NCBI GenBank assembly: GCA_021803035.1
Contig: JAJZME010000081.1
Location: 1-64,000, forward strand
Source: Acidobacteriota bacterium
Lineage (GTDB): Bacteria > Acidobacteriota > Terriglobia > Terriglobales > Acidobacteriaceae
DNA length: 64,000 nt
Reading direction: 5' to 3'
A program made the position numbers and the translations under genes. Of this stretch, positions 1 through 64,000 are shown in pieces. How positions within the stretch are numbered: position 1 is the stretch's first letter; each line of letters opens with the position of its first letter. The notes below the pieces were generated by a model. That model was not told where the DNA came from and made no database searches. It saw nothing but the letters and a program-made list of their open reading frames with translations.

Positions 1-81
1 GACGGGGCACAAGTCGGGACACACCTGCTAGATTGCTAATCGAGAGTATTTGGCCTATATCTTGTAACTTGTTGATTTAAT

Positions 82-169
82 TGGTGCCGGGAGGGGGGGT
101 CGAACCCCCATGGCCGCAAGGGCCGGCGGATTTTGAGTCCGCTGCGTCTGCCAGTTCCGCCATCCCGGC
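82..169 (-). tRNA. tRNA-Leu (anticodon CAA)
   Basis: Read on the minus strand, the sequence folds as a tRNA. The acceptor stem GCCGGGA pairs with TCCCGGC, followed by discriminator A and an encoded CCA. The anticodon stem GCGGA/TCCGC encloses the loop CTCAAAA, giving anticodon CAA (reads UUG). A variable-arm hairpin around GGCCCTTGCGGCC makes it a class II tRNA, and the T-loop is GGTTCGACCCC. The long variable arm and the CAA anticodon both indicate leucine. Confidence 0.96.
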
Positions 170-511
170 TCTGCACTGCAATGCTTGTAGGATCAAGAGG
201 GAAGGACTGACCCGTCTTTTGCTGTTGCAGTGGCGCCCAAAGCACTGGCGGCAGCAGTCATGACACCTGTTCCCTGGGCACTCCCAGTATCGCATAGCCA
301 CCGGACAGGAGCCAGCGCCGCCGTGCCTGTGACCCGGTGCTTCGGACAAAATCGGGTTCCGGTTTGTCGAATAAACTTGGGGCTTGCCAGAGACCGAAAT
401 ATGCGCGGCCAAACCCCAGTCACTGTGAGTTCCAGGGATCGTGCAACCAGAACCCATCAGTCCAGATTGCGGCCGCGCTGCGCTTGATGAGCCGGTGTTC
501 CCGCTACATTT
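170..511. other. intergenic region between tRNA-Leu and mnmA
   Basis: No supported gene. Open frames exist on both strands, but none has a ribosome binding site or a recognisable protein. On the minus strand this stretch must hold the tRNA-Leu promoter and the mnmA 3' end. I could not identify a clear -35/-10 pair or a U-tailed hairpin. Confidence 0.5.
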
Positions 512-1627
512 CTAAACGATCCACCCACCACCGACCACTTCGTCGCCGTAATAAAACACGGCGGATTGGCCGGGCGTTACGGCACGCTGCGGCTCGTCGA
601 ATGTGGCAACTGCTTCATCCGTATTGTCCGGTTCTAGCGTGGCCCATGCCGGCTCGTGGCGATGCCGGATCTTCGCGCGTACCCGCATCGGGCCAGTCAG
701 GAAGGGAATGCTGATCCAGTTCATGTGGCGAACACGCACGGAGCGCGTCGCCAGTTCGGCGTTTGTGCCAACCGTCACGCGCTGGCTCGCCGGATCAATT
801 TGCAATACATAGAGGGGCGAGGGCGACGTGACACCCAAGCCCTTGCGCTGGCCCACCGTGAAGTGGAAGATGCCATCGTGGCGACCCAGGATTTCTCCAT
901 TTGCGGCCACGATCTCTCCAGCGGTATCCGGAATCCGTTCGCCCTGCTCCTCAAGATATGCGGTCAGGAACTGCTTATAGTCTCCGCCGGGGATGAAGCA
1001 AATCTCCTGCGAATCGGGCTTTTCAGCCAGCGTCAGGCCCCGCCTGCGCGCCATTTCGCGTACCTCCGGTTTGGTCAACCGGCCCAAGGGAAACAGCGTG
1101 TGCGCCAACTGCTCCTGCGTCAGGCCAAAGAGGAAGTAGGTCTGATCCTTGGCCAGATCCGCCGGGCGCTTCAGAATCCAGCGGCCGCGCGCGGGGTCGT
1201 ATTCGTTCACCGCGTAATGTCCCGTGGCGATACGGCTGGCGCCGATGCTCCGCGCCGTCTGCAGTAACTGGTCGAACTTGAGATGGTTGTTGCACAAAGA
1301 GCAGGGAATTGGCGTGCGTCCCGCCAGATACTCCGCTACAAATGGCTGCACCACGTCGCGCTCGAATCGGTCTTCCTGATTAACGACGTAATAGGGAATG
1401 CCCAAATGCTCGGCGACGCGGCGCGCATCGTAAACGTCGTCCAGGGAGCAACACCGTCCTGCCTTGGGCGCATCGGGAATGCCGTGGCGGCCAGCCAGCC
1501 GCGTTTGGTCCCAAAGCTGCAGCGTCAGGCCCACCACGATCTCTCCCTCGTGGGCGAGCATCGCCGCCACCGTTGAGGAATCCACCCCTCCGGACATAGC
1601 CACGGCGATGGTTGCGCTCTGCTTCAT
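512..1627 (-). CDS. mnmA: tRNA-specific 2-thiouridylase MnmA
   Basis: MnmA uses ATP and persulfide sulfur to 2-thiolate U34 of tRNA-Lys, -Glu and -Gln in the cytoplasm. The 371-residue protein has the usual family length. The PP-loop SGGVDSS lies at residues 12-18. The two catalytic cysteines are visible as C112 in the PCSLCN motif and C210 in the EICFI motif. The C-terminal beta-barrel has the expected GQRKGLG segment. The gene lies 132 bases downstream of a cysteine desulfurase on the same strand, the natural sulfur donor for this reaction, so co-transcription is plausible. The start ATG gives the expected N-terminus just before the PP-loop. Confidence 0.97.
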   Translation of the reverse strand: MKQSATIAVAMSGGVDSSTVAAMLAHEGEIVVGLTLQLWDQTRLAGRHGIPDAPKAGRCCSLDDVYDARRVAEHLGIPYYVVNQEDRFERDVVQPFVAEYLAGRTPIPCSLCNNHLKFDQLLQTARSIGASRIATGHYAVNEYDPARGRWILKRPADLAKDQTYFLFGLTQEQLAHTLFPLGRLTKPEVREMARRRGLTLAEKPDSQEICFIPGGDYKQFLTAYLEEQGERIPDTAGEIVAANGEILGRHDGIFHFTVGQRKGLGVTSPSPLYVLQIDPASQRVTVGTNAELATRSVRVRHMNWISIPFLTGPMRVRAKIRHRHEPAWATLEPDNTDEAVATFDEPQRAVTPGQSAVFYYGDEVVGGGWIV

Positions 1628-1759
1628 GGGGGAAGAAAAATCTCCTATCTTAGTTTATAGCTTTCTGCTTTTCAGCCATCAGAGGCAAGCGGTTCGCTCG
1701 CAGAAGTTTGGCGGTAAAGCTTCTTCAGCTCAAGACCAGCAGTTGAGCTGATAGCTGCC

Positions 1760-2983
1760 TTATCCTGCCGTTCCCGCCGCCACCGGCGAAAGAGCCCGCA
1801 AATGCTCGACGGCTTCAGGAACGACGCGCAGTACATGGTTTACGTCGGCATCGGTCGCGGTTTTCAGCAAACTGAAACGCAGGCTGGCGCGGGCACGAGT
1901 CCTGTCGAGCCCCATTGCCATCAGCACGTGGCTTGGCTCCGTCGATCCGGAATGGCAGGCCGAGCCGCCGGAAACCGCAACGCCTTTCAGATCCAGCGCG
2001 ATCACCAGCGCTTCGCCCTCCACCTGATCAAACCAGATGTTGGTGGTGTTGGCTACGCGCGGAACGCGGGCATCGTCGTCGCTGCCGCCATTTACGCCTG
2101 TGCCGGCCAGTTCCAGAATCCCGGCTTCGAGCCGGTCACGCAGGGCTGCCGTGCGCGCCACGGTGCCATCTTCCAGACTGTGCATGGCCAACTCGGTGGC
2201 TTTGCCCAGGCCTACGATGCCGGGCACATTTTCCGTGCCTGCGCGCCGGCGCCGCTCGTGGCTGCCGCCGACGAACTGCGGCTCAAGCGGAGTGCCGCGC
2301 CGCACATACAGTGCGCCCACGCCCTTGGGCCCATGCATCTTGTGCGCGCTGATTGAAAGCAGGTGACAGCCAAACCGCCGCACGTCAAGGGCGACTTTGC
2401 CCGCGCCCTGCACCGCGTCGATGTGAAAGAAAACTCCCGCGCCAGCAGCGATGTTGCCGATCTCCTCTACCGGTTGCAGAACCCCGGTCTCGTTGTTGGC
2501 CAGCATCACACTGATCAGCCGCGTCTTCGGACGGAGAGCGTTCAAAATGTCCGCCGGATCAATCAGCCCGCTGGGGCGCGGCGCGACGAACGTTGTTTCA
2601 ACGCCGCGTTCTGCCATACGCTCGCCTGCATGCAGGACCGCGGAGTGCTCAATGGCCGTGGTGATGAAATGATCGCCCGGGCGCAGCATTCCGAAGATCG
2701 CCGTGTTGTCGCCTTCGGTGCCGCCGGAGTTGAAAACAACCTCGGCGGGGCGGCAGTTGAAGAACCGTGCCAATGTCTCACGCGCATGATCGACGGCCTT
2801 GCGCGCTTTCTGCCCGTCGAGATGGATCGAAGATGCGTTCCCGAATTGTTCCATCCAATAAGGGCGCATTGCGTCCAGCACCTCCGGCAGCAGAGGTGAG
2901 GTGGCGTTGGCGTCCAGGTAGACTCGGGGCACGGCTAATTCCTCTTCTTCGATTGTACGGGGAATTTCGTTTTCATGCGGCAA
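1760..2983 (-). CDS. cysteine desulfurase (NifS/IscS class)
   Basis: PLP enzyme that removes sulfur from cysteine and passes it on as a persulfide, here probably to MnmA and to Fe-S assembly. Visible features are the N-terminal YLDANATSP, H113 in IEHSAV, D189 in HIDAVQ, the Schiff-base lysine K215 in SAHKMHGPKG, the phosphate-binding GGSHERRRRAGTEN, and the active-site cysteine C343 in SGGSACHSGS. Length is 407 residues. The first 17 residues are extra and acidic compared with usual family members, so a GTG start near base 2932 is a real alternative. It is followed by mnmA on the same strand. No iscR, iscU or nifU is adjacent, so the choice between IscS and NifS is left open. Confidence 0.93.
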   Translation of the reverse strand: MPHENEIPRTIEEEELAVPRVYLDANATSPLLPEVLDAMRPYWMEQFGNASSIHLDGQKARKAVDHARETLARFFNCRPAEVVFNSGGTEGDNTAIFGMLRPGDHFITTAIEHSAVLHAGERMAERGVETTFVAPRPSGLIDPADILNALRPKTRLISVMLANNETGVLQPVEEIGNIAAGAGVFFHIDAVQGAGKVALDVRRFGCHLLSISAHKMHGPKGVGALYVRRGTPLEPQFVGGSHERRRRAGTENVPGIVGLGKATELAMHSLEDGTVARTAALRDRLEAGILELAGTGVNGGSDDDARVPRVANTTNIWFDQVEGEALVIALDLKGVAVSGGSACHSGSTEPSHVLMAMGLDRTRARASLRFSLLKTATDADVNHVLRVVPEAVEHLRALSPVAAGTAG

Positions 2984-3060
2984 TCAGAGAAGGCGTGCGG
3001 CGTGAATCGCGCGAGCAGCGTCTTAACACGAGCTTAGGCGTGGAGCACCACCAGGCTGAA

Positions 3061-4815
3061 TTAATTGCCGCCAACAGCGGAGATTTCAAGCACCGCGAGC
3101 GCATCCGGCGGCAGCGTGAGCGATCCATCGATGACCTGCAATCCGGCGCCCGATGCGAGAATTACGCGGCTGGCGTGGGGCATTGAAAACCGTCGATTGG
3201 CTTTGCCCAGGTTGCACACTACGGCAACGGCTCCGCGATCCATGCGCAACCATTTTTCCTGCTCGTCAAAGGAGACATGTGTTTGCCGGGGTTCACCATC
3301 ATTCAGGCATGGGGTTGTGCGGCGCAGCCGGATTAGATCCCGATACCAGGCCAGCATCTCCGCATGGCCAGGCTGCTCCAACTCATTCCACGCGAGCTTC
3401 GACCGCTCGTAAGTCTCGCGGCTTTCCGGGTCGGGAATCTGATCGGGATCCCAGCCGAACGCTGAAAATTCTTGCTTTCGCCCTTCCGACACGGCTCGCG
3501 CCATGGCCGGATCGTCGTGGTCGGCAAAGTACTGGAATGGCGACGATGCTGCCCACTCTTCCCCCTGAAAGATCATGGGAATAAACGGACTCAACAAAAC
3601 CATGGCTGCGGCAATCCCGGCTCGCGCCATGCCGGCGATGTGACTGATCCGGTCTCCCACCGCCCGATTTCCAACCTGATCGTGATTTTGAATGTAACCA
3701 AGAAACTTATGCCGCGAAAGACTTCCCGCAGGGCGCCCGTGCATGCGATTGCGATAGCCCGAGTAGATGCCGTCGTAAACAAAGACGCATTCAATCGCTT
3801 TGGCCAACTGCCCCAGCGATCCGAAATCCGCATAGTAGCCGGCGGGCGGTGCTGGATTCAGCACGCTGAAGAGCGCATGGTGGAAATCGTCGCTCCACTG
3901 CGCGTCCGCTCCCAGGCCGCCGGCTTCGCGCGGCGCAACGATGCGCGGATCGTTCAGGTCGCTTTCGGCAATCACGACCAGCCTCCGCCGCAGAGTTGCT
4001 TCCAGCGCTTCCACTGCAGCCTTGAGCTGTTCGATAAAATGAATTGCCGACCTGTCAACAAACGCATGCACTGCATCCAGGCGCAGGCCGTCGATGTGAT
4101 AGTCGCGCAGCCACATCAGCGCGTTGTCGCAGAAGAAGCGCCTTGCCTGATGCGACCATCTTCCTTCGAGATTGACCGCCCCACCCCAGGGCGTATGGTG
4201 TGCCTCGGTGAGGTAGGGTGCGAATTTTCCTGTGTAATTGCCGACCGGGCCGAAGTGGTTATACACCACGTCAAGCAGCACCGCCAGTCCGCGCCGGTGT
4301 GCTGCATTCACAAACCTCTTGAGCGCGTCGGGACCGCCGTAAGGCTGGTGCACGGAATAGAGCGCCACTCCGTCATAGCCCCACCCATGATTTCCCGCGA
4401 ACGATGCCACCGGCATCAGCTCAACGTGCGTCACACCCAGCCCAGCCAGATAATTCAACTTATCAATCGCGGAATCAAGCGTTCCTTCCGGCGTGAACGT
4501 TCCCACGTGTAACTCGTACAGAACAGCACTCGACAGAGGAGGCGCCTGAAACACCGCGTCCGTCCAGGCGAACGCGCTGTCCTCGTAGATCCGCGAGAGC
4601 CCATGAACACCGTTCGGCTGCCACCGGGAACGAGGATCGGGATAACACGTATCATCGTTGTCGATAAGATAGCCGTAATTCGAGCCCGGACCGGCTGCGC
4701 TGACGTCCGCGCGCCACCAGCCCTGCCGATCAGGTCCTTGCATTGCAAGAACTCCGCTGTCCAGTGTTACCGCCAGGCGCCTGGCTCTTGGCGCCCATAT
4801 TTCGAATCGATGCAT
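3061..4815 (-). CDS. treZ: malto-oligosyltrehalose trehalohydrolase TreZ
   Basis: Cytoplasmic GH13 enzyme that cleaves the alpha-1,4 bond next to the trehalose end of malto-oligosyltrehalose and releases trehalose. The 584-residue protein begins with a CBM48-like beta domain (residues 1-95), followed by a TIM barrel. Catalytic residues are readable as D247 (GLRLDAVHAF), E284 (VIAESDLNDP) and D379 (GYIQNHDQVGNR); the last two motifs are typical of TreZ rather than of branching enzyme. The start lies 2 bases after the treY stop codon, so the two genes are certainly co-translated. Together with treY it forms the TreY/TreZ route from maltodextrin to trehalose. Confidence 0.95.
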   Translation of the reverse strand: MHRFEIWAPRARRLAVTLDSGVLAMQGPDRQGWWRADVSAAGPGSNYGYLIDNDDTCYPDPRSRWQPNGVHGLSRIYEDSAFAWTDAVFQAPPLSSAVLYELHVGTFTPEGTLDSAIDKLNYLAGLGVTHVELMPVASFAGNHGWGYDGVALYSVHQPYGGPDALKRFVNAAHRRGLAVLLDVVYNHFGPVGNYTGKFAPYLTEAHHTPWGGAVNLEGRWSHQARRFFCDNALMWLRDYHIDGLRLDAVHAFVDRSAIHFIEQLKAAVEALEATLRRRLVVIAESDLNDPRIVAPREAGGLGADAQWSDDFHHALFSVLNPAPPAGYYADFGSLGQLAKAIECVFVYDGIYSGYRNRMHGRPAGSLSRHKFLGYIQNHDQVGNRAVGDRISHIAGMARAGIAAAMVLLSPFIPMIFQGEEWAASSPFQYFADHDDPAMARAVSEGRKQEFSAFGWDPDQIPDPESRETYERSKLAWNELEQPGHAEMLAWYRDLIRLRRTTPCLNDGEPRQTHVSFDEQEKWLRMDRGAVAVVCNLGKANRRFSMPHASRVILASGAGLQVIDGSLTLPPDALAVLEISAVGGN

Positions 4816-4817
4816 AG

Positions 4818-7472
4818 TTAGTCCGTCATCCCAGTGAGAAGTGCGACCGGGAAGCGTTCCAGGAGCGATTGCGCACGCAAAACTCCTCCGTGGAACTCAT
4901 CGCCTGTAAATACATTGCGCCAGCGTCTTTCGGGAAGCGTTATAGCCGTCCCCGCCCAGCTTTTGCCGCGAATCATGTTCCAGCGCGGAACGATCACTGC
5001 AATATTTTCGCCGCGCATGTACGCAACCAGATGTTCTTTCCTGGCGCCCTCTGCCACAAGTGCCTCGTAGGCGGCGTCTTTACCAAAACACTCCGGGTGT
5101 TCCCGCCGCAGATGCAGGGCGCGATAAGTTGTCCACAGCTTCGGCATCCCGCTGTCCATTCTGTCCATGATGGCTTCGACACTCATGCCTCGATCGAGCT
5201 CCGCCAGCATGGACTGTCTGATCTCATAGTCGACAGGGCCGCGATTATCGGGGTCCACCAGCCGCAGGTCCCATAGCTCGCTGCCCTGGTATGTGTCTGG
5301 CACGCCGGGAGTGGTGAATTTGATGAGAGTTTGCGCCAGGCTATTGATCCGTCCTGCTTCCATCACACGGCTCACAAACCCATCGAGTTCGGAGACGAAA
5401 TCCTGTGAGCTGAGGATCTGCTCGATGAACTGCTGCAGTGCGTCTTCGAATTCACAATTGGGCTGCGTCCAGCTTGTCTGTTCCTTGGCCTCGCGGACAG
5501 CCTTCTCCATGTAGGTCCATAAGCGGTCTTTTGTGATTGGCCAGGCCCCAATCAGCGTCTGATAGAGAAAATACTCGGTGTTGCGATCCGGATATGTTCC
5601 CGTCTTGAAGCGCGCATTCGCGCGCGCCCAGCGGTTCAATGTGATTCTCCAGCGCCCGGGAATCTCGGTAAGGACCGCGAGTCGCGCGCGCACGTCTTCC
5701 GACCGCTTGGTGTCATGGGTAGAGAGAGTATTCATCGTGAACGGATGCTCGGCTTGCCTTCTGGTGCAGCACCCGTGAAATTCGGCGAGCGTGAGGCCGT
5801 TGCGCTCCGGCGCTCCGCCTACTTCGTTGAGCGCGATCATGCGGTTGAAGCAGTAAAACGCCGTATCCTCCACGCCCTTGGCCATCACCGGCGAAGTGAA
5901 CTGCTGAAAGCGAAGCAGGAACTCGCTCTCAAGTTCCCCGTGCACACGCAGCGATAATACATCGCCGATAAAGTCCAGCAGGCCCGCGTCCAGGTCGGTT
6001 CTGTGTTCCTTTGCCTTGCTCACAGCCTCGTCAATCCGGCTTTGGTCAAAGCTGTCGATCTCGTCCCGCTCGGGCACAACATATGTCCGGTACACCGAGA
6101 AGCACGCAGCTACTTCACGCAGTGCCCTCCGAATCTCTGACCGGGTAAAGTCGCGGCGTTCGCGGTTGTTCTCGCAAACCTCCACAAACAGGCTGGCCAG
6201 CCGGTTGACGTCGCTGCCCAGAGCCTCCTGCTGCACGTTCAGTTTCTTGTCGTGCGCAATCTCGTCAAACTGGGATGCATGGCCGACGAAGTCGCTATAA
6301 ATTGCGGTGATATCCGCAAGTCCTCTTTCATATATCAACAGGCTGTTGCACAGGTTCAGAAAGTCATAGCCGACCGTGCCTTCGATGGGCCAGTTCTCGC
6401 GCAGGTGTTCTCCTGGCTCCAGGATCTTTTCGCCGATAATCCACGCTTCGGGGGCCTGGCTTCGCAGCCGCTCGAAATATTGCTTCGGATCGCGCAATCC
6501 GTCGGGATGGTCGACGCGCACGCCGTCCAGCACGCCGTTGCGCAGCCAGTCCAGAATCAGGCGGTGCGTTGCGTCGAAGACGTGCGGACGTTCCACGCGT
6601 ACGCCGATCAGTGTGCTGACATCGAAAAATCGCCTGTAGCCGAGTTCCTGATCGGCGGTGCGCCAATAAGCCAGCCGATAGTGCTGCAGATTGAGGAATT
6701 CGTCCAATGCGTCGTGGTTGGCATTCAGCTCATCAAAAGCAGTCGCGATGGCCGCGGACACTTCCGGGCGCTCCTCGCAAAGCCTGCGCAGGAGTTCATA
6801 AATCACTGTCTTGTCGCTGTGCCGCGACAGGACCATCTCGCGGTCTGAAGGCTCGGGGGTGGGCAGCCGGGCAAGGCTGTCGGCAAGAAAGCTCAAGGTG
6901 GAATTTCGTGCATACTCCGCCGCCTTGGCCAGGGGAATCGCCAGCGAACGGGGAGCAAGCGGATACAAATTATCCATGTAGCGGACCTGAAATCGGTCGT
7001 CGAGGTGCTCGGCGATAATCTGGTTTGCGCTCAATACGCGCCCGTATTGATCGCCCAGGACCGGGATCAGGACCTTGTTTTGCAGCTTGACTTCAGCCGA
7101 GTGCCAATCGATGTCGAACCAAGTGGCGTAGCGGCTTGAGCGGCCGTTCTCAAGCACGTCCCACCAGTAGCGGTTTTGCGGGACAGTGGCCATGTGATTG
7201 GGTACGATATCCAGCACCTGGCCCAAATCGAGCGCTTTGAGGCGGTCGCAGAATCTCTTGTGCCCCTCGTCGCCGCCCAGTTCCTCGTTCACGCTTTGGT
7301 GATCGACTACATTATAGCCGTGTGCGCTGCCGGGAACGGCCTGCAGATTGGGCGCGCTGTACACGTGGGATATGCCCAGATCTTTCAGATAACCGGCTAT
7401 TGCGATTGCGTCGTCGAAGGTGAAGTTCGCATGCAACTGCAGCCGGTATGTGGACGAAGGAATGCGCCGCAT
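4818..7472 (-). CDS. treY: maltooligosyl trehalose synthase TreY
   Basis: Intramolecular transglucosylase that converts the reducing-end alpha-1,4 bond of maltodextrin to alpha,alpha-1,1. The 884-residue protein starts with the typical PSSTYRLQL and SHVYSAPNLQAV segments. GH13 motifs are readable: DIVPNHMA (88-95), nucleophile D321 in GVRVDHPDGL, acid E348 in IIGEKILEPGE, and D587 in STHDTKRSED. It is the first gene of a treY-treZ pair. The debranching partner treX is not next to it and no glycogen synthase gene is in the window, although a giant GH13 protein lies at 31.9 kb. No strong ribosome binding site is seen before the ATG. Confidence 0.95.
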   Translation of the reverse strand: MRRIPSSTYRLQLHANFTFDDAIAIAGYLKDLGISHVYSAPNLQAVPGSAHGYNVVDHQSVNEELGGDEGHKRFCDRLKALDLGQVLDIVPNHMATVPQNRYWWDVLENGRSSRYATWFDIDWHSAEVKLQNKVLIPVLGDQYGRVLSANQIIAEHLDDRFQVRYMDNLYPLAPRSLAIPLAKAAEYARNSTLSFLADSLARLPTPEPSDREMVLSRHSDKTVIYELLRRLCEERPEVSAAIATAFDELNANHDALDEFLNLQHYRLAYWRTADQELGYRRFFDVSTLIGVRVERPHVFDATHRLILDWLRNGVLDGVRVDHPDGLRDPKQYFERLRSQAPEAWIIGEKILEPGEHLRENWPIEGTVGYDFLNLCNSLLIYERGLADITAIYSDFVGHASQFDEIAHDKKLNVQQEALGSDVNRLASLFVEVCENNRERRDFTRSEIRRALREVAACFSVYRTYVVPERDEIDSFDQSRIDEAVSKAKEHRTDLDAGLLDFIGDVLSLRVHGELESEFLLRFQQFTSPVMAKGVEDTAFYCFNRMIALNEVGGAPERNGLTLAEFHGCCTRRQAEHPFTMNTLSTHDTKRSEDVRARLAVLTEIPGRWRITLNRWARANARFKTGTYPDRNTEYFLYQTLIGAWPITKDRLWTYMEKAVREAKEQTSWTQPNCEFEDALQQFIEQILSSQDFVSELDGFVSRVMEAGRINSLAQTLIKFTTPGVPDTYQGSELWDLRLVDPDNRGPVDYEIRQSMLAELDRGMSVEAIMDRMDSGMPKLWTTYRALHLRREHPECFGKDAAYEALVAEGARKEHLVAYMRGENIAVIVPRWNMIRGKSWAGTAITLPERRWRNVFTGDEFHGGVLRAQSLLERFPVALLTGMTD

Positions 7473-7852
7473 GGGTTACATTCTAGCGCGGGCATTCACG
7501 GGGTAACGTATTGTCCTGTGCATCGGATTCAGAAGGAGAATCTCGCTGCCGCTTGTCCGCAGGTGCAATGCCTCTTCCAATGGACGGATGTACGCGTCAC
7601 AATATACGGAGGTGCAGTGGCGGCGCGATGTCCGGCCGTCACGTTCCCGGGGACTCAATATCAATGCGCGTAGAGCCGTCGGGGGCGGGGCTCTTCAATG
7701 TGCCGCAGACAGCACGAATGGAGCTGCGAGGCGTGCACCATGTCCCATGAAAGTGGCGAGCCGGGCCGAGCCGTTGTCTACAGTCTGCCTAAGCGTTGCA
7801 GCGATGCATTGCGGAATGTGCAGTTCAGCTGCTTTTTTGATCAGTACCGGGA
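7473..7852. other. divergent intergenic region treY / CFA-like gene
   Basis: This 380-base region separates treY (minus) from the methyltransferase gene (plus) and must contain both promoters. The open frames inside it, for example 7511-7750, have no ribosome binding site and no recognisable composition. I see no convincing promoter, hairpin or repeat. Confidence 0.45.
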
Positions 7853-8995
7853 ATGCCATTTGCGGTGCGGACGGCGGACGGATGGTTCTGGTCGTCTTCG
7901 ACGGCACGGCCTGCGAAGTTCGTCGCCACTTTCCGCACGCGCGAGGGCTTGGATGCGGTAGTCGGCGATGCCAACGAAGTCACGCTGGGGCGCATCTTCC
8001 TGGACGGCGGCCTGGACATTCAAGGCAACATCTTTGTCCTGCTTTCCGTCGCTGAGTACACGCTGCGGCACTCGGAGGGGCTTAGCAGCAACCTGGTGCA
8101 AACCATCGGGCGCATCAGCCTCGATGCTGCCCGGCGGCTTATGCACGGCCACAAAAGCGGCGGCGCAGAAAATTGGCAGTGCTCTCCTTGCCCGCTGGAA
8201 CTGCCCGCCGAATTCTTCGAACCCTGGCTTGGTTCTTTCCTCGCTCACTGCTGTGCGTTCTTTCGCTCTGCGGAAGAAGACCTGGACGCGGCGCAGTTGC
8301 ACGCCATGGAAAATGTATGCGACCGCCTGGCGCTTGAGGCTGGAGATCACCTTCTCGGTGTCGGTTGCGGGTGGGGCAGTCTGCTGCTCTACGCCGCCGA
8401 GCATTATGGGGCCAATGTGCGGGGCATCGCTTCCAGTGAAACGCAGGTTGAAACGGCAGAGGATCGTATCCGCCGCAGCGGCCTGCAGTGGAAGTGCTCC
8501 GTTCAGCGCCGCGACCTGCGCACCTCTCCGTATCGCGCCGGGAGCTTCGACAAGATCTTGCACGTGGGCGTCTTTGAGCAGGCGCCCTTCACCGATCTTG
8601 GCAAATACCTGGTCTGCATGAGGGATATGCTCGTCCCTGAAGGGCTGCTTCTGCTGGACCGCATGACATGCTCGCATGGCTTCGGCACCGTAGCCCGCCC
8701 CATGCATCCGGCCTTGCCTGTGGAGTCTCTTTCAAAGGAGCTTGAGCTTGCGGAAGCGGCAGGGTTGGAATTATTGAATGTCGAGACGCTCCGCAAGGAA
8801 TACGATCGGACTCTGAGCGTCTGGATCGAGCGGCTGCTGACTAACTGGATGCGCGATATCGACGGCCGCTTTGACCGCGAATCCCGCGCATGGCTCTTCT
8901 ATCTTGTAGAGGTTGCCGCCGGTCTGCGCGCCGAGGCGATCCAGGTGCATCGGCTGCTATTTCGCTGTTCTCTGCGAAAGGCTTCATTCGATTAG
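7853..8995 (+). CDS. cyclopropane-fatty-acid-synthase-like SAM methyltransferase
   Basis: Family members transfer a methylene group from SAM to an acyl-chain double bond in membrane phospholipids. The 380-residue protein has the CFA N-terminal domain (1-70, LGRIFLDGGLDIQGN) and a SAM-binding motif GVGCGWG at 169-175. E242 (GVFEQA, replacing the usual FEHVG) and the EYDRTLSVW segment are present. The cysteine pair at 133-134 matches the family cysteine. The position equivalent to E. coli CFA His266 is D269 (LLLDRM in place of LLHTI), so the bicarbonate site appears altered. The ATG is the first possible start: an in-frame TGA lies 15 bases upstream. A changed substrate or a non-cyclopropanating methyltransferase is possible. 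Confidence 0.82.
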   Translation: MPFAVRTADGWFWSSSTARPAKFVATFRTREGLDAVVGDANEVTLGRIFLDGGLDIQGNIFVLLSVAEYTLRHSEGLSSNLVQTIGRISLDAARRLMHGHKSGGAENWQCSPCPLELPAEFFEPWLGSFLAHCCAFFRSAEEDLDAAQLHAMENVCDRLALEAGDHLLGVGCGWGSLLLYAAEHYGANVRGIASSETQVETAEDRIRRSGLQWKCSVQRRDLRTSPYRAGSFDKILHVGVFEQAPFTDLGKYLVCMRDMLVPEGLLLLDRMTCSHGFGTVARPMHPALPVESLSKELELAEAAGLELLNVETLRKEYDRTLSVWIERLLTNWMRDIDGRFDRESRAWLFYLVEVAAGLRAEAIQVHRLLFRCSLRKASFD

Positions 8996-9136
8996 CCGTG
9001 TTCGTGCAGTACGGCGCGAAGATCCGGCAACCGGCATGAACGCGTCATTCCGGAATCGAAGCCGGAGATTGGGAACGATGCATCGAACAATTTCTCCCAT
9101 GCGACTGCGGCAAGACAGCCCGCCTTGTCTTTCACA

Positions 9137-10327
9137 TCATTCCTCCACGGTTACGAGCGCGGCGCTCTGCTGCGCTTTGAGAGCAAGCTCGGCGGCCAGC
9201 AGGCACTCCGAAGGGTCCTGCGCGGTGTGCGTGCGGTTCACAATATCTGCCACGAACTGCGGCCCGAAGGGGAGCGGCATATTGTTGCAGTCGATGTAGC
9301 GGGCCTGCCTGCCGTCCACGAGGAAGAGATTATTCCCCTGGCGATTGACGGCGACGTTCGTGTATTTGCGCACTTCGATATACCCATCGGTGCCGAGAAT
9401 GAACAGCCGGCCATCGCCCCACACTCCCAGCCCATTCGGCGTGAACCAGTCGAGCCGTACGTAGCCAAAGCCGCGGTCACCGCGCAGGACCATGTCGCCA
9501 AAATCCTGAAACCGCGGCTGCTCCGGGTGGCGTATGTTGGCTACCTGGGATTCCACCACTGTGGCCTGTTTTGAGCCGGTGTAGTAGAGAAACTGATCCA
9601 CCTGATGAGAGCCGATGTCGCAAAGAATGCCGCCGTACTTGTCTGGATCCCAGAACCATGCCGGCCGCGGCGAAGCGCCACCTGAGTCGCCGCCATGCTG
9701 CACGACCTGGTGCGGCGCAAGGTTAATAGTCTGGATAACCTTTCCGATGGCGCCCTGCCGCACCAGAACGCCTGCGTATGCAGCTGCTTTCACCTCCAGC
9801 AATTCGCTGTACAGGATGGCGTAGATCCGGTTGGTCTCGGCGATGGTCTGCCGTATCTCGGCCAGTTGTTCGAGAGTCGTCATGCCGGGCTTGTCGGCGA
9901 GCACGTCCTTGCCCTGCCTCATGGCGCGGATGGCAATGCCGGCGCGCTCGACCGGAATCTGCGAGGTGAGGACAAGCTGCACGGATGGATCGTCCAGGAT
10001 CTCATCCTGGCTTTTGACAATCCTGGCGCCGGGATAGCGCCGGGTGAACTCCGCAAGCTTGTCTTCTTCGCCGCCCCAGGCGGCCACCAGTTCGCCGCCT
10101 CCGCGCTGCACCGCGCCCACCATGCCGTAGATATGGTCATGACTCATGCCGCACACGGCGAACCTGATGTGGTGCTTTACCCCGGCTTCCGCCTGCGCTG
10201 GCGCTACGGCATCCTCGATCACGCTGCCGCCTGCGGCCATCTCCGGCAACCCCGTCATCATTGCCATCGATCCCATCAGGCCGGCCTGCCGCAGAAAGTC
10301 GCGCCGGCCGGTGGATTTAATCTTCAT
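9137..10327 (-). CDS. Gfo/Idh/MocA family oxidoreductase, Tat-exported
   Basis: NAD(P)-dependent sugar or polyol dehydrogenase fold. I chose the ATG at 10327, giving 396 residues, because GGAGGGGAACG precedes it. The protein then begins MKIKSTGRRDFLRQAG, a twin-arginine signal, so it is probably periplasmic with a cofactor loaded before export. An N-terminal Rossmann domain follows the signal, with a DKPGM-type motif (VLADKPGMT) corresponding to the family EKP motif. The C-terminal domain contains GGILCDIGSHQVDQFLYY. It lies 28 bases downstream of a second Gfo/Idh/MocA gene, so the two probably form an operon. The substrate cannot be read from sequence; the nearby CE15 esterase suggests plant-derived sugars. 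Confidence 0.88.
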   Translation of the reverse strand: MKIKSTGRRDFLRQAGLMGSMAMMTGLPEMAAGGSVIEDAVAPAQAEAGVKHHIRFAVCGMSHDHIYGMVGAVQRGGGELVAAWGGEEDKLAEFTRRYPGARIVKSQDEILDDPSVQLVLTSQIPVERAGIAIRAMRQGKDVLADKPGMTTLEQLAEIRQTIAETNRIYAILYSELLEVKAAAYAGVLVRQGAIGKVIQTINLAPHQVVQHGGDSGGASPRPAWFWDPDKYGGILCDIGSHQVDQFLYYTGSKQATVVESQVANIRHPEQPRFQDFGDMVLRGDRGFGYVRLDWFTPNGLGVWGDGRLFILGTDGYIEVRKYTNVAVNRQGNNLFLVDGRQARYIDCNNMPLPFGPQFVADIVNRTHTAQDPSECLLAAELALKAQQSAALVTVEE

Positions 10328-10355
10328 CGTTCCCCTCCATCTCCGAACAACGCCG

Positions 10356-11390
10356 CTAGAGCGCTCGGCGCTCTGCCTGCGCGATCTCGACGCTTCTGAC
10401 CTCCGCGCAGGAGGTATAGATGCTCCGCACCAACTGGAGCGCGCGATAGCCATCCTCGCCCGAACACGCGGGTCTTCGGCCGGTCTTCACAGCTTCTCCA
10501 AAATCGGAAAACTGGCGTTCGAACGGCGCCAGCGAGACGGCCATCGGATCTGATGCTCCCGATGCGGATTGGTGCGCGAGCGGCGCGGGATCGCCGTGAT
10601 CGTCCTGAACGTCCCATGCCGTCAACTGGTCTCCTGTGACGATCGCCGTACCTTTCGTCCCGTGAATTTCAATTCGTTCGGGATATCCGGGCCAGAGTGC
10701 CGTCGCTGCCTGAATTACGCCGGTGGCGCCCGATGCGTAGCGCAGCAGTGCGCAGAGGCAATCCTCCGACTCGATCCTGTGCAGCGCGCCCAGTTGCCAA
10801 TATCCAAAGACCTGATCGACAGCACCGATCAGATACATAAGCAGATCGGCCTGATGAATGCCCTGGTTGATCAGCGCGCCCCCACCCTCGACGGCCCAGC
10901 TTCCCTTGGTGGGGCGCGCGTAGTATTCGGGAGAACGGTACCACTTTACGTATGCGTCGGCCTGGAGAATTTTTCCCAGACGCCCGTCGGCGATGGCCCG
11001 CTTGAGGAACAGCGTCGAGTCGTCGAAGCGATGCTGGCTGACGACTCCCAACTGGATCCCGGCGCGGCGGGCGACATCAATCATGCGCACCGCGGTTGCC
11101 AGCTCGATCGCCATCGGCTTCTGTACCAGAACATGCCTGCCCGCCTGCGCGCTTAACTCAACGGCCTCGAGCCGGTAAGCGGGAAATGTGCAGACATCGA
11201 CAAAATCCACCTGTGGGTGCCGGCATAACTCTTCAGGCGTAGCGACAAACTCCGCGCCCCAGGCCTCGGCGAACTTGCGTCCGCGTTCCGGCGTCCGGTT
11301 CGTGCAAACGGTGACTTCATAGCCGATATTCTTGTACGCCTGCGCGTGCTTGTCGGCTATTGCTCCCGTTCCAATGATTCCCACTTTCAT
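10356..11390 (-). CDS. Gfo/Idh/MocA family oxidoreductase, cytoplasmic
   Basis: 344 residues with no signal peptide. The Rossmann motif GIIGTGAIADKHA is at the N-terminus and the catalytic-lysine motif VLVQKPMAIE replaces the common EKP. EGGGALINQGIHQADLLMYL is the family GG.l.D.G.H.iD motif; the usual Asp is Asn, and His is retained. It probably oxidises a sugar or inositol derivative with NAD(P). It is the first gene of a two-gene unit with the exported paralogue downstream. A cytoplasmic and an exported enzyme of the same family side by side suggests sequential or compartment-specific handling of one substrate class, which is inference. Confidence 0.88.
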   Translation of the reverse strand: MKVGIIGTGAIADKHAQAYKNIGYEVTVCTNRTPERGRKFAEAWGAEFVATPEELCRHPQVDFVDVCTFPAYRLEAVELSAQAGRHVLVQKPMAIELATAVRMIDVARRAGIQLGVVSQHRFDDSTLFLKRAIADGRLGKILQADAYVKWYRSPEYYARPTKGSWAVEGGGALINQGIHQADLLMYLIGAVDQVFGYWQLGALHRIESEDCLCALLRYASGATGVIQAATALWPGYPERIEIHGTKGTAIVTGDQLTAWDVQDDHGDPAPLAHQSASGASDPMAVSLAPFERQFSDFGEAVKTGRRPACSGEDGYRALQLVRSIYTSCAEVRSVEIAQAERRAL

Positions 11391-11572
11391 GAAATGCGTG
11401 CCTCCCTGTCCGTATCAGGCGCTGGCGGTGCAGCTTCTGGCATGGCAGCCAGGAGTATCCAGCGGTGTGGCTGATCCGCGTCGCACGATTTGCCATCCTG
11501 AGTCCGCGCTGTCTTCTACGCATACGCACTCTACCACACACCGCCGCGCTTGCCTGGGCGGCCCGATTGAGG

Positions 11573-13009
11573 CTATCGGGCCGCCGGTGTGTGCAGATAG
11601 CGGCTGGCGAACTGGATGAAGTACGGCCAGTCGGGCGCGGGAGTGTGCCCGCTGGCATCTTCGCGATAGGCAAGCGTGCCGTCGGTGAGCGCCATCCCGA
11701 TTGGCGGCCAAAGTGACGTCCCTAATCCCCTCTGGCCGAGCAGTTGGTAAACCGGACTGGCTCCGGCTTCGGCCAGAAACATGCCTTTGGGGTCGGCCCA
11801 GCCGTCGCCCTGCCGCGTGGGATTGCCAGCGCCGATGAAAACAGGCCGCGGCGCGCATAGCGCGATCAACTCGTTGGCATCGACGGGCAGATCGCTGGCG
11901 TTCAGCGGGCCGCCGTATTTCAGGAAATTGCCGTCGAACCAGTAATACTCGCTCAGACCGGTCAGATTGCTGATCTCTTCGCCGTAGATGTGCCGGTAGA
12001 GTTTGGCGCCGCCTTCGCCAGATGAGTTGACATAAGCAATGGCGAAGCGCTGATCGTAAGCCATCGCTACCAGAGCCGTCTTCCCGAAGCGTGAATGGCC
12101 CATGATTCCCACCTCATGGCCGCTAATCGCCTTGACGGTTTGCAGGTAATCGAGCGCCCGGCTGGCGCCCCAGGCCCAGGCGCGTATCGTGCCCCACTCG
12201 CTGGGCGTGCGCGGCTCTCCTTTGTCCATCAGGCCAATAATGCCCTTGTCAAGGCCTGCACCGTTATCCGCCTGGAAGCTGGTCGGCGAAAGCATCGCAT
12301 AAGCCCATCCCTGCCGTAACACTTGCGCCTGCCAAGGTGGTTCAGGATCACCGGGGCTTGAGTGCGGAAGCTGGCCTGCCCACAGCGGATCGAACTCGCT
12401 GTTGAAGGGCAGCTCTAGAATTGCCGGGACCGGACCGGCTGCGTGAGCCGGGGTAACCAGCAGCATATGCATGTTGACGGTAATGGCCGGGTCGATGGAG
12501 TTGTTGACATGGCCGACGAGCTTCTTGCACACGGCCGGCACGCCGCCGATGGTCTCATCCTTCGTATCAAGCACATGCCAGGAGATTTTGGGCGTGTGAA
12601 CGGGCACTTCGCCGTACACGTCGCGGCTGAAAGCAGCAAGGATCTGCGGACGCCGTTCGGTCCACCACTCCTTGGCCGAGGTCACGGGCTTGCCGTCGTT
12701 GAGCAGCAGAGGATTCGGCACGTTGTCGTAGACGTGGGCCTTCGATTCGTTGAAGTTGGCCGCGTAAGGCGAATAGGGATTCGAGTAACTTGCCGGATGG
12801 CGCAGATGCTTGATGCCGAGCTGGTCAAGCATGTGCCGGCGGTTTTTCCTTGCAGAGGTTGTGATCGACCGCTGGTGAGACTTGTGGGGCTGCGCGGCGG
12901 GTTGCGGGGAAGCGGTTTGTGCCGCCAGCGGCGAAAACGCGAAACACGTGAAAAGAGCCAGAACAAAAAGGGGAAGCGAGCAACGAACAGGTAACAGCGA
13001 TGGTTGCAT
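11573..13009 (-). CDS. CE15-type 4-O-methyl-glucuronoyl methylesterase (lignin-carbohydrate esterase)
   Basis: CE15 enzymes cut esters between lignin alcohols and (methyl)glucuronic acid on xylan. The ATG at 13009 was chosen because CGGGAGGTCC precedes it and a Sec signal follows (basic start, hydrophobic SLPLFVLALFTCFAFS, then AAQ cleavage), giving 478 residues. The alpha/beta-hydrolase nucleophile is S306 in GHSRFGKTA, the bacterial form of the family motif GCSRxGKGA. E332 in NSSGEGG and H455 in DASGHTPAPDW complete the likely triad. A 24-codon upstream extension is possible but lacks a ribosome binding site. The exported location fits plant-wall breakdown, and the neighbouring Gfo/Idh genes on the same strand could belong to the same catabolic set. 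Confidence 0.88.
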   Translation of the reverse strand: MQPSLLPVRCSLPLFVLALFTCFAFSPLAAQTASPQPAAQPHKSHQRSITTSARKNRRHMLDQLGIKHLRHPASYSNPYSPYAANFNESKAHVYDNVPNPLLLNDGKPVTSAKEWWTERRPQILAAFSRDVYGEVPVHTPKISWHVLDTKDETIGGVPAVCKKLVGHVNNSIDPAITVNMHMLLVTPAHAAGPVPAILELPFNSEFDPLWAGQLPHSSPGDPEPPWQAQVLRQGWAYAMLSPTSFQADNGAGLDKGIIGLMDKGEPRTPSEWGTIRAWAWGASRALDYLQTVKAISGHEVGIMGHSRFGKTALVAMAYDQRFAIAYVNSSGEGGAKLYRHIYGEEISNLTGLSEYYWFDGNFLKYGGPLNASDLPVDANELIALCAPRPVFIGAGNPTRQGDGWADPKGMFLAEAGASPVYQLLGQRGLGTSLWPPIGMALTDGTLAYREDASGHTPAPDWPYFIQFASRYLHTPAAR

Positions 13010-13259
13010 GAAGGACCTCCCGTTTCGAGTGTAGTGCTGGCCGGAAAAGCGGCGCCTGGAGATGCAGGGCAGATGCATCAACGTTTTCTATTGCTCAAGC
13101 AGGTTTTTTCTGCGGTCAAAACAGCTAACCAATCGCCTTCTCGGAGCGAAGACACGAAAATAGCCCAGGCTGAAGCCCAGCGAAACCCTGGGATAGCGTT
13201 CAAGCCTGAACAAATTCCGCCGATACAACTATCGAATCGACTCTCAAGAGGTGGCCGTT

Positions 13260-14978
13260 ATGCGCATACAATGGCTCCGCGATCTTCCTGTTGCCCGCAA
13301 ATTTATCCTCGCCTTTGGCGTCGTATGCAGTCTGTGTGTATTGCTCGGCGCAAACACTTTTTTCGCGTTTCGCAATGTCGCTGAAAAGAGTGTTGATGTG
13401 AGCGAAAATGCTTTTCCATCGGTCATTGAGCTCTCTCAGACGCGGGGAGCGATGGCTGAAATCCGGTGTCAGGATCTCGACCTGTTGCTCTGTCAGACGC
13501 CGGACTGCACCGCGGCGCATGCACGGGCGCGGCAGCAGGCGATCCACACGTACCGGGGCGCATTGGCTGCGTATGCGGCGCGAATCCGGTATCCAGGGGA
13601 GCGCAAGCTCTATGAGCAGTTCAGCACGGCGTTCGCGCAATATCTGCAATCGAGCAATCGCGGCGTGGGCCTGCTGGCGGCGGGCAAGGCGGGCGATGGT
13701 CTGGATCTTCTTGCCTCCAGATCCATGGAGGCGCTGACGGATTCTGCGCTGGCGGGAATCTCGGACGACATCAACCTGAACGCCCGGAGTGGAATGGCCA
13801 GCGCGCAGGGAGCTTCCGCAGCCTGCAGGCTGGCCACCTGGATTGACATCGGCGCCACGCTGCTGATCGTAATCCTGTGCGGGCTGACAGGCATTGTTCT
13901 CACTGGCGAGATTGCGCCGCGATTGGTCCGGATCAAAGAGGCGGTGGAAGCAATGGCGGCCAAGGACCTGACGGTGCACCTGCGGGTGACGGGAACGGAC
14001 GAGATCGGCCGGCTCGGCGAGGCGGTAAACACCAGCGTGGCCTCGATCCGCACGGTTCTGGAGTCGGTGGCCAAAGGCGCGGAGACGCTGTCGGGCGCGA
14101 CCACGGAGATCAGCGCGCGGTCGGTGCAGACTGCGGGCAATGCGCATACCCAGTCGAGCAAGACGAACCAGATTGCCGCGGCGGCGGAAGAGATGACGGC
14201 GACCATTGGCGAGATCAGTCACAACGCGGAGACGGCGGCCGGCGCAAGCCGCGATTCGGCGCGGACTGCCGAGCAGGGCGGTGCGGTGATGCAGGCCGCG
14301 TCCGCAACCATGCAGAAGATCGCCACGGCCTCCAGTTCGGTGGCGGACAAGATGACTTCACTGGCGCGCCGCTCGGAAGACATCGGCAAGGTGGTCAACG
14401 TGATTCAGGAGATCAGCGAGCAGACCAATCTGCTGGCGCTGAATGCGGCCATTGAGGCGGCGCGAGCCGGCGAGCACGGCCGCGGATTCGCGGTGGTGGC
14501 GGGCGAGGTGCGGCGGCTGGCCGAGCGCACCAAAGGCGCCACTGAAGAGATTGCGGGCACCATCCGCAACATTCAGGAGGAGACTCGCGAAACTCTGGAA
14601 GTGATGCAGGAAAGTCGCGCCTCAGTCGAAAAAGGCATGCAGGAGACGGCCAATGCGCGCCGGAGCCTGGAGGCGACCATCGAAGCGTCGAAGCAGGTGG
14701 AGCAGCAGATTCACCTGATTGCCACCGCGGCTACGGAGCAGACCTCGGCGGCAAGCGAAATCTCGGCGTCGGCCGGGCAGATTTCGTTACTGTCGGTCGA
14801 AAACGCGCAAGGGGCTGAGGCTGCCGTGGAATCGCTCAAGAACCTGGCGGCTCTGGCCGGCGAACTCGACGGCATGATTCGCCAGTTTCAGTTGGACGGA
14901 GGTCATTCGGCGGGTGGGCCGCAGGCGCGCCCGGCGCAGCGATCGCTGAGGCCGTCGCTGCGAGCGGCGCAAGCGTAA
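13260..14978 (+). CDS. methyl-accepting chemotaxis protein
   Basis: Transmembrane chemoreceptor of 572 residues. A first membrane segment lies at about residues 14-35, then a helical periplasmic four-helix-bundle-like sensor (about 36-185), a second membrane segment (about 190-215, [18 protein letters not shown]), a HAMP domain and a long coiled-coil signalling domain. The hairpin tip is canonical: [20 protein letters not shown] followed by [20 protein letters not shown], the CheA/CheW-binding region. I chose the ATG at 13260, preceded by AAGAGGTGG at good spacing, over the in-frame GTG nine bases earlier. There are no che or flagellar genes nearby, so it is an orphan receptor. The ligand is unknown. 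Confidence 0.95.
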
Positions 14979-15033
14979 GGGATGGCTCGCGATGGCGAGG
15001 GAGTGAGCGCGGCGCCCGCGCACGGGCAACAAA

Positions 15034-15045
15034 TTCTGTACAGAA
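15034..15045. promoter_or_regulatory. 12-bp perfect palindrome, candidate operator
   Basis: TTCTGTACAGAA is a perfect 12-base palindrome lying 55 bases upstream of the small exported protein gene at 15101. It is followed by a short A/T-rich run (ATTTTTTAACTATGATC) that could include a -10 box. The size and symmetry suit a dimeric repressor. The regulator is not identified. Confidence 0.4.
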
Positions 15046-15100
15046 CGATGATTTTTTAACTATGATCTTGCCGCCGCCGTAATGGCGGTGAGGGACGACC

Positions 15101-15517
15101 ATGAAAAAAGCGATGCTTTGTCTTTGCGCTGTTCTGGCTATGGCGCTGACGACGACAACCGCCCGGGCGGCCGATGTGACCGGCTCCTGGACGGCCGAGT
15201 TGACCACACCGGATGGCAACAGCTTTCAACTCGCATTCACTTTCAAGCAGGATGGCACGAAGCTCACCGGCACGGTGCAGGGGCCGGAAGGCGAGCCGAT
15301 CGACATTTCCAACGGCAAGGTTGACGGCAACAAGATTTCGTTCGACGTTTCGTTCAACGACACGACAATTACCCACGAGGGCACGATCAACGAAGCCGGG
15401 AACGAGATTCAGATGACGACGAAATCCGACTCGGGCGACTTTCCCGGCGGCAAGATGACGCTGAAGCGCGCCAAGCCCGGCACGGCGCCGGCCGGGCAAG
15501 AGTCTCCGCAACAGTAG
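15101..15517 (+). CDS. small exported beta-rich protein of unknown function
   Basis: 138 residues with a clear Sec signal (MKKAMLCLCAVLAMALTTTTARA, cleavage before AD). The mature part is a compact set of alternating beta strands (GSWTAELTTPDG, FTFKQDGTKLTGTV, KISFDVSFND, THEGTINEAGNEIQ), resembling the lipocalin-like small beta-barrel proteins common in Acidobacteria. It ends in a Pro/Gln-rich tail. The start follows GAGGGACGACC. No catalytic residues are evident and I assign no function. A candidate operator palindrome lies upstream, and the downstream kilobase has no firm gene. Confidence 0.85.
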   Translation: MKKAMLCLCAVLAMALTTTTARAADVTGSWTAELTTPDGNSFQLAFTFKQDGTKLTGTVQGPEGEPIDISNGKVDGNKISFDVSFNDTTITHEGTINEAGNEIQMTTKSDSGDFPGGKMTLKRAKPGTAPAGQESPQQ

Positions 15518-15901
15518 CCGTTGAACAGAACCCCCTGCGGCTGCCGCACGATCAAGGGGCGGCGAATGCAGGGGAGTTTTGCGTATTGCACCGGCATGAA
15601 GGGCTTGACCACGAGGCGTGCCGCTTCGGCAGGAAAAGGAGTGCGGAGTGACGGCCGGAAGAGCATTTACGAACTGAAGCGTGCCGATTTGCGCAGCCAT
15701 TCGCATCCGCGTTTGGGGTTGGCAAGAAAATACACTGCAAGAAAATCTGTGGAAAAGAAAATATTTTAGGGGGGGTGCATTCGCGGCGGTTTGGGTTGGC
15801 AGAGCGCGCTCCGCGATCCCTGAGCGGCGGCCCGGTTTGCGGTGGTCACACGCCGCACGGAGACGAGCGCGTGGGTTGGGCCTGCCGATGAAGGAGGAGG
15901 G

Positions 15902-16003
15902 ATGGGCTTGGTCATGCTCGTGTTCTTCCTTGGGAGGCATATGGAACGATCGATGGTTCTATTGTCGGCGATGGGGCAGAAATTACCTGCAACGGTAAGC
16001 TAA
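15902..16003 (+). CDS. possible 33-residue hydrophobic small protein
   Basis: An ATG immediately after GGAGGAGGG opens a 33-codon frame ending in TAA. The N-terminal half is hydrophobic (MGLVMLVFFLG), followed by basic and polar residues. The strong ribosome binding site is the only evidence. G-rich purine runs occur by chance in such DNA, so this is a weak call. Confidence 0.2.
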   Translation: MGLVMLVFFLGRHMERSMVLLSAMGQKLPATVS

Positions 16004-16287
16004 AGGATTCGCAGGGGTTGGGGCGCACGGGGCTTGACAAGTGGTTGGGGTGAACCCCTCGGGCGAGACAGTTTCCTGCTCTTCCGGAGGTGCGCTATGC
16101 GGTTGGGCGGGGTGAGGGAATGGGGCATGGGGCAGCTTGATTCTTGCCTCTGTTACATCGCTGGAAAGTAAGTCGCCGGCAAACAGGCATCACTCCTGCT
16201 GCCGGTAGTTAATCGGTCAAAATCCAGCAAGGGCCCGTATCACCGGCGATGGTGACCTTTGGTGGAGATTTCCCCAAGAGCAGGTGG

Positions 16288-16346
16288 CAGGGGCTCAAGC
16301 CCCGATCAGTTGTTGCGGGCTTTTGCGGCATGGCTGAAGCCGTGCC
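16288..16346. repeat. paired REP-like hairpins
   Basis: GGGGCT-ca-AGCCCC (16290-16303) is followed 23 bases later by GGCATGGCT-ga-AGCCGTGCC (16327-16346, one G-T wobble). Two short hairpins in tandem in an intergenic region have the form of REP/BIME elements. A related core, CAGGGGCTTCGGCCCTGAT, occurs at about 24900 and a looser relative (GGCTGAAGCCC) near 13166. I recall similar elements as abundant in acidobacterial genomes; I could not check this here. Confidence 0.5.
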
Positions 16347-16584
16347 CTGATTACAAAGCTCAGCACGGCTGTACGACCGCCAACCGTGCCCCTTGCCGGC
16401 CTTCCGGTCCGCACGAGTTCCGTGCTCTTCAAAGAAACGCTCTGTCTCCATCGCCGCGATCTGCTTCCGTGTCTACCGGATCATGGCGCAAATTTGCGGC
16501 GCGCTGCAACAGGCAGCCGGATTTCATTTCCCTTCACGCGCCTCATCGCGGTACTCTTCCTGTAATTCCCTGTGGAGAACCGCT

Positions 16585-17106
16585 ATGGTCCTGAGCCGCG
16601 TGCGCTGGCTCCTGCTTGTGGCCGCATGTGCGCCGGCGATTTGCTTTGCCGGCAAGCCGAAGAAGTGCTTCACCGCCAACCAAGCCTCGAGGATGCTCAA
16701 CAAGGACGTGTGCGTCACGGCGCACATCTACGATGTGGTCCGGTTGCCGGACGGGACGCGGTTTCTGGACGTTTGCCCGCCCACAACGCCGGATGCCGAT
16801 TGCCGCTTCACCATCGTGAGCTTCCGGCGGGACAGGGACGAAGTTGGCCGTCTGGCCAAATATAAAGACAGGAATGCGCATATCCGGGGCATGGTGCTTC
16901 CGGTGCGCGGCGGGGCGTGGATGGTGCTGGACCGCGTGCGCCAATTCTACGGCGGCCCGCCCAAGTTCCGGCCCAATCCGCTGCTGCTGCACGGCTTCAA
17001 TGCGGATTCCGACCGTGCTCCGATCTATGACCCCAATCTGCGCACTCGCGGCAGCGGCCGCAGCGCCACGAATACACGCAATCAGGAGACGCGGCCACGA
17101 AAGTAA
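16585..17106 (+). CDS. exported protein of unknown function
   Basis: 173 residues. The ATG at 16585 follows TGTGGAGAACCGCT and opens a Sec signal (MVLSRVRWLLLVAACAPAICFA, cleavage before GK). The mature protein contains four cysteines spaced to allow disulfides and the segment CFTANQASRMLNKDVCVTAHIYDVV. It also has DGTRFLDVCPP and RDEVGRLAKYKDRNAHIRG, which resemble small OB-fold or nucleic-acid-binding-like beta barrels (strand-rich, 'I G.V' patterns). That resemblance is only suggestive. A basic, Arg/Asn-rich tail ends the protein. The neighbour downstream is a metallothionein. No function is assigned. Confidence 0.75.
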   Translation: MVLSRVRWLLLVAACAPAICFAGKPKKCFTANQASRMLNKDVCVTAHIYDVVRLPDGTRFLDVCPPTTPDADCRFTIVSFRRDRDEVGRLAKYKDRNAHIRGMVLPVRGGAWMVLDRVRQFYGGPPKFRPNPLLLHGFNADSDRAPIYDPNLRTRGSGRSATNTRNQETRPRK

Positions 17107-17190
17107 CGCGGGTTTGCATCTGTGAACCCGAAGTCGCACTTGCCAGCGCCATGGCCGCGGAGGGACAATCCATCCACAAGGAGGAAGGCA

Positions 17191-17352
17191 ATGGCGAAAC
17201 CGAGCAAGAAGTGCGCAAATCCCAGTTGCAGCTGCATGGCGCCCAACGGCTCGAAATATTGCAGCGCGCATTGCGAAGGCACGGCGGGACGAACTGAGTT
17301 GATGTGCCTGTGCGGCCACTCAAACTGCGAAGGAGAAACCAGAACGTCATAG
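17191..17352 (+). CDS. bacterial metallothionein-like protein
   Basis: 53 residues preceded by GGAGGAAGGCA directly before the ATG. It has eight cysteines (8, 13, 15, 24, 28, 39, 41, 46) and two histidines (27, 43), in the pattern CANPSCSC - YCSAHC - CLCGHSNC seen in SmtA/BmtA metallothioneins that bind Zn or Cd in the cytoplasm. The number of cysteines is one fewer than in cyanobacterial SmtA. No SmtB-like repressor gene is beside it. The gene is too short for many gene callers, but the start signal and motif make it convincing. Confidence 0.85.
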   Translation: MAKPSKKCANPSCSCMAPNGSKYCSAHCEGTAGRTELMCLCGHSNCEGETRTS

Positions 17353-17655
17353 CCAACGGCCAATGATCGCCGGCCCCTACCGTGTCTTTGCCGCTCTTGC
17401 CGGCGGCTTGTGGCCAGGTTGTAGTAAGGTCTCCTGATCTTTGCTCTTTCTCACGCAGGGGCCGGAAAAGCCCGCTCTTCTTCGGGCGGCGCATCCGGCC
17501 AGCTTGTTCCGGACCGGTTTCCCGGGAGCCGGTGTGTCTGTGGTTTGCCGCCGCATTGGCGCACCGGAATGACGCTGTGTGCGCCGGGCGCCAACCCTGC
17601 GGCTGATAAAATCTTGTTCAGTCCTGCTGTGACTCCTTTCAAGAGAGATTTGCCT
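17353..17655. other. leader region of glyQ
   Basis: About 300 bases between the metallothionein gene and glyQ. No T-box elements (specifier loop, AGGGTGG core) or other riboswitch were recognised. The glyQ frame is open from 17545 but the upstream part looks untranslated. Confidence 0.4.
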
Positions 17656-18627
17656 GTGCCGTCAACTTCAGCGTCGCCTTCTGTTCCGCCTTCCGCGCTC
17701 ACTTTTCAGGACCTTTTATTCCGCCTGCAGGGTTTTTGGGCGGCGCGCGGCTGCGTTTTGCAGCAGCCCTACGACGTCGAGGTTGGCGCGGGGACCATGG
17801 CGCCGGAGACATTTCTGCGCGTGCTTGGGCCGCAGCCCTATCGGGTGGGCTACGCGCAGCCTTCGCGCCGGCCGGCCGACGGCCGCTATGGCGAGAATCC
17901 CAACCGGCTCTTCAAGCACACGCAGTTTCAGCTCATCCTCAAACCGCCGCCGGTCAACGTGCAGGAGCTATATCTTGAATCGCTGGAAGCCATGGGCATC
18001 GACCTGAGCCGGCACGACCTGAAGTTTGAGGAGGACAACTGGGAGTGGCCCGCGGGCGGCGCCTGGGGCGTGGGCTGGCAGGTGATGCTCGACGGGTTGG
18101 AGATCACGCAGTTCACCTACTTCCAGCAGTGCGGCGGCCTCGATCTGGATCCCATGTGCGCCGAGCTGACCTACGGCATGGAGCGCATCGCGGCGTTTTT
18201 GCAGGATGTCGATTCCATCTACGACATCGTGTGGGCGCGCGACCCCGACACCGGCGCAGCGGTGACCTACGGCGATGTGCGCCTGGCCGAAGAACTGCAA
18301 TTCTCGGTCTACAACTTCGAATACGCGGATGTGCCCCGGCTCTGGGATCACTTTAATTCCTACGAGGCCGAGGCGCATGCGCTTCTGGCCCAGGCCGAGG
18401 TATTGTTCACGCGCGAAGACGCAACGGCCGTAGAGAAGCGGCGCTTTCCGCTGCTGGCGACGTATGAGCTGGCGCTGAAGTGCTCGCATCTGTTCAACCT
18501 GCTCGATGCCCGCGGCGCGATCAGCGTGACTGAGCGCGTGGGCGTCATTGGGCGCATCCGCGCGCTGGCCGTGGGCGTGGCAAAGGCCTATGCGGCGCAG
18601 CAAGGCGCCGCGGCTTCCAGCTCTTAG
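17656..18627 (+). CDS. glyQ: glycyl-tRNA synthetase alpha subunit
   Basis: Catalytic (class II) subunit of the alpha2-beta2 glycyl-tRNA synthetase, activating glycine with ATP. Family motifs are clear: [39 protein letters not shown], the [17 protein letters not shown] class II motif and [18 protein letters not shown] chose the GTG at 17656 (VPSTSAS), preceded by AAGAGAGAT at about 8 bases, rather than an earlier ATG at 17545; this gives 323 residues with a short Ser/Pro-rich N-terminal extension. glyS follows 113 bases downstream. The gap holds an 11-base direct repeat AGCTAATAGCG. Confidence 0.97.
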
Positions 18628-18693
18628 CTGTTGGCTTTTATCTCCTGGCGAACTGATTTCAGGGATCGACAACGCAAGCACCTCACAAAACGA

Positions 18694-18721
18694 GCTAATA
18701 GCGAACAGCTAATAGCGGCGC
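18694..18721. repeat. short direct repeat AGCTAATAGCG x2
   Basis: Two copies of AGCTAATAGCG separated by AAC lie between glyQ and glyS. Similar AGC-T-AGC wording occurs at the glyQ stop (AGCTCTTAGCTGTTGGC) and at both ends of the mnmA/cysteine desulfurase gap near 1655 and 1744. They seem to be a low-complexity intergenic motif rather than a defined element. Confidence 0.35.
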
Positions 18722-18740
18722 AGAGAAAGCACCCAAAGCT

Positions 18741-20825
18741 ATGTCGGACTTTCTATTGGAAATTGGTCTGGAAGAAGTTCCCGCCCGCATGATTGCCGGG
18801 GCTGAGGCCGAACTGGGACGGCGGGTTCAGGATTTGCTCACGCGCGAGCGGCTGCTTGCACCCGAGGCGCGGCTGACGACCTACTCGACGCCGCGGCGGC
18901 TGGCTGTGCTTGTGGAAGGCGTTCTGCCTGCGCAGGCGGATAGCGAAGAGAAGCTCACCGGGCCGTCGTGGAAAGTGGCCTTCAAAGACGGCCAGCCGAC
19001 CGCCGCGGCTGCTGCCTTCGCGAAGAAGGCCGGCGTCGATGTGTCGGCTCTGGAAAAGGTGACTACGCCCAAGGGCGAGTATGTGGGAGCTACCGTCAAG
19101 CGCCGGGGGATCAGCGCGCCCGAGTTGCTGGCCGCCGAACTGCCCAGGGAAGTGCTGGCCATCTATTGGGCCAAGAACATGTACTGGCGCGCAGGCAAGC
19201 CGGAGCGTTTCGTGCGCCCGGTGCGCTGGGTGGTGGCGCTGCTGGACTGCTCGGTGGTTGGGCTGGAGATCGCCGGCATTGCCGCCGGAAACCTGAGCCG
19301 CGGCCACCGCGTGCTGAACGGGGATGCGCCGGTTGCGATTGACGAGGCGAAGCAGTATGCGGAGAAGCTGCGCGCCGCCAAGGTGGTGGCCGGCGTGGCC
19401 GAGCGCCGGCAGATGATCCGCAAGGCGCTGGACGCCGCCACGCGCACCATCCCCGGCGCGCGCTGGCGCGAAGACGAGCCGCTGGTGGAAACGGTCGTTC
19501 ATCTCACCGAGTGGCCGACGGTGATCGTCGGAGACTTTGAGGCGGAGTATCTGGCGCTGCCCGAGGAAGTGCTGGTCACGGTGATGCGCGACCACCAGAA
19601 GTACTTTGCGGTGGAAGACGCCAACGGCAAGCTGGCGCCGCACTTTCTCGCCGTGCTGAACACGCAGACCGACGCCGAAGGCGCGGCCATCATCCGCCAC
19701 GGCAATGCCCGGGTGCTGCGGGCGCGCTTCAAGGATGCGCGCTTCTTCTGGGATTTCGACCAGAAGACGCCGCTTGCCAGCCGCATCGAGAACCTGAAAC
19801 ACGTCACCTTCCAGAAGGAGTTGGGCAGCTACTATTGGAAGACCGAGCAGAACCTGGCCGTGGCGCGCGAGCTTGCCGAAGCCGTCAGCGAAGACGGCAT
19901 CAGCTTCGACAAAGCGGTGCTGTTCAAGGCTGTGGAACTGGCCAAGACCGATCTCACGACGGAGCTGGTGAAGGAATTCACCGAACTGCAAGGGGTGATA
20001 GGCGGGCTGTATGCGCGGGCGCAGAAGCTGGGCGAACGCGTGGCGCTGGCCATCTATCAGCAGTACGAGCCGGCCTCCAGCGAAGACGAAATTCCGCTTT
20101 CCGCCGAGGGCCAGTTGCTGGGGCTGGCAGACCGCATTCAGACCATCACCGCGATGTTCGGCATCGGCAACGCGCCCACGGGCTCAAAGGATCCGTTTGC
20201 GCTGCGCCGCGCCGCCAATGCGGTGGTCAAGATTCTTGCCGAAAGCGAGCTGCCGCTGACGCTGCGCGACGTGGTGGACGCGTCCGGCGCGCAGGCGGAC
20301 ACCAATGAACAGGTCTCGGCGTTTTTGCGCGAGCGCCTGCACTTCTACCTCAAGGATGTGCGCGGCTTTGCTTACGACGTGGTGAACGCCGTGCTGGCCG
20401 CCGGGGCTGACGACGTGCGCGACGCCATGGCCCGCGCCGAAGCGCTGACCACGGTGCGCGGCTCGGAGGATTTCGCCGCGGTTTCCGCGGCGTTCAAGCG
20501 CATCAAGAACATCCTGCGCCAGGCCGCGGAAAAGGGCTTTGCGCTGGGCTCGCCGAAGAGCGTGATGCTGGCGCCGGAGGCGCAGCGGCTGGCCGATGCT
20601 TCCGCCGCGCTGGCCCCGCGCGTGGCCGCTCTGCGCGAGCAGCGCACCTACGTCGCGGCGCTGACGCTGATCGCCACGCTGCGCCCGGTCGTGGATACAT
20701 TCTTCGACAAGGTCATGGTGCTCGACCCGGACGCGGCAATACGCGGCGCACATCTGGCGCTGATCGACGAAGTGCTGCGGAGCTTCTCCGGCATTGCGGA
20801 TTTCAGCGAGATTGTCACGGCGTAG
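18741..20825 (+). CDS. glyS: glycyl-tRNA synthetase beta subunit
   Basis: 694-residue beta subunit, which binds tRNA and is needed for charging in the alpha2-beta2 enzyme. The N-terminus FLLEIGLEEVPARMI is diagnostic. STPRRLAV, PMRW-like RFVRPVRWVVALLD, SRGHRVL, MRDHQKYFAVED and the HD-like PTGSKDPFALRRAANAVVKIL follow in family order. It ends with an anticodon-binding DALR-like helical domain. It lies downstream of glyQ on the same strand and probably shares its transcript. Confidence 0.98.
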   Translation: MSDFLLEIGLEEVPARMIAGAEAELGRRVQDLLTRERLLAPEARLTTYSTPRRLAVLVEGVLPAQADSEEKLTGPSWKVAFKDGQPTAAAAAFAKKAGVDVSALEKVTTPKGEYVGATVKRRGISAPELLAAELPREVLAIYWAKNMYWRAGKPERFVRPVRWVVALLDCSVVGLEIAGIAAGNLSRGHRVLNGDAPVAIDEAKQYAEKLRAAKVVAGVAERRQMIRKALDAATRTIPGARWREDEPLVETVVHLTEWPTVIVGDFEAEYLALPEEVLVTVMRDHQKYFAVEDANGKLAPHFLAVLNTQTDAEGAAIIRHGNARVLRARFKDARFFWDFDQKTPLASRIENLKHVTFQKELGSYYWKTEQNLAVARELAEAVSEDGISFDKAVLFKAVELAKTDLTTELVKEFTELQGVIGGLYARAQKLGERVALAIYQQYEPASSEDEIPLSAEGQLLGLADRIQTITAMFGIGNAPTGSKDPFALRRAANAVVKILAESELPLTLRDVVDASGAQADTNEQVSAFLRERLHFYLKDVRGFAYDVVNAVLAAGADDVRDAMARAEALTTVRGSEDFAAVSAAFKRIKNILRQAAEKGFALGSPKSVMLAPEAQRLADASAALAPRVAALREQRTYVAALTLIATLRPVVDTFFDKVMVLDPDAAIRGAHLALIDEVLRSFSGIADFSEIVTA

Positions 20826-20914
20826 GGCCTGTATTTCCCAGGTCCCGGCCGCAAAACCCCGGGTGGCTGACTGCCGCATCTTCATTTACGGCCAAGCGTC
20901 TAATATTGATAGAG

Positions 20915-21538
20915 ATGTCGGACACACTTTATCTGAGTTTGTGGTATCCGAACCTCCGCCTGGAGTCGCTCCCTGACAAGCTGACGGCCGTCCTGGATGC
21001 TTTTGCCGCGCACGGCGGCGAGCGGCTGGTCTACGCGGCCACCGTCTGGCCTGTGAGCTGGAGCGAAACGCCGGTCTTTCAGCGGGTTTACGGGCGCGCC
21101 GGGCAGGGGCCGGAACGCGGCGCCCCGCCCCGCCAGGCCGTCGAGGAAGCATTGGAGCTGCTCCACGACGACTACGCCTACGAGTTTCAGATGGGCTGGA
21201 GCCTCTGGGAGGTGGAAACAGCGCCCGGGCTCGATCCGCGCTGGGTGCGCGCACCGCGCCTGGTGCGCGTTACCGGCTACGGCCCGCTCTTCGACGAAGG
21301 CGCCTACGAGCAGGAGGGCCACATCAAGATTGACTTCGGCCCGGATACGCCGTTTCTGGAGGAAGAGACAGAGCTGAACGCGCAGGCGGCGCGGCACGTG
21401 GAAGAAAATGTGCGGCAGCTTGTGGAACTGGTGGCGGCCGTGCAGAAGGAATCCGGGGCGACGGCGCGCCTGCTGTGGAGCGAACTGGGCGAAAGTCTGG
21501 CCCAGCGGTTGGCGGCCCGGCTCGGGGTGAATAACTGA
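20915..21538 (+). CDS. conserved-looking protein of unknown function
   Basis: 207 residues, soluble, acidic, with no signal peptide. The middle holds aromatic-rich segments (YAYEFQMGWSLWEVE, VRVTGYGPLFDEGAYEQEGHIKIDFG) and the C-terminal third is a helix rich in Glu/Ala. I do not recognise a family. The ATG at 20915 was used; an in-frame TTG lies 9 bases earlier. A TAATAT box ends 8 bases before the ATG, so the transcript could have a very short leader. It sits between glyS and the lpt genes and ends 2 bases before lptCA, suggesting co-transcription and coupling with LPS export. Confidence 0.72.
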   Translation: MSDTLYLSLWYPNLRLESLPDKLTAVLDAFAAHGGERLVYAATVWPVSWSETPVFQRVYGRAGQGPERGAPPRQAVEEALELLHDDYAYEFQMGWSLWEVETAPGLDPRWVRAPRLVRVTGYGPLFDEGAYEQEGHIKIDFGPDTPFLEEETELNAQAARHVEENVRQLVELVAAVQKESGATARLLWSELGESLAQRLAARLGVNN

Positions 21539-21540
21539 CC

Positions 21541-24033
21541 ATGCGCTTCACCATCAAACGATTGCGGGCCCTGGTGCTGGCGGCGGGCGTCCTGCTGGTG
21601 ATGGTGCTGGCTGCGTTTCTGGTCGCGGACCACTGGAGAAACATTCTCAATCGCCGTGACATTCCCAGGCGGCTGGGCATCAACATCCAGCAAGAGGCCA
21701 ACGGCGTCACCTACACCCAGTCGCATGGGGGCCATGTCGTCTTCAAGATCCACGCGTCGCGCGTGGAGCAAATGAAGAACCAGCAATCGCTGCTGCACGA
21801 TGTAAAGATCGAGTTTTTCGCGCCGGACGGCCGCACCCTGGACAGCATTGCGGGCAACGATTTTGCCTATAACCAGAAGACCGGCATCGCCACCGCGCAG
21901 GGCCCGGCAGAGATCACCCTGACGCATCCGCCCGCCGCGCAGCCCGGCTCGTCCAAAGCCGCGGCAGGCAGCGCATCCGGGCCCACGGGCGTGCCCATCA
22001 TCCCGGCGGCGGCGCCAGGCACCATCCATGTGGACACCAGCGGCCTCATCTTCAACCAGAACACCGGCGTGGCGACAACCACCCAAAAGGTGAACTTTTC
22101 GATGGCCCAGGGGAGTGGCACCGCAATGGGCGCCGTCTATAACTCGCGGCAGGGCTTCCTGGTGCTCGATCACGCGGTGAAACTGACCACGAAGCGCAAC
22201 GGTGAAACCGTGGTGGTCCACGCAAAACATGCCCGGTTTGAACGGGACCCGCAGGTCTGCCTGCTGCGCAGCGCAACGGCCACCTACAACGGCGGGCAAA
22301 TGACCGCCGGAACGGCAACGATCTTTTTCCGCAACGGCGGCTCGGCCCGGCGTCTGGCCGCCGCCGGCGGATTCACGCTGGCGACCATCAGCGGCGATCG
22401 CCTGGCCGCACCCACAGGATTGCTGGAGTTCAACAAGCAGAACCAGCCCAGCAGCGGCTCGATGCAGGGCGGCGTCAGGCTGGACTCAAAGAGCGCGAAC
22501 CAGCAGATGAACGGGACGGCGCCCAGTGCGGAGCTGCGCTTTTCGCCCCAGGGAGAACTGCGCGTGCTGCAACTGAACCAGGGCGTGGCGATACGCAGCG
22601 AGGCGGTGAGCCTGGCCGCCGGACCGCATTCTGAGCCGCTGCGCGTGAACCGCACCTGGCGCTCGCCGTCGGCTTACCTCGACTTCCGCAACGCCGGCCA
22701 GGGCCAGGTCGAGCCAGCGGTTCTGCATGGCTCGGGCGGCGTGGTTGTGACCAGCGAGACCCTTCGCGGCCATGCCGCGCCGTTGCCCATGCGCCTGACG
22801 GCCGAGGATGTGACGGGCGAATTCGGCCCGAACTCCCAACTGACCTCCATCACCGGCGTGGGCCACGCCAGCATGGAACAAACCACGACGCAAGGCGCCA
22901 CCCAAACCGCGACCGGCGACCGGATTGTGGCGCGTTTTGCGCCCGCGGCCGCCCGAAGCGCTTCGGGAAGCGCCCAGGCCACCGCGGCAGAGATCGAGTC
23001 GGCCGTGCTCAACGGCCATGTGTCCCTGATTCAGCATCCGGCGCCGCAGGCCGGCGCGCAGCCCCAGGCGCCCATGCGGGCCACCGCCGGACACGCCGTC
23101 TACGAGAATGCCGGCCAGTGGCTGCGCCTCACCGAAAACCCTCTTGTCGAGGACGGCGGCATGCAGATCGCGGCGACCCGGATCGACGTTTCAGAGCAGT
23201 CAGGCCAGGCTTTTGCGCACGGTCAGGTAAAGGCCACGTGGATCGGCACCGGTGCGCCCGGCAGCGGCTCGGCTGCGCCAGTGCAGGGCGAAAAAGGTCT
23301 CCTGTTCGGCGGCAAGACCCCAGCGCACGTCATCGCGGGCGAAGCCCAGTTCAGCCAGTCCAGTGGCGTGGCGATCTTCCGCGACCATGCGCGCCTCTGG
23401 CAGCAGGCCAACTCCATCTCCGCTCCGGAGATCATTCTGAATCGTGAGCAGCAAACCGTGGTGGCGCGCACTTCCAATCGCGCCGAGCCGGTGCGGGCCG
23501 TGCTGCTCGGCACTGGCGCTTCCGCCAAGGCATTGGCATCCCCCGGCGAAGCGCACCGTGAGGCCGCAGCGGAATCTTCCAACCCGCCCATCATCCACGT
23601 GCGCGGCGGCGGGTTGACCTACTCCGATGTGGAGCACCGGGCAGTGGTGGTGAGCGGCGTGATGGGGTCGGTGGTTGCGGAAACCGGCGGCGCCACCTGC
23701 GTCGCGCACAAGGTTGTCCTGCTCCTCAAACCGCGCGGCGCCAGCGCGGGCCAGGCATCCGCCGAGGTGGAAAGCATCACGGCGACGGGCGATGTGAGCG
23801 TCAGTTCGCAGGGCCGGCGCGGGACAGGCGCAAAGCTGGTCTACTCCAGCCAAACCGGCAGCTATGTTCTCACCGGAACGCCGGCGCATCCGCCTCGGTT
23901 AACCGATCCTCTGCGCGGCGTTGTGACGGGCGCGGCTTTGATTTTCAACAGCCGCAATGATAGCGTCAGTATCGAAGGCCGCGGACGCGAGACCCGGACG
24001 AATACGATTGCGCCGAATGCGGCGAAGAAGTAG
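21541..24033 (+). CDS. fused LptC-LptA (OstA-like) LPS transport protein
   Basis: 830 residues. One N-terminal membrane anchor (residues 5-30, LVLAAGVLLVMVLAAFLV) is followed by an LptC-like beta-jellyroll (about 50-135: GVTYTQSHGGHVVFKIHASR, DGRTLDSIAGNDFAYN). A long series of OstA/LptA-type beta-strand repeats follows, ending in a recognisable LptA domain (about 680-810: IHVRGGGLTYSDVEHRAVVV, LVYSSQTGSYVLTG). It would form the periplasmic slide that carries LPS from the inner-membrane ABC transporter to the outer membrane. lptB follows 27 bases downstream. The length is several times that of separate LptC or LptA, so one polypeptide may span much of the bridge. Confidence 0.85.
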   Translation: MRFTIKRLRALVLAAGVLLVMVLAAFLVADHWRNILNRRDIPRRLGINIQQEANGVTYTQSHGGHVVFKIHASRVEQMKNQQSLLHDVKIEFFAPDGRTLDSIAGNDFAYNQKTGIATAQGPAEITLTHPPAAQPGSSKAAAGSASGPTGVPIIPAAAPGTIHVDTSGLIFNQNTGVATTTQKVNFSMAQGSGTAMGAVYNSRQGFLVLDHAVKLTTKRNGETVVVHAKHARFERDPQVCLLRSATATYNGGQMTAGTATIFFRNGGSARRLAAAGGFTLATISGDRLAAPTGLLEFNKQNQPSSGSMQGGVRLDSKSANQQMNGTAPSAELRFSPQGELRVLQLNQGVAIRSEAVSLAAGPHSEPLRVNRTWRSPSAYLDFRNAGQGQVEPAVLHGSGGVVVTSETLRGHAAPLPMRLTAEDVTGEFGPNSQLTSITGVGHASMEQTTTQGATQTATGDRIVARFAPAAARSASGSAQATAAEIESAVLNGHVSLIQHPAPQAGAQPQAPMRATAGHAVYENAGQWLRLTENPLVEDGGMQIAATRIDVSEQSGQAFAHGQVKATWIGTGAPGSGSAAPVQGEKGLLFGGKTPAHVIAGEAQFSQSSGVAIFRDHARLWQQANSISAPEIILNREQQTVVARTSNRAEPVRAVLLGTGASAKALASPGEAHREAAAESSNPPIIHVRGGGLTYSDVEHRAVVVSGVMGSVVAETGGATCVAHKVVLLLKPRGASAGQASAEVESITATGDVSVSSQGRRGTGAKLVYSSQTGSYVLTGTPAHPPRLTDPLRGVVTGAALIFNSRNDSVSIEGRGRETRTNTIAPNAAKK

Positions 24034-24060
24034 ACAAACAAGAGAGAGCCAACGACGCAC

Positions 24061-24789
24061 ATGCAGACGCTGAGCGCCGAGGGAATCGGCAAGTCGTACA
24101 AAGGCAGACAAGTTGTCCGCGGAGTCAACCTTAAAATTTCCCGCGGCGAGGTTGTGGGGCTGCTGGGCCCCAACGGCGCCGGCAAGACCACCAGCTTCTA
24201 TGTCATCGTGGGACTGGTGGCGCCCGAGACCGGCCGCGTCATGGTCGATGACACCGACATCACGCACATGCCGATGTACCTGCGTGCGCGCAACTTCGGC
24301 ATCAGCTACCTGCCGCAGGAGCCCTCGGTCTTCCGCAAGCTCACCGTCGAAGAGAACATCCTGGCCGTGCTTGAGGCGCAGCCGCTCGACAGCCGCGAGC
24401 GCCGCACGCGCACCGAGCGCCTGATCAACCAGCTTAATCTGGGGCACATCCGGACCACCCGCGGCTATGCGCTCTCCGGCGGTGAGCGGCGGCGTGTGGA
24501 AATCGCCCGCGCGCTCTGCATTCAGCCCAACTTCATCCTGCTCGACGAGCCCTTCAGCGGCATCGATCCCATCGCCGTGCTTGAGCTGCAGAAGATTATT
24601 TTCGATCTCAAGGCCGGCGGTATCGGCATTCTTATCACCGACCACAGCGTGCGCGAGACGCTGAGCGTCACCGACCGGGCGTACATCATCGCCGAGGGAC
24701 GCATCTTCCGCGCCGGAACGCCTCACGAGCTTGGAAACGACCTGGAGGTGCGGCGCGTCTACCTGGGAGAAGGCTTTTCACTGGGGTGA
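24061..24789 (+). CDS. lptB: LPS export ABC transporter ATPase LptB
   Basis: 242-residue cytoplasmic ATPase driving LPS extraction with LptFG. Walker A is GPNGAGKTT, the Q-loop lies near [17 protein letters not shown] (typical of LptB), the signature is [15 protein letters not shown], Walker B is [13 protein letters not shown] and the H-loop is ITDHSVRET. It lies directly after the LptC-LptA fusion and 360 bases before rpoN, the order known from many Gram-negative genomes. The permease genes lptF and lptG are not in the window. Confidence 0.97.
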
Positions 24790-25149
24790 CGGTTTGCGGC
24801 CAATGCCGGGACTTGCGGCTGAACCTCTCTGCCAGTCAATTTTGCCGTCTAAACTGCCTGCCATGAGAGCCGTTTTTTGAAAGGGCACGATTGGCAGGCC
24901 AGGGGCTTCGGCCCTGATTGCCGTAACTGTCGCATAATCAGCGAGGTCTCAGTCTCTGAGATAAAGCATTTCAATCGCTTCAACTTTTGCCGCGGGCTGC
25001 TAAAGTGGGATATCGCGTTTCGGAAGGGAACCGCTCAATGAACTGTTGCCCAATCCGGAACCAATCGCGCGATACGGCGCATTTTCCCATTTAAGACTTT
25101 TCTCACATAATTAAACTCACAGTGAATCTACACAGGGAACGGTTCCCAT
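24790..25149. other. intergenic leader of rpoN
   Basis: 360 bases without a gene. It contains a REP-like hairpin core around 24900 (CAGGGGCTTCGGCCCTG), an inverted repeat CTCAG-TCT-CTGAG near 24950, an A/T-rich segment around 25090-25125 that probably holds the rpoN promoter, and the 13-base inverted repeat described separately. Confidence 0.5.
25135..25147. promoter_or_regulatory. inverted repeat GGGAAC-G-GTTCCC abutting rpoN start
   Basis: A perfect 6+1+6 inverted repeat ends two bases before the rpoN ATG. A one-base spacer is too short for an RNA hairpin loop, so a DNA operator for a dimeric regulator is more likely. The repeat also covers the only plausible ribosome-binding bases (GGGAA), so a bound protein or structure could gate rpoN expression. 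Confidence 0.45.
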
Positions 25150-26766
25150 ATGGCGCTGCTGCAACCAAAACTGAACCTCAAAGTCGCGCAACGCCAGGTC
25201 CTGACGCCGGGCCTGATGCAGATGGTGAGCGTTCTTGCGCTCAACAAGCTCGAACTGAAGGAGATGATCGATGCCGAGATGGTGGAAAACCCCGTCCTGG
25301 AGGAGATTGACGAATCCGTTCCGACGCTGGATGAGGTTGCGAGCCGGGAGGAGCGCCTGGAACGGAGTGCGGAGGAAACAGTGGCTCCGCCCAAGGATGT
25401 TTTTAGCGAGATCGATTTCGGATCGTACTTTCAGGAGTATCTTGATCCCGGCTATCGCACGCAGCCGGAGTACGAAGAGAGCGAAAAGCCTTCGTTTGAA
25501 AACTTTCTCTCTCAGCCAACGACTTTGTCCGATCACCTGGCGTGGCAGTTGGGGGCTTTGAGCCTTGATCCGAAGCTCCATGAAGCGGCGGAGTTCATCG
25601 TCGGCAACCTGGATGGGGACGGCTATCTGGCGGGGAGCGAAGACGAGCTGGTGAGCAGCTTTGGCCAATTCCTGCAGAGCGCCGCGGAGGACGGCAGCGC
25701 GCAAAGCGATGGGACCTCCGCGGCCGCGGCTGCCGAAGCCATCCGCGACCTTGTGCGCCAGGCCCTGAATCTGGTGCAGCATCTGGATCCCGCGGGGATC
25801 GGCGCCCGGGATCTGCGCGAATGCCTGATGCTTCAGATCGCCGCGCAGCAGGCCGAATTCGCGCACCTCTACGGCAACCTTGCGGTGCCGCCGGAGCCGG
25901 ACGAAAATCCTCACGGCAGCTTCCGCGCCGAGGCTGAAGCCGGCATCGAGGCGCGGCGCCGCAGCATGGAAGTGGCCGCCGTTATCGCGGACCAGCACCT
26001 GCACCTGCTGCAAAAGCGCGATCTGAAAGCTCTGGCGCACGCGGCCCGCGTTACGGTGGACGAGGCCCGGGCAGGCGTGGAGTTCATTCGCACTCTCGAT
26101 CCGCGCCCCGGCCGTCTGTATAACCGCGAGCAGACGCGCCTGATCGAGCCGGACGTTGTCTTTACAAAGCGCGGCAACGAGTGGGTGGTGTCCATGAACG
26201 AGGAAGACATGCCCAGCCTGCGCCTCAGCCAGCGCTACCGCCGCATGCTGGTGGCGGAAAACACCGACAAAGAGGTGAAGGACTACGTCAAGGAGCGGTT
26301 CCGCTCCGCGCTGCAACTCATGCGCAACATTGCCCAGCGCAAGAGCACCATACTGCGTACCTGCGAGGTGATTGTGCGCCGCCAGCAGGAGTTTCTGGAA
26401 CTGGGCGTGGAAGCGCTGCGTCCCATGATGATCAAGGAAGTGGCCGAGGAGATCGGCGTTCATCCCTCCACCGTGAGCCGCGCCGTGGCCAACAAGTACG
26501 CGCACACGCCGCAGGGCGTCTTCGAGCTGCGGTTCTTCTTCTCGGAGGGTTCAAACGGCCCTGAAGGCGCGGATACGCCGCTGCTGGTGCTCAAGCGCAA
26601 GGTGCGCAAGCTGATTGAAGAAGAAGATCCGCGCCATCCCCGCACCGACGATCAGCTCGCCGCCATGTTGCAGGCGCAAGGCATTCAGCTCACCCGGCGC
26701 ACGGTGGCAAAGTATCGCGAAGACATGAACATCCCCTCCACGCACCAGCGCCGCCGCCGCGAGTGA
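25150..26766 (+). CDS. rpoN: RNA polymerase sigma-54 factor
   Basis: 538 residues. Region I is Gln/Leu-rich (LNLKVAQRQVLTPGLMQMVS, ENPVLEE) and binds enhancer activators and core polymerase. Region II is acidic. Region III carries the core-binding part and a helix-turn-helix (VHPSTVSRAVANKYAHTPQG). The C-terminal RpoN box is TRRTVAKYRE, with Thr in place of the common Ala at its first position, and binds the -24 element. It directs transcription from -24/-12 promoters. The lptB-rpoN order is conserved in Gram-negatives, but hpf and ptsN do not follow here. An inverted repeat sits right at its start. Confidence 0.97.
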   Translation: MALLQPKLNLKVAQRQVLTPGLMQMVSVLALNKLELKEMIDAEMVENPVLEEIDESVPTLDEVASREERLERSAEETVAPPKDVFSEIDFGSYFQEYLDPGYRTQPEYEESEKPSFENFLSQPTTLSDHLAWQLGALSLDPKLHEAAEFIVGNLDGDGYLAGSEDELVSSFGQFLQSAAEDGSAQSDGTSAAAAAEAIRDLVRQALNLVQHLDPAGIGARDLRECLMLQIAAQQAEFAHLYGNLAVPPEPDENPHGSFRAEAEAGIEARRRSMEVAAVIADQHLHLLQKRDLKALAHAARVTVDEARAGVEFIRTLDPRPGRLYNREQTRLIEPDVVFTKRGNEWVVSMNEEDMPSLRLSQRYRRMLVAENTDKEVKDYVKERFRSALQLMRNIAQRKSTILRTCEVIVRRQQEFLELGVEALRPMMIKEVAEEIGVHPSTVSRAVANKYAHTPQGVFELRFFFSEGSNGPEGADTPLLVLKRKVRKLIEEEDPRHPRTDDQLAAMLQAQGIQLTRRTVAKYREDMNIPSTHQRRRRE

Positions 26767-27017
26767 CGCGCCGCATTCCGGCGCAGATCCGCCGCGCATC
26801 GCAACCGGCAGCAGGCGGGGAAACTTGGCAGCCGCTTCTCTAAGGCTGCGCGCCACCATCACTTGCAGCCGCTTCGATCGCGCCTTCGCCTGCGCATACT
26901 TGCCGTCCGTGCGCCTTACTCGATAGAGTGACCCAACAGGGCATTTGCGGCGAGCATTGCTCCCAATCGTCGTGTCACAGCCAGATCAAGATTGCTTTCC
27001 CAAGAAGGGTGCCATTT

Positions 27018-29012
<1,995 letters not shown>

Positions 29013-29038
29013 CGGCCTGGAGCAAAGTCCGGAATTGA

Positions 29039-29068
29039 AGAGGCACGACGCCAGTCGTGCCTCTTTTT
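29039..29068 (+). terminator. intrinsic terminator of acsA
   Basis: A perfect 11-bp stem AGAGGCACGAC/GTCGTGCCTCT with loop GCCA is followed by TTTTT. It lies 26 bases after the acsA stop and before the convergent ispG gene. Confidence 0.9.
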
Positions 29069-29102
29069 CAACGCAGACGAGATGAGATGCGCGCCGGCCA
29101 GT

Positions 29103-30353
29103 CTATCTTGTTTCCACCAGTTCGCCGCTGGTAGCGCGCTGCCCGTAATGGCTCTCGACGTAGTTGTCGAGGATCTGCTTGAACTCGGCCACGATGGAGT
29201 CGCCGCGCAGGGTGGTGTAGAGCTTGCCGTCCACATAGACAGGGGCTTTGGGATCTTCGAAGGTTCCGGGAAGGCTGATGCCGAGGTTGGCGTGCTTGGA
29301 TTCGCCGGGGCCGTTGACGACACAGCCCATGACGGCGAGCTTCAGTTCCTCGACGCCGGCGTATTTCTTGCGCCACTCGGGCATGGAGGCGCGCAGGTAG
29401 CCTTGAATCTGCTCGGCCAGCTCCTGGAAGTAGGTGCTGGTGGTGCGGCCGCAGCCGGGGCAGCTTGTGACCTGGGGCATGAAGCTGCGGATGGAGAGGG
29501 ATTGCAGAATCTGCTGCGAGGCCCGGACCTCTTCGGTGCGGTCGCCGCCGGGTTTGGGCGTCAGGCTGACGCGGATGGTGTCGCCGATGCCTGCCAGCAG
29601 GAGCGGGGCAAGTCCGGCCGTGGAGGCGATGAGTCCTTTGCTGCCCATGCCGGCTTCAGTCAGGCCCAGATGTAGCGGGTAGTCGCAGCGCTCGGCCAGG
29701 CGGGTGTAGACGTCGATGAGGTCGCGGACGCCGCTGACCTTGGCGGAGAGGATGATCATGTCGTGGCCCAGGCCGTAGCGCTCGGCGGCGCTGGCGGAGT
29801 TGAGGGCGCTGGCGATCATGGCTTCGATCATCACTTCGCGGGCTGGCTGCGGATCGGGGCGCTTGTTGTTCTCGTCCATCATGCGCGTCAGCAGGGCCTG
29901 ATCAAGCGAGCCCCAGTTGACGCCGATGCGAACCGGCTTGTGGTTCTCGACGGCACACTCGATCATGGTGCGGAAGTTGTCGTCGTCCTTGCGGCCGATG
30001 GAGACGTTGCCGGGATTGATGCGGTACTTGGCAAGGCCGCGCGCCGCCTCAGGGAATTTTTTAAGGAGCAGATGGCCGTTGTAGTGGAAGTCGCCGATGA
30101 TGGGCACGCGGATGCCGCGCTTGTCGAGGCCCTCGATGATGGCTGGAACCGCCGCCGCGGCGTCCTCGTTGTTGACGGTGACGCGCACCAGCTCGGAGCC
30201 GGCCAGGGCCAGCGCCGCCACCTGCTCGACGGTGGCCGCCACGTCAGCCGTATCGGTGTTGGTCATCGACTGCACGACAACCGGAACTTCCCAGCCTACG
30301 CGAACTTGGCCAATCCATACTGTGGGGGTTTTTCTGCGCTGTATATCCGCCAT
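29103..30353 (-). CDS. ispG: 4-hydroxy-3-methylbut-2-enyl diphosphate synthase
   Basis: IspG (GcpE) is the 4Fe-4S enzyme reducing MEcPP to HMBPP in the non-mevalonate isoprenoid pathway. The 416-residue protein has the N-terminal TIM-barrel start ([32 protein letters not shown]), RINPGNV and [10 protein letters not shown]. The cluster cysteines are in SCPGCGRTT and GCVVNGPGE near the C-terminus. It is convergent with acsA and divergent from the barrel gene at 30903. No other MEP pathway gene is in the window. Confidence 0.97.
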
Positions 30354-30902
30354 GTTGCTAGTTTACCCGCGAAGCGGGTGAGCGGAACAATGAATTGTGC
30401 CGGCCGCGGTGGCGTGTGGCTGGATATTATTGATGGGTAAGGAGATTGGCTCCGGAAGAGATGGCGGCCGACGGGGATGTCACGGGCCGGGGTGACGGCA
30501 GATACAGACTGCGGCAGTCGACGGGGACCATATTTCGCGCAACGGAGTACCAGGGCCGCTCCGTTTGGATTGCGACATGGAATTTCAATCCGCGTAGAGA
30601 GTTTGGGATGGGTGACCCGACAGGCATCCGATGAGACGATTCTGGACGATCACCAAGCGAGGTGCGATTCGCAAGATTCCCGTTTTCGCCGGATGGAGGG
30701 CCACAGCGGCACCGCAGGCGGACTTTTGCAGGGAACGGTCTGAGGAAAGCTGAACTCGCCCGCGGAGGCGTGGGAACAAGGGCGCTTCGATACGTACCGT
30801 CGCAAGTTTCTTCGACTGGGACTCCGTCGACCAAAGGGAACCGGATGAAGTGAGGAGCGATCCGAGACGATTCATCCGCATCCTGAGGGGGGAGGCTCAC
30901 CT
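30354..30902. other. intergenic region between ispG and barrel gene
   Basis: 549 bases between divergent genes, so both promoters are expected here. Short open frames (for example 30446-30634, which starts with TTG right after AAGGAGA) have unusual composition and no family resemblance; I do not support them. No clear terminator, riboswitch or repeat is seen. Confidence 0.4.
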
Positions 30903-31508
30903 ATGCGACATCTGTCGAAGGTCGTGGGATTTGTGGCGGGGATGTGCCTGATAGTGTCTGCCATAGCTCAGGCGGATCGGACGTGGTGGGCTTCCGGCGA
31001 GCTTGGGGCAGGGGATTTCAAGCTGCACTCCGATCAGGTCACCGGCACGCGCGAGCCGGTTTTTGGTCTCGGTTTTGCCGGGGGACACCGGCTGAATGAC
31101 AAGGCGCGGATCGGATTGCACGTGAAGGGCTGGCTGGTGGAAGCGTACGATCTGAACTATCCGGCGCAGGGCGAGAGCGTGACCAACGTGATGGGCGTAG
31201 TGGATGTCTTTCCCCTGCGGGCCTGGGAGCGCTTCTTCATGCGGGGTGGCCTGGGACTCTCGATTTACTCGGTCAATCGGGCAACCGCGGTGGGCGGCAA
31301 GGGCCTGGTGTGGGAGGGCGCTGTGGGATATGAGATCCCGCTGAACGAAAAATTCTTCCTCTCACCGGCGGTCGAGTATTCCGAGGGGCGGTTGGGCGAT
31401 GTTCTAAACCATGTCGGGCCGGCGACGAACCGCCGGTTTTCAGTGATTGGATTCAAGATGGGGGCGAGTTACCACTTTGGGAGCCGGAAGGGTGTATGGA
31501 ATCGATGA
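30903..31508 (+). CDS. exported outer-membrane beta-barrel-like protein
   Basis: 201 residues with a very strong ribosome binding site (GAGGGGGGAGG). A Sec signal (MRHLSKVVGFVAGMCLIVSAIAQA) is followed by alternating amphipathic strands: WWASGELGAGDFKL, VFGLGFAGGHRLNDKARIGLHVKGW, FFMRGGLGLSIYS and FSVIGFKMGASYHFG near the end. This is the pattern of a small 8-stranded OmpA/OmpW-type barrel. The role could be structural or a porin-like pore. It is a single-gene unit. Confidence 0.75.
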   Translation: MRHLSKVVGFVAGMCLIVSAIAQADRTWWASGELGAGDFKLHSDQVTGTREPVFGLGFAGGHRLNDKARIGLHVKGWLVEAYDLNYPAQGESVTNVMGVVDVFPLRAWERFFMRGGLGLSIYSVNRATAVGGKGLVWEGAVGYEIPLNEKFFLSPAVEYSEGRLGDVLNHVGPATNRRFSVIGFKMGASYHFGSRKGVWNR

Positions 31509-31878
31509 CGGTGGGCCACACGCGGAAAGCGCGCAGCCGGCCATCCACGGTGCGCGCACCCAGCTTCGGACCCATCCGGCCAGGGGGCATTTTTTGCATA
31601 GCCGCGAAGTGAAATAGCCATCCTCTCATTCGTCTGCGGACAATCTTGCATAGGATAGGAAAAAGACAGCGCATTCCCGGCCGGGAGCGCACAGCGGGAG
31701 GGCCTGCGGTTGAGGCGGCCAAATGACGTGCGATAGGATGGCATTCGGTTTGAGATGCGGCGAGGCAGGCGTACCAGATAGCGAAGAAGTGAGTTGACTT
31801 GTTTGCGCGCGGCCAGCTTTTTGAGCCGGATATGGGGAAGCGGCGCAGCGGGAAATTGAGGGAGAGATCTGGTTTTCT
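31509..31878. other. intergenic region upstream of GH13-type gene
   Basis: 370 bases without a supported gene. A possible promoter begins with TTGACT near 31794, but the spacing to a -10 is not clear. A frame on the minus strand (31453-32295) overlaps the following gene and is not credible. Confidence 0.4.
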
Positions 31879-34800
31879 ATGATGGAATTTCACATTGGCC
31901 GCAACGCGCGCGAACGCTACGAGTTCACCGAAACCCTGTTTTCGTACACGGGAAACGTGGTGCTGGGCGACATGCCGGCCTGCCGGCAGTTGACGCACCG
32001 GATGAACCAGGTGCGCGAGGCGGAGAAGTATCCCGAGCGGGCGGTTCATGCCGGGTCGCTGTTTGCGATGGGCCTGATCGATGAAGCCAGTCACATGGTG
32101 ATGGCCCGCTACCGCGAGCAGGTCGACCCGCACGTGATGACGGCGGCGCTGGGTTGGTTTGCGGAGCAGGTGGGCGGCGATGCGCTGGACAAGATGCTGC
32201 TGGCCTTTGTGGAGCATTTCCCGGGGTCGAGCATCATTCGCGGCGAGGAGACGCCAGCGCAGTGGCTGGCTGGTTCCACCGCGGGCATACCGCACCGCGC
32301 CGCCGCGCTGGAAGAGTTGCTGCTGCTGTGGGCTGCGAACCGCAACCAGGCCTTCGATCCCTTTGCGGAGTTGTTCGAGGAAACGCCGCTGGCGGAAAAG
32401 ACGGTCTACACGCAGGTTACGGCGCGGCTCGGGGAGTATTTTGCTTCGCGGCCGCTGATTCCGGTTGCCGGCGGCAAGGCGATGAGCGTGCTGGAGCTGC
32501 TACGGGCGCCGGCGCTGCGGGCGCCCGGCTCGCTGAGCGCGCAGCTTGCCATCATCCGCCTGTTGTGGCGGGTGCTGCTGGGCGACGCCCTGGACCGGCT
32601 GCTGCAGATGGCCGCAGAGATTCTGCGCGAGGAAGAACTGGCCATCTGGATGATGTACAACCCGCATGGCGTGGCCGGGCGGCGGGCGCAAGGCGGCATT
32701 ACCAGCGAGTCGCAGGTGCCGGATTTCACCAGCCTGGCCTTCGAGTACGAGAGGTTTTCGCAGGACACGCACTGGATGCCGAGCACGGTGCTGATGGCCA
32801 AGAGCACCTACGTGTGGCTGGCGCAGTTGAGCCGGAAGTATGGGCGGCACATCGGACGGCTGGACGAAATTCCCGATGAAGAGTTGGAACTGCTTGCCCG
32901 GCGCGGGCTGAATGCTTTGTGGCTGATCGGCGTCTGGGAGCGCAGCCGGGCTTCGAAGACCATCAAGCAGCTTTGCGGGAACCGCGACGCGGTGGCCTCG
33001 GCCTACTCGCTTTACGACTACACGATCGCCGAGGATCTGGGCGGCGAGGCGGCGTATATCAACCTGCGCGACCGCGCCGGCCGGCACGGCATCCGGCTGG
33101 CCAGCGACATGGTGCCCAACCACATGGGCATCGATTCGCCGTGGGTGGTGGAGCATCCGGAGTGGTTCATGTCGCGCTGGCATCCGCCGTATCCGGCGTA
33201 TGGCTTCAATGGGCCGAATTTGTCGCACGACGGGCGCGTTGAGATCAAGATAGAGGACCACTACTTTGAGCAGTCCGACGCCGCGGTGGTCTTCCAGCGG
33301 CGCGATCTGGCGTCAGGCGAGACGCGCTACATCTATCACGGCAACGACGGCACCAGCTTTCCGTGGAACGACACCGCACAACTGGACTACCTGAATCCGG
33401 CGGTGCGCGAGCAGGTGATCCAGACGATTCTGCACGTGGCGCGGCTGTTTCCCATCATCCGCTTCGACGCGGCCATGACGCTGGCCAAGCGGCACTTTCA
33501 CCGGCTGTGGTTTCCGGGGCCGGGATCGAGCGGAGCCATTCCGTCGCGCGCCGAGTACAGCATGTCGCAGGCGGATTTCGACCGGGCCATGCCCAACGAA
33601 TTCTGGCGTGAGGTGGTGGACCGCGTGGCCGCCGAGGTGCCTGGGACGCTGCTGCTCGCCGAGGCGTTCTGGCTGATGGAAGGGTACTTTGTGCGCACGC
33701 TGGGCATGCACCGGGTGTACAACTCGGCGTTTATGAACATGCTGCGCGACGAGAAAAACGCCGAATACCGGTCGGTGATCAAGAATACGCTGGAATTCGA
33801 CCCGGACATCATGAAGCGTTACGTGAACTTCATGAGCAATCCCGATGAAAGAACGGCAATTGATCAGTTTGGGACGGGCGACAAGTGCTTTGGCGTGACG
33901 GTGCTGATGTCCACGCTGCCCGGGCTGCCGATGTTCGGGCACGGGCAGATCGAGGGATTCACGGAAAAGTACGGGATGGAATACCGCTGGCCGCGCTACG
34001 AGGAGAATCCCGATGCCTGGCTGGTGGAGCGGCACGAGCGCGAGATCGCGCCGCTGCTCAAGCGCCGGTGGCTGTTTGCCGAGAGCGAAAATTTCCTGCT
34101 CTACGACTTCTTCGAGCCGTCGGGCTCCGTGGACGAGAACGTGTTCGCCTACTCGAACCGGAGTGGCGGCGAACGGGTGCTGGTAATTTACAACAATCGC
34201 TTTAGGAATACGCGCGGGACGATTGATTTTTCAGCCGCTTATGCGGATAAGGGTGCGGGGCAGTTGCGGCAGCGGCGGCTGCGCGAAGGGCTGGCGTTGA
34301 GCGGCGACGCGTCGGCGGTGCTGGCCTGGCGCGACTCGCTGACCGGGCTGGAATATCTGCGGCGGGCCGGCGAGGTGCTGGATCGTGGGTTGACGCTCGA
34401 CCTGCATGCCTATCAGTGCCAGGTATTTCTGGAGTGGCGCGAGCTGCACGCCACGGCGGAAGAGCCCTGGGAGCGGCTTGCCGACTGGCTGGGCGGGCGC
34501 GGGGTTCCGAGCCTGAACGATGCGCTGGTGAGCCTGGAACTGCAGCCGGTACACGAGGCGCTACGCGAGGTGCTGGAACCGGAGCTGGTGCGGCTGATCG
34601 CGGATCTGGCCGAGGAGCCGCGCATGCTGGCGATGGCCAAGCCGGCGGCGGTGGAGCGCGAGCGGAACGAGATTGTGGAGCGGGCCTGGGTGCAGTGTGA
34701 GCGTTTTCTGCATGTGGCGCGGAAGGGATACGCGGCGCGGCTTGCGCGCGAGGGCCAGGCTGTCGCGCTTGCGGCGCCGTCGAATCTGGATCGGATCGGC

Positions 34801-35628
34801 GCGGCGTTTCGGCGGCAGGCGCGGGCCAGCATGCGCTTTCCGGCGGTGGAGGCGGCGTTTCCTGCTCCCTGGCCGGCGGCGGCGCGGCGGGTCTTGCCGA
34901 GCGCCAGCCCGAAGTTTACGGCGACAGCCATGTGGGGGCCGGTGCTGGGCTGGTGCGCGCTGCAGGCGCTGGCGGAGTTTGTTGCCGGCGATGGCAAGGA
35001 ACGGACGGCGGCGGATCTGGCGATCGATCTGTTTGACCGGCTGCGCTTGCGCGAGCCCCTGGCACGGACCTTTGAGACGTTGGGGCTGGAAGGTGAAGAG
35101 GCATGGCGGGGAGTGGCGCGCATCAAGGTGCTGCTGCTGGTTCAGGCGGCTGCGGCAGCTTCCGCAAAGGCCGGCGAGGTTCCCGCGGCGGCCAGGCCGG
35201 CCGGCGAAGCAAAACGGCCGGTCGCGGTTGAAAGCGAAGCCATGGCCGCGGCAGCGGAGGGCTCACTGCCGCCGGCACTGTGGCGCGATGCGGATGTGCG
35301 TTGGCTGACGGGGCTGCACGAGGCGGAGGGTCATCTTTACCCGATCCGTGAGCATTATGAGGAGCTGCTGTGGTGGCTGGAGATGCCGGCGCTGCTGGGC
35401 CTGGCGTCCTGTCCGGCGCCCGGTTACGAAGCGGCCGGGCAGGTGGACAAGGCTGTTCGAGAGGCGCTGAAGGTGGTGGAAGACTTGCGGTATCGTGTGG
35501 ATGAGCTGCCCGGGGTGGTTCCAGCAGCCGAGACGCCCGCAGAGGAGACGGCCGAGACGGAGGAGCCATTGCCGCCAGCGGAGGCCGTGGCGAAGGAAAC
35601 GAAGGAAACAGAGGACAGGGAGAAGTAG
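31879..35628 (+). CDS. giant GH13-type alpha-glucan-active enzyme (1249 aa), family unclear
   Basis: Cytoplasmic (no signal peptide), 1249 residues. Residues 1-330 are helix-rich with no domain I recognise. A GH13 TIM barrel spans about 335-860: motif I DMVPNHMG (410-417), nucleophile D530 in IIRFDAAMTL, acid E595 in LLAEAFWLME and D656 in FMSNPDERTA. The last motif has Pro where most GH13 enzymes have His (NHD), as I recall for GlgE-like enzymes. Residues 870-1190 are a second helical domain of unknown type, and the end is an Ala/Glu/Pro tail. It probably hydrolyses or transfers alpha-glucosyl units, perhaps linked to the treYZ glucan pool. accA follows 63 bases downstream. The start ATG-ATG follows GGGAGAG at long spacing. 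Confidence 0.75.
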   Translation: MMEFHIGRNARERYEFTETLFSYTGNVVLGDMPACRQLTHRMNQVREAEKYPERAVHAGSLFAMGLIDEASHMVMARYREQVDPHVMTAALGWFAEQVGGDALDKMLLAFVEHFPGSSIIRGEETPAQWLAGSTAGIPHRAAALEELLLLWAANRNQAFDPFAELFEETPLAEKTVYTQVTARLGEYFASRPLIPVAGGKAMSVLELLRAPALRAPGSLSAQLAIIRLLWRVLLGDALDRLLQMAAEILREEELAIWMMYNPHGVAGRRAQGGITSESQVPDFTSLAFEYERFSQDTHWMPSTVLMAKSTYVWLAQLSRKYGRHIGRLDEIPDEELELLARRGLNALWLIGVWERSRASKTIKQLCGNRDAVASAYSLYDYTIAEDLGGEAAYINLRDRAGRHGIRLASDMVPNHMGIDSPWVVEHPEWFMSRWHPPYPAYGFNGPNLSHDGRVEIKIEDHYFEQSDAAVVFQRRDLASGETRYIYHGNDGTSFPWNDTAQLDYLNPAVREQVIQTILHVARLFPIIRFDAAMTLAKRHFHRLWFPGPGSSGAIPSRAEYSMSQADFDRAMPNEFWREVVDRVAAEVPGTLLLAEAFWLMEGYFVRTLGMHRVYNSAFMNMLRDEKNAEYRSVIKNTLEFDPDIMKRYVNFMSNPDERTAIDQFGTGDKCFGVTVLMSTLPGLPMFGHGQIEGFTEKYGMEYRWPRYEENPDAWLVERHEREIAPLLKRRWLFAESENFLLYDFFEPSGSVDENVFAYSNRSGGERVLVIYNNRFRNTRGTIDFSAAYADKGAGQLRQRRLREGLALSGDASAVLAWRDSLTGLEYLRRAGEVLDRGLTLDLHAYQCQVFLEWRELHATAEEPWERLADWLGGRGVPSLNDALVSLELQPVHEALREVLEPELVRLIADLAEEPRMLAMAKPAAVERERNEIVERAWVQCERFLHVARKGYAARLAREGQAVALAAPSNLDRIGAAFRRQARASMRFPAVEAAFPAPWPAAARRVLPSASPKFTATAMWGPVLGWCALQALAEFVAGDGKERTAADLAIDLFDRLRLREPLARTFETLGLEGEEAWRGVARIKVLLLVQAAAAASAKAGEVPAAARPAGEAKRPVAVESEAMAAAAEGSLPPALWRDADVRWLTGLHEAEGHLYPIREHYEELLWWLEMPALLGLASCPAPGYEAAGQVDKAVREALKVVEDLRYRVDELPGVVPAAETPAEETAETEEPLPPAEAVAKETKETEDREK

Positions 35629-35691
35629 GGCGCGGAATTTGCCAATGGTACGCGGTAGTTTGTAGCGAGCGGTCGCGGCCCGTAAAATCAC

Positions 35692-36582
35692 ATGAAGGCC
35701 AACGGCGCCGTCCGGACGGCAGGCGGAAAAACAGCGATGAGCGAACAGGAATCCAAAACTTCCCACCAGGCTGAGGCGGTTTCGCCGGCGTGGAGCAAGA
35801 TCGAGCAGGCGCGGCATCCGCAGCGGCCTTACCCCATGGATTTGATCGAGCGGATCTTTACCGATTTCAGCGAGATTCACGGGGATCGTGCCTTTGGCAA
35901 CGATGAGGCCGTGGCCTGCGGCATGGCGCGGCTGGATGGCGAAGAGGTGCTGGTGATCGGCACCCGCAAGGGCGGCACGACCAAGGAGCGGATCAAGCGC
36001 AACTTCGGCATGCCCAGCCCCGAAGGCTATCGCAAGGCGCTGCGGGCGATGAAGATCGCCGAGAAGTTCAGGCGGCCGGTGATCGTGTTGATCGATGTGA
36101 CGGCCGCTTATCCGGGCCTGGGCGCCGAAGAGCGCGGACAGGCCGAAGCCATTGCGCGGAACATTCGCGAGATGTCGCGGCTGCGGGTGCCGACCATTGC
36201 CGTGATTACCGGGGAAGGCGGCTCGGGCGGCGCGCTGGCGCTGGCGGTGACCGACCGGGTGCTGATTCTTGAGAACGCGGTGTACTCCGTGATTCCACCC
36301 GAGGGCGCGGCAGCCATCATGTGGCGCGACATCGCGCACAAGGACCGGGCGGCGGAGGCGCTGCGCGTGACCGCGCGCGATGTGGCCTCGCTGGGCTGCG
36401 TGGACGAGATTGTGGCGGAGCCCGCGGCGGGCATTCACGAGGACCGGGAGGCGGGTATCGAGTTGCTGGCCGCGGCGCTGCGCAAACATCTGGCGGAACT
36501 GAAGGCGATGTCAACCGACGAGATGGTTGCCGCGCGCCAGCGGAAGTTTCGCACCATAGCGCAGTTTTACACAGAAGATTGA
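35692..36582 (+). CDS. accA: acetyl-CoA carboxylase carboxyltransferase subunit alpha
   Basis: AccA with AccD transfers CO2 from carboxybiotin to acetyl-CoA, the first step of fatty acid synthesis. Family blocks are clear: QARHPQRPYPMDLI, IGTRKGGTTKERIKRNFGMP, GAEERGQAEAIARNIREMSR, GEGGSGGALAL and SVIPPEGAAAIMW. The product of 296 residues lacks most of the N-terminal helical segment of E. coli AccA (319 residues). The otherwise invariant-looking TPGAYPG block reads TAAYPG. A second ATG at 35737 (MSEQESK) is an alternative start. accD is not nearby. It follows the giant GH13 gene and may share its transcript. Confidence 0.95.
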   Translation: MKANGAVRTAGGKTAMSEQESKTSHQAEAVSPAWSKIEQARHPQRPYPMDLIERIFTDFSEIHGDRAFGNDEAVACGMARLDGEEVLVIGTRKGGTTKERIKRNFGMPSPEGYRKALRAMKIAEKFRRPVIVLIDVTAAYPGLGAEERGQAEAIARNIREMSRLRVPTIAVITGEGGSGGALALAVTDRVLILENAVYSVIPPEGAAAIMWRDIAHKDRAAEALRVTARDVASLGCVDEIVAEPAAGIHEDREAGIELLAAALRKHLAELKAMSTDEMVAARQRKFRTIAQFYTED

Positions 36583-36691
36583 CCTCATAAGCGCATTGCC
36601 AGGCGAGGCGGGCAAGAATGCCGGAAGACCAAACAATGCTGCGCGACCATAGCGGGCGGGCTGGCGTCGGATGGCCCGGAAAGGGAGCCGA

Positions 36692-37717
36692 ATGACGATG
36701 GCCGCTTCTGCCGGCAGCCGGCTTCGTGCCTACGGACAATCCATTGTCGCCGTTATTTACTTCTTTGTGGCGGGCGCGCTGGCGCACTACAGCGGCGCGG
36801 CTCTGGCAAGCCGCGCGTGGTATCCGCTGACCGAAGAGGCGATGCTGGCGCTCCTGCTGCTGCTGGGCTATGCCTCCATGGGCTACTGGTTCAACGGCCA
36901 GATGCAGCCCATCCGTGAGCAGGGATTGCCGCTGCGGGAAGGCTGGTATGGCGAAGCGGGCGTGGGGCTTGCCGTGGGCTGGGCCGTGGCGCTGGTGTGC
37001 GTCATTCCCATGGCGCTGGACGGCGGAATCTCCATCGCACTTTCCCTGCGGCTTTCGTCGTGGGGCTGGCTGGCCGTGGATGCGGCATTCTTCGCGCTGC
37101 TGGCTTTGGCGGAAGAGATTGCGTTCCGCGGCTACGGCTTTCAACGGCTGGTGGTCGCGGTGGGTGGGCTGGGTGCGGCCTTCGCCTTTGCTTTCTATTA
37201 CGCCATCGTGCAATCGTTTTTGCCCGGTTCGAGCCGCGCCAGCTTCTTTGTTTCGTTGCTGCTGAGCCTGGTGCTTTCGGCGGCTTACCTGCGCACCAGG
37301 GCGTTGTGGGTGAGCTGGGGCCTGAATTTTGGCTGGAAGGCGAGCCGCGCACTGATCTTTGGACTGGCGGTCAACGGCATGAACAACAAATCGCCGGTGG
37401 TCGTCGGCAATCCCATGGGGCCGTTCTGGCTGAGTGGCGGGGGATTCGGCCTGGACGGAAGCTGGATCTCGTTCATTGTGCTGCTGGCGGCCCTGCCGGT
37501 TGTGTTTCGCGTTACGCGCGATCTGGACTTTCGCTACAATGCGCCGGAGATCGTGCCGGGAGGCATTCCCGTGGACCTGGACGCCCTGGCGCACGCGCAG
37601 CACGAGGCGGCGATGGGGCCCGCTTCTGCCCCGCCGCTGGTGCAGATTGCGCCGGCAAGCACCCCCGCAACGCCACCGAATCCGGCGCCGGAAGACCGGC
37701 CATCAGATTCGCAGTAG
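36692..37717 (+). CDS. CPBP-family (Abi) membrane protein, possibly inactive protease
   Basis: 341 residues from the ATG at 36692, which follows AAAGGGAGCCGA. About seven or eight membrane segments are visible. The first CPBP motif is present as LALAEEIAFRGYGFQRL (EExxxR). The second motif, normally FxxxH, reads FAFYY, and the third, normally HxxxN/D, reads GLNFGWK, so both expected histidines are missing. CPBP members include Rce1-type CAAX proteases and membrane proteins of unknown role. Here a non-proteolytic role is likely, which is inference. The C-terminal 70 residues are a soluble Pro/Ala-rich tail. The preceding gene is accA. Confidence 0.8.
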   Translation: MTMAASAGSRLRAYGQSIVAVIYFFVAGALAHYSGAALASRAWYPLTEEAMLALLLLLGYASMGYWFNGQMQPIREQGLPLREGWYGEAGVGLAVGWAVALVCVIPMALDGGISIALSLRLSSWGWLAVDAAFFALLALAEEIAFRGYGFQRLVVAVGGLGAAFAFAFYYAIVQSFLPGSSRASFFVSLLLSLVLSAAYLRTRALWVSWGLNFGWKASRALIFGLAVNGMNNKSPVVVGNPMGPFWLSGGGFGLDGSWISFIVLLAALPVVFRVTRDLDFRYNAPEIVPGGIPVDLDALAHAQHEAAMGPASAPPLVQIAPASTPATPPNPAPEDRPSDSQ

Positions 37718-37832
37718 TCCCGGCAAACGCACAGTCGCCCCGCGCATCTAAACCGCTTACGGGCCAATTTGCGTTTTTCCTCCAACGGGTCTATCTTGTG
37801 CGCAATACAACTGGTAGACACGGGAGGTTCTT

Positions 37833-39218
37833 ATGAAAGAACGAATTCTCCCCGAGAGGTCAAGACCGGCTGTTCGCGTGGCCCAATGGGCTGGCCACGC
37901 TGAAGTAAGGCGGTTTGCGGTGGGGTGTGCCCTGGCGGTTCTGTTGGCCGGGGGCACGGCCGCGGCCCAGGTGCTTACCGTCGACACCAACGGTAACAGC
38001 AGCATTGTGAACGCCAATACCAACTCCCCGGTGGGCCGGGAATACACCCAGATCGCACCGACCCACGTACAGCTTTCCAAGACGCCGCTCGATGACAAGA
38101 CGCGCATGTTGCTGATACGCGAACTGGAAGCCGAACAGGGATTCGCCTTGCGGCCTTTTCCGCGCGGGCACAAGGGACTGACGCTGGCGGCAAACGGCAA
38201 GCTCGAACCGGCGGGCGAAGCCTATCTGGACATGGCCACGAAGTTTGGGATTTCAGCCAGTCCTGGCGCCCGGCTGGTCATTACCAATATCAAATTTGAG
38301 CATTCGAAGATCATTCTGGATTTCAATGGCGGGCCGGACCCGAAACACCGCTTCTTGCGTCATGTGCAAATCGGCATGGGCCCGGAGATGGCACAGCCGG
38401 TCGTGCAGAACGACCAGATACCGACCGGCACGAGACTTACACTCGTCTTTCACGGGTCCGTTCCCGAGCTGACGGGTGATGAGGTGGAAGCGCTGCTGGC
38501 GCCGCTGATCTCCTTCCATGAGAAGACGCCGATCCAGGCTTTTACTGATACGCTGCCGCCGCCGCTGAAAAAGGCCATTTTGAACCACCAGGTGTTGGTG
38601 GGGATGACCACGCAGATGGTGCGATTTGCCAAGGGCGAGCCGGTGAACAGGTTCCGGGAACAGGAAGGGCAGACGCCTTACACGATCTGGATGTACGGCA
38701 AGCCGCCACAGACGGTGGAGTTTGTCCGCATCAATGGAAACCAGGTGGTCCGCGTAACCATTTGCCCGCCCGGCCGGCCGATGGAGGTCTTCACCAAGGA
38801 TTTGGTTACGCCGATGATGGAGGCCCATGGTACGCCGTTGATCGCGTCCAATGTGCAAATCATCAAGGAAGGCGATGTGCAGCGGAATCCCGAGACGCAG
38901 GAGCCAGCTCCGCCGCCTTCGCTGCTGTCAAAGGGAGAAAAACTGCCGAAATCGGCCCAGAACGGAGATGGTACGTGGGGACCGGTTTACTTCCCGCCTG
39001 GCACACGGGGCTCGGGGAGTTCTCCGAACGCAGGCACCGGCCAGGGCACGGGCAGTCAGGCGAGCTCCGGGAATAGCCAGAGTTCGCAGGCGGGCAAGAG
39101 TCCCAGCACGCAGGCACCGGCAGCGCAGACCAGTTCCACACCCGCGGCGGGCACGCAGCCGGCGTCCAAAGACGGCGCGCTGCAGGCTAATCCCGGGAAC
39201 ACGCAGCAGAATCAGTGA
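37833..39218 (+). CDS. exported protein of unknown function with low-complexity tail
   Basis: 461 residues. A signal peptide or anchor lies late in the N-terminus (about residues 27-46, FAVGCALAVLLAGGTAAAQ). A folded region spans about 50-360, containing LTVDTNGNSSIVNANTNSPVG, LVITNIKFEHSKIILDFNGGPD, HVQIGMGPEM and a Pro-rich linker. The last 100 residues are almost entirely Ser/Gly/Gln/Ala/Pro repeats. The fold is mainly beta by pattern. I recognise no family. It is likely periplasmic or surface-attached. The start follows GGGAGGTTCTT. Confidence 0.75.
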   Translation: MKERILPERSRPAVRVAQWAGHAEVRRFAVGCALAVLLAGGTAAAQVLTVDTNGNSSIVNANTNSPVGREYTQIAPTHVQLSKTPLDDKTRMLLIRELEAEQGFALRPFPRGHKGLTLAANGKLEPAGEAYLDMATKFGISASPGARLVITNIKFEHSKIILDFNGGPDPKHRFLRHVQIGMGPEMAQPVVQNDQIPTGTRLTLVFHGSVPELTGDEVEALLAPLISFHEKTPIQAFTDTLPPPLKKAILNHQVLVGMTTQMVRFAKGEPVNRFREQEGQTPYTIWMYGKPPQTVEFVRINGNQVVRVTICPPGRPMEVFTKDLVTPMMEAHGTPLIASNVQIIKEGDVQRNPETQEPAPPPSLLSKGEKLPKSAQNGDGTWGPVYFPPGTRGSGSSPNAGTGQGTGSQASSGNSQSSQAGKSPSTQAPAAQTSSTPAAGTQPASKDGALQANPGNTQQNQ

Positions 39219-39426
39219 ACGGGGGCTTTCGGCTTCCGGGCTGCGCGTGCTGAGGGTGACTGTGCAGCGTTCATGTAAACTGAACAGAGCGAGTTCCAGC
39301 CTTGATACGACGCAGCGGCTCAGCCTGCTGACAAGGTGAAAGGACTGCGGAACCGCGCCGTTGAAGCCGTGCGCAGTGGTTGCGCGCGTGAGCAGAGACA
39401 TCTACACAAGGAGAAACAACCGGCAG

Positions 39427-39606
39427 ATGGCCAAGATTGCAAAGACAGCCGACCGCAAGAAGATGATGGACACGACGAAGTCGACGGACTGCCCCAAATG
39501 CGGCAAGCCCACGCGCATTGTCAAGCGCGTGAAGGATCGCGAACGCGGCACTCCTGGAGGAATTTATATTTCGTGTTCCGTGTGTGAATTCTACGAAAAA
39601 CTTTAA
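39427..39606 (+). CDS. small zinc-ribbon protein
   Basis: 59 residues starting MAKIAKTADRKK. Two CxxC knuckles, C22-PK-C25 and C50-SV-C53, about 25 residues apart make a classic zinc ribbon. The lysine/arginine-rich linker (RIVKRVKDRERG) suggests nucleic acid or ribosome binding, which is inference. AAGGAG lies 13 bases before the ATG, farther than ideal, but no nearer start is in frame. A long hairpin follows the stop. Confidence 0.75.
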   Translation: MAKIAKTADRKKMMDTTKSTDCPKCGKPTRIVKRVKDRERGTPGGIYISCSVCEFYEKL

Positions 39607-39629
39607 GTTCTGGATGAAGGTTGGAAGCG

Positions 39630-39660
39630 CACAGAGCCCGGCATGATGCCGGGCTCTGTG
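39630..39660. terminator. long hairpin between convergent genes
   Basis: CACAGAGCCCGGCAT and ATGCCGGGCTCTGTG form a perfect 15-bp inverted repeat around a single base, between the stop codons of the zinc-ribbon gene and pyrF. Neither side has a T-run, so it may act as a bidirectional transcript-end barrier rather than a classic intrinsic terminator. Confidence 0.65.
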
Positions 39661-39664
39661 CCGC

Positions 39665-40498
39665 TTACGGCTCAGGTTCGATTGCAGTCGCCATCTGGCG
39701 CAGAATAGCCGCGGCGGCTTCGGCCGGATCGGGCGCCTGGGTGATGGGCCGGCCCACGACTAGGTAGCTGGCTCCGGCTTTGATGGCGTCGGCGGGGGTG
39801 GCGATGCGCTTCTGATCGTTGACTTGGCCGCCGGCGGGGCGAATGCCGGGAACCACCAGCACGCCGGCAGGACCGGTCAGGGCACGCAGCGAACCGGCTT
39901 CCCGCGGGGAGCAGACGAAGCCGCGGATTCCGGCGGCAAGCCCCATGTGGACCAGCAGTTGGGCCTGTTCGGCGGGCGAGCGCTCTACTCCGACGGCTTG
40001 CAACTGCTCGGAATCCATGCTGGTAAGGACAGTGACGGCGAGCAACTCCGGGGGATCGGGCAGACCTTCGAGGGCAGCGCGAGCCGCGGCCAGCATGGCA
40101 GGGCCTCCGAGCGCGTGCAGAGTGAGCATGCGCGCGCCAAGCGCGGCGGCCGAGCGCACAGCTCCAGCCACGGTGTTGGGGATGTCGTGAAGCTTCAGGT
40201 CGAGGAAGACCGAGTGGCCGCGGGCGATCAGCGGTTCAAGCACGGCGGGGCCAGCGGAGGTAAACAGCTCGAGGCCGACCTTGAACCATTGGCACTGGCG
40301 CTCGATGCGGTTGACCAGATCGAGCGCGGCGGCGGCGCTGGGGGCGTCAAGGGCAACGATCAGGCGGCGGCGCGCTTCTTCAATGCGCTCGGGCGGAACG
40401 GCGACGGGAACACCTGAATTGGCGAAAGTGGGATTCAGCCTTTCCGGAATAGGCATAATGAGATCGTAAAGCATTTTGCAGTTGCAGGCTGGGGGCAT
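39665..40498 (-). CDS. pyrF: orotidine 5'-phosphate decarboxylase
   Basis: Last step of UMP synthesis. Type 1 (short) family member: RLIVALDAPSAAAALDLVNRI near the N-terminus, K in FLDLKLHDIPNTV (the catalytic D-K-xx-D block), and the C-terminal VLVVPGIRPAGGQVNDQKRIATP and YLVVGRPITQAPDPA. At 277 residues from the first ATG it is longer than typical (about 240); ATGs at 40474 and 40456 are likely alternatives and no ribosome binding site decides. It is a single gene, convergent with the zinc-ribbon gene. Confidence 0.95.
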   Translation of the reverse strand: MPPACNCKMLYDLIMPIPERLNPTFANSGVPVAVPPERIEEARRRLIVALDAPSAAAALDLVNRIERQCQWFKVGLELFTSAGPAVLEPLIARGHSVFLDLKLHDIPNTVAGAVRSAAALGARMLTLHALGGPAMLAAARAALEGLPDPPELLAVTVLTSMDSEQLQAVGVERSPAEQAQLLVHMGLAAGIRGFVCSPREAGSLRALTGPAGVLVVPGIRPAGGQVNDQKRIATPADAIKAGASYLVVGRPITQAPDPAEAAAAILRQMATAIEPEP

Positions 40499-40588
40499 GC
40501 GCGCCGTGGTTCGGCGGTGAGGTACGCCGTGCGGGCGGGTGCGTCGGTTGTAGTGAACAGTCGATCGGGCAAAGAGGGAGATTCGGGT

Positions 40589-41806
40589 TTGAAGAGGGCT
40601 TCATTCAGATTGTGCGGAGTGGTTGTGGGAGTGGCATTGCTCTGCGCGGGCGGCGTGGCCTGGGGCGCGCCGGTCGAAACCAATCCATTGAACTACAACC
40701 CACAGGTTCGTAAGGCTTACGAAGACTTTTACAACCTGGACTATGCGGCCGCCGTGGCGGGCTTCGAGCGCATTCAGCAGGAGCATCCGGGCAATCCACA
40801 GGCTACGGCGTATCTGCTCAACGCGGTGGTTTTTCAGGAGCTATACCGGCTGGATCTGCTGGATACGACCTTCTATGCCACGGACGGCTTTCTCTCCGGC
40901 AAGCATGCAGTCGAGGATGATCCGGCGGTGCACGCGCGGGTCGTCGATCTGACCAACGAAGTCGTGCAGGAGGCTGACGCGGAGCTGGAAAAGGATCCCA
41001 ACGATGTGAACGCGCTGTTTGCCCGGGGCTGGGCGCTCAGCCTGGAAACCGCCTATCTCTCGATGGTGGACCGGAGCTTCGTTTCCGGCTTTCATCTGGC
41101 CACGGAGGCCAAGAATGACGAAGCGCGCGTGCTCCAGCTTGAACCGAACTACGTGGATGCCAAGCTGGTGGTGGGTGTGTATGACTACGTGGTGGGCGCG
41201 CTGCCATGGCCCTTCAAGCTGTTTATCGGCTTTGCCGGCATTCACGGCTCGAAATCGAAGGGGATGCAGTTGCTCCAGGACGCGGCCGACCGCGGCGTGA
41301 TTACCAGCACGGAAGCCAAGACGGTGATGGCGCTGTTCCTGCGCCGGCAGGCGAAGTACCACGCCGCGATCAAGATTATTCTCGGGCTGGAAGAAGAGTA
41401 TCCGCACGATTTTCTGTTCCATCTGGAAGAGGCCAACCTGCGCAAGGATGCCGGCGAGGGCATGGTGGCGGTGACTGCCTACAGGGAGGTGCTTGCCGAC
41501 GTGGCCAAGCCCGGATATTTCGCCTCCGCCAAGCCGGAGCTGGCCGAGTACGGCCTGGGCGAAGCGCTGCGCGGCCAGCGCCACTACCTGGAGGCGGCGG
41601 AAGCCTATGAGCGGGCGGGCTGGACCAAAGACGTGGGAATCGAGCTCAAGCTGCGGTCGCTGCTGAAGGGCGGGCAGTGCCGCGACATGATTGGCGAGCG
41701 CCAACTGGCGATTGCCGATTACCGCGCCGTCATTGAGGCCGGACCAGACACGAGCCGCGCGGATGAGGCGAGAAGGTTCCTGCGCAAGCCGTATCACGGA
41801 TCGTAA
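40589..41806 (+). CDS. exported TPR-like protein of unknown function
   Basis: 405 residues from a TTG at 40589, chosen because GGGAG lies 8 bases upstream and a good Sec signal follows at once (KRASFRLCGVVVGVALLCAGGVAWGA). The mature protein is a chain of helical hairpins with TPR-like wording: NPQVRKAYEDFYNLDYAAAV and FERIQQEHPGNPQATAYLLNAV. YRAVIEAGPDTSRADEARRF comes at the end. It probably serves as a periplasmic scaffold for protein contacts. Frames starting earlier (40517) have no signal. It is divergent from pyrF. Confidence 0.8.
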   Translation: MKRASFRLCGVVVGVALLCAGGVAWGAPVETNPLNYNPQVRKAYEDFYNLDYAAAVAGFERIQQEHPGNPQATAYLLNAVVFQELYRLDLLDTTFYATDGFLSGKHAVEDDPAVHARVVDLTNEVVQEADAELEKDPNDVNALFARGWALSLETAYLSMVDRSFVSGFHLATEAKNDEARVLQLEPNYVDAKLVVGVYDYVVGALPWPFKLFIGFAGIHGSKSKGMQLLQDAADRGVITSTEAKTVMALFLRRQAKYHAAIKIILGLEEEYPHDFLFHLEEANLRKDAGEGMVAVTAYREVLADVAKPGYFASAKPELAEYGLGEALRGQRHYLEAAEAYERAGWTKDVGIELKLRSLLKGGQCRDMIGERQLAIADYRAVIEAGPDTSRADEARRFLRKPYHGS

Positions 41807-41889
41807 CGGGCGCCCTGGTGGAAATCCAGGATGTATCTGGCGGAAATCCGCTATATATACTGAAATTCGTTTGCATGGAGGACCGTCGG

Positions 41890-42531
41890 ATGCCCATGAG
41901 CAATTCAGAGACGTTGAGAGGGAGCGAGCCGGAGCGGTCATCGCAATCCCCAGGCGGAGCACCGCCGCTTGCGGGGGCGCCTCTGCCGCGCGGCCCGGAG
42001 GGTCGCGGACCGGCCGCGGAAAACAGCAGGCGCTTTATGCCTGTTCCTCAGCCGGGACGCCCGAATGGCGGCGCGACGGCCGAGCGCTCCAGCGGATTTC
42101 AGCGCGTGGTGGGCGCGGTGCGCGTGGCGCTGCCGTTCATGCAGCGGCTTCTGCCCCTGCTCGATGGCAATGTCGGTGCGGCGGTCTCCAATGTTCTGGC
42201 CACATCGCCGCAACCTCCTGCTTCACGCCTGCCGGCCGTGCCCGCGGCGCCTCCGGTCAATTTGAAGCCGATCGAAGCGAGCATTACCGAGCTGCGCGCC
42301 GGCCAGAGCCTGCTGCGCAATGAGATCGCGGAACAGAACACCGCGCTGAAACGCGTCGACGATCAACTGCAGAGTGTGCGCGAAGCCACCGACCGCAACA
42401 CGCTGGAGCAGCAGGAACTGCTCGACGACCTCAAGAAATTCAGCAAAAAGTCCAAGATCTTTGCGATCGTCATATCGGTGTTGCTGGCCGTTTCAATCAT
42501 CCTCAATGTGCTGCTGCTTCTGCATGTTTAG
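41890..42531 (+). CDS. C-terminally membrane-anchored protein of unknown function
   Basis: 213 residues from the ATG at 41890, preceded by GGAGG nine bases upstream. The N-terminal half is Pro/Gly/Ala-rich and disordered. A short helical stretch (RVVGAVRVALPFMQRLLPLL) follows, then a coiled-coil segment (SITELRAGQSLLRNEIAEQN, LKRVDDQLQSVREATDRN). One C-terminal membrane helix (IFAIVISVLLAVSIILNVLLLL) ends the protein, a tail-anchor layout with the bulk in the cytoplasm. It is convergent with the Ser/Thr kinase gene, 32 bases away. No function is assigned. Confidence 0.7.
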   Translation: MPMSNSETLRGSEPERSSQSPGGAPPLAGAPLPRGPEGRGPAAENSRRFMPVPQPGRPNGGATAERSSGFQRVVGAVRVALPFMQRLLPLLDGNVGAAVSNVLATSPQPPASRLPAVPAAPPVNLKPIEASITELRAGQSLLRNEIAEQNTALKRVDDQLQSVREATDRNTLEQQELLDDLKKFSKKSKIFAIVISVLLAVSIILNVLLLLHV

Positions 42532-42563
42532 CACGCGCTTCCCCAAGTCCGGGGCCGGCGCCG

Positions 42564-43538
42564 TTACTGGCGGCGGGCCAGGAACAGCATCAGCAGCAGA
42601 AGCAGCGCGGGAATGGAAGCCAGCAGGATGGGCACAAGGATCTTGACGGGAAGCGGCGACCTGCGCTTCCGCCAGTTGCGCAGTTCGGCGCGGTCGTCCA
42701 CCCCGATGCGGTCCAGGTGTTCCAGATCCCACTCAAACTCATGCGCCCTGGAGTACCGATTTTGCGGATCGCGCTCCAGCGCGCGGTAAAGAACCTCCTG
42801 CAACTGCGGAGTGATGGTGGGATCGGCAAGGCGCGGCGGAATGGGATGGTTGAGGACGCGGTCGTTCATGACCGCCAGTGGCGACGGGCCGGTGAACGGC
42901 AGCTTACCGGAGAGCATCTCGTAAAGCATGACGCCGACGGCGTAAATATCCGAGCGGGCGTCGCCGCGCTTGCCTTTTACCTGCTCCGGGGAAATGTAGT
43001 CGGGCGTGCCCAGCGTGGGAGTGAAGTTGGTATAGGTCAGCCGGCGCGCGGCGGCATCGCTGGCAATGCCAAAATCGATGAGCTTGATGTGGTCGCCGGC
43101 GTCCACGATGATGTTTTCCGGCTTCAGGTCGCGATGGACGACGCCGTTGGAGTGGATGTAATCGAGAGCTTCAAGGATGTGGATGGCAATGCGGATGGCG
43201 CGCTCGTGGGCAAGTTTGCCTTCGCTGATGATCTGGCGCAGAAGCCGCCCTTCGCACCACTCCATCACCATGTAAGGGCGCGAGCGGGATTCGCCGCCCA
43301 GGACGCGCATCACGCCGGGGTGGTTGAGTTTTTCGCCGATGCCCTCCTCGCGCCGGAAGCGATCGAAGAGGATCGGATCGGCTTCCATGTCGGGGTGAGG
43401 AACCTTGAGGGCCACGGTGCGGTTGTCGCGCAGGTCGGTGGCGCGGAAGATGGTGGCCATGCCGCTGCGCGCGACGGGAGCGTCGATGCGGTACGAGTCG
43501 ATTTGCGAGCCGGCTGCCAGACCGTCGAGTGAACCCAT
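42564..43538 (-). CDS. membrane-anchored Ser/Thr protein kinase (PknB-like)
   Basis: 324 residues from the ATG at 43538. Kinase motifs are visible: ALKVPHP with K45, EGIGEKLNHPGVMRV (alphaC Glu), VVHRDLKPENIIV with catalytic D137, IDFGIAS with D155, and GTPDYISPEQVKGK (activation and APE-like segment). The glycine loop is degenerate (VARSGMATIF). A short juxtamembrane region leads to one C-terminal membrane helix (ILVPILLASIPALLLLLMLF), with no extracellular sensor domain. It phosphorylates proteins on Ser/Thr at the inner membrane; targets are unknown. A longer frame upstream to 43727 lacks the family pattern. It is convergent with a tail-anchored protein gene. Confidence 0.92.
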   Translation of the reverse strand: MGSLDGLAAGSQIDSYRIDAPVARSGMATIFRATDLRDNRTVALKVPHPDMEADPILFDRFRREEGIGEKLNHPGVMRVLGGESRSRPYMVMEWCEGRLLRQIISEGKLAHERAIRIAIHILEALDYIHSNGVVHRDLKPENIIVDAGDHIKLIDFGIASDAAARRLTYTNFTPTLGTPDYISPEQVKGKRGDARSDIYAVGVMLYEMLSGKLPFTGPSPLAVMNDRVLNHPIPPRLADPTITPQLQEVLYRALERDPQNRYSRAHEFEWDLEHLDRIGVDDRAELRNWRKRRSPLPVKILVPILLASIPALLLLLMLFLARRQ

Positions 43539-43973
43539 CGTGCCTTGGACTCCAAAGATAATTTCCACTGTACAGGCGGCGAGAGGGCGACGACACAAAG
43601 AATTCAATCCATTACGAATCGCACCGTGCCTGTTTTCCAGGGGCTGTCGCGAACAGGCAGGCGCGCGCCCTGCCCTGAAGAAATGTTGTTGCATAGATTG
43701 ACGAGCGCCGCTGCTGGATCGCTCCATGCGCCTGTCCTGATTGATTCCGGCACATAGAGGTTTGTACAGGAGAACTCATAAGGAACTCATGGACTTTCTG
43801 CTAGAATCTTTCAAAATTCCCTGCGGACCAGGCAGGAAAGAGGCGTAAAGCACGCCTGCCGGCTGAGGCGCAGGCCGGCGTTATTGCAGTTTTTCCCCGC
43901 TTTGCGGATACTTCTGGCGGTCCGGAAGTCCGGCGCAAGGCCGGCAAACCAGGGCCAGGAAGGGAAGCAGCAG

Positions 43974-45347
43974 TTGTCCGGAATCTACATCCCGGCGAAT
44001 GCGGTTGGCGGCGGGCGCCAGGGCGGGACGCTGCGGCTTGTGCTGATGTGCGTGGCGGCGGCGGTGGCCGGTGTTGCGCTTGCAAGCTGGCTTGCCGGGC
44101 GCGAGCCGCATCTGGACGTTGCCGTGACGGTGGCCTCCGCGGCGGCGTTTGCCGTTCTGGTTTCGATGGCGCTTCTGGCCCGGCGCTTTGTGGCGCGTGG
44201 CGCACCGCCGGCGGAAGGCGGGGAAGCCACGCCGCCGCACCGGCTGCCGGACAAATGGACAGAAGACCTGCACGAGTTCACGCGGCGCACCCTGCAGATG
44301 GATCTGCACCAGGAGCCCGGCAGGCAACTGGCGGAGCTGGTATACGAGCTGTTCGGTCTGGATGCGGTGGTCATCTTCGATGCCGATCTGGGCGAGGTGT
44401 ATCAGGCCGGCGCCTGGCACGACGACCCGCAGGAGATGGCGCAAAACGCCTATCACTTTGAGAGCTCGGACGACGATCCCGATACCGGCTTTCACCGCCG
44501 CGTGGTGCGGCTGGGAACGGTGCCCATCGGCAGCCTGATCGTGCGCGGCGAGGCCGTACCGCTGGCCGTCACGTTTATTGCGTCGCTTGTCGCCGTCACC
44601 TTCGACCGCTACCGCGCGGCGGCGCACGAAAGCCGCATCGAGGCCGAGCGCCGCGCCGAGCAGTTGCGCGCGGCGGTGCTGGACGGCCTGGCCCATGCCT
44701 ACAAAACGCCGCTGACCGCGATCCGCGCCGCCAGCACGGGCCTGACGGAGATGGGCAGGCTCTCGGCGGCGCAGGCTGAGCTGGCGTCGCTCATCTCCGA
44801 ACAGGCCGGCCAGCTCAGTGAACTGACCACCCAACTGCTGGCCACGGCGCGGCTGGAGGCGGGCGACGTCGTGGTTCACGCCACGCCGGTGGCCGTGGGA
44901 CCGCTGATTGACGAGGCCGTAGCCAGCCTTGGCGAGCGCCGCGGCGCAACGCCCATCACGGTCGATCTGCCCGACGAGTCGCTGGAGCTTTGCTGCGACC
45001 GCCGGCTGATGGTCATGCTGCTCACGCAGTTCCTCGATAACGCCTGCAAGTACTCCAATGCGGGCAGCGCCATTACGGTGCGCGCGGTGCGGACCGGCCC
45101 GGAGGTGGTCTTCTCGGTCCACAGCTTCGGGCCGGTGATCTCGATGGCCGACCGCGAGCGAATTTTCGACCGCTTTTATCGCGCCGCCACCTCGGCTCAT
45201 CGCGCCGCGGGCACGGGAATCGGCCTTTCCGTGGCCAAGCGCGCGGCGCTGATTCACGGCGGCTCGGTGTGGGTGGCCAGCGAGGAAACCGAGGGAACCA
45301 CGTTTTATGCGGCGATTCCCGCCAACAGAACGGAGGCTGGCGCCTGA
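43974..45347 (+). CDS. sensor histidine kinase, KdpD-type C-terminal architecture
   Basis: 457 residues from the TTG at 43974, preceded by AGGAAGGGAAG at ideal spacing; an earlier TTG at 43884 is weaker. Two membrane helices (about 20-70) are followed by a GAF-like domain (about 90-205), then a dimerisation helix with phospho-acceptor H241 in LAHAYKTPLTAI (usual H-E/D-L-R-T-P). N-box DNACKYSNAG and G-box GTGIGLSVAKRAALIHGGSV form the ATPase domain. The missing Usp and KdpD N-terminal domains argue against a true K+ sensor. Its stop overlaps the start of the response regulator (TGATG), so the two are translationally coupled. Confidence 0.9.
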   Translation: MSGIYIPANAVGGGRQGGTLRLVLMCVAAAVAGVALASWLAGREPHLDVAVTVASAAAFAVLVSMALLARRFVARGAPPAEGGEATPPHRLPDKWTEDLHEFTRRTLQMDLHQEPGRQLAELVYELFGLDAVVIFDADLGEVYQAGAWHDDPQEMAQNAYHFESSDDDPDTGFHRRVVRLGTVPIGSLIVRGEAVPLAVTFIASLVAVTFDRYRAAAHESRIEAERRAEQLRAAVLDGLAHAYKTPLTAIRAASTGLTEMGRLSAAQAELASLISEQAGQLSELTTQLLATARLEAGDVVVHATPVAVGPLIDEAVASLGERRGATPITVDLPDESLELCCDRRLMVMLLTQFLDNACKYSNAGSAITVRAVRTGPEVVFSVHSFGPVISMADRERIFDRFYRAATSAHRAAGTGIGLSVAKRAALIHGGSVWVASEETEGTTFYAAIPANRTEAGA

Positions 45348-46102
45348 TGCAACGAGGGGATATTCGCGTTCTTGTGGTCGATGATGAAGCGGCCATTCGC
45401 GCGGCGCTGCGAGTGGCGCTGCTGGAATTGGGCTTTCGCGTGGCCGAGGTCGAGCGCGGCGAGATGGCGCTGGACTGGCTGCGCGGCGGACAAGCGGATT
45501 GCGTCCTGCTGGACAGCAACATGCCGGGCATCGGCGGCCTGGAGACGCTGCGCCGTATCCGCGGGTTTGCACCGCGGTTGCCGGTGCTGATGCTGACCGT
45601 CCGCGATGCGGAGGACGACAAGGTGCGTGCGCTTGAGCTGGGCGCCGACGACTACGTTACCAAGCCTTTCAGTATGAGGGAATTGACGGCCCGGGTGCGC
45701 GCGGCGGTGCGCCGCGCCAAGGCGCCGCTGCGTCCTGAAGAGACCCCCATCGAGATCGGAGAGATCCGTCTGGAGCCGGCGCAGCGCGTCGTGACCAAGC
45801 GCGGCCAAACCATGCACCTCACGCGCAAGGAGTTCGACATCCTGCACTGCCTGATGAGCCGCGCCGGCCGCGTGATTACCTACCCCCGGCTGCTGAGCGC
45901 CGTGTGGGGCCCGGAACACCGCGAAGAGGTCGAATACCTGCGCACCTTCGTTCGCCAGTTGCGCAAAAAGATCGAAGACGACCCCGCGAATCCGCTCTAT
46001 CTGCTGACCGATTTGTATGTGGGCTACCGTTTTGCCGACCCGCAGATGCTGCAGGACGAAGCCGAACGCGGGGACGGCGGCCGGATGGATGCGAACGGGT
46101 GA
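45347..46102 (+). CDS. OmpR/KdpE-family response regulator
   Basis: 251 residues. The receiver domain has D12/D13 acidic pocket, phospho-acceptor D56 in VLLDSNMPG, T in MLTVRDA and K in YVTKPFSMREL. The C-terminal winged-helix DNA-binding domain ends with VEYLRTFVRQLRKKIEDDPA and LYVGYRFAD. The ATG overlaps the stop of the histidine kinase, so it is the cognate partner. An acidic tail follows the DNA-binding domain. Target genes cannot be read; the nearest downstream gene is an outer-membrane-type protein behind an AT-rich leader. Confidence 0.93.
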   Translation: MQRGDIRVLVVDDEAAIRAALRVALLELGFRVAEVERGEMALDWLRGGQADCVLLDSNMPGIGGLETLRRIRGFAPRLPVLMLTVRDAEDDKVRALELGADDYVTKPFSMRELTARVRAAVRRAKAPLRPEETPIEIGEIRLEPAQRVVTKRGQTMHLTRKEFDILHCLMSRAGRVITYPRLLSAVWGPEHREEVEYLRTFVRQLRKKIEDDPANPLYLLTDLYVGYRFADPQMLQDEAERGDGGRMDANG

Positions 46103-46449
46103 GGCGGCACACATGCGGCGCTTATCCGCAAGCAGGAACACGCCCCAAGGTCCGGCAGCGAAATAAGTTCTTAGATTAAATGCAAATTACTCAATCATTA
46201 ATTGAATTTCAGTAACGAGCTGGCGCGCACTTATTCGAATGGGCGCGTAAATCAAATATTTCATATACTTTTCATTCCTATAAATTTCTGTTACAGCCAA
46301 GATGAATTTGCCTACATGATTCTTTCTAATATTCGATCTACTATGTAGACAAATTTGAAAGAAGAGCATCACGCTCTCCGCTTATGAGTCCCTCTATTAA
46401 GAAACTAAAAATACGAAGCTCACAATCCACTAAAAATCGGAGAAACCGG
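46103..46449. other. AT-rich leader region before barrel gene
   Basis: 347 bases, of which about 46155-46380 is strikingly A/T-rich compared with the GC-rich surroundings (for example ATTTCATATACTTTTCATTC and ATTGAATTTCAGTAACGAG). It contains a split inverted repeat CTACATG / CTATGTAG (about 46312-46349). It could be a strong UP-element promoter region, a binding site for nucleoid proteins, or a remnant of acquired DNA. No gene is visible. Confidence 0.5.
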
Positions 46450-47673
46450 ATGTATAGAACGCCTGCGGTGGCTCTTTGTTTTGCGGGTGCGCTGGGGATG
46501 TGGTCTGTATGCGTGTGCCGGGCCCAGCCAGGCATATTACATGGAAGTGGATTCAATAGAGATGCGTCGCGAGAGAGTTTCGTAGCGAATCCTTCGCGGC
46601 AGGTCAAAGCGCATGTCGTTTTCCAGCGGCCCAGGGCCACGCCGCAGGAAATCGCCGCGGTCCAAACAACGGGTCCGGTTGCGACGCCGATGGAGGCGGG
46701 AAGCAGTTCAAGCACGCGCGCCGTGCGGCGGGCCTACATCATTCCCCGGCCGCATCCCACGCCGCAAATTGTCTGGGGACCGACAACCAGCGGGCCTTTC
46801 TTTACCGGAACGGCCGAAGTCGAGCCGAAGGGATCGTGGTACCAGGAGCCTTATCTGTTCGACTTCATGAGGTCCGGTTCGATGAGTGAAGACTACAATC
46901 AGAAAGTTGCGATCGGCCTGGGACATCATCTCGAGTTCGATGCGCAGATGCCTTTGATCTTCAATATCGAGCGGCCGTCGACTGCGCCTTCGGGCACAAC
47001 CGTCAGCCAATTCGGGCAGGGCGATACGCATCTGGACTTCAAGTACGAGTTCACGACGGATGCGAACACCTACAGGTTTCTGGCGCGGCCGGCGCTATCC
47101 ATGACAACCGATATCTTTCTTCCAACCGGAAATGTATCGGGTTTGCTGCCCAACCTGTACGGAGTGAATCAATTCGGCAACGGCGACTTCCAGGAAGGCG
47201 TTTCCTTGATTATGCGCAAGCGCGTCAAGCCGTTTTCCTGTTACGGGCAGTTTGGCGAACTGATTGAAGATCCTTTCAATGCATCGCAGGGGTACCAGTA
47301 CAACAACAACACGACCGTGGTGGTATCTGGCCAGCCGGTGCATGTCATATACGGCAACCTGCTCTACTACAGCGGAGATCTTGAATACGTTTTGAACGAC
47401 AGGCGCGGCATCGGCTTTCTGGCCGAGGTGGACGGGCAGTCACAGGATCTGCGCAATCTGCTCTTCGGCGCGGCAACGGCGCCTTCTTACTCGTACCTCT
47501 CCGCGGCTCCGGAGGCGGAATACACCTGGCCGACACGCAAGCGCTATGACGTGACCTGGGGCGCCGGCGTCAACCTGCCTGTCGAAACCGGCGATTATCC
47601 AGGAATGGTCACGCCCATGACGACGGTGACGTTCTCCTTCAATGGTCCGCATGGGAACAGAAACTCCAATTGA
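46450..47673 (+). CDS. exported outer-membrane transporter-like protein
   Basis: 407 residues from the ATG at 46450 (preceded by CGGAGAAACCGG). A Sec signal (MYRTPAVALCFAGALGMWSVCVCRA) is followed by a Pro-rich linker with PRATPQE and PHPTPQI repeats. About 250 residues of alternating amphipathic strands follow (HHLEFDAQMPLIFN, TRFLARPALSMTTDIFLPTG-type segments, YDVTWGAGVNLPVETG), ending in TVTFSFNG. This resembles the MetA-pathway phenol-degradation / transporter barrel family. A role in uptake or efflux across the outer membrane is inference. Its upstream region is AT-rich and a terminator follows. Confidence 0.7.
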   Translation: MYRTPAVALCFAGALGMWSVCVCRAQPGILHGSGFNRDASRESFVANPSRQVKAHVVFQRPRATPQEIAAVQTTGPVATPMEAGSSSSTRAVRRAYIIPRPHPTPQIVWGPTTSGPFFTGTAEVEPKGSWYQEPYLFDFMRSGSMSEDYNQKVAIGLGHHLEFDAQMPLIFNIERPSTAPSGTTVSQFGQGDTHLDFKYEFTTDANTYRFLARPALSMTTDIFLPTGNVSGLLPNLYGVNQFGNGDFQEGVSLIMRKRVKPFSCYGQFGELIEDPFNASQGYQYNNNTTVVVSGQPVHVIYGNLLYYSGDLEYVLNDRRGIGFLAEVDGQSQDLRNLLFGAATAPSYSYLSAAPEAEYTWPTRKRYDVTWGAGVNLPVETGDYPGMVTPMTTVTFSFNGPHGNRNSN

Positions 47674-47738
47674 GGCCTCGTTGTGTGCGTTGCAGCCGCG
47701 GATGAACGGGCTGCGAAGATGGTAAAAATCAAACAGGC

Positions 47739-47783
47739 AGGCGCTGCGTGGTCGAGAGATCGAACGCGCAGCGCCTGTTTTTT
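47739..47783 (+). terminator. intrinsic terminator
   Basis: AGGCGCTGCG pairs with CGCAGCGCCT; the inner part holds a second inverted repeat TCGA-gaga-TCGA; TTTTTT follows. It lies 65 bases after the barrel gene stop. Confidence 0.85.
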
Positions 47784-47841
47784 GTGCCGGGCGGGGCGGG
47801 TTTCATGCAGGCCGCGCCGGTGCGGGCGTTGATTGCGGCGC

Positions 47842-48735
47842 TTACACGCCGCTGTAGGCGGAAAAGCCGCCGTCGATGGGAATCACCACTCCGGTAACAA
47901 AGTCCGAAGCCGGCGAGAGCAGCCACAGCACGGCGCCGAACAGGTCCCTGGGCTCGCCAAAGCGCGCCATGGGAGTGTGCGCGATGATCGACTTGCCACG
48001 CTCGGTCAAGCCGCCCGTCTCGCGGTCGGTGAGCAGGAAGCGGTTCTGGTTAGTCAGGAAGAATCCCGGCGCGATGGCGTTGACGCGAATCTTCGGCGAG
48101 TACTCCTGTGCCAAGTGCACGGCAAGCCACTGCGTGAAGTTGCTGACAGCCGCCTTCGCCGCGGAGTAGGCGGGGATGCGGGTCAAAGGCCGGAAGGCGT
48201 TCATCGACGAGATGTTCACAATGGTGCCGTAGCCCTGATCCGCCATGATCTTTCCGAATGCCTGGCTGGGCAGAACCGTGCCGACCACATTCAGGTCGAA
48301 GACCCAGCGCAGCGCGTCGGCGGGCAGATCGAAGAACTTCAGGTCGGCGCTGGTGGTGGCCTGCGGCTTGTTGCCGCCGGCGCCGTTGACCAGGCAGTCG
48401 AGCTTGCCAAGACGTCCGACCACTTCCTTGGCTGCTTCCACGATGTTGTCGCGGTTGAGCACGTCGCAGGGAACGAGCGTAATCTGTTTGCCGCGTTCGC
48501 CCAGGCGCTCGATCATCGGCTTGGCCGGCTCGACATTGAGGTCGAGAACGGCCACCTGGGCGCCGCAACCGGCGAGTGCTCCGACCAGCTCGCTGCCCAG
48601 GATTCCCGCGCCTCCGGTCACGGCCACGGTCTTGCCGCGGAAATCATACATCTTTGTAAGTGCATCCAGATCCAGCGTTTCCGGCATCGCGGGCTCTTTC
48701 CCGCGTTCTACTTCAAGAATTGGCGTTCCTGCCAT
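47842..48735 (-). CDS. short-chain dehydrogenase, likely D-mannonate/fructuronate-type oxidoreductase
   Basis: 297 residues from the ATG at 48735, preceded by AAAGGGTG. Classical SDR: cofactor motif TGGAGILGSEL, NGAGG block, catalytic S in VNISSMNAF and Y-x-x-x-K in YSAAKAAVSNF. The C-terminal IPIDGGFSAYSGV matches SDR-type D-mannonate oxidoreductases (UxuB/YjmF group) and gluconate 5-dehydrogenases. It probably interconverts fructuronate and mannonate in glucuronate catabolism, which fits the CE15 glucuronoyl esterase at 11.6 kb. An inverted repeat of the GntR/FadR type lies upstream. The exact substrate is inferred from the tail motif. Confidence 0.82.
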   Translation of the reverse strand: MAGTPILEVERGKEPAMPETLDLDALTKMYDFRGKTVAVTGGAGILGSELVGALAGCGAQVAVLDLNVEPAKPMIERLGERGKQITLVPCDVLNRDNIVEAAKEVVGRLGKLDCLVNGAGGNKPQATTSADLKFFDLPADALRWVFDLNVVGTVLPSQAFGKIMADQGYGTIVNISSMNAFRPLTRIPAYSAAKAAVSNFTQWLAVHLAQEYSPKIRVNAIAPGFFLTNQNRFLLTDRETGGLTERGKSIIAHTPMARFGEPRDLFGAVLWLLSPASDFVTGVVIPIDGGFSAYSGV

Positions 48736-49180
48736 GTTGCACCCTTTCGTTACAGCGTCCAGGCTGTAAAAATTCGGCGGCCTCTTGTTCCACCGTCGTC
48801 TTGCGCGGCAGCGGCGGTTCAAATTGCGCTGCTGCAAACCGCCTGCCGGCTCGACAATGGACGGCCGCCCAAGACATGTTGACAACCGCATGGCTTAGCG
48901 GCCCCCAAGTTAAGGAGTCTAGAGTGGTCTAACCACTTCTCCTGTGATCCTCGTCACGATTAGCGGGTTGAAGAGCGGCCTATATTCGATAGGTTGTCAG
49001 GGAGTGGTACGGCGAGGATCCGGATTCCTCTGGTTGACCATGAGCCTGGGCAGGGATAGGCGCTGCAAGGCGCGGAAAAAACGGGCTGAAGCGGGCGGCC
49101 TGACGCGAACGGGGACCGGGATCGCGTGTTGCGGCGCTCGCGAAGATGTAGATATACGTGCAGAGAAGGGAATCTACTTC
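48736..49180. other. divergent intergenic region SDR / thiamine-binding-like gene
   Basis: 445 bases containing both promoters and the operator-like inverted repeat at 48923-48937. On the minus strand TAGACT directly follows the operator and could be a -10 box for the SDR gene. No RNA element was recognised; in particular I do not see a TPP riboswitch. Confidence 0.45.
48923..48937. promoter_or_regulatory. GntR/FadR-type operator candidate upstream of the SDR gene
   Basis: AGTGGT-CTA-ACCACT is a perfect 6+3+6 inverted repeat containing TGGTctaACCA. It matches the TGGT-N3-ACCA consensus recognised by FadR-subfamily GntR repressors such as UxuR/ExuR. It lies 188 bases upstream of a uronate-type SDR gene and abuts a possible -10 box (TAGACT) on its strand. 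No GntR gene is in the window. Confidence 0.55.
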
Positions 49181-49504
49181 ATGCTTGTTGAACTGAGTGT
49201 GTCACCGAAGGGAAAACGCGGGAAAGCAAACGAAGTTGCCGTGGATCCGGCGGCGATTGCCGATGCCAGCGGCCTGCATTGCGAGAAGACGAGCAAGGGC
49301 GCCGTTCTGGAAGGAGATTGGGAGCCGCTGATGGCGGCCGCCAAGAAATGGCACGACGAGGCGCTGAAAAAGGACGGAACCATCACCACCGTGATCCGCG
49401 CGGTGGACAGCGCGGAGCTTGAGGAGCATCTGCACTCGGCGCAGCCAGCCACCCCGCAGCGGCGCGAACCGCTGGAAGACGACGGCGATTGGTTGATGCT
49501 GTAA
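49181..49504 (+). CDS. MTH1187/YkoF-like (thiamine-binding type) small protein
   Basis: 107 residues from the ATG at 49181 (preceded by AGAAGGGAA). The pattern MLVELSVSPKGKRG, then CEKTSKGAVLEGDWEPLMAA and GTITTVIRAVDSAE matches the ferredoxin-like MTH1187 family (DUF77), some members of which bind thiamine. The family usually reads SVxPLG then GTxIEGDxxEV. The C-terminus carries an extra Pro/Arg/Asp-rich tail. A longer in-frame extension (from 48944) is not credible. The assignment is by motif and moderate; the ligand is not proven. Confidence 0.6.
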   Translation: MLVELSVSPKGKRGKANEVAVDPAAIADASGLHCEKTSKGAVLEGDWEPLMAAAKKWHDEALKKDGTITTVIRAVDSAELEEHLHSAQPATPQRREPLEDDGDWLML

Positions 49505-49702
49505 GTCTGGGCCAGGACGGCCAGACGCTAAAAGGCAGTCCTCAGTTCTGAGTTCCCAATTGCCAATTTTCCGGGTCGTTAGTTTCTGGTTGACGGCCCA
49601 AGTCCCGATATCGACTGCCGGATTCAGATCCTCGCATTGCACGCCGGGGCGCTCAACCCGCGTCCGCAAGCTGAGCGCCCCGCAACGGCGTTCGGATAGC
49701 CG

Positions 49703-50251
49703 CTATTCGTCGTAGTGCAGAAGGCTGAAAACGTCGTATTCGGGGAAACGGTCGCGGCCTTTCAGAAAGTCCAGTTCAACGGCAAAGCCCAGGCCGGTGA
49801 TGGTTCCGCCCAGTTCCTTGACCAGTTTTACGGTGGCTTCCATGGTGCCGCCGGTGGCCAGCAGGTCGTCGACCAGGACGACATTCTGGCCGGGTGCGAT
49901 GGCGTCCTTGTGAATCTCCAGCGTGTCGGTGCCGTACTCCAGATCGTAGGTAACGCGGGCAACCTCGGCCGGCAGTTTGCGCGGCTTGCGCACGGGGACG
50001 AAGCCGGCGTTGAGCCGGTAGGCCAGCGCGGGGCCGAAGATGAATCCGCGGGCCTCGATGCCCAGCACCAGATCCACTTTGCGCTCGATGTAGTGCGCCG
50101 CCAGCGCGTCAATGAGCTGCGCGAAGCCGGTCTTGTCCTTCAGCAGCGTGGTGATGTCATAGAAGAGAATGCCGGGCTTGGGGAAATCGGGCACGGTGCG
50201 CACCAGGCGCTTGAGGGCTTCAACATTGAACTGCTTGGTTGGTTCGGACAT
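49703..50251 (-). CDS. apt: adenine phosphoribosyltransferase
   Basis: Salvages adenine with PRPP to AMP. 182 residues, family length. Visible are [18 protein letters not shown] (diagnostic start), [20 protein letters not shown] and the PRPP loop [16 protein letters not shown]. The C-terminal part ends [15 protein letters not shown] perfect TATAAT lies 6 bases upstream of the ATG, so the mRNA probably starts at or next to the start codon. The acylphosphatase gene lies upstream on the same strand. Short inverted CAGTTC-rich repeats flank the gene. Confidence 0.97.
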
Positions 50252-50257
50252 GGGACG

Positions 50258-50263
50258 ATTATA
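50258..50263 (-). promoter_or_regulatory. -10 box TATAAT of apt (leaderless start)
   Basis: On the minus strand a consensus TATAAT is followed by CGTCCC and then the apt ATG. A start point about 7 bases after the box falls on the start codon, implying a leaderless transcript; no ribosome binding site is present. The -35 (GTGAAC region) is weak. Confidence 0.6.
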
Positions 50264-50335
50264 AAGTTTGCAGTTCGTCGTTCACAGTTGTGTAAATTGC
50301 CGGCTGTGAATTCTGAACTCTGAACTGCGCTGCGC

Positions 50336-50617
50336 CTACCACGCGCCTTCGATACGGAAGGCGTTGAGGTTCCGGGCTTCGCTCTCGTCCAGGTGGTGTT
50401 CGACGATGCGATCGACGCGGCTGCCGCGCGGGCCGCGGCGCAGGCTGGCGCGCAATTCGTCGAGATCGTCCTGTTGGCCGGCCGCGACCACCTCGACGTC
50501 GCCGTCTTCGGTGTTGCGGACCCAGCCGCGCAGATCCAGCTCGCTGGCCTCGCGGTGAACGAACCAGCGGAAACCAACCCCCTGCACACGGCCTTGAATG
50601 AGGAAGTGAAGCACCAT
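50336..50617 (-). CDS. acyP: acylphosphatase
   Basis: 93 residues. Acylphosphatases hydrolyse carboxyl-phosphate bonds such as acetyl phosphate. The signature [21 protein letters not shown] gives the catalytic Arg in GVGFR, and [19 protein letters not shown] supplies the catalytic Asn. The family's compact alpha/beta size is matched. It overlaps no other gene: the trpG frame on the opposite strand starts at 50711. apt follows on the same strand 84 bases downstream but has its own promoter. Confidence 0.95.
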
Positions 50618-50710
50618 AGAAGTCAACCAAGGCCAGTGTGGCAGATGGGAATGCGGCGCGCAACCGGGAAGGTGAGCCGGAGACCCGCGCCGCGCTACAC
50701 TGAATGCACC

Positions 50711-51292
50711 GTGGTCTTCGTCCTCGACAATTACGATTCGTTTACCTACAACCTTGTCCAGTACCTGGGAGAGCTGGGCGCCAGGGTGGTGGTGCGCCGC
50801 AACGACGAGCTGACGCCCGAAGAGGTGGAAGCGATGAAGCCGGAGCGGATTCTGCTTTCGCCCGGCCCCTGTACGCCGCACGAGGCCGGCATCCTGGTGC
50901 CGCTGATCCGGCACATGGCGGGGAAGACGCCAATTTTGGGCGTCTGCCTGGGCCATCAGGCCATCGGCGAGGCCTTTGGCGGGCAGGTGGTCAGGGCGCG
51001 CACGCTGATGCACGGCAAGACCAGCCCGGTGGAACACGACGGCAAGGGGATCTTCACCGGCCTGCCCAGCCCGCTCACGTGCACGCGCTATCACTCGCTG
51101 ATTGTGAACGAGGAGGGGCTGCCGGGTGAGCTTGAGGTGACGGCGCGCGCGCTTGAGGCGAAGGGTGCGGGCGGAACGGTGATTATGGGCCTGCGGCACC
51201 GCAGCCTGCCGATCGAGGGCGTGCAGTTCCACCCGGAGAGCGTGTTGACCGAGGGCGGCCACCGGATGATAGAAAACTTCCTGAACATGTAA
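50711..51292 (+). CDS. anthranilate/aminodeoxychorismate synthase glutamine amidotransferase
   Basis: 193 residues from GTG ([15 protein letters not shown]), class I amidotransferase (TrpG/PabA). It supplies ammonia from glutamine for anthranilate or 4-amino-4-deoxychorismate synthesis. The triad is visible: C in [12 protein letters not shown] and E in [13 protein letters not shown]. The oxyanion segment [13 protein letters not shown] is typical. The partner trpE/pabB is not in the window, so it cannot be assigned to tryptophan or folate; it may serve both. The open frame continues upstream to 50393 only as an antisense shadow of acylphosphatase. Confidence 0.93.
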
Positions 51293-51297
51293 ACGCG

Positions 51298-52284
51298 ATG
51301 GGGCGCGGTTCATCAAGCACAATGCGGCGGGCGCGGCGGCTTGCGGCATTCGCCGCCGCCAACGGGTTGCTGGGCGCTGTTGCGCTGGCCGGCACGCGCA
51401 CGGCTGCGGCGCAGTCCAGGACCGCGCCGGTTGCAGGCGCGCCCATTGCGATTATTCCCCTTGCCGCAAAGAAAGCCGGCGCCGCGCCGACGGTGACCGG
51501 CGCGCTTGAAGTCACGGGCGACGAAGCGATCATCGCGGCCAGCGGGGCCATCACCTCAGGCGACGCGACGACCAAAGTCATCCTGCCGCGGCGCGGCACG
51601 CTGGATGTTTGCGCGTCAACCACCGTGAAGCTGGCGGCTGACACCAGCGTGCCCAGCGACGAAGTGCCCGGGCTGCTGATGGCGCTCAGCCACGGCGCCC
51701 TGGAGGCGAAGCTGGCCACCGGCCCCAACTCCGATATGGTGTTGACGCCCAATTTCCGCATCCTGATCAGCGGGCCAGGGAAGGCGGATGTGAAGGTGCG
51801 CCTGGGCCGCGCCGGCGATACCTGCGTGGACAACGCCGGCATCGATGCGCCTTACGTGCTGGTGACGAGCCTCTTCGGTGATGGGCTCTATCGCGTGGAT
51901 CCCGAACAGCGGGTGATGTTCGAGCACGGCAGCGTGCACGAGGTGGTGGACGCGGACAAGGAGCCGTGCGGCTGTCCGCCGCCGCCCCCGCCCGCAAAGA
52001 GCAACGCGTTTCCGCTGGCGCAAAGCGAGGGCTTGGCGCCGCTGGCCAAGCCTGCTCCTTTGCCGGCGCAAATTGGGCCCAAGGCGGAGCTGCGCATGCC
52101 GCTGGTTTATAGCAGCGCCGCACATGCGCCCAAGCCCGCTCCGGCGGCCAGGCCGTCCGCCGCCGTACCGGCCAAGCCCGCGGCAAAGCCTGCGCCGGCT
52201 GCGCATCCGCACTCCACCGCGCACAAGCGCGGGCTCTTCAGGGCGATCGGGCGGTTCTTCCGGCGGCTGTTTGGGGCGGGGTGA
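51298..52284 (+). CDS. exported FecR-like protein with Pro/Ala-rich basic tail
   Basis: 328 residues. A signal-like N-terminus (RRLAAFAAANGLLGAVALAG) precedes a beta-rich domain (about 60-225) with alternating strands (GALEVTGDEAIIAASGAITS, TKVILPRRGTLDVCASTTVK, HGALEAKLATGPNSDMVLTP). This resembles FecR-type domains but without a firm match. CGCPPPPPPAK and about 100 residues of Pro/Ala/Lys follow, with a basic end (FRAIGRFFRRLFGAG). The function is unknown. It starts 5 bases after the amidotransferase gene, so it may be in the same transcript. Confidence 0.75.
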   Translation: MGRGSSSTMRRARRLAAFAAANGLLGAVALAGTRTAAAQSRTAPVAGAPIAIIPLAAKKAGAAPTVTGALEVTGDEAIIAASGAITSGDATTKVILPRRGTLDVCASTTVKLAADTSVPSDEVPGLLMALSHGALEAKLATGPNSDMVLTPNFRILISGPGKADVKVRLGRAGDTCVDNAGIDAPYVLVTSLFGDGLYRVDPEQRVMFEHGSVHEVVDADKEPCGCPPPPPPAKSNAFPLAQSEGLAPLAKPAPLPAQIGPKAELRMPLVYSSAAHAPKPAPAARPSAAVPAKPAAKPAPAAHPHSTAHKRGLFRAIGRFFRRLFGAG

Positions 52285-52825
52285 CGCCGCCGCAATTGCG
52301 GAATTTCACGATGCAAAACGGCCATACTGTTTATGGAAGATCCGGCGTTTCCAAGCGCCGTCTTTAGCCGGAAAGCGCCTGTCCGCGGGATCGTAAGAAA
52401 AAATCAAGAATATTTTAGGAGCAGCCTGCGCGGCCCGTCGCATAGGATGCTCTTGCTCGCTCGCAGAGCAGCTGCAAGTCGAAAATCGTTTCCAGGAGAA
52501 CAGCAGAAATCATTCCCTTGCCATGCAGTTGAGAGGTTGCATCGGACGGAAGCGCGGCATTGATACAGGTTTACAGCGGGGTATCGGCCAGCCGGGAGTT
52601 GGGGAAAGGTCAGTAACTTCCCGTTAAGAATTTCGTCTTTTGATGTCCGGCTGCAGCAGGGCTCTGTTGGTGAAGCTGCGTGGGCATGGATGATGTCCTC
52701 TCAATGGCCTTCATCGCATTCGTTTGATTGCCAGCGATTGCACTTACTCAAGTTAGAAGCCGTGCGCCTCGGCTTACAGGAGATTGGAAAGTTAATTACA
52801 GAGTCGGTCCAGGAGTTAAGGAGAT
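52285..52825. other. intergenic region upstream of SatP-like gene
   Basis: 541 bases. There are short frames but none with a ribosome binding site and sensible composition. The 3' end holds the ribosome binding region of the following gene (AGGAGTTAAGGAGAT). An A/T-rich patch lies around 52397-52420. No repeats or structured RNA were recognised. Confidence 0.4.
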
Positions 52826-53425
52826 ATGGTTACACAGACATTCACTTTTGCAGCCTCCCGGTTTGCCCCGGTCGCCCTGGGCTTCTTTGGCCTTGGAACC
52901 GGTTATTTCATCTGGGGCGGGCAGTCGCTATTTGACTTCCCCAAAGCCAGCCCGGAAGTAAACCGAACCATGGGGATGTGGGGGCTCTGGATGCCGGGCT
53001 TCATGCAGTTTCTGGCTGGCACCTATCTGCTGGTCGGGCTTACCTGGTTCAACGTTTTCGGAAAAACGGCTCCGTTGTATATGGCGGGCCTGGCCTTCAC
53101 GGCGTACGGCGTCCACTGGTTTGCCATGGCGCATCGCCGTTATATCGGCTCAAGCGCGCAACCGGATGGCTGGATGGCGATCGCGTTCCTGTTCATCAGC
53201 ATTCTGGGGATGGATGTCTTCGCGCGCGCCGGCGACATACCCGTGATGATCATTTTTGTCGGCCTGACCTTGATCTACGCCGCTGAAATTCCGACGCGTC
53301 TGTTCGCCTGGGGTTCCGGCACCCGCGTCGTAGGCTTCTTCCAACTCGCCACCGGAATCTGGCTTATGTACTGCACCTACGCCGTGGCCGTGGACCTCGC
53401 GCTCGGGGCCAAGGCCTGGATTTAG
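52826..53425 (+). CDS. six-helix membrane protein, SatP/YaaH (acetate transporter)-like
   Basis: 199 residues with six hydrophobic segments. It starts with FAPVALGFFGLGTGYFIWGG and has MGMWGLWMPGFMQFLAGTYLLVGL and AYGVHWFAMAHRRYIG. These recall the family signatures NPAPLGL, GGxxQ and SYGxFW of the GPR1/FUN34/SatP acetate-succinate transporters, but the N-terminal NPAPLGL motif is not intact. An acetate-handling role would fit acsA elsewhere in the window. The family call is weak and another six-helix protein is possible. Confidence 0.5.
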   Translation: MVTQTFTFAASRFAPVALGFFGLGTGYFIWGGQSLFDFPKASPEVNRTMGMWGLWMPGFMQFLAGTYLLVGLTWFNVFGKTAPLYMAGLAFTAYGVHWFAMAHRRYIGSSAQPDGWMAIAFLFISILGMDVFARAGDIPVMIIFVGLTLIYAAEIPTRLFAWGSGTRVVGFFQLATGIWLMYCTYAVAVDLALGAKAWI

Positions 53426-53820
53426 CCGCACCGGCGTCGGTCGAGGCGGGAAAACAGGCTGGCGTTGCGCATCGCGCGCCGTGAGGGAAATCGGCGCCGA
53501 TGCTCCCATCTGTGCTGTGTGCATATTAATGCGCAGCAACTTATATATTTTGACGCCCCGCATTCATCAACTTTATGATTGCGGCGTGCGCGAAGCTGTC
53601 ATCTCCATAAAAATCGATTTCCGCAGCAACTGCCGGATCGTCCAGAGGCCTGCGGCACGGCGCTCGAGCGCCGCGAACAGCTCGGCCCGTGATCTGCGCG
53701 GCATTCACTCGCTGCGCAATTCGTCTCGGGAAGCAAGCCTTTTCGCCGCGGGCCGGGACTCATGGAGTAATTCAAACACCATTGCGCTCAAGCTCAAACA
53801 GATGCGACGGGAGGCTCAGC
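53426..53820. other. intergenic region upstream of DUF5060-type gene
   Basis: 395 bases with no gene. Around 53520-53580 there is an A/T-rich patch containing a promoter candidate. Nothing else is recognised. Confidence 0.4.
53550..53579 (+). promoter_or_regulatory. promoter candidate for the DUF5060-type gene
   Basis: TTGACG at 53550-53555 and TATGAT at 53574-53579 are separated by 18 bases and sit in an A/T-rich patch. They lie about 240 bases before the ATG at 53821. The match to a sigma-70 promoter is good, but there is no experimental support. Confidence 0.35.
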
Positions 53821-55479
53821 ATGGCTGACAGAACCAACAGGCGCGAATTCATCAAGGCCGTTACGGTGGCTTCAATGGCCGCTCCGTACTTTGCCGCCAA
53901 CAGCGCCGAGGCTGCGGCAGTGCCCTCCGCGGCGCCAGCAGCTTCGCCGCGGCCGGGGGAAGTGGAGCGGTGGGGCATGTATGAAACCGCGCTGACGAAC
54001 GGGAAGAAGTTCGCGAATCCGTTCACCGACGTCACGGTGCAGGCCCACTTCCGTTGTGGCAGCACCGAGCTTACCGTGAACGGCTTCTACGATGGCGACG
54101 ATACGTGGCGTCTCCGCGTGATGCCCACGGTGGAGGGCCATTGGACCTATGTGACCGAATCGAGCGATCGCGATCTCGACGGCAAGAAGGGCTCGTTTGA
54201 ATGCGTTGCTCCAGGGCCCGGCAATCATGGGCCGGTGCAAGTGGCAAAGCAGGTGCAGTTCAGCTACGCGGACGGGACGCCATTTTTCCCGCTGGGCACA
54301 ACGCTCTACAACTGGGTGCATCGCGGGCGCGCGCTGCAGGAGGAGACGCTTGCCACACTGAAGGTGAACCCGTTCAACAAGGTTCGCTTCATGGTCTTTC
54401 CCAAGTGGTATCTCTACAACCGCGTGGAGCCTCCCATGTTTCCTTACGTGAGGAAGGCGGACGGCAAGTTCGACTACATGCGGTTTTATCCTCCGTACTT
54501 CCAGAACATCGAGCGCCGCGTGGGCGACTGGAGAGGCCTGGGCATCCAGGCGGACCTGATCCTGTTTGATCCCTATAACAAGCCGGGGTGGGGCTTTGCG
54601 ACTATGGACCGGCAGCAGGACGACGCCTATTTACGCTACATCGTGACGCGCCTGGCTCCTTATCGCAATGTGTGGTGGACCATGGCCAACGAATTCAGCC
54701 TCATTCAGCCGCCCAAGGACTGGGATCACATCTTCCAGGAGGTGCAGAAACTGGATCCTTACAACCATTTGCGGGGTATTCATAACGGTCCCGTCTGGTA
54801 CAACCAGGCCGAGCCGTGGGTCACGCACTGCGTCATCCAGTTGCAGGGCGGCGATCCGTACGCGGTGGCGCTGGGCGCGCGGGAGGAATACAAGAAGCCG
54901 GTGGTCATCGATGAGTACGGCTACGAAGGCAACAACGGCACCGTATGGGGAAATCTGTCGGGCCGCCGCGAGGTCTTGCGTCACTGGTCCTTTACTATGG
55001 CGGGCGCGTATGGCTCGCATGGTGAAACCTATGTGCATCCGGGCGATATCCTCTGGTGGGCTGTGGGCGGGACACTGGTGGGCGAAAGCCCGTCGCGGCT
55101 GGGCTTTTTGAAGAAGATCCTGAGCGAAGCTCCGTATCAGGAGCTTGAGCCTGCGCCCTCCATCATTCAAGGCGGCCTGGCTCTGGCCGTCAGGAACGAG
55201 TACTACCTCATCTACTTCCCGGAGGCCAACCTTAAGGCCAACGCGGAAATGCAGCTTGAAGGGCCGGGGCCGTTCGATGTGGAGTTGATCGATCCCTGGC
55301 TGATGAAGGTCTACAAGCTCGGTCTGGCCAGAGCTGGCCGCCATGCCTTCAGACCCAAATTTACACCGGGCCTTCTGCGGCTTACGCGGAGCAAGCAAAC
55401 CGGGGGAACTGCGCATTCGATGGATGAGTTGCTCTGGAGTCCGCAAGGAAAATGGGAGTCGGGGCCGCGCAGCGTGTAG
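53821..55479 (+). CDS. DUF5060/DUF4038-type glycoside hydrolase, Tat-exported
   Basis: 552 residues. The start follows GGGAGGCTCAGC. Its N-terminus has a twin-arginine signal (TNRREFIKAVTVASMAAPYFA). A beta-sandwich of the DUF5060 type (about 45-140, DVTVQAHFRCGSTELTVNGFYDGDD) leads to a TIM barrel of the GH-A kind. The acid/base Glu is probably in WWTMANEFSL and the nucleophile in VVIDEYGYEG. A C-terminal beta domain follows. It should hydrolyse plant or microbial glycans in the periplasm or outside. The next gene is mraY, with no functional relation visible. Confidence 0.82.
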   Translation: MADRTNRREFIKAVTVASMAAPYFAANSAEAAAVPSAAPAASPRPGEVERWGMYETALTNGKKFANPFTDVTVQAHFRCGSTELTVNGFYDGDDTWRLRVMPTVEGHWTYVTESSDRDLDGKKGSFECVAPGPGNHGPVQVAKQVQFSYADGTPFFPLGTTLYNWVHRGRALQEETLATLKVNPFNKVRFMVFPKWYLYNRVEPPMFPYVRKADGKFDYMRFYPPYFQNIERRVGDWRGLGIQADLILFDPYNKPGWGFATMDRQQDDAYLRYIVTRLAPYRNVWWTMANEFSLIQPPKDWDHIFQEVQKLDPYNHLRGIHNGPVWYNQAEPWVTHCVIQLQGGDPYAVALGAREEYKKPVVIDEYGYEGNNGTVWGNLSGRREVLRHWSFTMAGAYGSHGETYVHPGDILWWAVGGTLVGESPSRLGFLKKILSEAPYQELEPAPSIIQGGLALAVRNEYYLIYFPEANLKANAEMQLEGPGPFDVELIDPWLMKVYKLGLARAGRHAFRPKFTPGLLRLTRSKQTGGTAHSMDELLWSPQGKWESGPRSV

Positions 55480-55631
55480 GGATCTGTAAAGTCAGCATTG
55501 ATCTTGTGCGGCCTGGGGCATAATCAATCGGGTTCCGGAGGCGGTTTTGGGGCGCAGAGCGCGGGGCAGGGGCTGCATCGCGCGCTGTAAAATCAAGCTA
55601 AACTTCGCCTCATTCCGGCTGCGGAGGCTTT

Positions 55632-56768
55632 TTGCTTTACTGGCTGCTTTACGAGAAACTTTTTCCGTTCTTTCACCCGTTCCGGATCTTCCGTTATCTG
55701 ACGTTCCGCACGGCCTTCGCCTCGCTGACGGCGCTGCTGATCGCTCTGTTTATCGGGCCGTTCGTGATCCAGAAGCTGCGCGAGTTCCAGATCGGGCAGT
55801 TTGTCCGCGAGGACGGGCCGCAGTCGCACCAGAAGAAGTCGGGCACGCCGACCATGGGCGGCGTGCTGATCATCATTGCAATTGTTCTGCCCACGGTGCT
55901 GTGGGCCGATCCGGCCAATCCGCTGGTGTGGATCGCGGTGTTTTCGACGCTGGCGTTTGGCGCCATTGGGTTTGCGGACGACTACATCAAGGTGGTGAAG
56001 CGGCGCAGCCTGGGGCTGCGGGCGCGGGCCAAGCTGCTGCTGCAGGCGCTGGTGGGTGTGATCGTGGCGGGCGCGCTGGTGCTGCTGGAGCAGTTCAAGA
56101 TGTTCTCCACGCAGCTGTCGGTGCCGTTTGTGAAGAACTGGCGGCCGGATCTGCTGTGGCACGCGTGGCCGGCGACGCTGCCGCATCTGGCGCTGCTGGC
56201 GTTTGTCCCGTTCGTGGTGTGGGTGGCGTTTGTGCTCATGGGCTCGTCCAATGCCGTGAATCTGACCGACGGGCTGGACGGGCTGGCAATCGGGTGCACA
56301 ATTATTGCCGCCGGGGCGCTTACGGTGCTGACCTATGTAAACAGCAACGTGGTGTTTGCCGACTATCTGGAGTTGCGGCGGATGCCGCTGGCGGCCGAGC
56401 TGACCATCTTCTGCGGATCGATGGTCGGCGCCTCGATCGGATTTCTTTGGTACAACGCCCACCCGGCCGAGATTTTCATGGGCGATGTGGGCTCACTGGC
56501 GCTGGGCGGGGCCATCGGCACGGTGGCCATCATCATTCGCCAAGAGCTGCTGCTGCCGTTCATCGGCGGGATATTCATCCTGGAGGCGCTGTCGGTGATG
56601 CTCCAGGTGGGCAGCTACAAGCTGCGCAAGAAGCGCATCTTCAAAATGGCGCCGCTGCACCATCACTTCGAGCAGATGGGCTGGCACGAGTCCAAGGTGA
56701 TTGCGCGGTTTTGGATCGGGGCCCTGGTATTTGCACTGTTTGCACTGACCACGCTGAAACTGCGCTAG
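55632..56768 (+). CDS. mraY: phospho-N-acetylmuramoyl-pentapeptide transferase
   Basis: 378 residues, ten membrane helices. It transfers phospho-MurNAc-pentapeptide to undecaprenyl phosphate, forming lipid I. The start is TTG, preceded by GCGGAGGC. Motifs: [23 protein letters not shown] (cytoplasmic loop), FADDYIKV with catalytic Asp, [12 protein letters not shown], and [15 protein letters not shown] at the C-terminal cytoplasmic site. It is the first gene of the visible cell wall cluster; murE and murF do not precede it. A CATAAT box at about 55520 is a possible promoter element. Confidence 0.97.
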
Positions 56769-56839
56769 GCGCGCAGCGTCCGGCGCGCCGGGCAGTGCAC
56801 AATGGATAGAAGCCGTTGAAAGCGCGAGGATCGGTCTGG

Positions 56840-58222
56840 ATGATGGAGTTGAAGGGCAAAAGAGTTCTGGTGGTGGGCATGGGGAAGTCCGGCCTGGCGG
56901 CGGCGCTGTTTCTGCGCCGGCGCGGCGCGCTGGTGACAGTGTCGGACGTGCGCAGCGCCGAGGCGCTGGCCAAGGAGATTCCCGCGCTGCTGGAAGAGGG
57001 CATTATGGTGGAGGCCGGCGGCCATGGCCTGCTGACCTTCCGCCGCCAGGACCTGATCGTGGTCAGCCCCGGAGTCCCGTTGGATACGCCGCCACTGGCG
57101 CAGGTCAAGGCCTTCGGCATACCGGTGATCGGGGATCTGGAGCTGGCGGCGCGCTTTCTTGAGGGGAGGGTGCTGGCCATTACCGGCTCGAATGGCAAGA
57201 CGACAACGACCGTGCTGGCGGGTGCAATCTTCAAGGAAGCCGGGATTCCCACGCTGGTGGGCGGCAACATCGGCGTGCCGGTGGTGGATCTGGTGGAACA
57301 GAGCACGCCAGAGACGTGGACGGTGCTGGAGGTGTCGAGCTTTCAACTGGAAAGCACCGAGGAGTTCCATCCCAGCATTGCGGTGATTTTGAACATTACG
57401 CCCGATCATCTGGACCGGCATGGCACGTTTGAGAATTACGCGCTGACCAAGGAGCGCATCTTTGCCGCGCAGCAGGCCACCGATTGCCTGGTGCTGAACA
57501 CCGACGACGCGCGCGTGGCGCAGGCGGCGCCGCGGTCGCTGGCCAAGGTGTGCTGGTTCTCGATTGAGCACGCGGTGGGGCGGGGAGCGTGGGTTGAAAA
57601 CGGCTTCGTGCTCTATCGCGGGTCGAAAGAGGCCGCGGTGGAAACGGTGATGCCGTTGAGCGAGATTCCGCTGAAAGGCGCGCATAACGTGGAGAACGTG
57701 GTTGCGGCGGTTTGCGCGGCGCGGCTGGCCGGCGTGCCGGTGGACGCGATCCGGCGGGCGGTGACGAGCTTTCAGGCCGTGGAGCACCGCCTGGAGTATG
57801 TGGCCACGGTGAACGGCGTGGAGTTTTACAACGACTCCAAGGCCACCAACGTGGACGCGACGGCCAAGGCAGTGGCGGCGTTTTCCTCGGGCATTCACCT
57901 GATCATGGGCGGCAAGGACAAGGGCTCGGAGTACGGCGTGCTGGCGGAGCTGTTGCAGAGCCGGGTGCGGGCTGTTTACACCATCGGGTCGGCGGCGGCC
58001 AAGATCGAATCGCAACTGCGCGGGGTGGTCCCGATCCACTCGTGCGAGACCCTGGAGAAGGCCGTCGATGCCGCCGCGCGAGCCGCGCGGCCGGGCGAGG
58101 TTGTCCTGCTGGCGCCAGCCTGTTCCAGTTTTGACCAGTTCGAGAATTACGAGCACCGCGGCCGCGTCTTCAAGGAACTCGTCAATGAACGGCGAGGTTG
58201 GAATGTATGGCAAAGCGCGTAG
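56840..58222 (+). CDS. murD: UDP-N-acetylmuramoylalanine--D-glutamate ligase
   Basis: 460 residues. It adds D-glutamate to UDP-MurNAc-L-Ala in the cytoplasm. The N-terminal UDP-binding Rossmann domain starts LKGKRVLVVGMGKSGLA. The ATP loop is GSNGKTTTTVLAG, followed by LNITPDHLDRH and the Mur ligase segment FYNDSKATNVDATAKAV. The end has CSSFDQFENYEHRGRVFKEL. Start at 56840 (ATG ATG, GAGG 10 bases before). The last 16 bases overlap the ftsW start, so the genes are coupled. Confidence 0.97.
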   Translation: MMELKGKRVLVVGMGKSGLAAALFLRRRGALVTVSDVRSAEALAKEIPALLEEGIMVEAGGHGLLTFRRQDLIVVSPGVPLDTPPLAQVKAFGIPVIGDLELAARFLEGRVLAITGSNGKTTTTVLAGAIFKEAGIPTLVGGNIGVPVVDLVEQSTPETWTVLEVSSFQLESTEEFHPSIAVILNITPDHLDRHGTFENYALTKERIFAAQQATDCLVLNTDDARVAQAAPRSLAKVCWFSIEHAVGRGAWVENGFVLYRGSKEAAVETVMPLSEIPLKGAHNVENVVAAVCAARLAGVPVDAIRRAVTSFQAVEHRLEYVATVNGVEFYNDSKATNVDATAKAVAAFSSGIHLIMGGKDKGSEYGVLAELLQSRVRAVYTIGSAAAKIESQLRGVVPIHSCETLEKAVDAAARAARPGEVVLLAPACSSFDQFENYEHRGRVFKELVNERRGWNVWQSA

Positions 58223-59301
58223 GGGTGGACAAGTGGCTGTTCTTTACCACGATAGTGCTGACTGTGGTGGGACTGGTCATGGTTTTCTCCGCCTCGGCCG
58301 TTGTGGCGCAGGAGCGTTTCCACTCGGCGTATGCGCTGCTGGGCAAGCAGATCGTCTACGCACTGGGTGGAATGCTGGCGCTGACGATCCTGATGCACGT
58401 GGACTACCGCACTTATAAGTCACCCCGGTTTATCTATGCCGTGACTTCCATGACCACGCTGCTGCTGGTGATCGTGCTCTTTTTCCCGGGGCTGAACGGC
58501 AGCCATCGCTGGATTCGTTTCGGCAGCTTGTTTGACTTCGAGCCTTCGGAGGTTGCCAAGCCGGTTCTGGTGCTGTTTCTGGCCTGGTTTCTGCATACGC
58601 GGCTGGACGCCATGCATGATGCCAAAAAGACCCTCCTGCGCGCCGCCGTCATGCCCGTGGTGATGGTGGCGCTCGTGCTCCGCCAGCCGGATCTGGGCAC
58701 CGCGCTGGTGCTGGCCGCGGTGACGGCCATGATGATGATGTTTGCCGGCATGGAGTGGAAGTATCTGCTGGGCGCCATGGCCGCGGCGGCGCCGGTTCTG
58801 GCCGCGATGCTCTTTCTGGTTCCGTGGCGGCGGGCGCGCATGCTGGTCTTCCTGCATCCGCTGGCGGACCCGATGGGCATCGGCTATCACATCACGCAGT
58901 CGCTGATCGCCGTGGGTAGCGGCGGCCTCACCGGCCGGGGCTACATGGAGGGGATCGAAAAGCTCTTCTACCTGCCCGAGTCGGCCACTGACTTTATCTT
59001 CGCCAACATCGCCGAGGAGCTGGGGCTGATCGGCGCCTTGTCGATCGTCGCGCTTTACGTGGTGCTGGGCGTACGCGGATTTCGCGCGGCATTTCGCGCG
59101 CAGGATCCTTTTGCGCGGCTGGTGGCCCTGGGCATCACCGCAACTATCCTGCTGCAGGCGCTTTTCAATATCAGTGTTGTTCTTTCCCTGGTGCCAGCCA
59201 AGGGCATTCCATTGCCGCTGATATCCTATGGCGGGACGTCGATCTTTTGCACCCTGGCCAGTATCGGTATTCTGCTCAACATCACCAAACAGGCCGATTG
59301 A
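58207..59301 (+). CDS. ftsW: cell division peptidoglycan polymerase FtsW
   Basis: 364 residues, ten membrane helices. SEDS-family glycosyltransferase polymerising lipid II at the septum. Motifs: FSASAVVAQERF at the first loop, NGSHRWIRFG, FEPSEVAKPVLV, QPDLGTALVL, GIGYHITQSLIAVGSGGLTGRG and the C-terminal KGIPLPLISYGGTS. The ATG at 58207 is chosen over the TTG at 58198; GCGAGGT precedes it. It overlaps murD and is followed by murG after 137 bases. FtsW rather than RodA is favoured by the cluster position; sequence alone separates them weakly. Confidence 0.94.
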   Translation: MAKRVGVDKWLFFTTIVLTVVGLVMVFSASAVVAQERFHSAYALLGKQIVYALGGMLALTILMHVDYRTYKSPRFIYAVTSMTTLLLVIVLFFPGLNGSHRWIRFGSLFDFEPSEVAKPVLVLFLAWFLHTRLDAMHDAKKTLLRAAVMPVVMVALVLRQPDLGTALVLAAVTAMMMMFAGMEWKYLLGAMAAAAPVLAAMLFLVPWRRARMLVFLHPLADPMGIGYHITQSLIAVGSGGLTGRGYMEGIEKLFYLPESATDFIFANIAEELGLIGALSIVALYVVLGVRGFRAAFRAQDPFARLVALGITATILLQALFNISVVLSLVPAKGIPLPLISYGGTSIFCTLASIGILLNITKQAD

Positions 59302-59438
59302 GGAGCGAGCGTCGTCGAAGCGTATTCATCAAGGTGGATTGCCACCATGCCCGATTCAGCCTGCCGTGCCCGCATCGAGCCGGCGTTGCGGTTTGCAATG
59401 GATTTTCTCCCTGCATTTTGCGATGAAAGGCACAAATT

Positions 59439-60533
59439 TTGGCGGAATTTAGAGTTCTGATAGCCGGCGGCGGCACCGGTGGACACATCATTCCGGCGCT
59501 GGCTGTAGCGCGCGAGCTGGAGGCGCGCTACGCGGCGGAGACGCTGTTTGTGGGCACGGCGCGGGGGATGGAAATTCGCCTGGTTCCGGATGCGGGATTT
59601 CGCCTGCGCCTGATCGATGTGGGGCCGTTGAACAGCGTCTCGCTGGCAACGCGGCTGAAGACGCTGCTGCGGCTGCCGGGCAGCATCGCGGAGTGCAAGC
59701 GGCTGATTCGCGAGTTCCGTCCCAGCGTGGTTTTCGGCGTAGGCGGATACGCATCCGGGCCGGCGATGGCGGCGGCTTTGCAGATGAAGATTCCGGCCAT
59801 GGTGTTTGAGCCGAATGCCGTGCCCGGTCTGGCCAACCGGCTGGTCGGCAAGAGGGTGCAGGCCGCGGCCGTCAATTTTCCGTCGTCGTCGGCGTGGTTC
59901 CGCAACTGTGAGGTGACAGGGATTCCGGTGCGTCCGGAGTTCTTCAGCCTCAGGCCGCCGGCAACTGCGGCGCCTCATCTGCTGGTCTTTGGCGGCTCGC
60001 AGGGGGCGCGCCTCTTCAATACCTGGCTGCCCAGGGTAGTTCGGGACCTGCTGGACGCGGTTCCGGGGCTGACGGTGCTCCATCAGAGCGGCGTGCGCCA
60101 TGCGGCTGCGACCGAGGCAGCATACAAGGCCAGCGGCGCCGATGCGGCGCGCTGGGAGGTGCGGCCGTTTCTGGACGATATGCCGGAACAATTCGGCAGA
60201 GCGCATCTGGTCATGGCGCGCAGCGGCGCGTCCACAGTGGCGGAGCTGGCCGCCGCAGGCAAGCCGGCGCTCCTGGTGCCGTTTGCCGCCGCCGCGGATC
60301 AGCACCAGCGGCGCAACGCCGAGGCCATGCGGAATGCGGGCGCGGCCGAGATGCTTCAAGAGGTGGATCTGACGGTTCCCGGCAAGCTGATGGCGGCGCT
60401 CAGCGGACTGCTGAACGCGCCCGAGCGGCTGGCGCAGATGGCCATCGCCGCGCGGACCGAGGCGCATCCGGCGGCGGCGGAACGTATCGCGGACATGCTG
60501 GCCTCACTTGCGCCTCAGTTGACGCATCCGTAA
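59439..60533 (+). CDS. murG: lipid II synthase MurG
   Basis: 364 residues. It transfers GlcNAc from UDP-GlcNAc to lipid I on the inner face of the cytoplasmic membrane. The start is TTG (AAAGG eight bases before). The N-terminal G-loop is AGGGTGGHIIPALAVA, FGVGGYASGPAMAAALQMKIP is typical, GGSQGARLFN is the second G-loop, and SGASTVAELAAAGKPALLVP with ADQHQRRNAE binds the UDP sugar. It ends convergently with the glycine-rich gene through a shared hairpin. Confidence 0.97.
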   Translation: MAEFRVLIAGGGTGGHIIPALAVARELEARYAAETLFVGTARGMEIRLVPDAGFRLRLIDVGPLNSVSLATRLKTLLRLPGSIAECKRLIREFRPSVVFGVGGYASGPAMAAALQMKIPAMVFEPNAVPGLANRLVGKRVQAAAVNFPSSSAWFRNCEVTGIPVRPEFFSLRPPATAAPHLLVFGGSQGARLFNTWLPRVVRDLLDAVPGLTVLHQSGVRHAAATEAAYKASGADAARWEVRPFLDDMPEQFGRAHLVMARSGASTVAELAAAGKPALLVPFAAAADQHQRRNAEAMRNAGAAEMLQEVDLTVPGKLMAALSGLLNAPERLAQMAIAARTEAHPAAAERIADMLASLAPQLTHP

Positions 60534-60599
60534 GCGGGACAGGGAAAACCGCCGCTTGCCCGTGGCATCGCGGAGGCCCCGGTGCGCACAGATACGAAA

Positions 60600-60625
60600 A
60601 AGCCCGGCTCCCTGGAGCCGGGCTT
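60600..60625 (-). terminator. bidirectional terminator between murG and glycine-rich gene
   Basis: AAGCCCGGCTCC and GGAGCCGGGCTT form a perfect 12-bp inverted repeat around CT. On the minus strand it is followed by a T-run (CTTTTTTCG), so it acts best for the glycine-rich gene; on the plus strand it follows murG with CTTCTTG, which is weaker. Confidence 0.8.
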
Positions 60626-60644
60626 CTTGCTGATCCCTCGGGGG

Positions 60645-61379
60645 TTAGCGGCCGTGGAAGCCACCGCCATGGAAACCGCCTCCGCCGTGGAAGCCGCCGC
60701 CTCCACCGTGGAAGCCACCTCCGCCACCGTGGAAGCCACCTCCGCCATGGAAGCCGCCTCCGCCGTGGAAGCCGCCGCGGAAGCCGCCGCCGGCAACACC
60801 GAAGCCGTGACCAGGGTGAACTCCCCCGAATCCGCCTACGCGGGCGCCCGCCTGGCCGCCATGGAAGGCGCGCTGAGGACCGCCAACGCCGCCACGGAAG
60901 CCGCCGCCCGCAAAGGGTGCGCGGCCTGCGAAGCCGTGGCGGAAGCCTCCGGGACCTCCACGATCACCGCCGTAACCACCGCGGAAGCCGTGACGGAAGC
61001 CATCGCCGTAACCGCCGCGGAAGCCATCGCCGTAGCCGCCGTAACCGCCGCGGAAACCGTCACGGTAGCCGCGATAGCCGTAACCGTAGTCACCATCACG
61101 CCATCCCCAGCCGTACCAGGGACCGGCGCCAACGAACATGCCGTTTACAAACCAGTTGGGGCCGTAATAGCCATAGGGGGCGCAAGCATACGGGTAATAA
61201 GAATAGTAACCCCATGTGCAGTTTGGGGGGCCGTAGTAGTTGTACCCATAGAAACCGGCTGGCGGCACAATTGCAGGACCGACTCCGATGCCGATACCGA
61301 AGCTCACCTGGGCATTTGCGGTGGCCGCAAGCGGCACAAACAGGAGCGTTGCCAACAGAACCAACAGAGTTTTACGCAT
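60645..61379 (-). CDS. exported glycine/histidine-rich repeat protein
   Basis: 244 residues from the ATG at 61379, preceded by AAAGGAGGAGG. A Sec signal (MRKTLLVLLATLLFVPLAATANA) is followed by a Tyr/Gly/Pro-rich region (YGYNYYGPPNCTWGYYSYYP). The rest is a long, nearly pure Gly/Phe/His/Arg repeat (FHGGGG, GFRGG, GYGGYGDG). Such proteins can be surface or cell-wall-associated and can bind metals through His. It sits between murG and murC on the opposite strand, which is unusual for a dcw cluster. No function is assigned. Confidence 0.8.
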   Translation of the reverse strand: MRKTLLVLLATLLFVPLAATANAQVSFGIGIGVGPAIVPPAGFYGYNYYGPPNCTWGYYSYYPYACAPYGYYGPNWFVNGMFVGAGPWYGWGWRDGDYGYGYRGYRDGFRGGYGGYGDGFRGGYGDGFRHGFRGGYGGDRGGPGGFRHGFAGRAPFAGGGFRGGVGGPQRAFHGGQAGARVGGFGGVHPGHGFGVAGGGFRGGFHGGGGFHGGGGFHGGGGGFHGGGGGFHGGGGFHGGGFHGR

Positions 61380-61747
61380 GACCTCCTCCTTTCGCTGGCC
61401 CGTTCGGCAAATGCTTAACCATGCACCGGAATCGGCTTTCTTCCGAGCATTTCCCGATATCTTGGCCGTTCTTTCGGGGCCGGCCTTCACTTCATAAGAC
61501 AGTATTACCACCCGTAAGTTGCGTTCTTTTTTTCGGGGGTTCAGTGAGTTAGCAAGTCGGAGGGGCAGCGAGTCCCCCTTCTGCTCGAAAATTGCGGCTT
61601 TTTTTTTCAAAGGCGGCCTGGGGGGGTGCGCCGGGTGGTTTGCGGGCGCAGCAGCGAAAGCAGCGCAGGCAAAGGAGATAGCCGGGCGCGGACCGGTCGG
61701 GCTCACGGAACGGCTGACGCAGGTGTTACAGTGGAATTTCATTCCAG
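61380..61747. other. divergent intergenic region glycine-rich gene / murC
   Basis: 368 bases. It contains homopolymer runs (TTCTTTTTTTC near 61520, a T-run followed by GGGGGG near 61600-61625) and must hold the promoters for the glycine-rich gene (minus) and murC (plus). No clear promoter was picked; no gene is visible. Confidence 0.4.
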
Positions 61748-63199
61748 ATGTTTGCGACCTCCCAGCACGTTCACTTTATTGGCATCGGCGGTATCGGCAT
61801 GAGCGGTATCGCCGAGATCCTGCTCAGCCTGGGCATGAAGGTCTCCGGCTCGGACCTGAGGCGGGGGCCGGTGACCGACCGGCTGGCGCGGTTGGGCGCC
61901 ACCATATATGAGGGCCACGATGCGCGGCATGTGGCCGGGGCGACGGTGGTTGTGACCAGCTCGGCCGTGGGCGCGGACAATCCCGAAGTGCTGGAGGCGC
62001 ATGCGCGCAAGATTCCGGTGATCCAGCGGGCGGAGATGCTGGCTGAACTGATGCGGCTCAAGTACGGCATCGCCATTGCCGGCATGCACGGCAAGACGAC
62101 GACCACGTCGATGGTGGCGGCGGTGCTGAGCGCCGGCGGGCTCGATCCGACGGTGGTGGTGGGCGGGCGCGTGGACGCGCTGGGCTCCAACGCCCGATTG
62201 GGCAGCACGCAGTACCTGGTGGCCGAGGCCGACGAAAGCGACCGCTCGTTCCTGAAGCTTTCGCCGATTCTGGCCGCGGTGACGAATCTGGATCGCGAGC
62301 ACATGAACTGCTACCGCGACATGGCCGACGTGGAGCGGGCTTTTGTGGAGTTCATGGACCGGGTGCCGTTTTACGGCGCGGTGATTGCCTGTGCCGACAA
62401 CGAGCGGCTGAAGAGCATTTTGCCCCGGGCGCGGCGGCGGGTTTTGACCTATGGCACGGATGCCGAGGCCAACTACCGGCTGGAATTTCTGGGAGCAGGG
62501 CAGGGAGGCTGCTTTTCGCGCTTCCAGGTGGTGACGGCGACCGGTCCGCTGGGACCGTTCGAGCTGCACGTGCCGGGGCGGCACAACGTGCTGAACGCCA
62601 CCGCAGCCGTGGCCATTGCGCAACAGCTTGAAATTCCCGAGACAAAGGTTGCCGAAGGGCTCCGGCATTTTCGCGGCGTGGACCGGCGCTTTCAGCAGCT
62701 CGGGCAGGCACGCGGCGTGACGGTAGTGGATGACTACGGGCACCATCCCACGGAGATTCGCGCCACGCTGGCAGCGGCGCGGGAGTGCGGCCCAGCCCGG
62801 ATTCATGTGGTCTTTCAGCCGCACCGGTATTCGCGGACGCACGATCTGCTGGAGGAGTTCGGCAGCGCCTTTGCGGACGCGGATACGGTGATTGTGCTGC
62901 CCATCTACGCGGCCAGCGAGGAGCCGATTGCGGGTGTGACGGCAGAGCTGCTGGCCGGTCGGATCGCGGGTCCGCGGGTGGAGTTTGCGCCGGAGTTCGC
63001 CGCGGCGGTGAAAACCGCTGTGGATGTTGCGCGCGAAGGCGACATGGTCCTGACGTTGGGCGCGGGCAGCGTCAGCCATCTGGCGCCGGAGATCCTGGCG
63101 GCGCTGGGAAGCAGCGGAGACGCGGCGAAGCCGGATGATCACGCGGCGGCTTTCCCGGAGAAAAAGGCCGGCCGGAAACGGGTATTGGCGGCGACGTAG
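61748..63199 (+). CDS. murC: UDP-N-acetylmuramate--L-alanine ligase
   Basis: 483 residues. It adds L-alanine to UDP-MurNAc in the cytoplasm. The N-terminal VHFIGIGGIGMSGIAEILLSL is diagnostic. The ATP loop GMHGKTTTTSMVAAVL, DESDRSFLKL, LDREHMNCY and the C-terminal DDYGHHPTEIRATL and FQPHRYSRT blocks are all present. The 3' end carries a Lys/Ala-rich tail of about 20 residues. The cluster does not continue: murB, ddl, ftsQ, ftsA and ftsZ are absent after it. It has its own leader because the opposite-strand gene separates it from murG. Confidence 0.97.
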   Translation: MFATSQHVHFIGIGGIGMSGIAEILLSLGMKVSGSDLRRGPVTDRLARLGATIYEGHDARHVAGATVVVTSSAVGADNPEVLEAHARKIPVIQRAEMLAELMRLKYGIAIAGMHGKTTTTSMVAAVLSAGGLDPTVVVGGRVDALGSNARLGSTQYLVAEADESDRSFLKLSPILAAVTNLDREHMNCYRDMADVERAFVEFMDRVPFYGAVIACADNERLKSILPRARRRVLTYGTDAEANYRLEFLGAGQGGCFSRFQVVTATGPLGPFELHVPGRHNVLNATAAVAIAQQLEIPETKVAEGLRHFRGVDRRFQQLGQARGVTVVDDYGHHPTEIRATLAAARECGPARIHVVFQPHRYSRTHDLLEEFGSAFADADTVIVLPIYAASEEPIAGVTAELLAGRIAGPRVEFAPEFAAAVKTAVDVAREGDMVLTLGAGSVSHLAPEILAALGSSGDAAKPDDHAAAFPEKKAGRKRVLAAT

Positions 63200-63320
63200 A
63201 GCGGCCAGGGCTTATCCAGCCGCGGCAAAAGTCAAAATCTGAAACAAGTCACCGCGAAGTACGGCTAAATTCAGTCTCTCTGGTTCGAAACCGTTCGAGA
63301 TCGCTGCCTCATCATCGCAG

Positions 63321-64000
63321 CTACCGGCTCGCCTCAACCCGGCTGCACTCATCAATCGGAATTGCCACCTGCTCCACGATCTCCAGCCCGAAGCCTTCGA
63401 GCGCCGGAATGTGCATCGGCGTATTCGACAGCAGCCGGATCCGCTGAATACCAAGATCGGAGAGAATCTGCCCACCCAGGCCGATTGCCCGCAGAATGCG
63501 CCCGCTGCGCGCCTGCGATCCTTCCCGCGCGCGCAGCTCCCGGTGCAGAATGAGCCGCCCTGCATGCGTCTCACGCTCGCTCGCAGGCGCCACCGCTCCG
63601 CCCGGCCCAAACGGCGAAGCCGGCGTCTGCTCGATCTCGAAGCCGCGCGACGTGTTGTGCAGGTAAAGCACCACGCCGCAGCCCTCCTCGGCAATCATGC
63701 GCATCGATTGGTCCAGAACTTCGCGGCAGTGGCAGTCCGCGCCGAATACATCGCCTGCTGTGCACCGCGTATGCACGCGCACCAGCACGGCGCGCGGACA
63801 AGGCGGCCGCGCCTCCGCTCCATCGGTCGCCGGCCCGCTATGGAATGCGGGACAATCCGGACAAAGATCGCCGCGCACCAGCGCAATGTGGCTTTCGCCG
63901 CCCGTCACCTCGCTCTGGTAGGCAATCATGCGGAACTCGCCATGGCGCGTCTGAATGCGGCTTTCGCCGGCGCGCACAATGTACCGCTCATGCCGCAGCC
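63321..64000 (-). CDS. GTP cyclohydrolase II domain (RibA or RibBA), truncated by window end
   Basis: The protein continues past the window edge: the frame is open to 64000 (HERYIVRAGESRIQTRHGEF before the first possible GTG), which looks like the linker between RibB and RibA in bifunctional RibBA. The RibA domain opens GTP to a diaminopyrimidine, the first step of riboflavin synthesis. The zinc ligands are retained in VRVHTRCTAGDVFGADCHC, with three cysteines. LGGQILSDLGIQRIRLLSN matches the family C-terminal block. The catalytic segment usually reading YLRQEGRGIG is altered to YLHNTSRGFEI, so activity should be tested. The first part of the gene is outside the window. Confidence 0.85.
   Translation of the reverse strand, partial: LRHERYIVRAGESRIQTRHGEFRMIAYQSEVTGGESHIALVRGDLCPDCPAFHSGPATDGAEARPPCPRAVLVRVHTRCTAGDVFGADCHCREVLDQSMRMIAEEGCGVVLYLHNTSRGFEIEQTPASPFGPGGAVAPASERETHAGRLILHRELRAREGSQARSGRILRAIGLGGQILSDLGIQRIRLLSNTPMHIPALEGFGLEIVEQVAIPIDECSRVEASR

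Follow-up and report, generated by a model that had tools for sequence, protein, structure and literature searches.

Branching decides whether a glucan becomes soluble, usable glycogen. The branching enzyme GlgB (TIGR01515) belongs to the GH13 subfamilies GH13_8 and GH13_9, and the domain PF02922 is also named CBM48. This domain forms the N-terminal part of GlgB and is carried by the Escherichia coli enzyme (PMC6686919). According to a 2024 review, branching enzymes comprise two families, GH13 and GH57, and the existence of TACK archaea which have glycogen and neither family is regarded as strongly suggesting an undiscovered branching activity (PMC11046441). A further paper describes the NHD motif in CSR-IV as typical of most GH13 subfamilies (PMC11239784), a feature which is not universal, as the GlgE of the genome described below also lacks the CSR-IV histidine.

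The gene considered here is located in a 64,000-nucleotide stretch (the window) of contig JAJZME010000081.1 from an Acidobacteriota bacterium. An open reading frame with an ATG start at 31879-35628 on the forward strand encodes a protein of 1249 amino acids, in agreement with the position and length given by the first-pass annotation. Most of the 80 relatives listed align from residue 1-3 past residue 1160, and these near full-length matches indicate that this is not a chance reading frame. We refer to the GH13 family of this protein as the 1249-aa family and to genomes encoding it as carriers. From sequence evidence, we consider it probable that the gene product represents a new GH13 type which branches glycogen in the cytoplasm and takes the place of GlgB. 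A search of open-licence PMC papers returned nothing on the protein.

The coding sequence, all on the forward strand, is organized into an all-helical N-terminal domain (residues 1-262, 31879..32664), a variable linker (263-295, 32665..32763) with low identity among relatives (median 0.43), a GH13 catalytic barrel (296-735, 32764..34083) with a median identity of 88% to 60 relatives, a beta-rich domain C recognized by strands in the AlphaFold model (736-860, 34084..34458), a less conserved C-terminal domain modelled as helical (861-1200, 34459..35478) with a low-complexity insert near 1093-1130, and an acidic low-complexity tail seen in the sequence and alignment (1201-1249, 35479..35625). The sole Pfam match above cut-off is PF00128 (E 2.7e-6, residues 323-696), and residues 1-292 and 857-1249 searched alone gave no Pfam family at E<=1. 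The two flanks are thus without a Pfam assignment, in line with the first description, and the protein is a GH13-type enzyme of a kind for which Pfam and NCBIfam hold no specific model; the roughly 330 N-terminal residues originally taken together are better divided into the domain of about 262 residues and the linker.

Within the barrel, the alignment places the CSR-I motif DMVPNH at residues 410-415 (33106..33123), and GH13 homology assigns the nucleophile to D530 within RFD (33466..33468) and the general acid/base to E595 within AE (33661..33663). In CSR-IV, N654-P655-D656 (33838..33846) carries a proline in place of the histidine of most GH13 enzymes. H415, R528, D530, E595, N654 and P655 are invariant in 61/61 aligned sequences of the 1249-aa family, and D656, and with it the NPD motif, is kept in 60, the remaining row being a gap; the catalytic residues and the NPD reading proposed from the single sequence are confirmed. 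The protein accordingly combines the D/E/D triad and the PF00128 match of the GH13 clan with absence of the CSR-IV histidine found in most of its subfamilies.

The N-terminal domain was predicted by AlphaFold with a pLDDT of 90.5. Its model had no Foldseek match in the PDB at E<=0.001, and a structure comparison over 572 chains reached a best Z of 3.3; these results do not establish a new fold. The whole 1249-residue chain was modelled with a pLDDT of 75.4 and a pTM of 0.59 and a poorly predicted barrel, probably owing to too little diversity among the 61 sequences. Foldseek ranked GlgE first for this model, with GlgE and TreS matches at a TM-score of 0.20-0.27 by query length, and the low confidence of the barrel means that these matches carry little weight.

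GlgE, the maltose-1-phosphate maltosyltransferase, was also the enzyme suggested at first sight by the NPD motif, and a GlgE-like maltosyltransferase or another phosphosugar-using GH13 enzyme would be one reading of the protein. Both are GH13 proteins linked to alpha-glucan, and a proline likewise precedes the CSR-IV aspartate in the GlgE of this genome (NTPD), so that part of the hint stands. Identity with GlgE is rejected: the genome's GlgE is a separate gene with PF11896, which the 1249-aa protein lacks, and GlgE is present in 23/56 carriers in all and in only 2/25 of those outside the window genome's own taxonomic family. Moreover, the best-scoring barrels outside the 1249-aa family in the search of the phylum are not GlgE proteins; they are single-domain GH13 proteins of 469-510 amino acids from other Acidobacteriota (L118-L120; E 2e-43 to 2e-57). 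These share motifs with the 1249-aa family, such as DTAQLDY, and GQMEGFTEK in L118, but have NHDE in CSR-IV, lack the flanking domains and are shorter between residues 432 and 490. A GlgE-like activity is thus regarded as very improbable.

The two described types of branching enzyme also differ from the protein. GlgB shares the GH13 triad, occurrence in glycogen-capable genomes and, in some lineages, proximity to glgC, glgX and phosphorylase genes; it differs in that the 1249-aa protein has helical N- and C-terminal domains and NPD in CSR-IV. No GlgB model was among the eight NCBIfam matches of the protein at E<=1, and Pfam did not find PF02922. The GH57 branching enzyme (PF03065 + PF09210) has in common only the proposed function and uses another type of barrel; the protein has no GH57 match in Pfam, neither barrel nor BE_C. 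By sequence, the core is like amylases rather than GlgB, and this, together with the loss of the CSR-IV histidine, counts against branching. The closest groups among the amylases are GH13_48, whose members are described as maltogenic, and GH13_49, which includes the Haloarcula japonica amylase. The best solved-structure matches are 4GKL and 3DHU, both of GH13_48, and the NCBIfam model of haloarchaeal MalA matches residues 566-786 (E 1.5e-12, far under cut-off). Both subfamilies have NHD in CSR-IV according to PMC11239784, as opposed to the NPD and two large helical domains of the 1249-aa protein. Such likeness would suit a different glycogen-turnover enzyme (an endo-amylase, 4-alpha-glucanotransferase or debranching enzyme), with the near-exclusion of GlgB reflecting lineage history rather than replacement. 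We judge this unlikely, though a good deal less so than a GlgE-like activity, on the basis of the distribution and gene neighbourhoods described below.

The distribution was evaluated in 396 Acidobacteriota genomes, with the 1249-aa family scored as present for a match above 600 bits and no more than two candidates scored per genome. GlgB was scored at E<=1e-140, which gives the same total of 144 genomes as the model cut-off, and GH57 branching-type enzymes were counted as GH57 proteins with BE_C (129/396 genomes). GlgA was scored as PF08323 at E<=1e-30, with 18 weaker genomes treated as lacking it. The survey of GlgE and GlgX covered a selection of 80 genomes, which include all carriers and all 44 genomes of the window genome's own family (f1, Acidobacteriaceae as judged by named relatives). 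One gene split over two contig pieces (G016) was counted once, and genomes with MerR fusions (G368), one in-frame TGA (G265) or one TAG (G336) were kept. By these measures the 1249-aa family is present in 56/396 genomes, representing 31/44 of f1 and 25 genomes from ten other families. A tblastn search of plasmids gave eight records, with barrel matches only, at 25-27% identity.

All 56 carriers have a glucan synthase (GlgA in 48, GlgE in the other eight), and only one, G368, also has GlgB. Among the 251 genomes with GlgA outside f1, 213 have GlgB or GH57 BE_C, 23 have the 1249-aa family only and 15 have none of these; the family is thus present in 23/38 genomes without GlgB or GH57 BE_C versus 1/213 with them (Fisher p 1.6e-21, a value inflated by shared ancestry). 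When one genome was drawn per family in 2000 draws the median p was 1.2e-6 and the worst 2e-4, and a test by family (72 families) gave p 1e-4. The same pattern is seen at finer scale: within f46 and f49 one genome has the 1249-aa family gene and others have GH57 BE_C (weak matches of about 1e-11 in f46), and within f74 and f1 the family alternates with GlgB. The near restriction of the family, in the phylum as sampled, to glycogen-capable genomes without GlgB suggests that it may be a new way of branching glycogen. A turnover role is difficult to reconcile with the exclusion holding at one genome per family, and it would not account for branching in the 33 genomes which make glucan and have neither GlgB nor GH57 BE_C.

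Some genomes complicate this picture. The protein is not the sole branching candidate in f1, since 22/31 carriers there also encode a GH57 BE_C protein. Sixteen glucan-making genomes have none of the three candidates, namely the 15 with GlgA outside f1, which include two borderline GlgA genomes scored as present (G198 and G372, about 1e-33), and G388, a 99% complete f1 genome with GlgE; missed genes or a further route must account for these. GlgX provides a further comparison. In f1 it is found in 21 of 31 carriers versus 3/13 genomes without the family (p 0.009; G241, just under cut-off, is left out), so the family rises with GlgX, which fits a branch maker and disfavours the protein as a GlgX substitute there, contrary to a turnover role by replacement. 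Outside f1, 4/25 carriers have GlgX and 21/25 are without it over cut-off, and a debranching role is conceivable in the latter.

Gene neighbourhoods were determined by targeted tblastn, which replaced a clustering of naive open reading frames that were mostly in overlapping frames. A clear glycogen gene lies near the family gene in only 14/134 loci, the flanks available for comparison differing in length; the 14 include one genome twice, and a fifteenth row is a weak TreS-like match (32%). The family gene stands in tandem with the biosynthetic glgC in two families, following it after 5 bp in f49 (L109) and preceding it in f87 (L111), an arrangement which argues against turnover. Degradative neighbours, which would be expected of a turnover enzyme, are glgX, tail to tail with the family gene in 8/16 carriers of one genus (g3), and alpha-glucan phosphorylase, in tandem upstream of it in 2/3 loci of f64 (L103, L150). 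In the window, the gene is surrounded by the housekeeping genes rpoN, acs, ispG and accA rather than a glycogen operon, which counts against the branching reading. TreZ (3061..4815, TIGR02402, 705.8 bits) and TreY (4818..7472, TIGR02401, 937.1 bits), both on the reverse strand and over cut-off, represent the trehalose/alpha-glucan network about 27 kb away. These genes at 3061-7472, and the adjoining glgC, glgX or phosphorylase genes of some relatives, bear out the suggested link to intracellular alpha-glucan. The window genome further encodes GlgE, TreS-maltokinase, GlgA, GlgP (in two pieces) and MalQ; GlgB over cut-off and GH57 BE_C were not found in it.

The branching reading builds on features which were directly seen: the intact triad, the conserved architecture, the co-occurrence with glucan synthases, the near-exclusion with GlgB and the tandems with glycogen genes in some lineages. 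A cytoplasmic location is predicted, and the start of the protein (MMEFHI...), judged by eye, has no hydrophobic leader, in line with the absence of a signal peptide first reported. In the proposed mechanism, the barrel would bind the linear alpha-1,4-glucan product of GlgA or GlgE and cleave it, with D530 carrying the covalent intermediate and E595 serving as acid/base; transfer of the cut chain to a 6-OH group on a neighbouring chain would then form an alpha-1,6 branch. The helical N- and C-terminal domains may hold donor and acceptor chains or provide oligomer contacts. If correct, this would account for the branching of GlgE- or GlgA-dependent glycogen in those Acidobacteriota which have neither GlgB nor GH57 BE_C, and a further type of branching enzyme in this common soil phylum would close a gap like the one noted for TACK archaea. 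Surveys of glycogen synthesis which rely on GlgB and GH57 only would overlook these genomes, and a new starch-modifying enzyme would become available.

The GlgB-bearing genome G368 encodes two paralogues fused to MerR-type and B12-binding-like domains, one of which lacks the nucleophile and the CSR-IV aspartate. These fusions would suit a protein acting mainly as a glucan-binding scaffold or regulator, with the barrel as sensor and catalysis secondary. For the family as a whole this has very little probability, since the triad is intact across the 61 aligned sequences (with a single gap at D656) as well as in L111, L113 and L114, and a DNA-binding domain is present in 0/5 non-fused members scanned with Pfam (the window protein, L074, L109, L111 and L113). 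A broader and more doubtful extension of the branching reading is that the family represents, next to GlgB and GH57, a third class of enzyme that branches glycogen, with a GH13 barrel without the usual CSR-IV histidine and two undescribed helical flanks. In Acidobacteriota it would have replaced GlgB or GH57 on several occasions, and one GlgB-bearing lineage would later have recruited it to sense glucan within MerR-type transcription regulators, with loss of catalysis in one copy. In the tree the MerR-fused copies, on long branches and not securely placed, group with L112, a member from f74 (91/92).

The stretch at 31879-35628 on the forward strand is a real open reading frame with a product of 1249 aa. 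A structure model and alignment show this protein opening with a helical domain at residues 1-262, which a variable linker (263-295) joins to the GH13 barrel at 296-735 and the beta-rich domain C at 736-860. Residues 861-1200 form a further helical domain with a low-complexity insert, and the C-terminal end beyond residue 1200 is an acidic tail. Pfam matched the barrel alone, and weakly (PF00128, E 2.7e-6), with nothing in residues 1-292 and 857-1249, and all NCBIfam models scored far below their own cut-offs. These results bear out the first-pass annotation, which had described an unusual GH13-type enzyme with two unknown flanking domains. Among solved structures, the best-matching chains come from two amylases, 4gkl and 3dhu. 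Modelled alone, the N-domain is confidently all-helical (pLDDT 90.5); Foldseek returned no PDB match at E<=0.001 and the best Z in a second structure comparison was 3.3, and from these missing matches to the model we do not claim a new fold.

One scan of genome contigs provided 80 relatives, labelled almost entirely as Acidobacteriaceae or Acidobacteria. One comes from Candidatus Hydrogenedentota (L074, barrel 68% identical to the window protein), and another lies on a contig labelled Rhodanobacteraceae (L059), which we suspect is misbinned. Across 61 aligned sequences, median identity to the window protein is 88% in the barrel, 67% in the N-domain and about 51% in the C-domain, and the checked motif residues are invariant save for D656 and E657, which are gaps in one row. 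The family frame of one Acidobacteriaceae MAG (L018:8001-13820) stays open to 1940 aa without a stop; its last 640 residues have no Pfam match, and the extension may stem from faulty assembly, from a GC-rich frame that happens to read on, or from a genuine fusion.

To map the family we drew a sample of 396 Acidobacteriota genomes across the phylum and scored presence as a match over 600 bits. It occurs in 56, comprising 31 of 44 genomes in f1, the window's own family (Acidobacteriaceae, by its named relatives), and 25 from ten other families; two members (G265, G336) carry one in-frame stop each. Same-gene fragments aside, the next-best matches, all to other GH13s, score about 100 bits. Highest among these is a group of single-domain proteins of 469-510 aa (L118:7041-8447, L119:6107-7636, L120:7113-8528) that have barrel motifs in common with the family and no assigned function; they read NHDE in CSR-IV whereas the family reads NPDE. 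By eye, L119 adjoins hslU- and hslV-like genes.

The family probably makes glycogen branches, a reading drawn from its genomic profile and its near-exclusion with GlgB. In a survey of the same 396 genomes GlgB was found in 144, the GH57 BE_C protein in 129 and GlgA, counted at E<=1e-30, in 287. All 56 family genomes encode a glucan synthase (GlgA in 48, GlgE in the other eight), and the family meets GlgB in only one of the 396 genomes, G368, where both copies are MerR fusions. Outside f1, 251 genomes have GlgA: GlgB or GH57 BE_C is present in 213 of them (one also with the family), the family is the sole candidate in 23, and the remaining 15 lack all three (Fisher's test ignoring relatedness, p 1.6e-21). 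With a single genome picked at random from each family, in 2000 repeats, the median p was 1.2e-6 (worst 2e-4), and a table by family (72 families) gave p 1e-4. In each of f46 and f49, one genome has the family gene and others GH57 BE_C (weak in f46); genomes of f74 hold the family, GlgB, or GlgB plus the fusions; and in f1 five genomes have GlgB, all distinct from the 31.

The window genome, 98.5% complete, has neither GlgB over cut-off nor a GH57 BE_C protein. It encodes GlgE, TreS-maltokinase, GlgA, GlgP in two pieces, MalQ, TreY, TreZ and, by eye, a GlgM-like GT4. PF00128 matched eight stretches, belonging to the window protein, GlgE, TreS, TreY, TreZ and two others that by eye look secreted. 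Its glgE-treS-mak run contains no glgB; G376, of the same class and without the family, has the run glgE, treS-mak, malQ, glgB, treZ (glgE and glgB from profile surveys, the rest by eye). A GlgE-like CSR-IV had been remarked on in the first-pass annotation: the proline is indeed common to the family and the window genome's own GlgE (NTPD), but GlgE there is a separate protein. Since GlgE carries this proline as well, an enzyme without the CSR-IV histidine could still transfer glucan.

A role as amylase or glucanotransferase would leave unexplained the 33 glucan-making genomes that have neither GlgB nor GH57 BE_C. Debranching would suit the 21 of 25 family genomes outside f1 that lack GlgX over cut-off, but is disfavoured in f1 because there the family goes up with GlgX (21/31 genomes with it, 3/13 without; p 0.009). 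Branching is the simplest account of the data, from which we infer the reaction itself.

Gene linkage, together with the genomic profile, makes a role in glycogen metabolism very likely. In some lineages glgC, glgX or a glucan phosphorylase adjoins the gene, as the proposed comparison of neighbours in relatives revealed. At L109 (f49) 5 bp separate the end of glgC from the family ATG and malQ follows on the opposite strand; at L111 (f87) glgC follows. The L111 GlgC exceeds one equivalog cut-off and that of L109 falls just below (520.7 vs 537 bits). An alpha-glucan phosphorylase (TIGR02094, over cut-off) lies upstream at two of three f64 loci, L103 (16 bp from the likely ATG) and L150, and does not precede the gene at the third, L107. 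In genus g3, glgX stands tail to tail with the gene in 8 of 16 family genomes, and at L045 GlgA lies 6.4 kb downstream. Overall, 14 of 134 family-bearing loci have a clear glycogen-gene neighbour in the flanking DNA available, with flanks of unequal length, some loci sharing a genome, L147 duplicating G329 and a 15th row, a weak TreS-like match, left out. The window gene itself sits amid the housekeeping genes rpoN, acs, ispG and accA, near genes for a CAAX-protease-like protein and for a small protein whose match to an outer-membrane barrel is below threshold.

Several results count against replacement. GH57 BE_C also occurs in 22 of the 31 family genomes of f1; a representative (L148) scores 476 and 441 bits against the archaeal and Thermus branching-enzyme models, about half the cut-offs. 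Two branching enzymes in one organism are known from Petrotoga mobilis (PMC6629080). G388, a 99% complete f1 genome of the window's genus, has GlgE and GlgX with no GlgB over cut-off, GH57 BE_C or family member; either a gene was missed there or glucan is branched in some other way. The 15 candidate-free GlgA genomes outside f1 (G028, G041, G060, G093, G120, G146, G154, G194, G198, G253, G261, G303, G306, G351, G372) take in every sampled GlgA genome of f30, f37, f50, f58, f68 and f76, which means that there are further routes or genes that the surveys missed; G198 and G372, both from f68, have borderline GlgA only and GlgB-like matches below cut-off. Separately, GH57 BE_C and GlgA matches are adjacent on one strand in a 1043 aa open frame at G188:C415:6076-7185 (-), apparently a branching enzyme-glycogen synthase fusion.

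We found no description of the family in searches of open-licence papers and no specific model for it in Pfam or NCBIfam; as far as these sources go, it appears to be undescribed.

The 10.2 Mb f74 genome G368 carries, beside GlgB, two family paralogues (L114:5716-9387 and L115:6690-10322). Each has a MerR domain at its N-terminus, which scores over cut-off, and a sub-threshold B12-binding-like match. Both end after domain C and so lack the C-terminal helical domain. L114 keeps the catalytic triad; in L115 the nucleophile is glycine and the CSR-IV aspartate is also lost. They look like possible glucan-sensing transcription regulators in which the barrel would serve as sugar sensor, and in the tree they cluster on long branches with an ordinary f74 member, L112.
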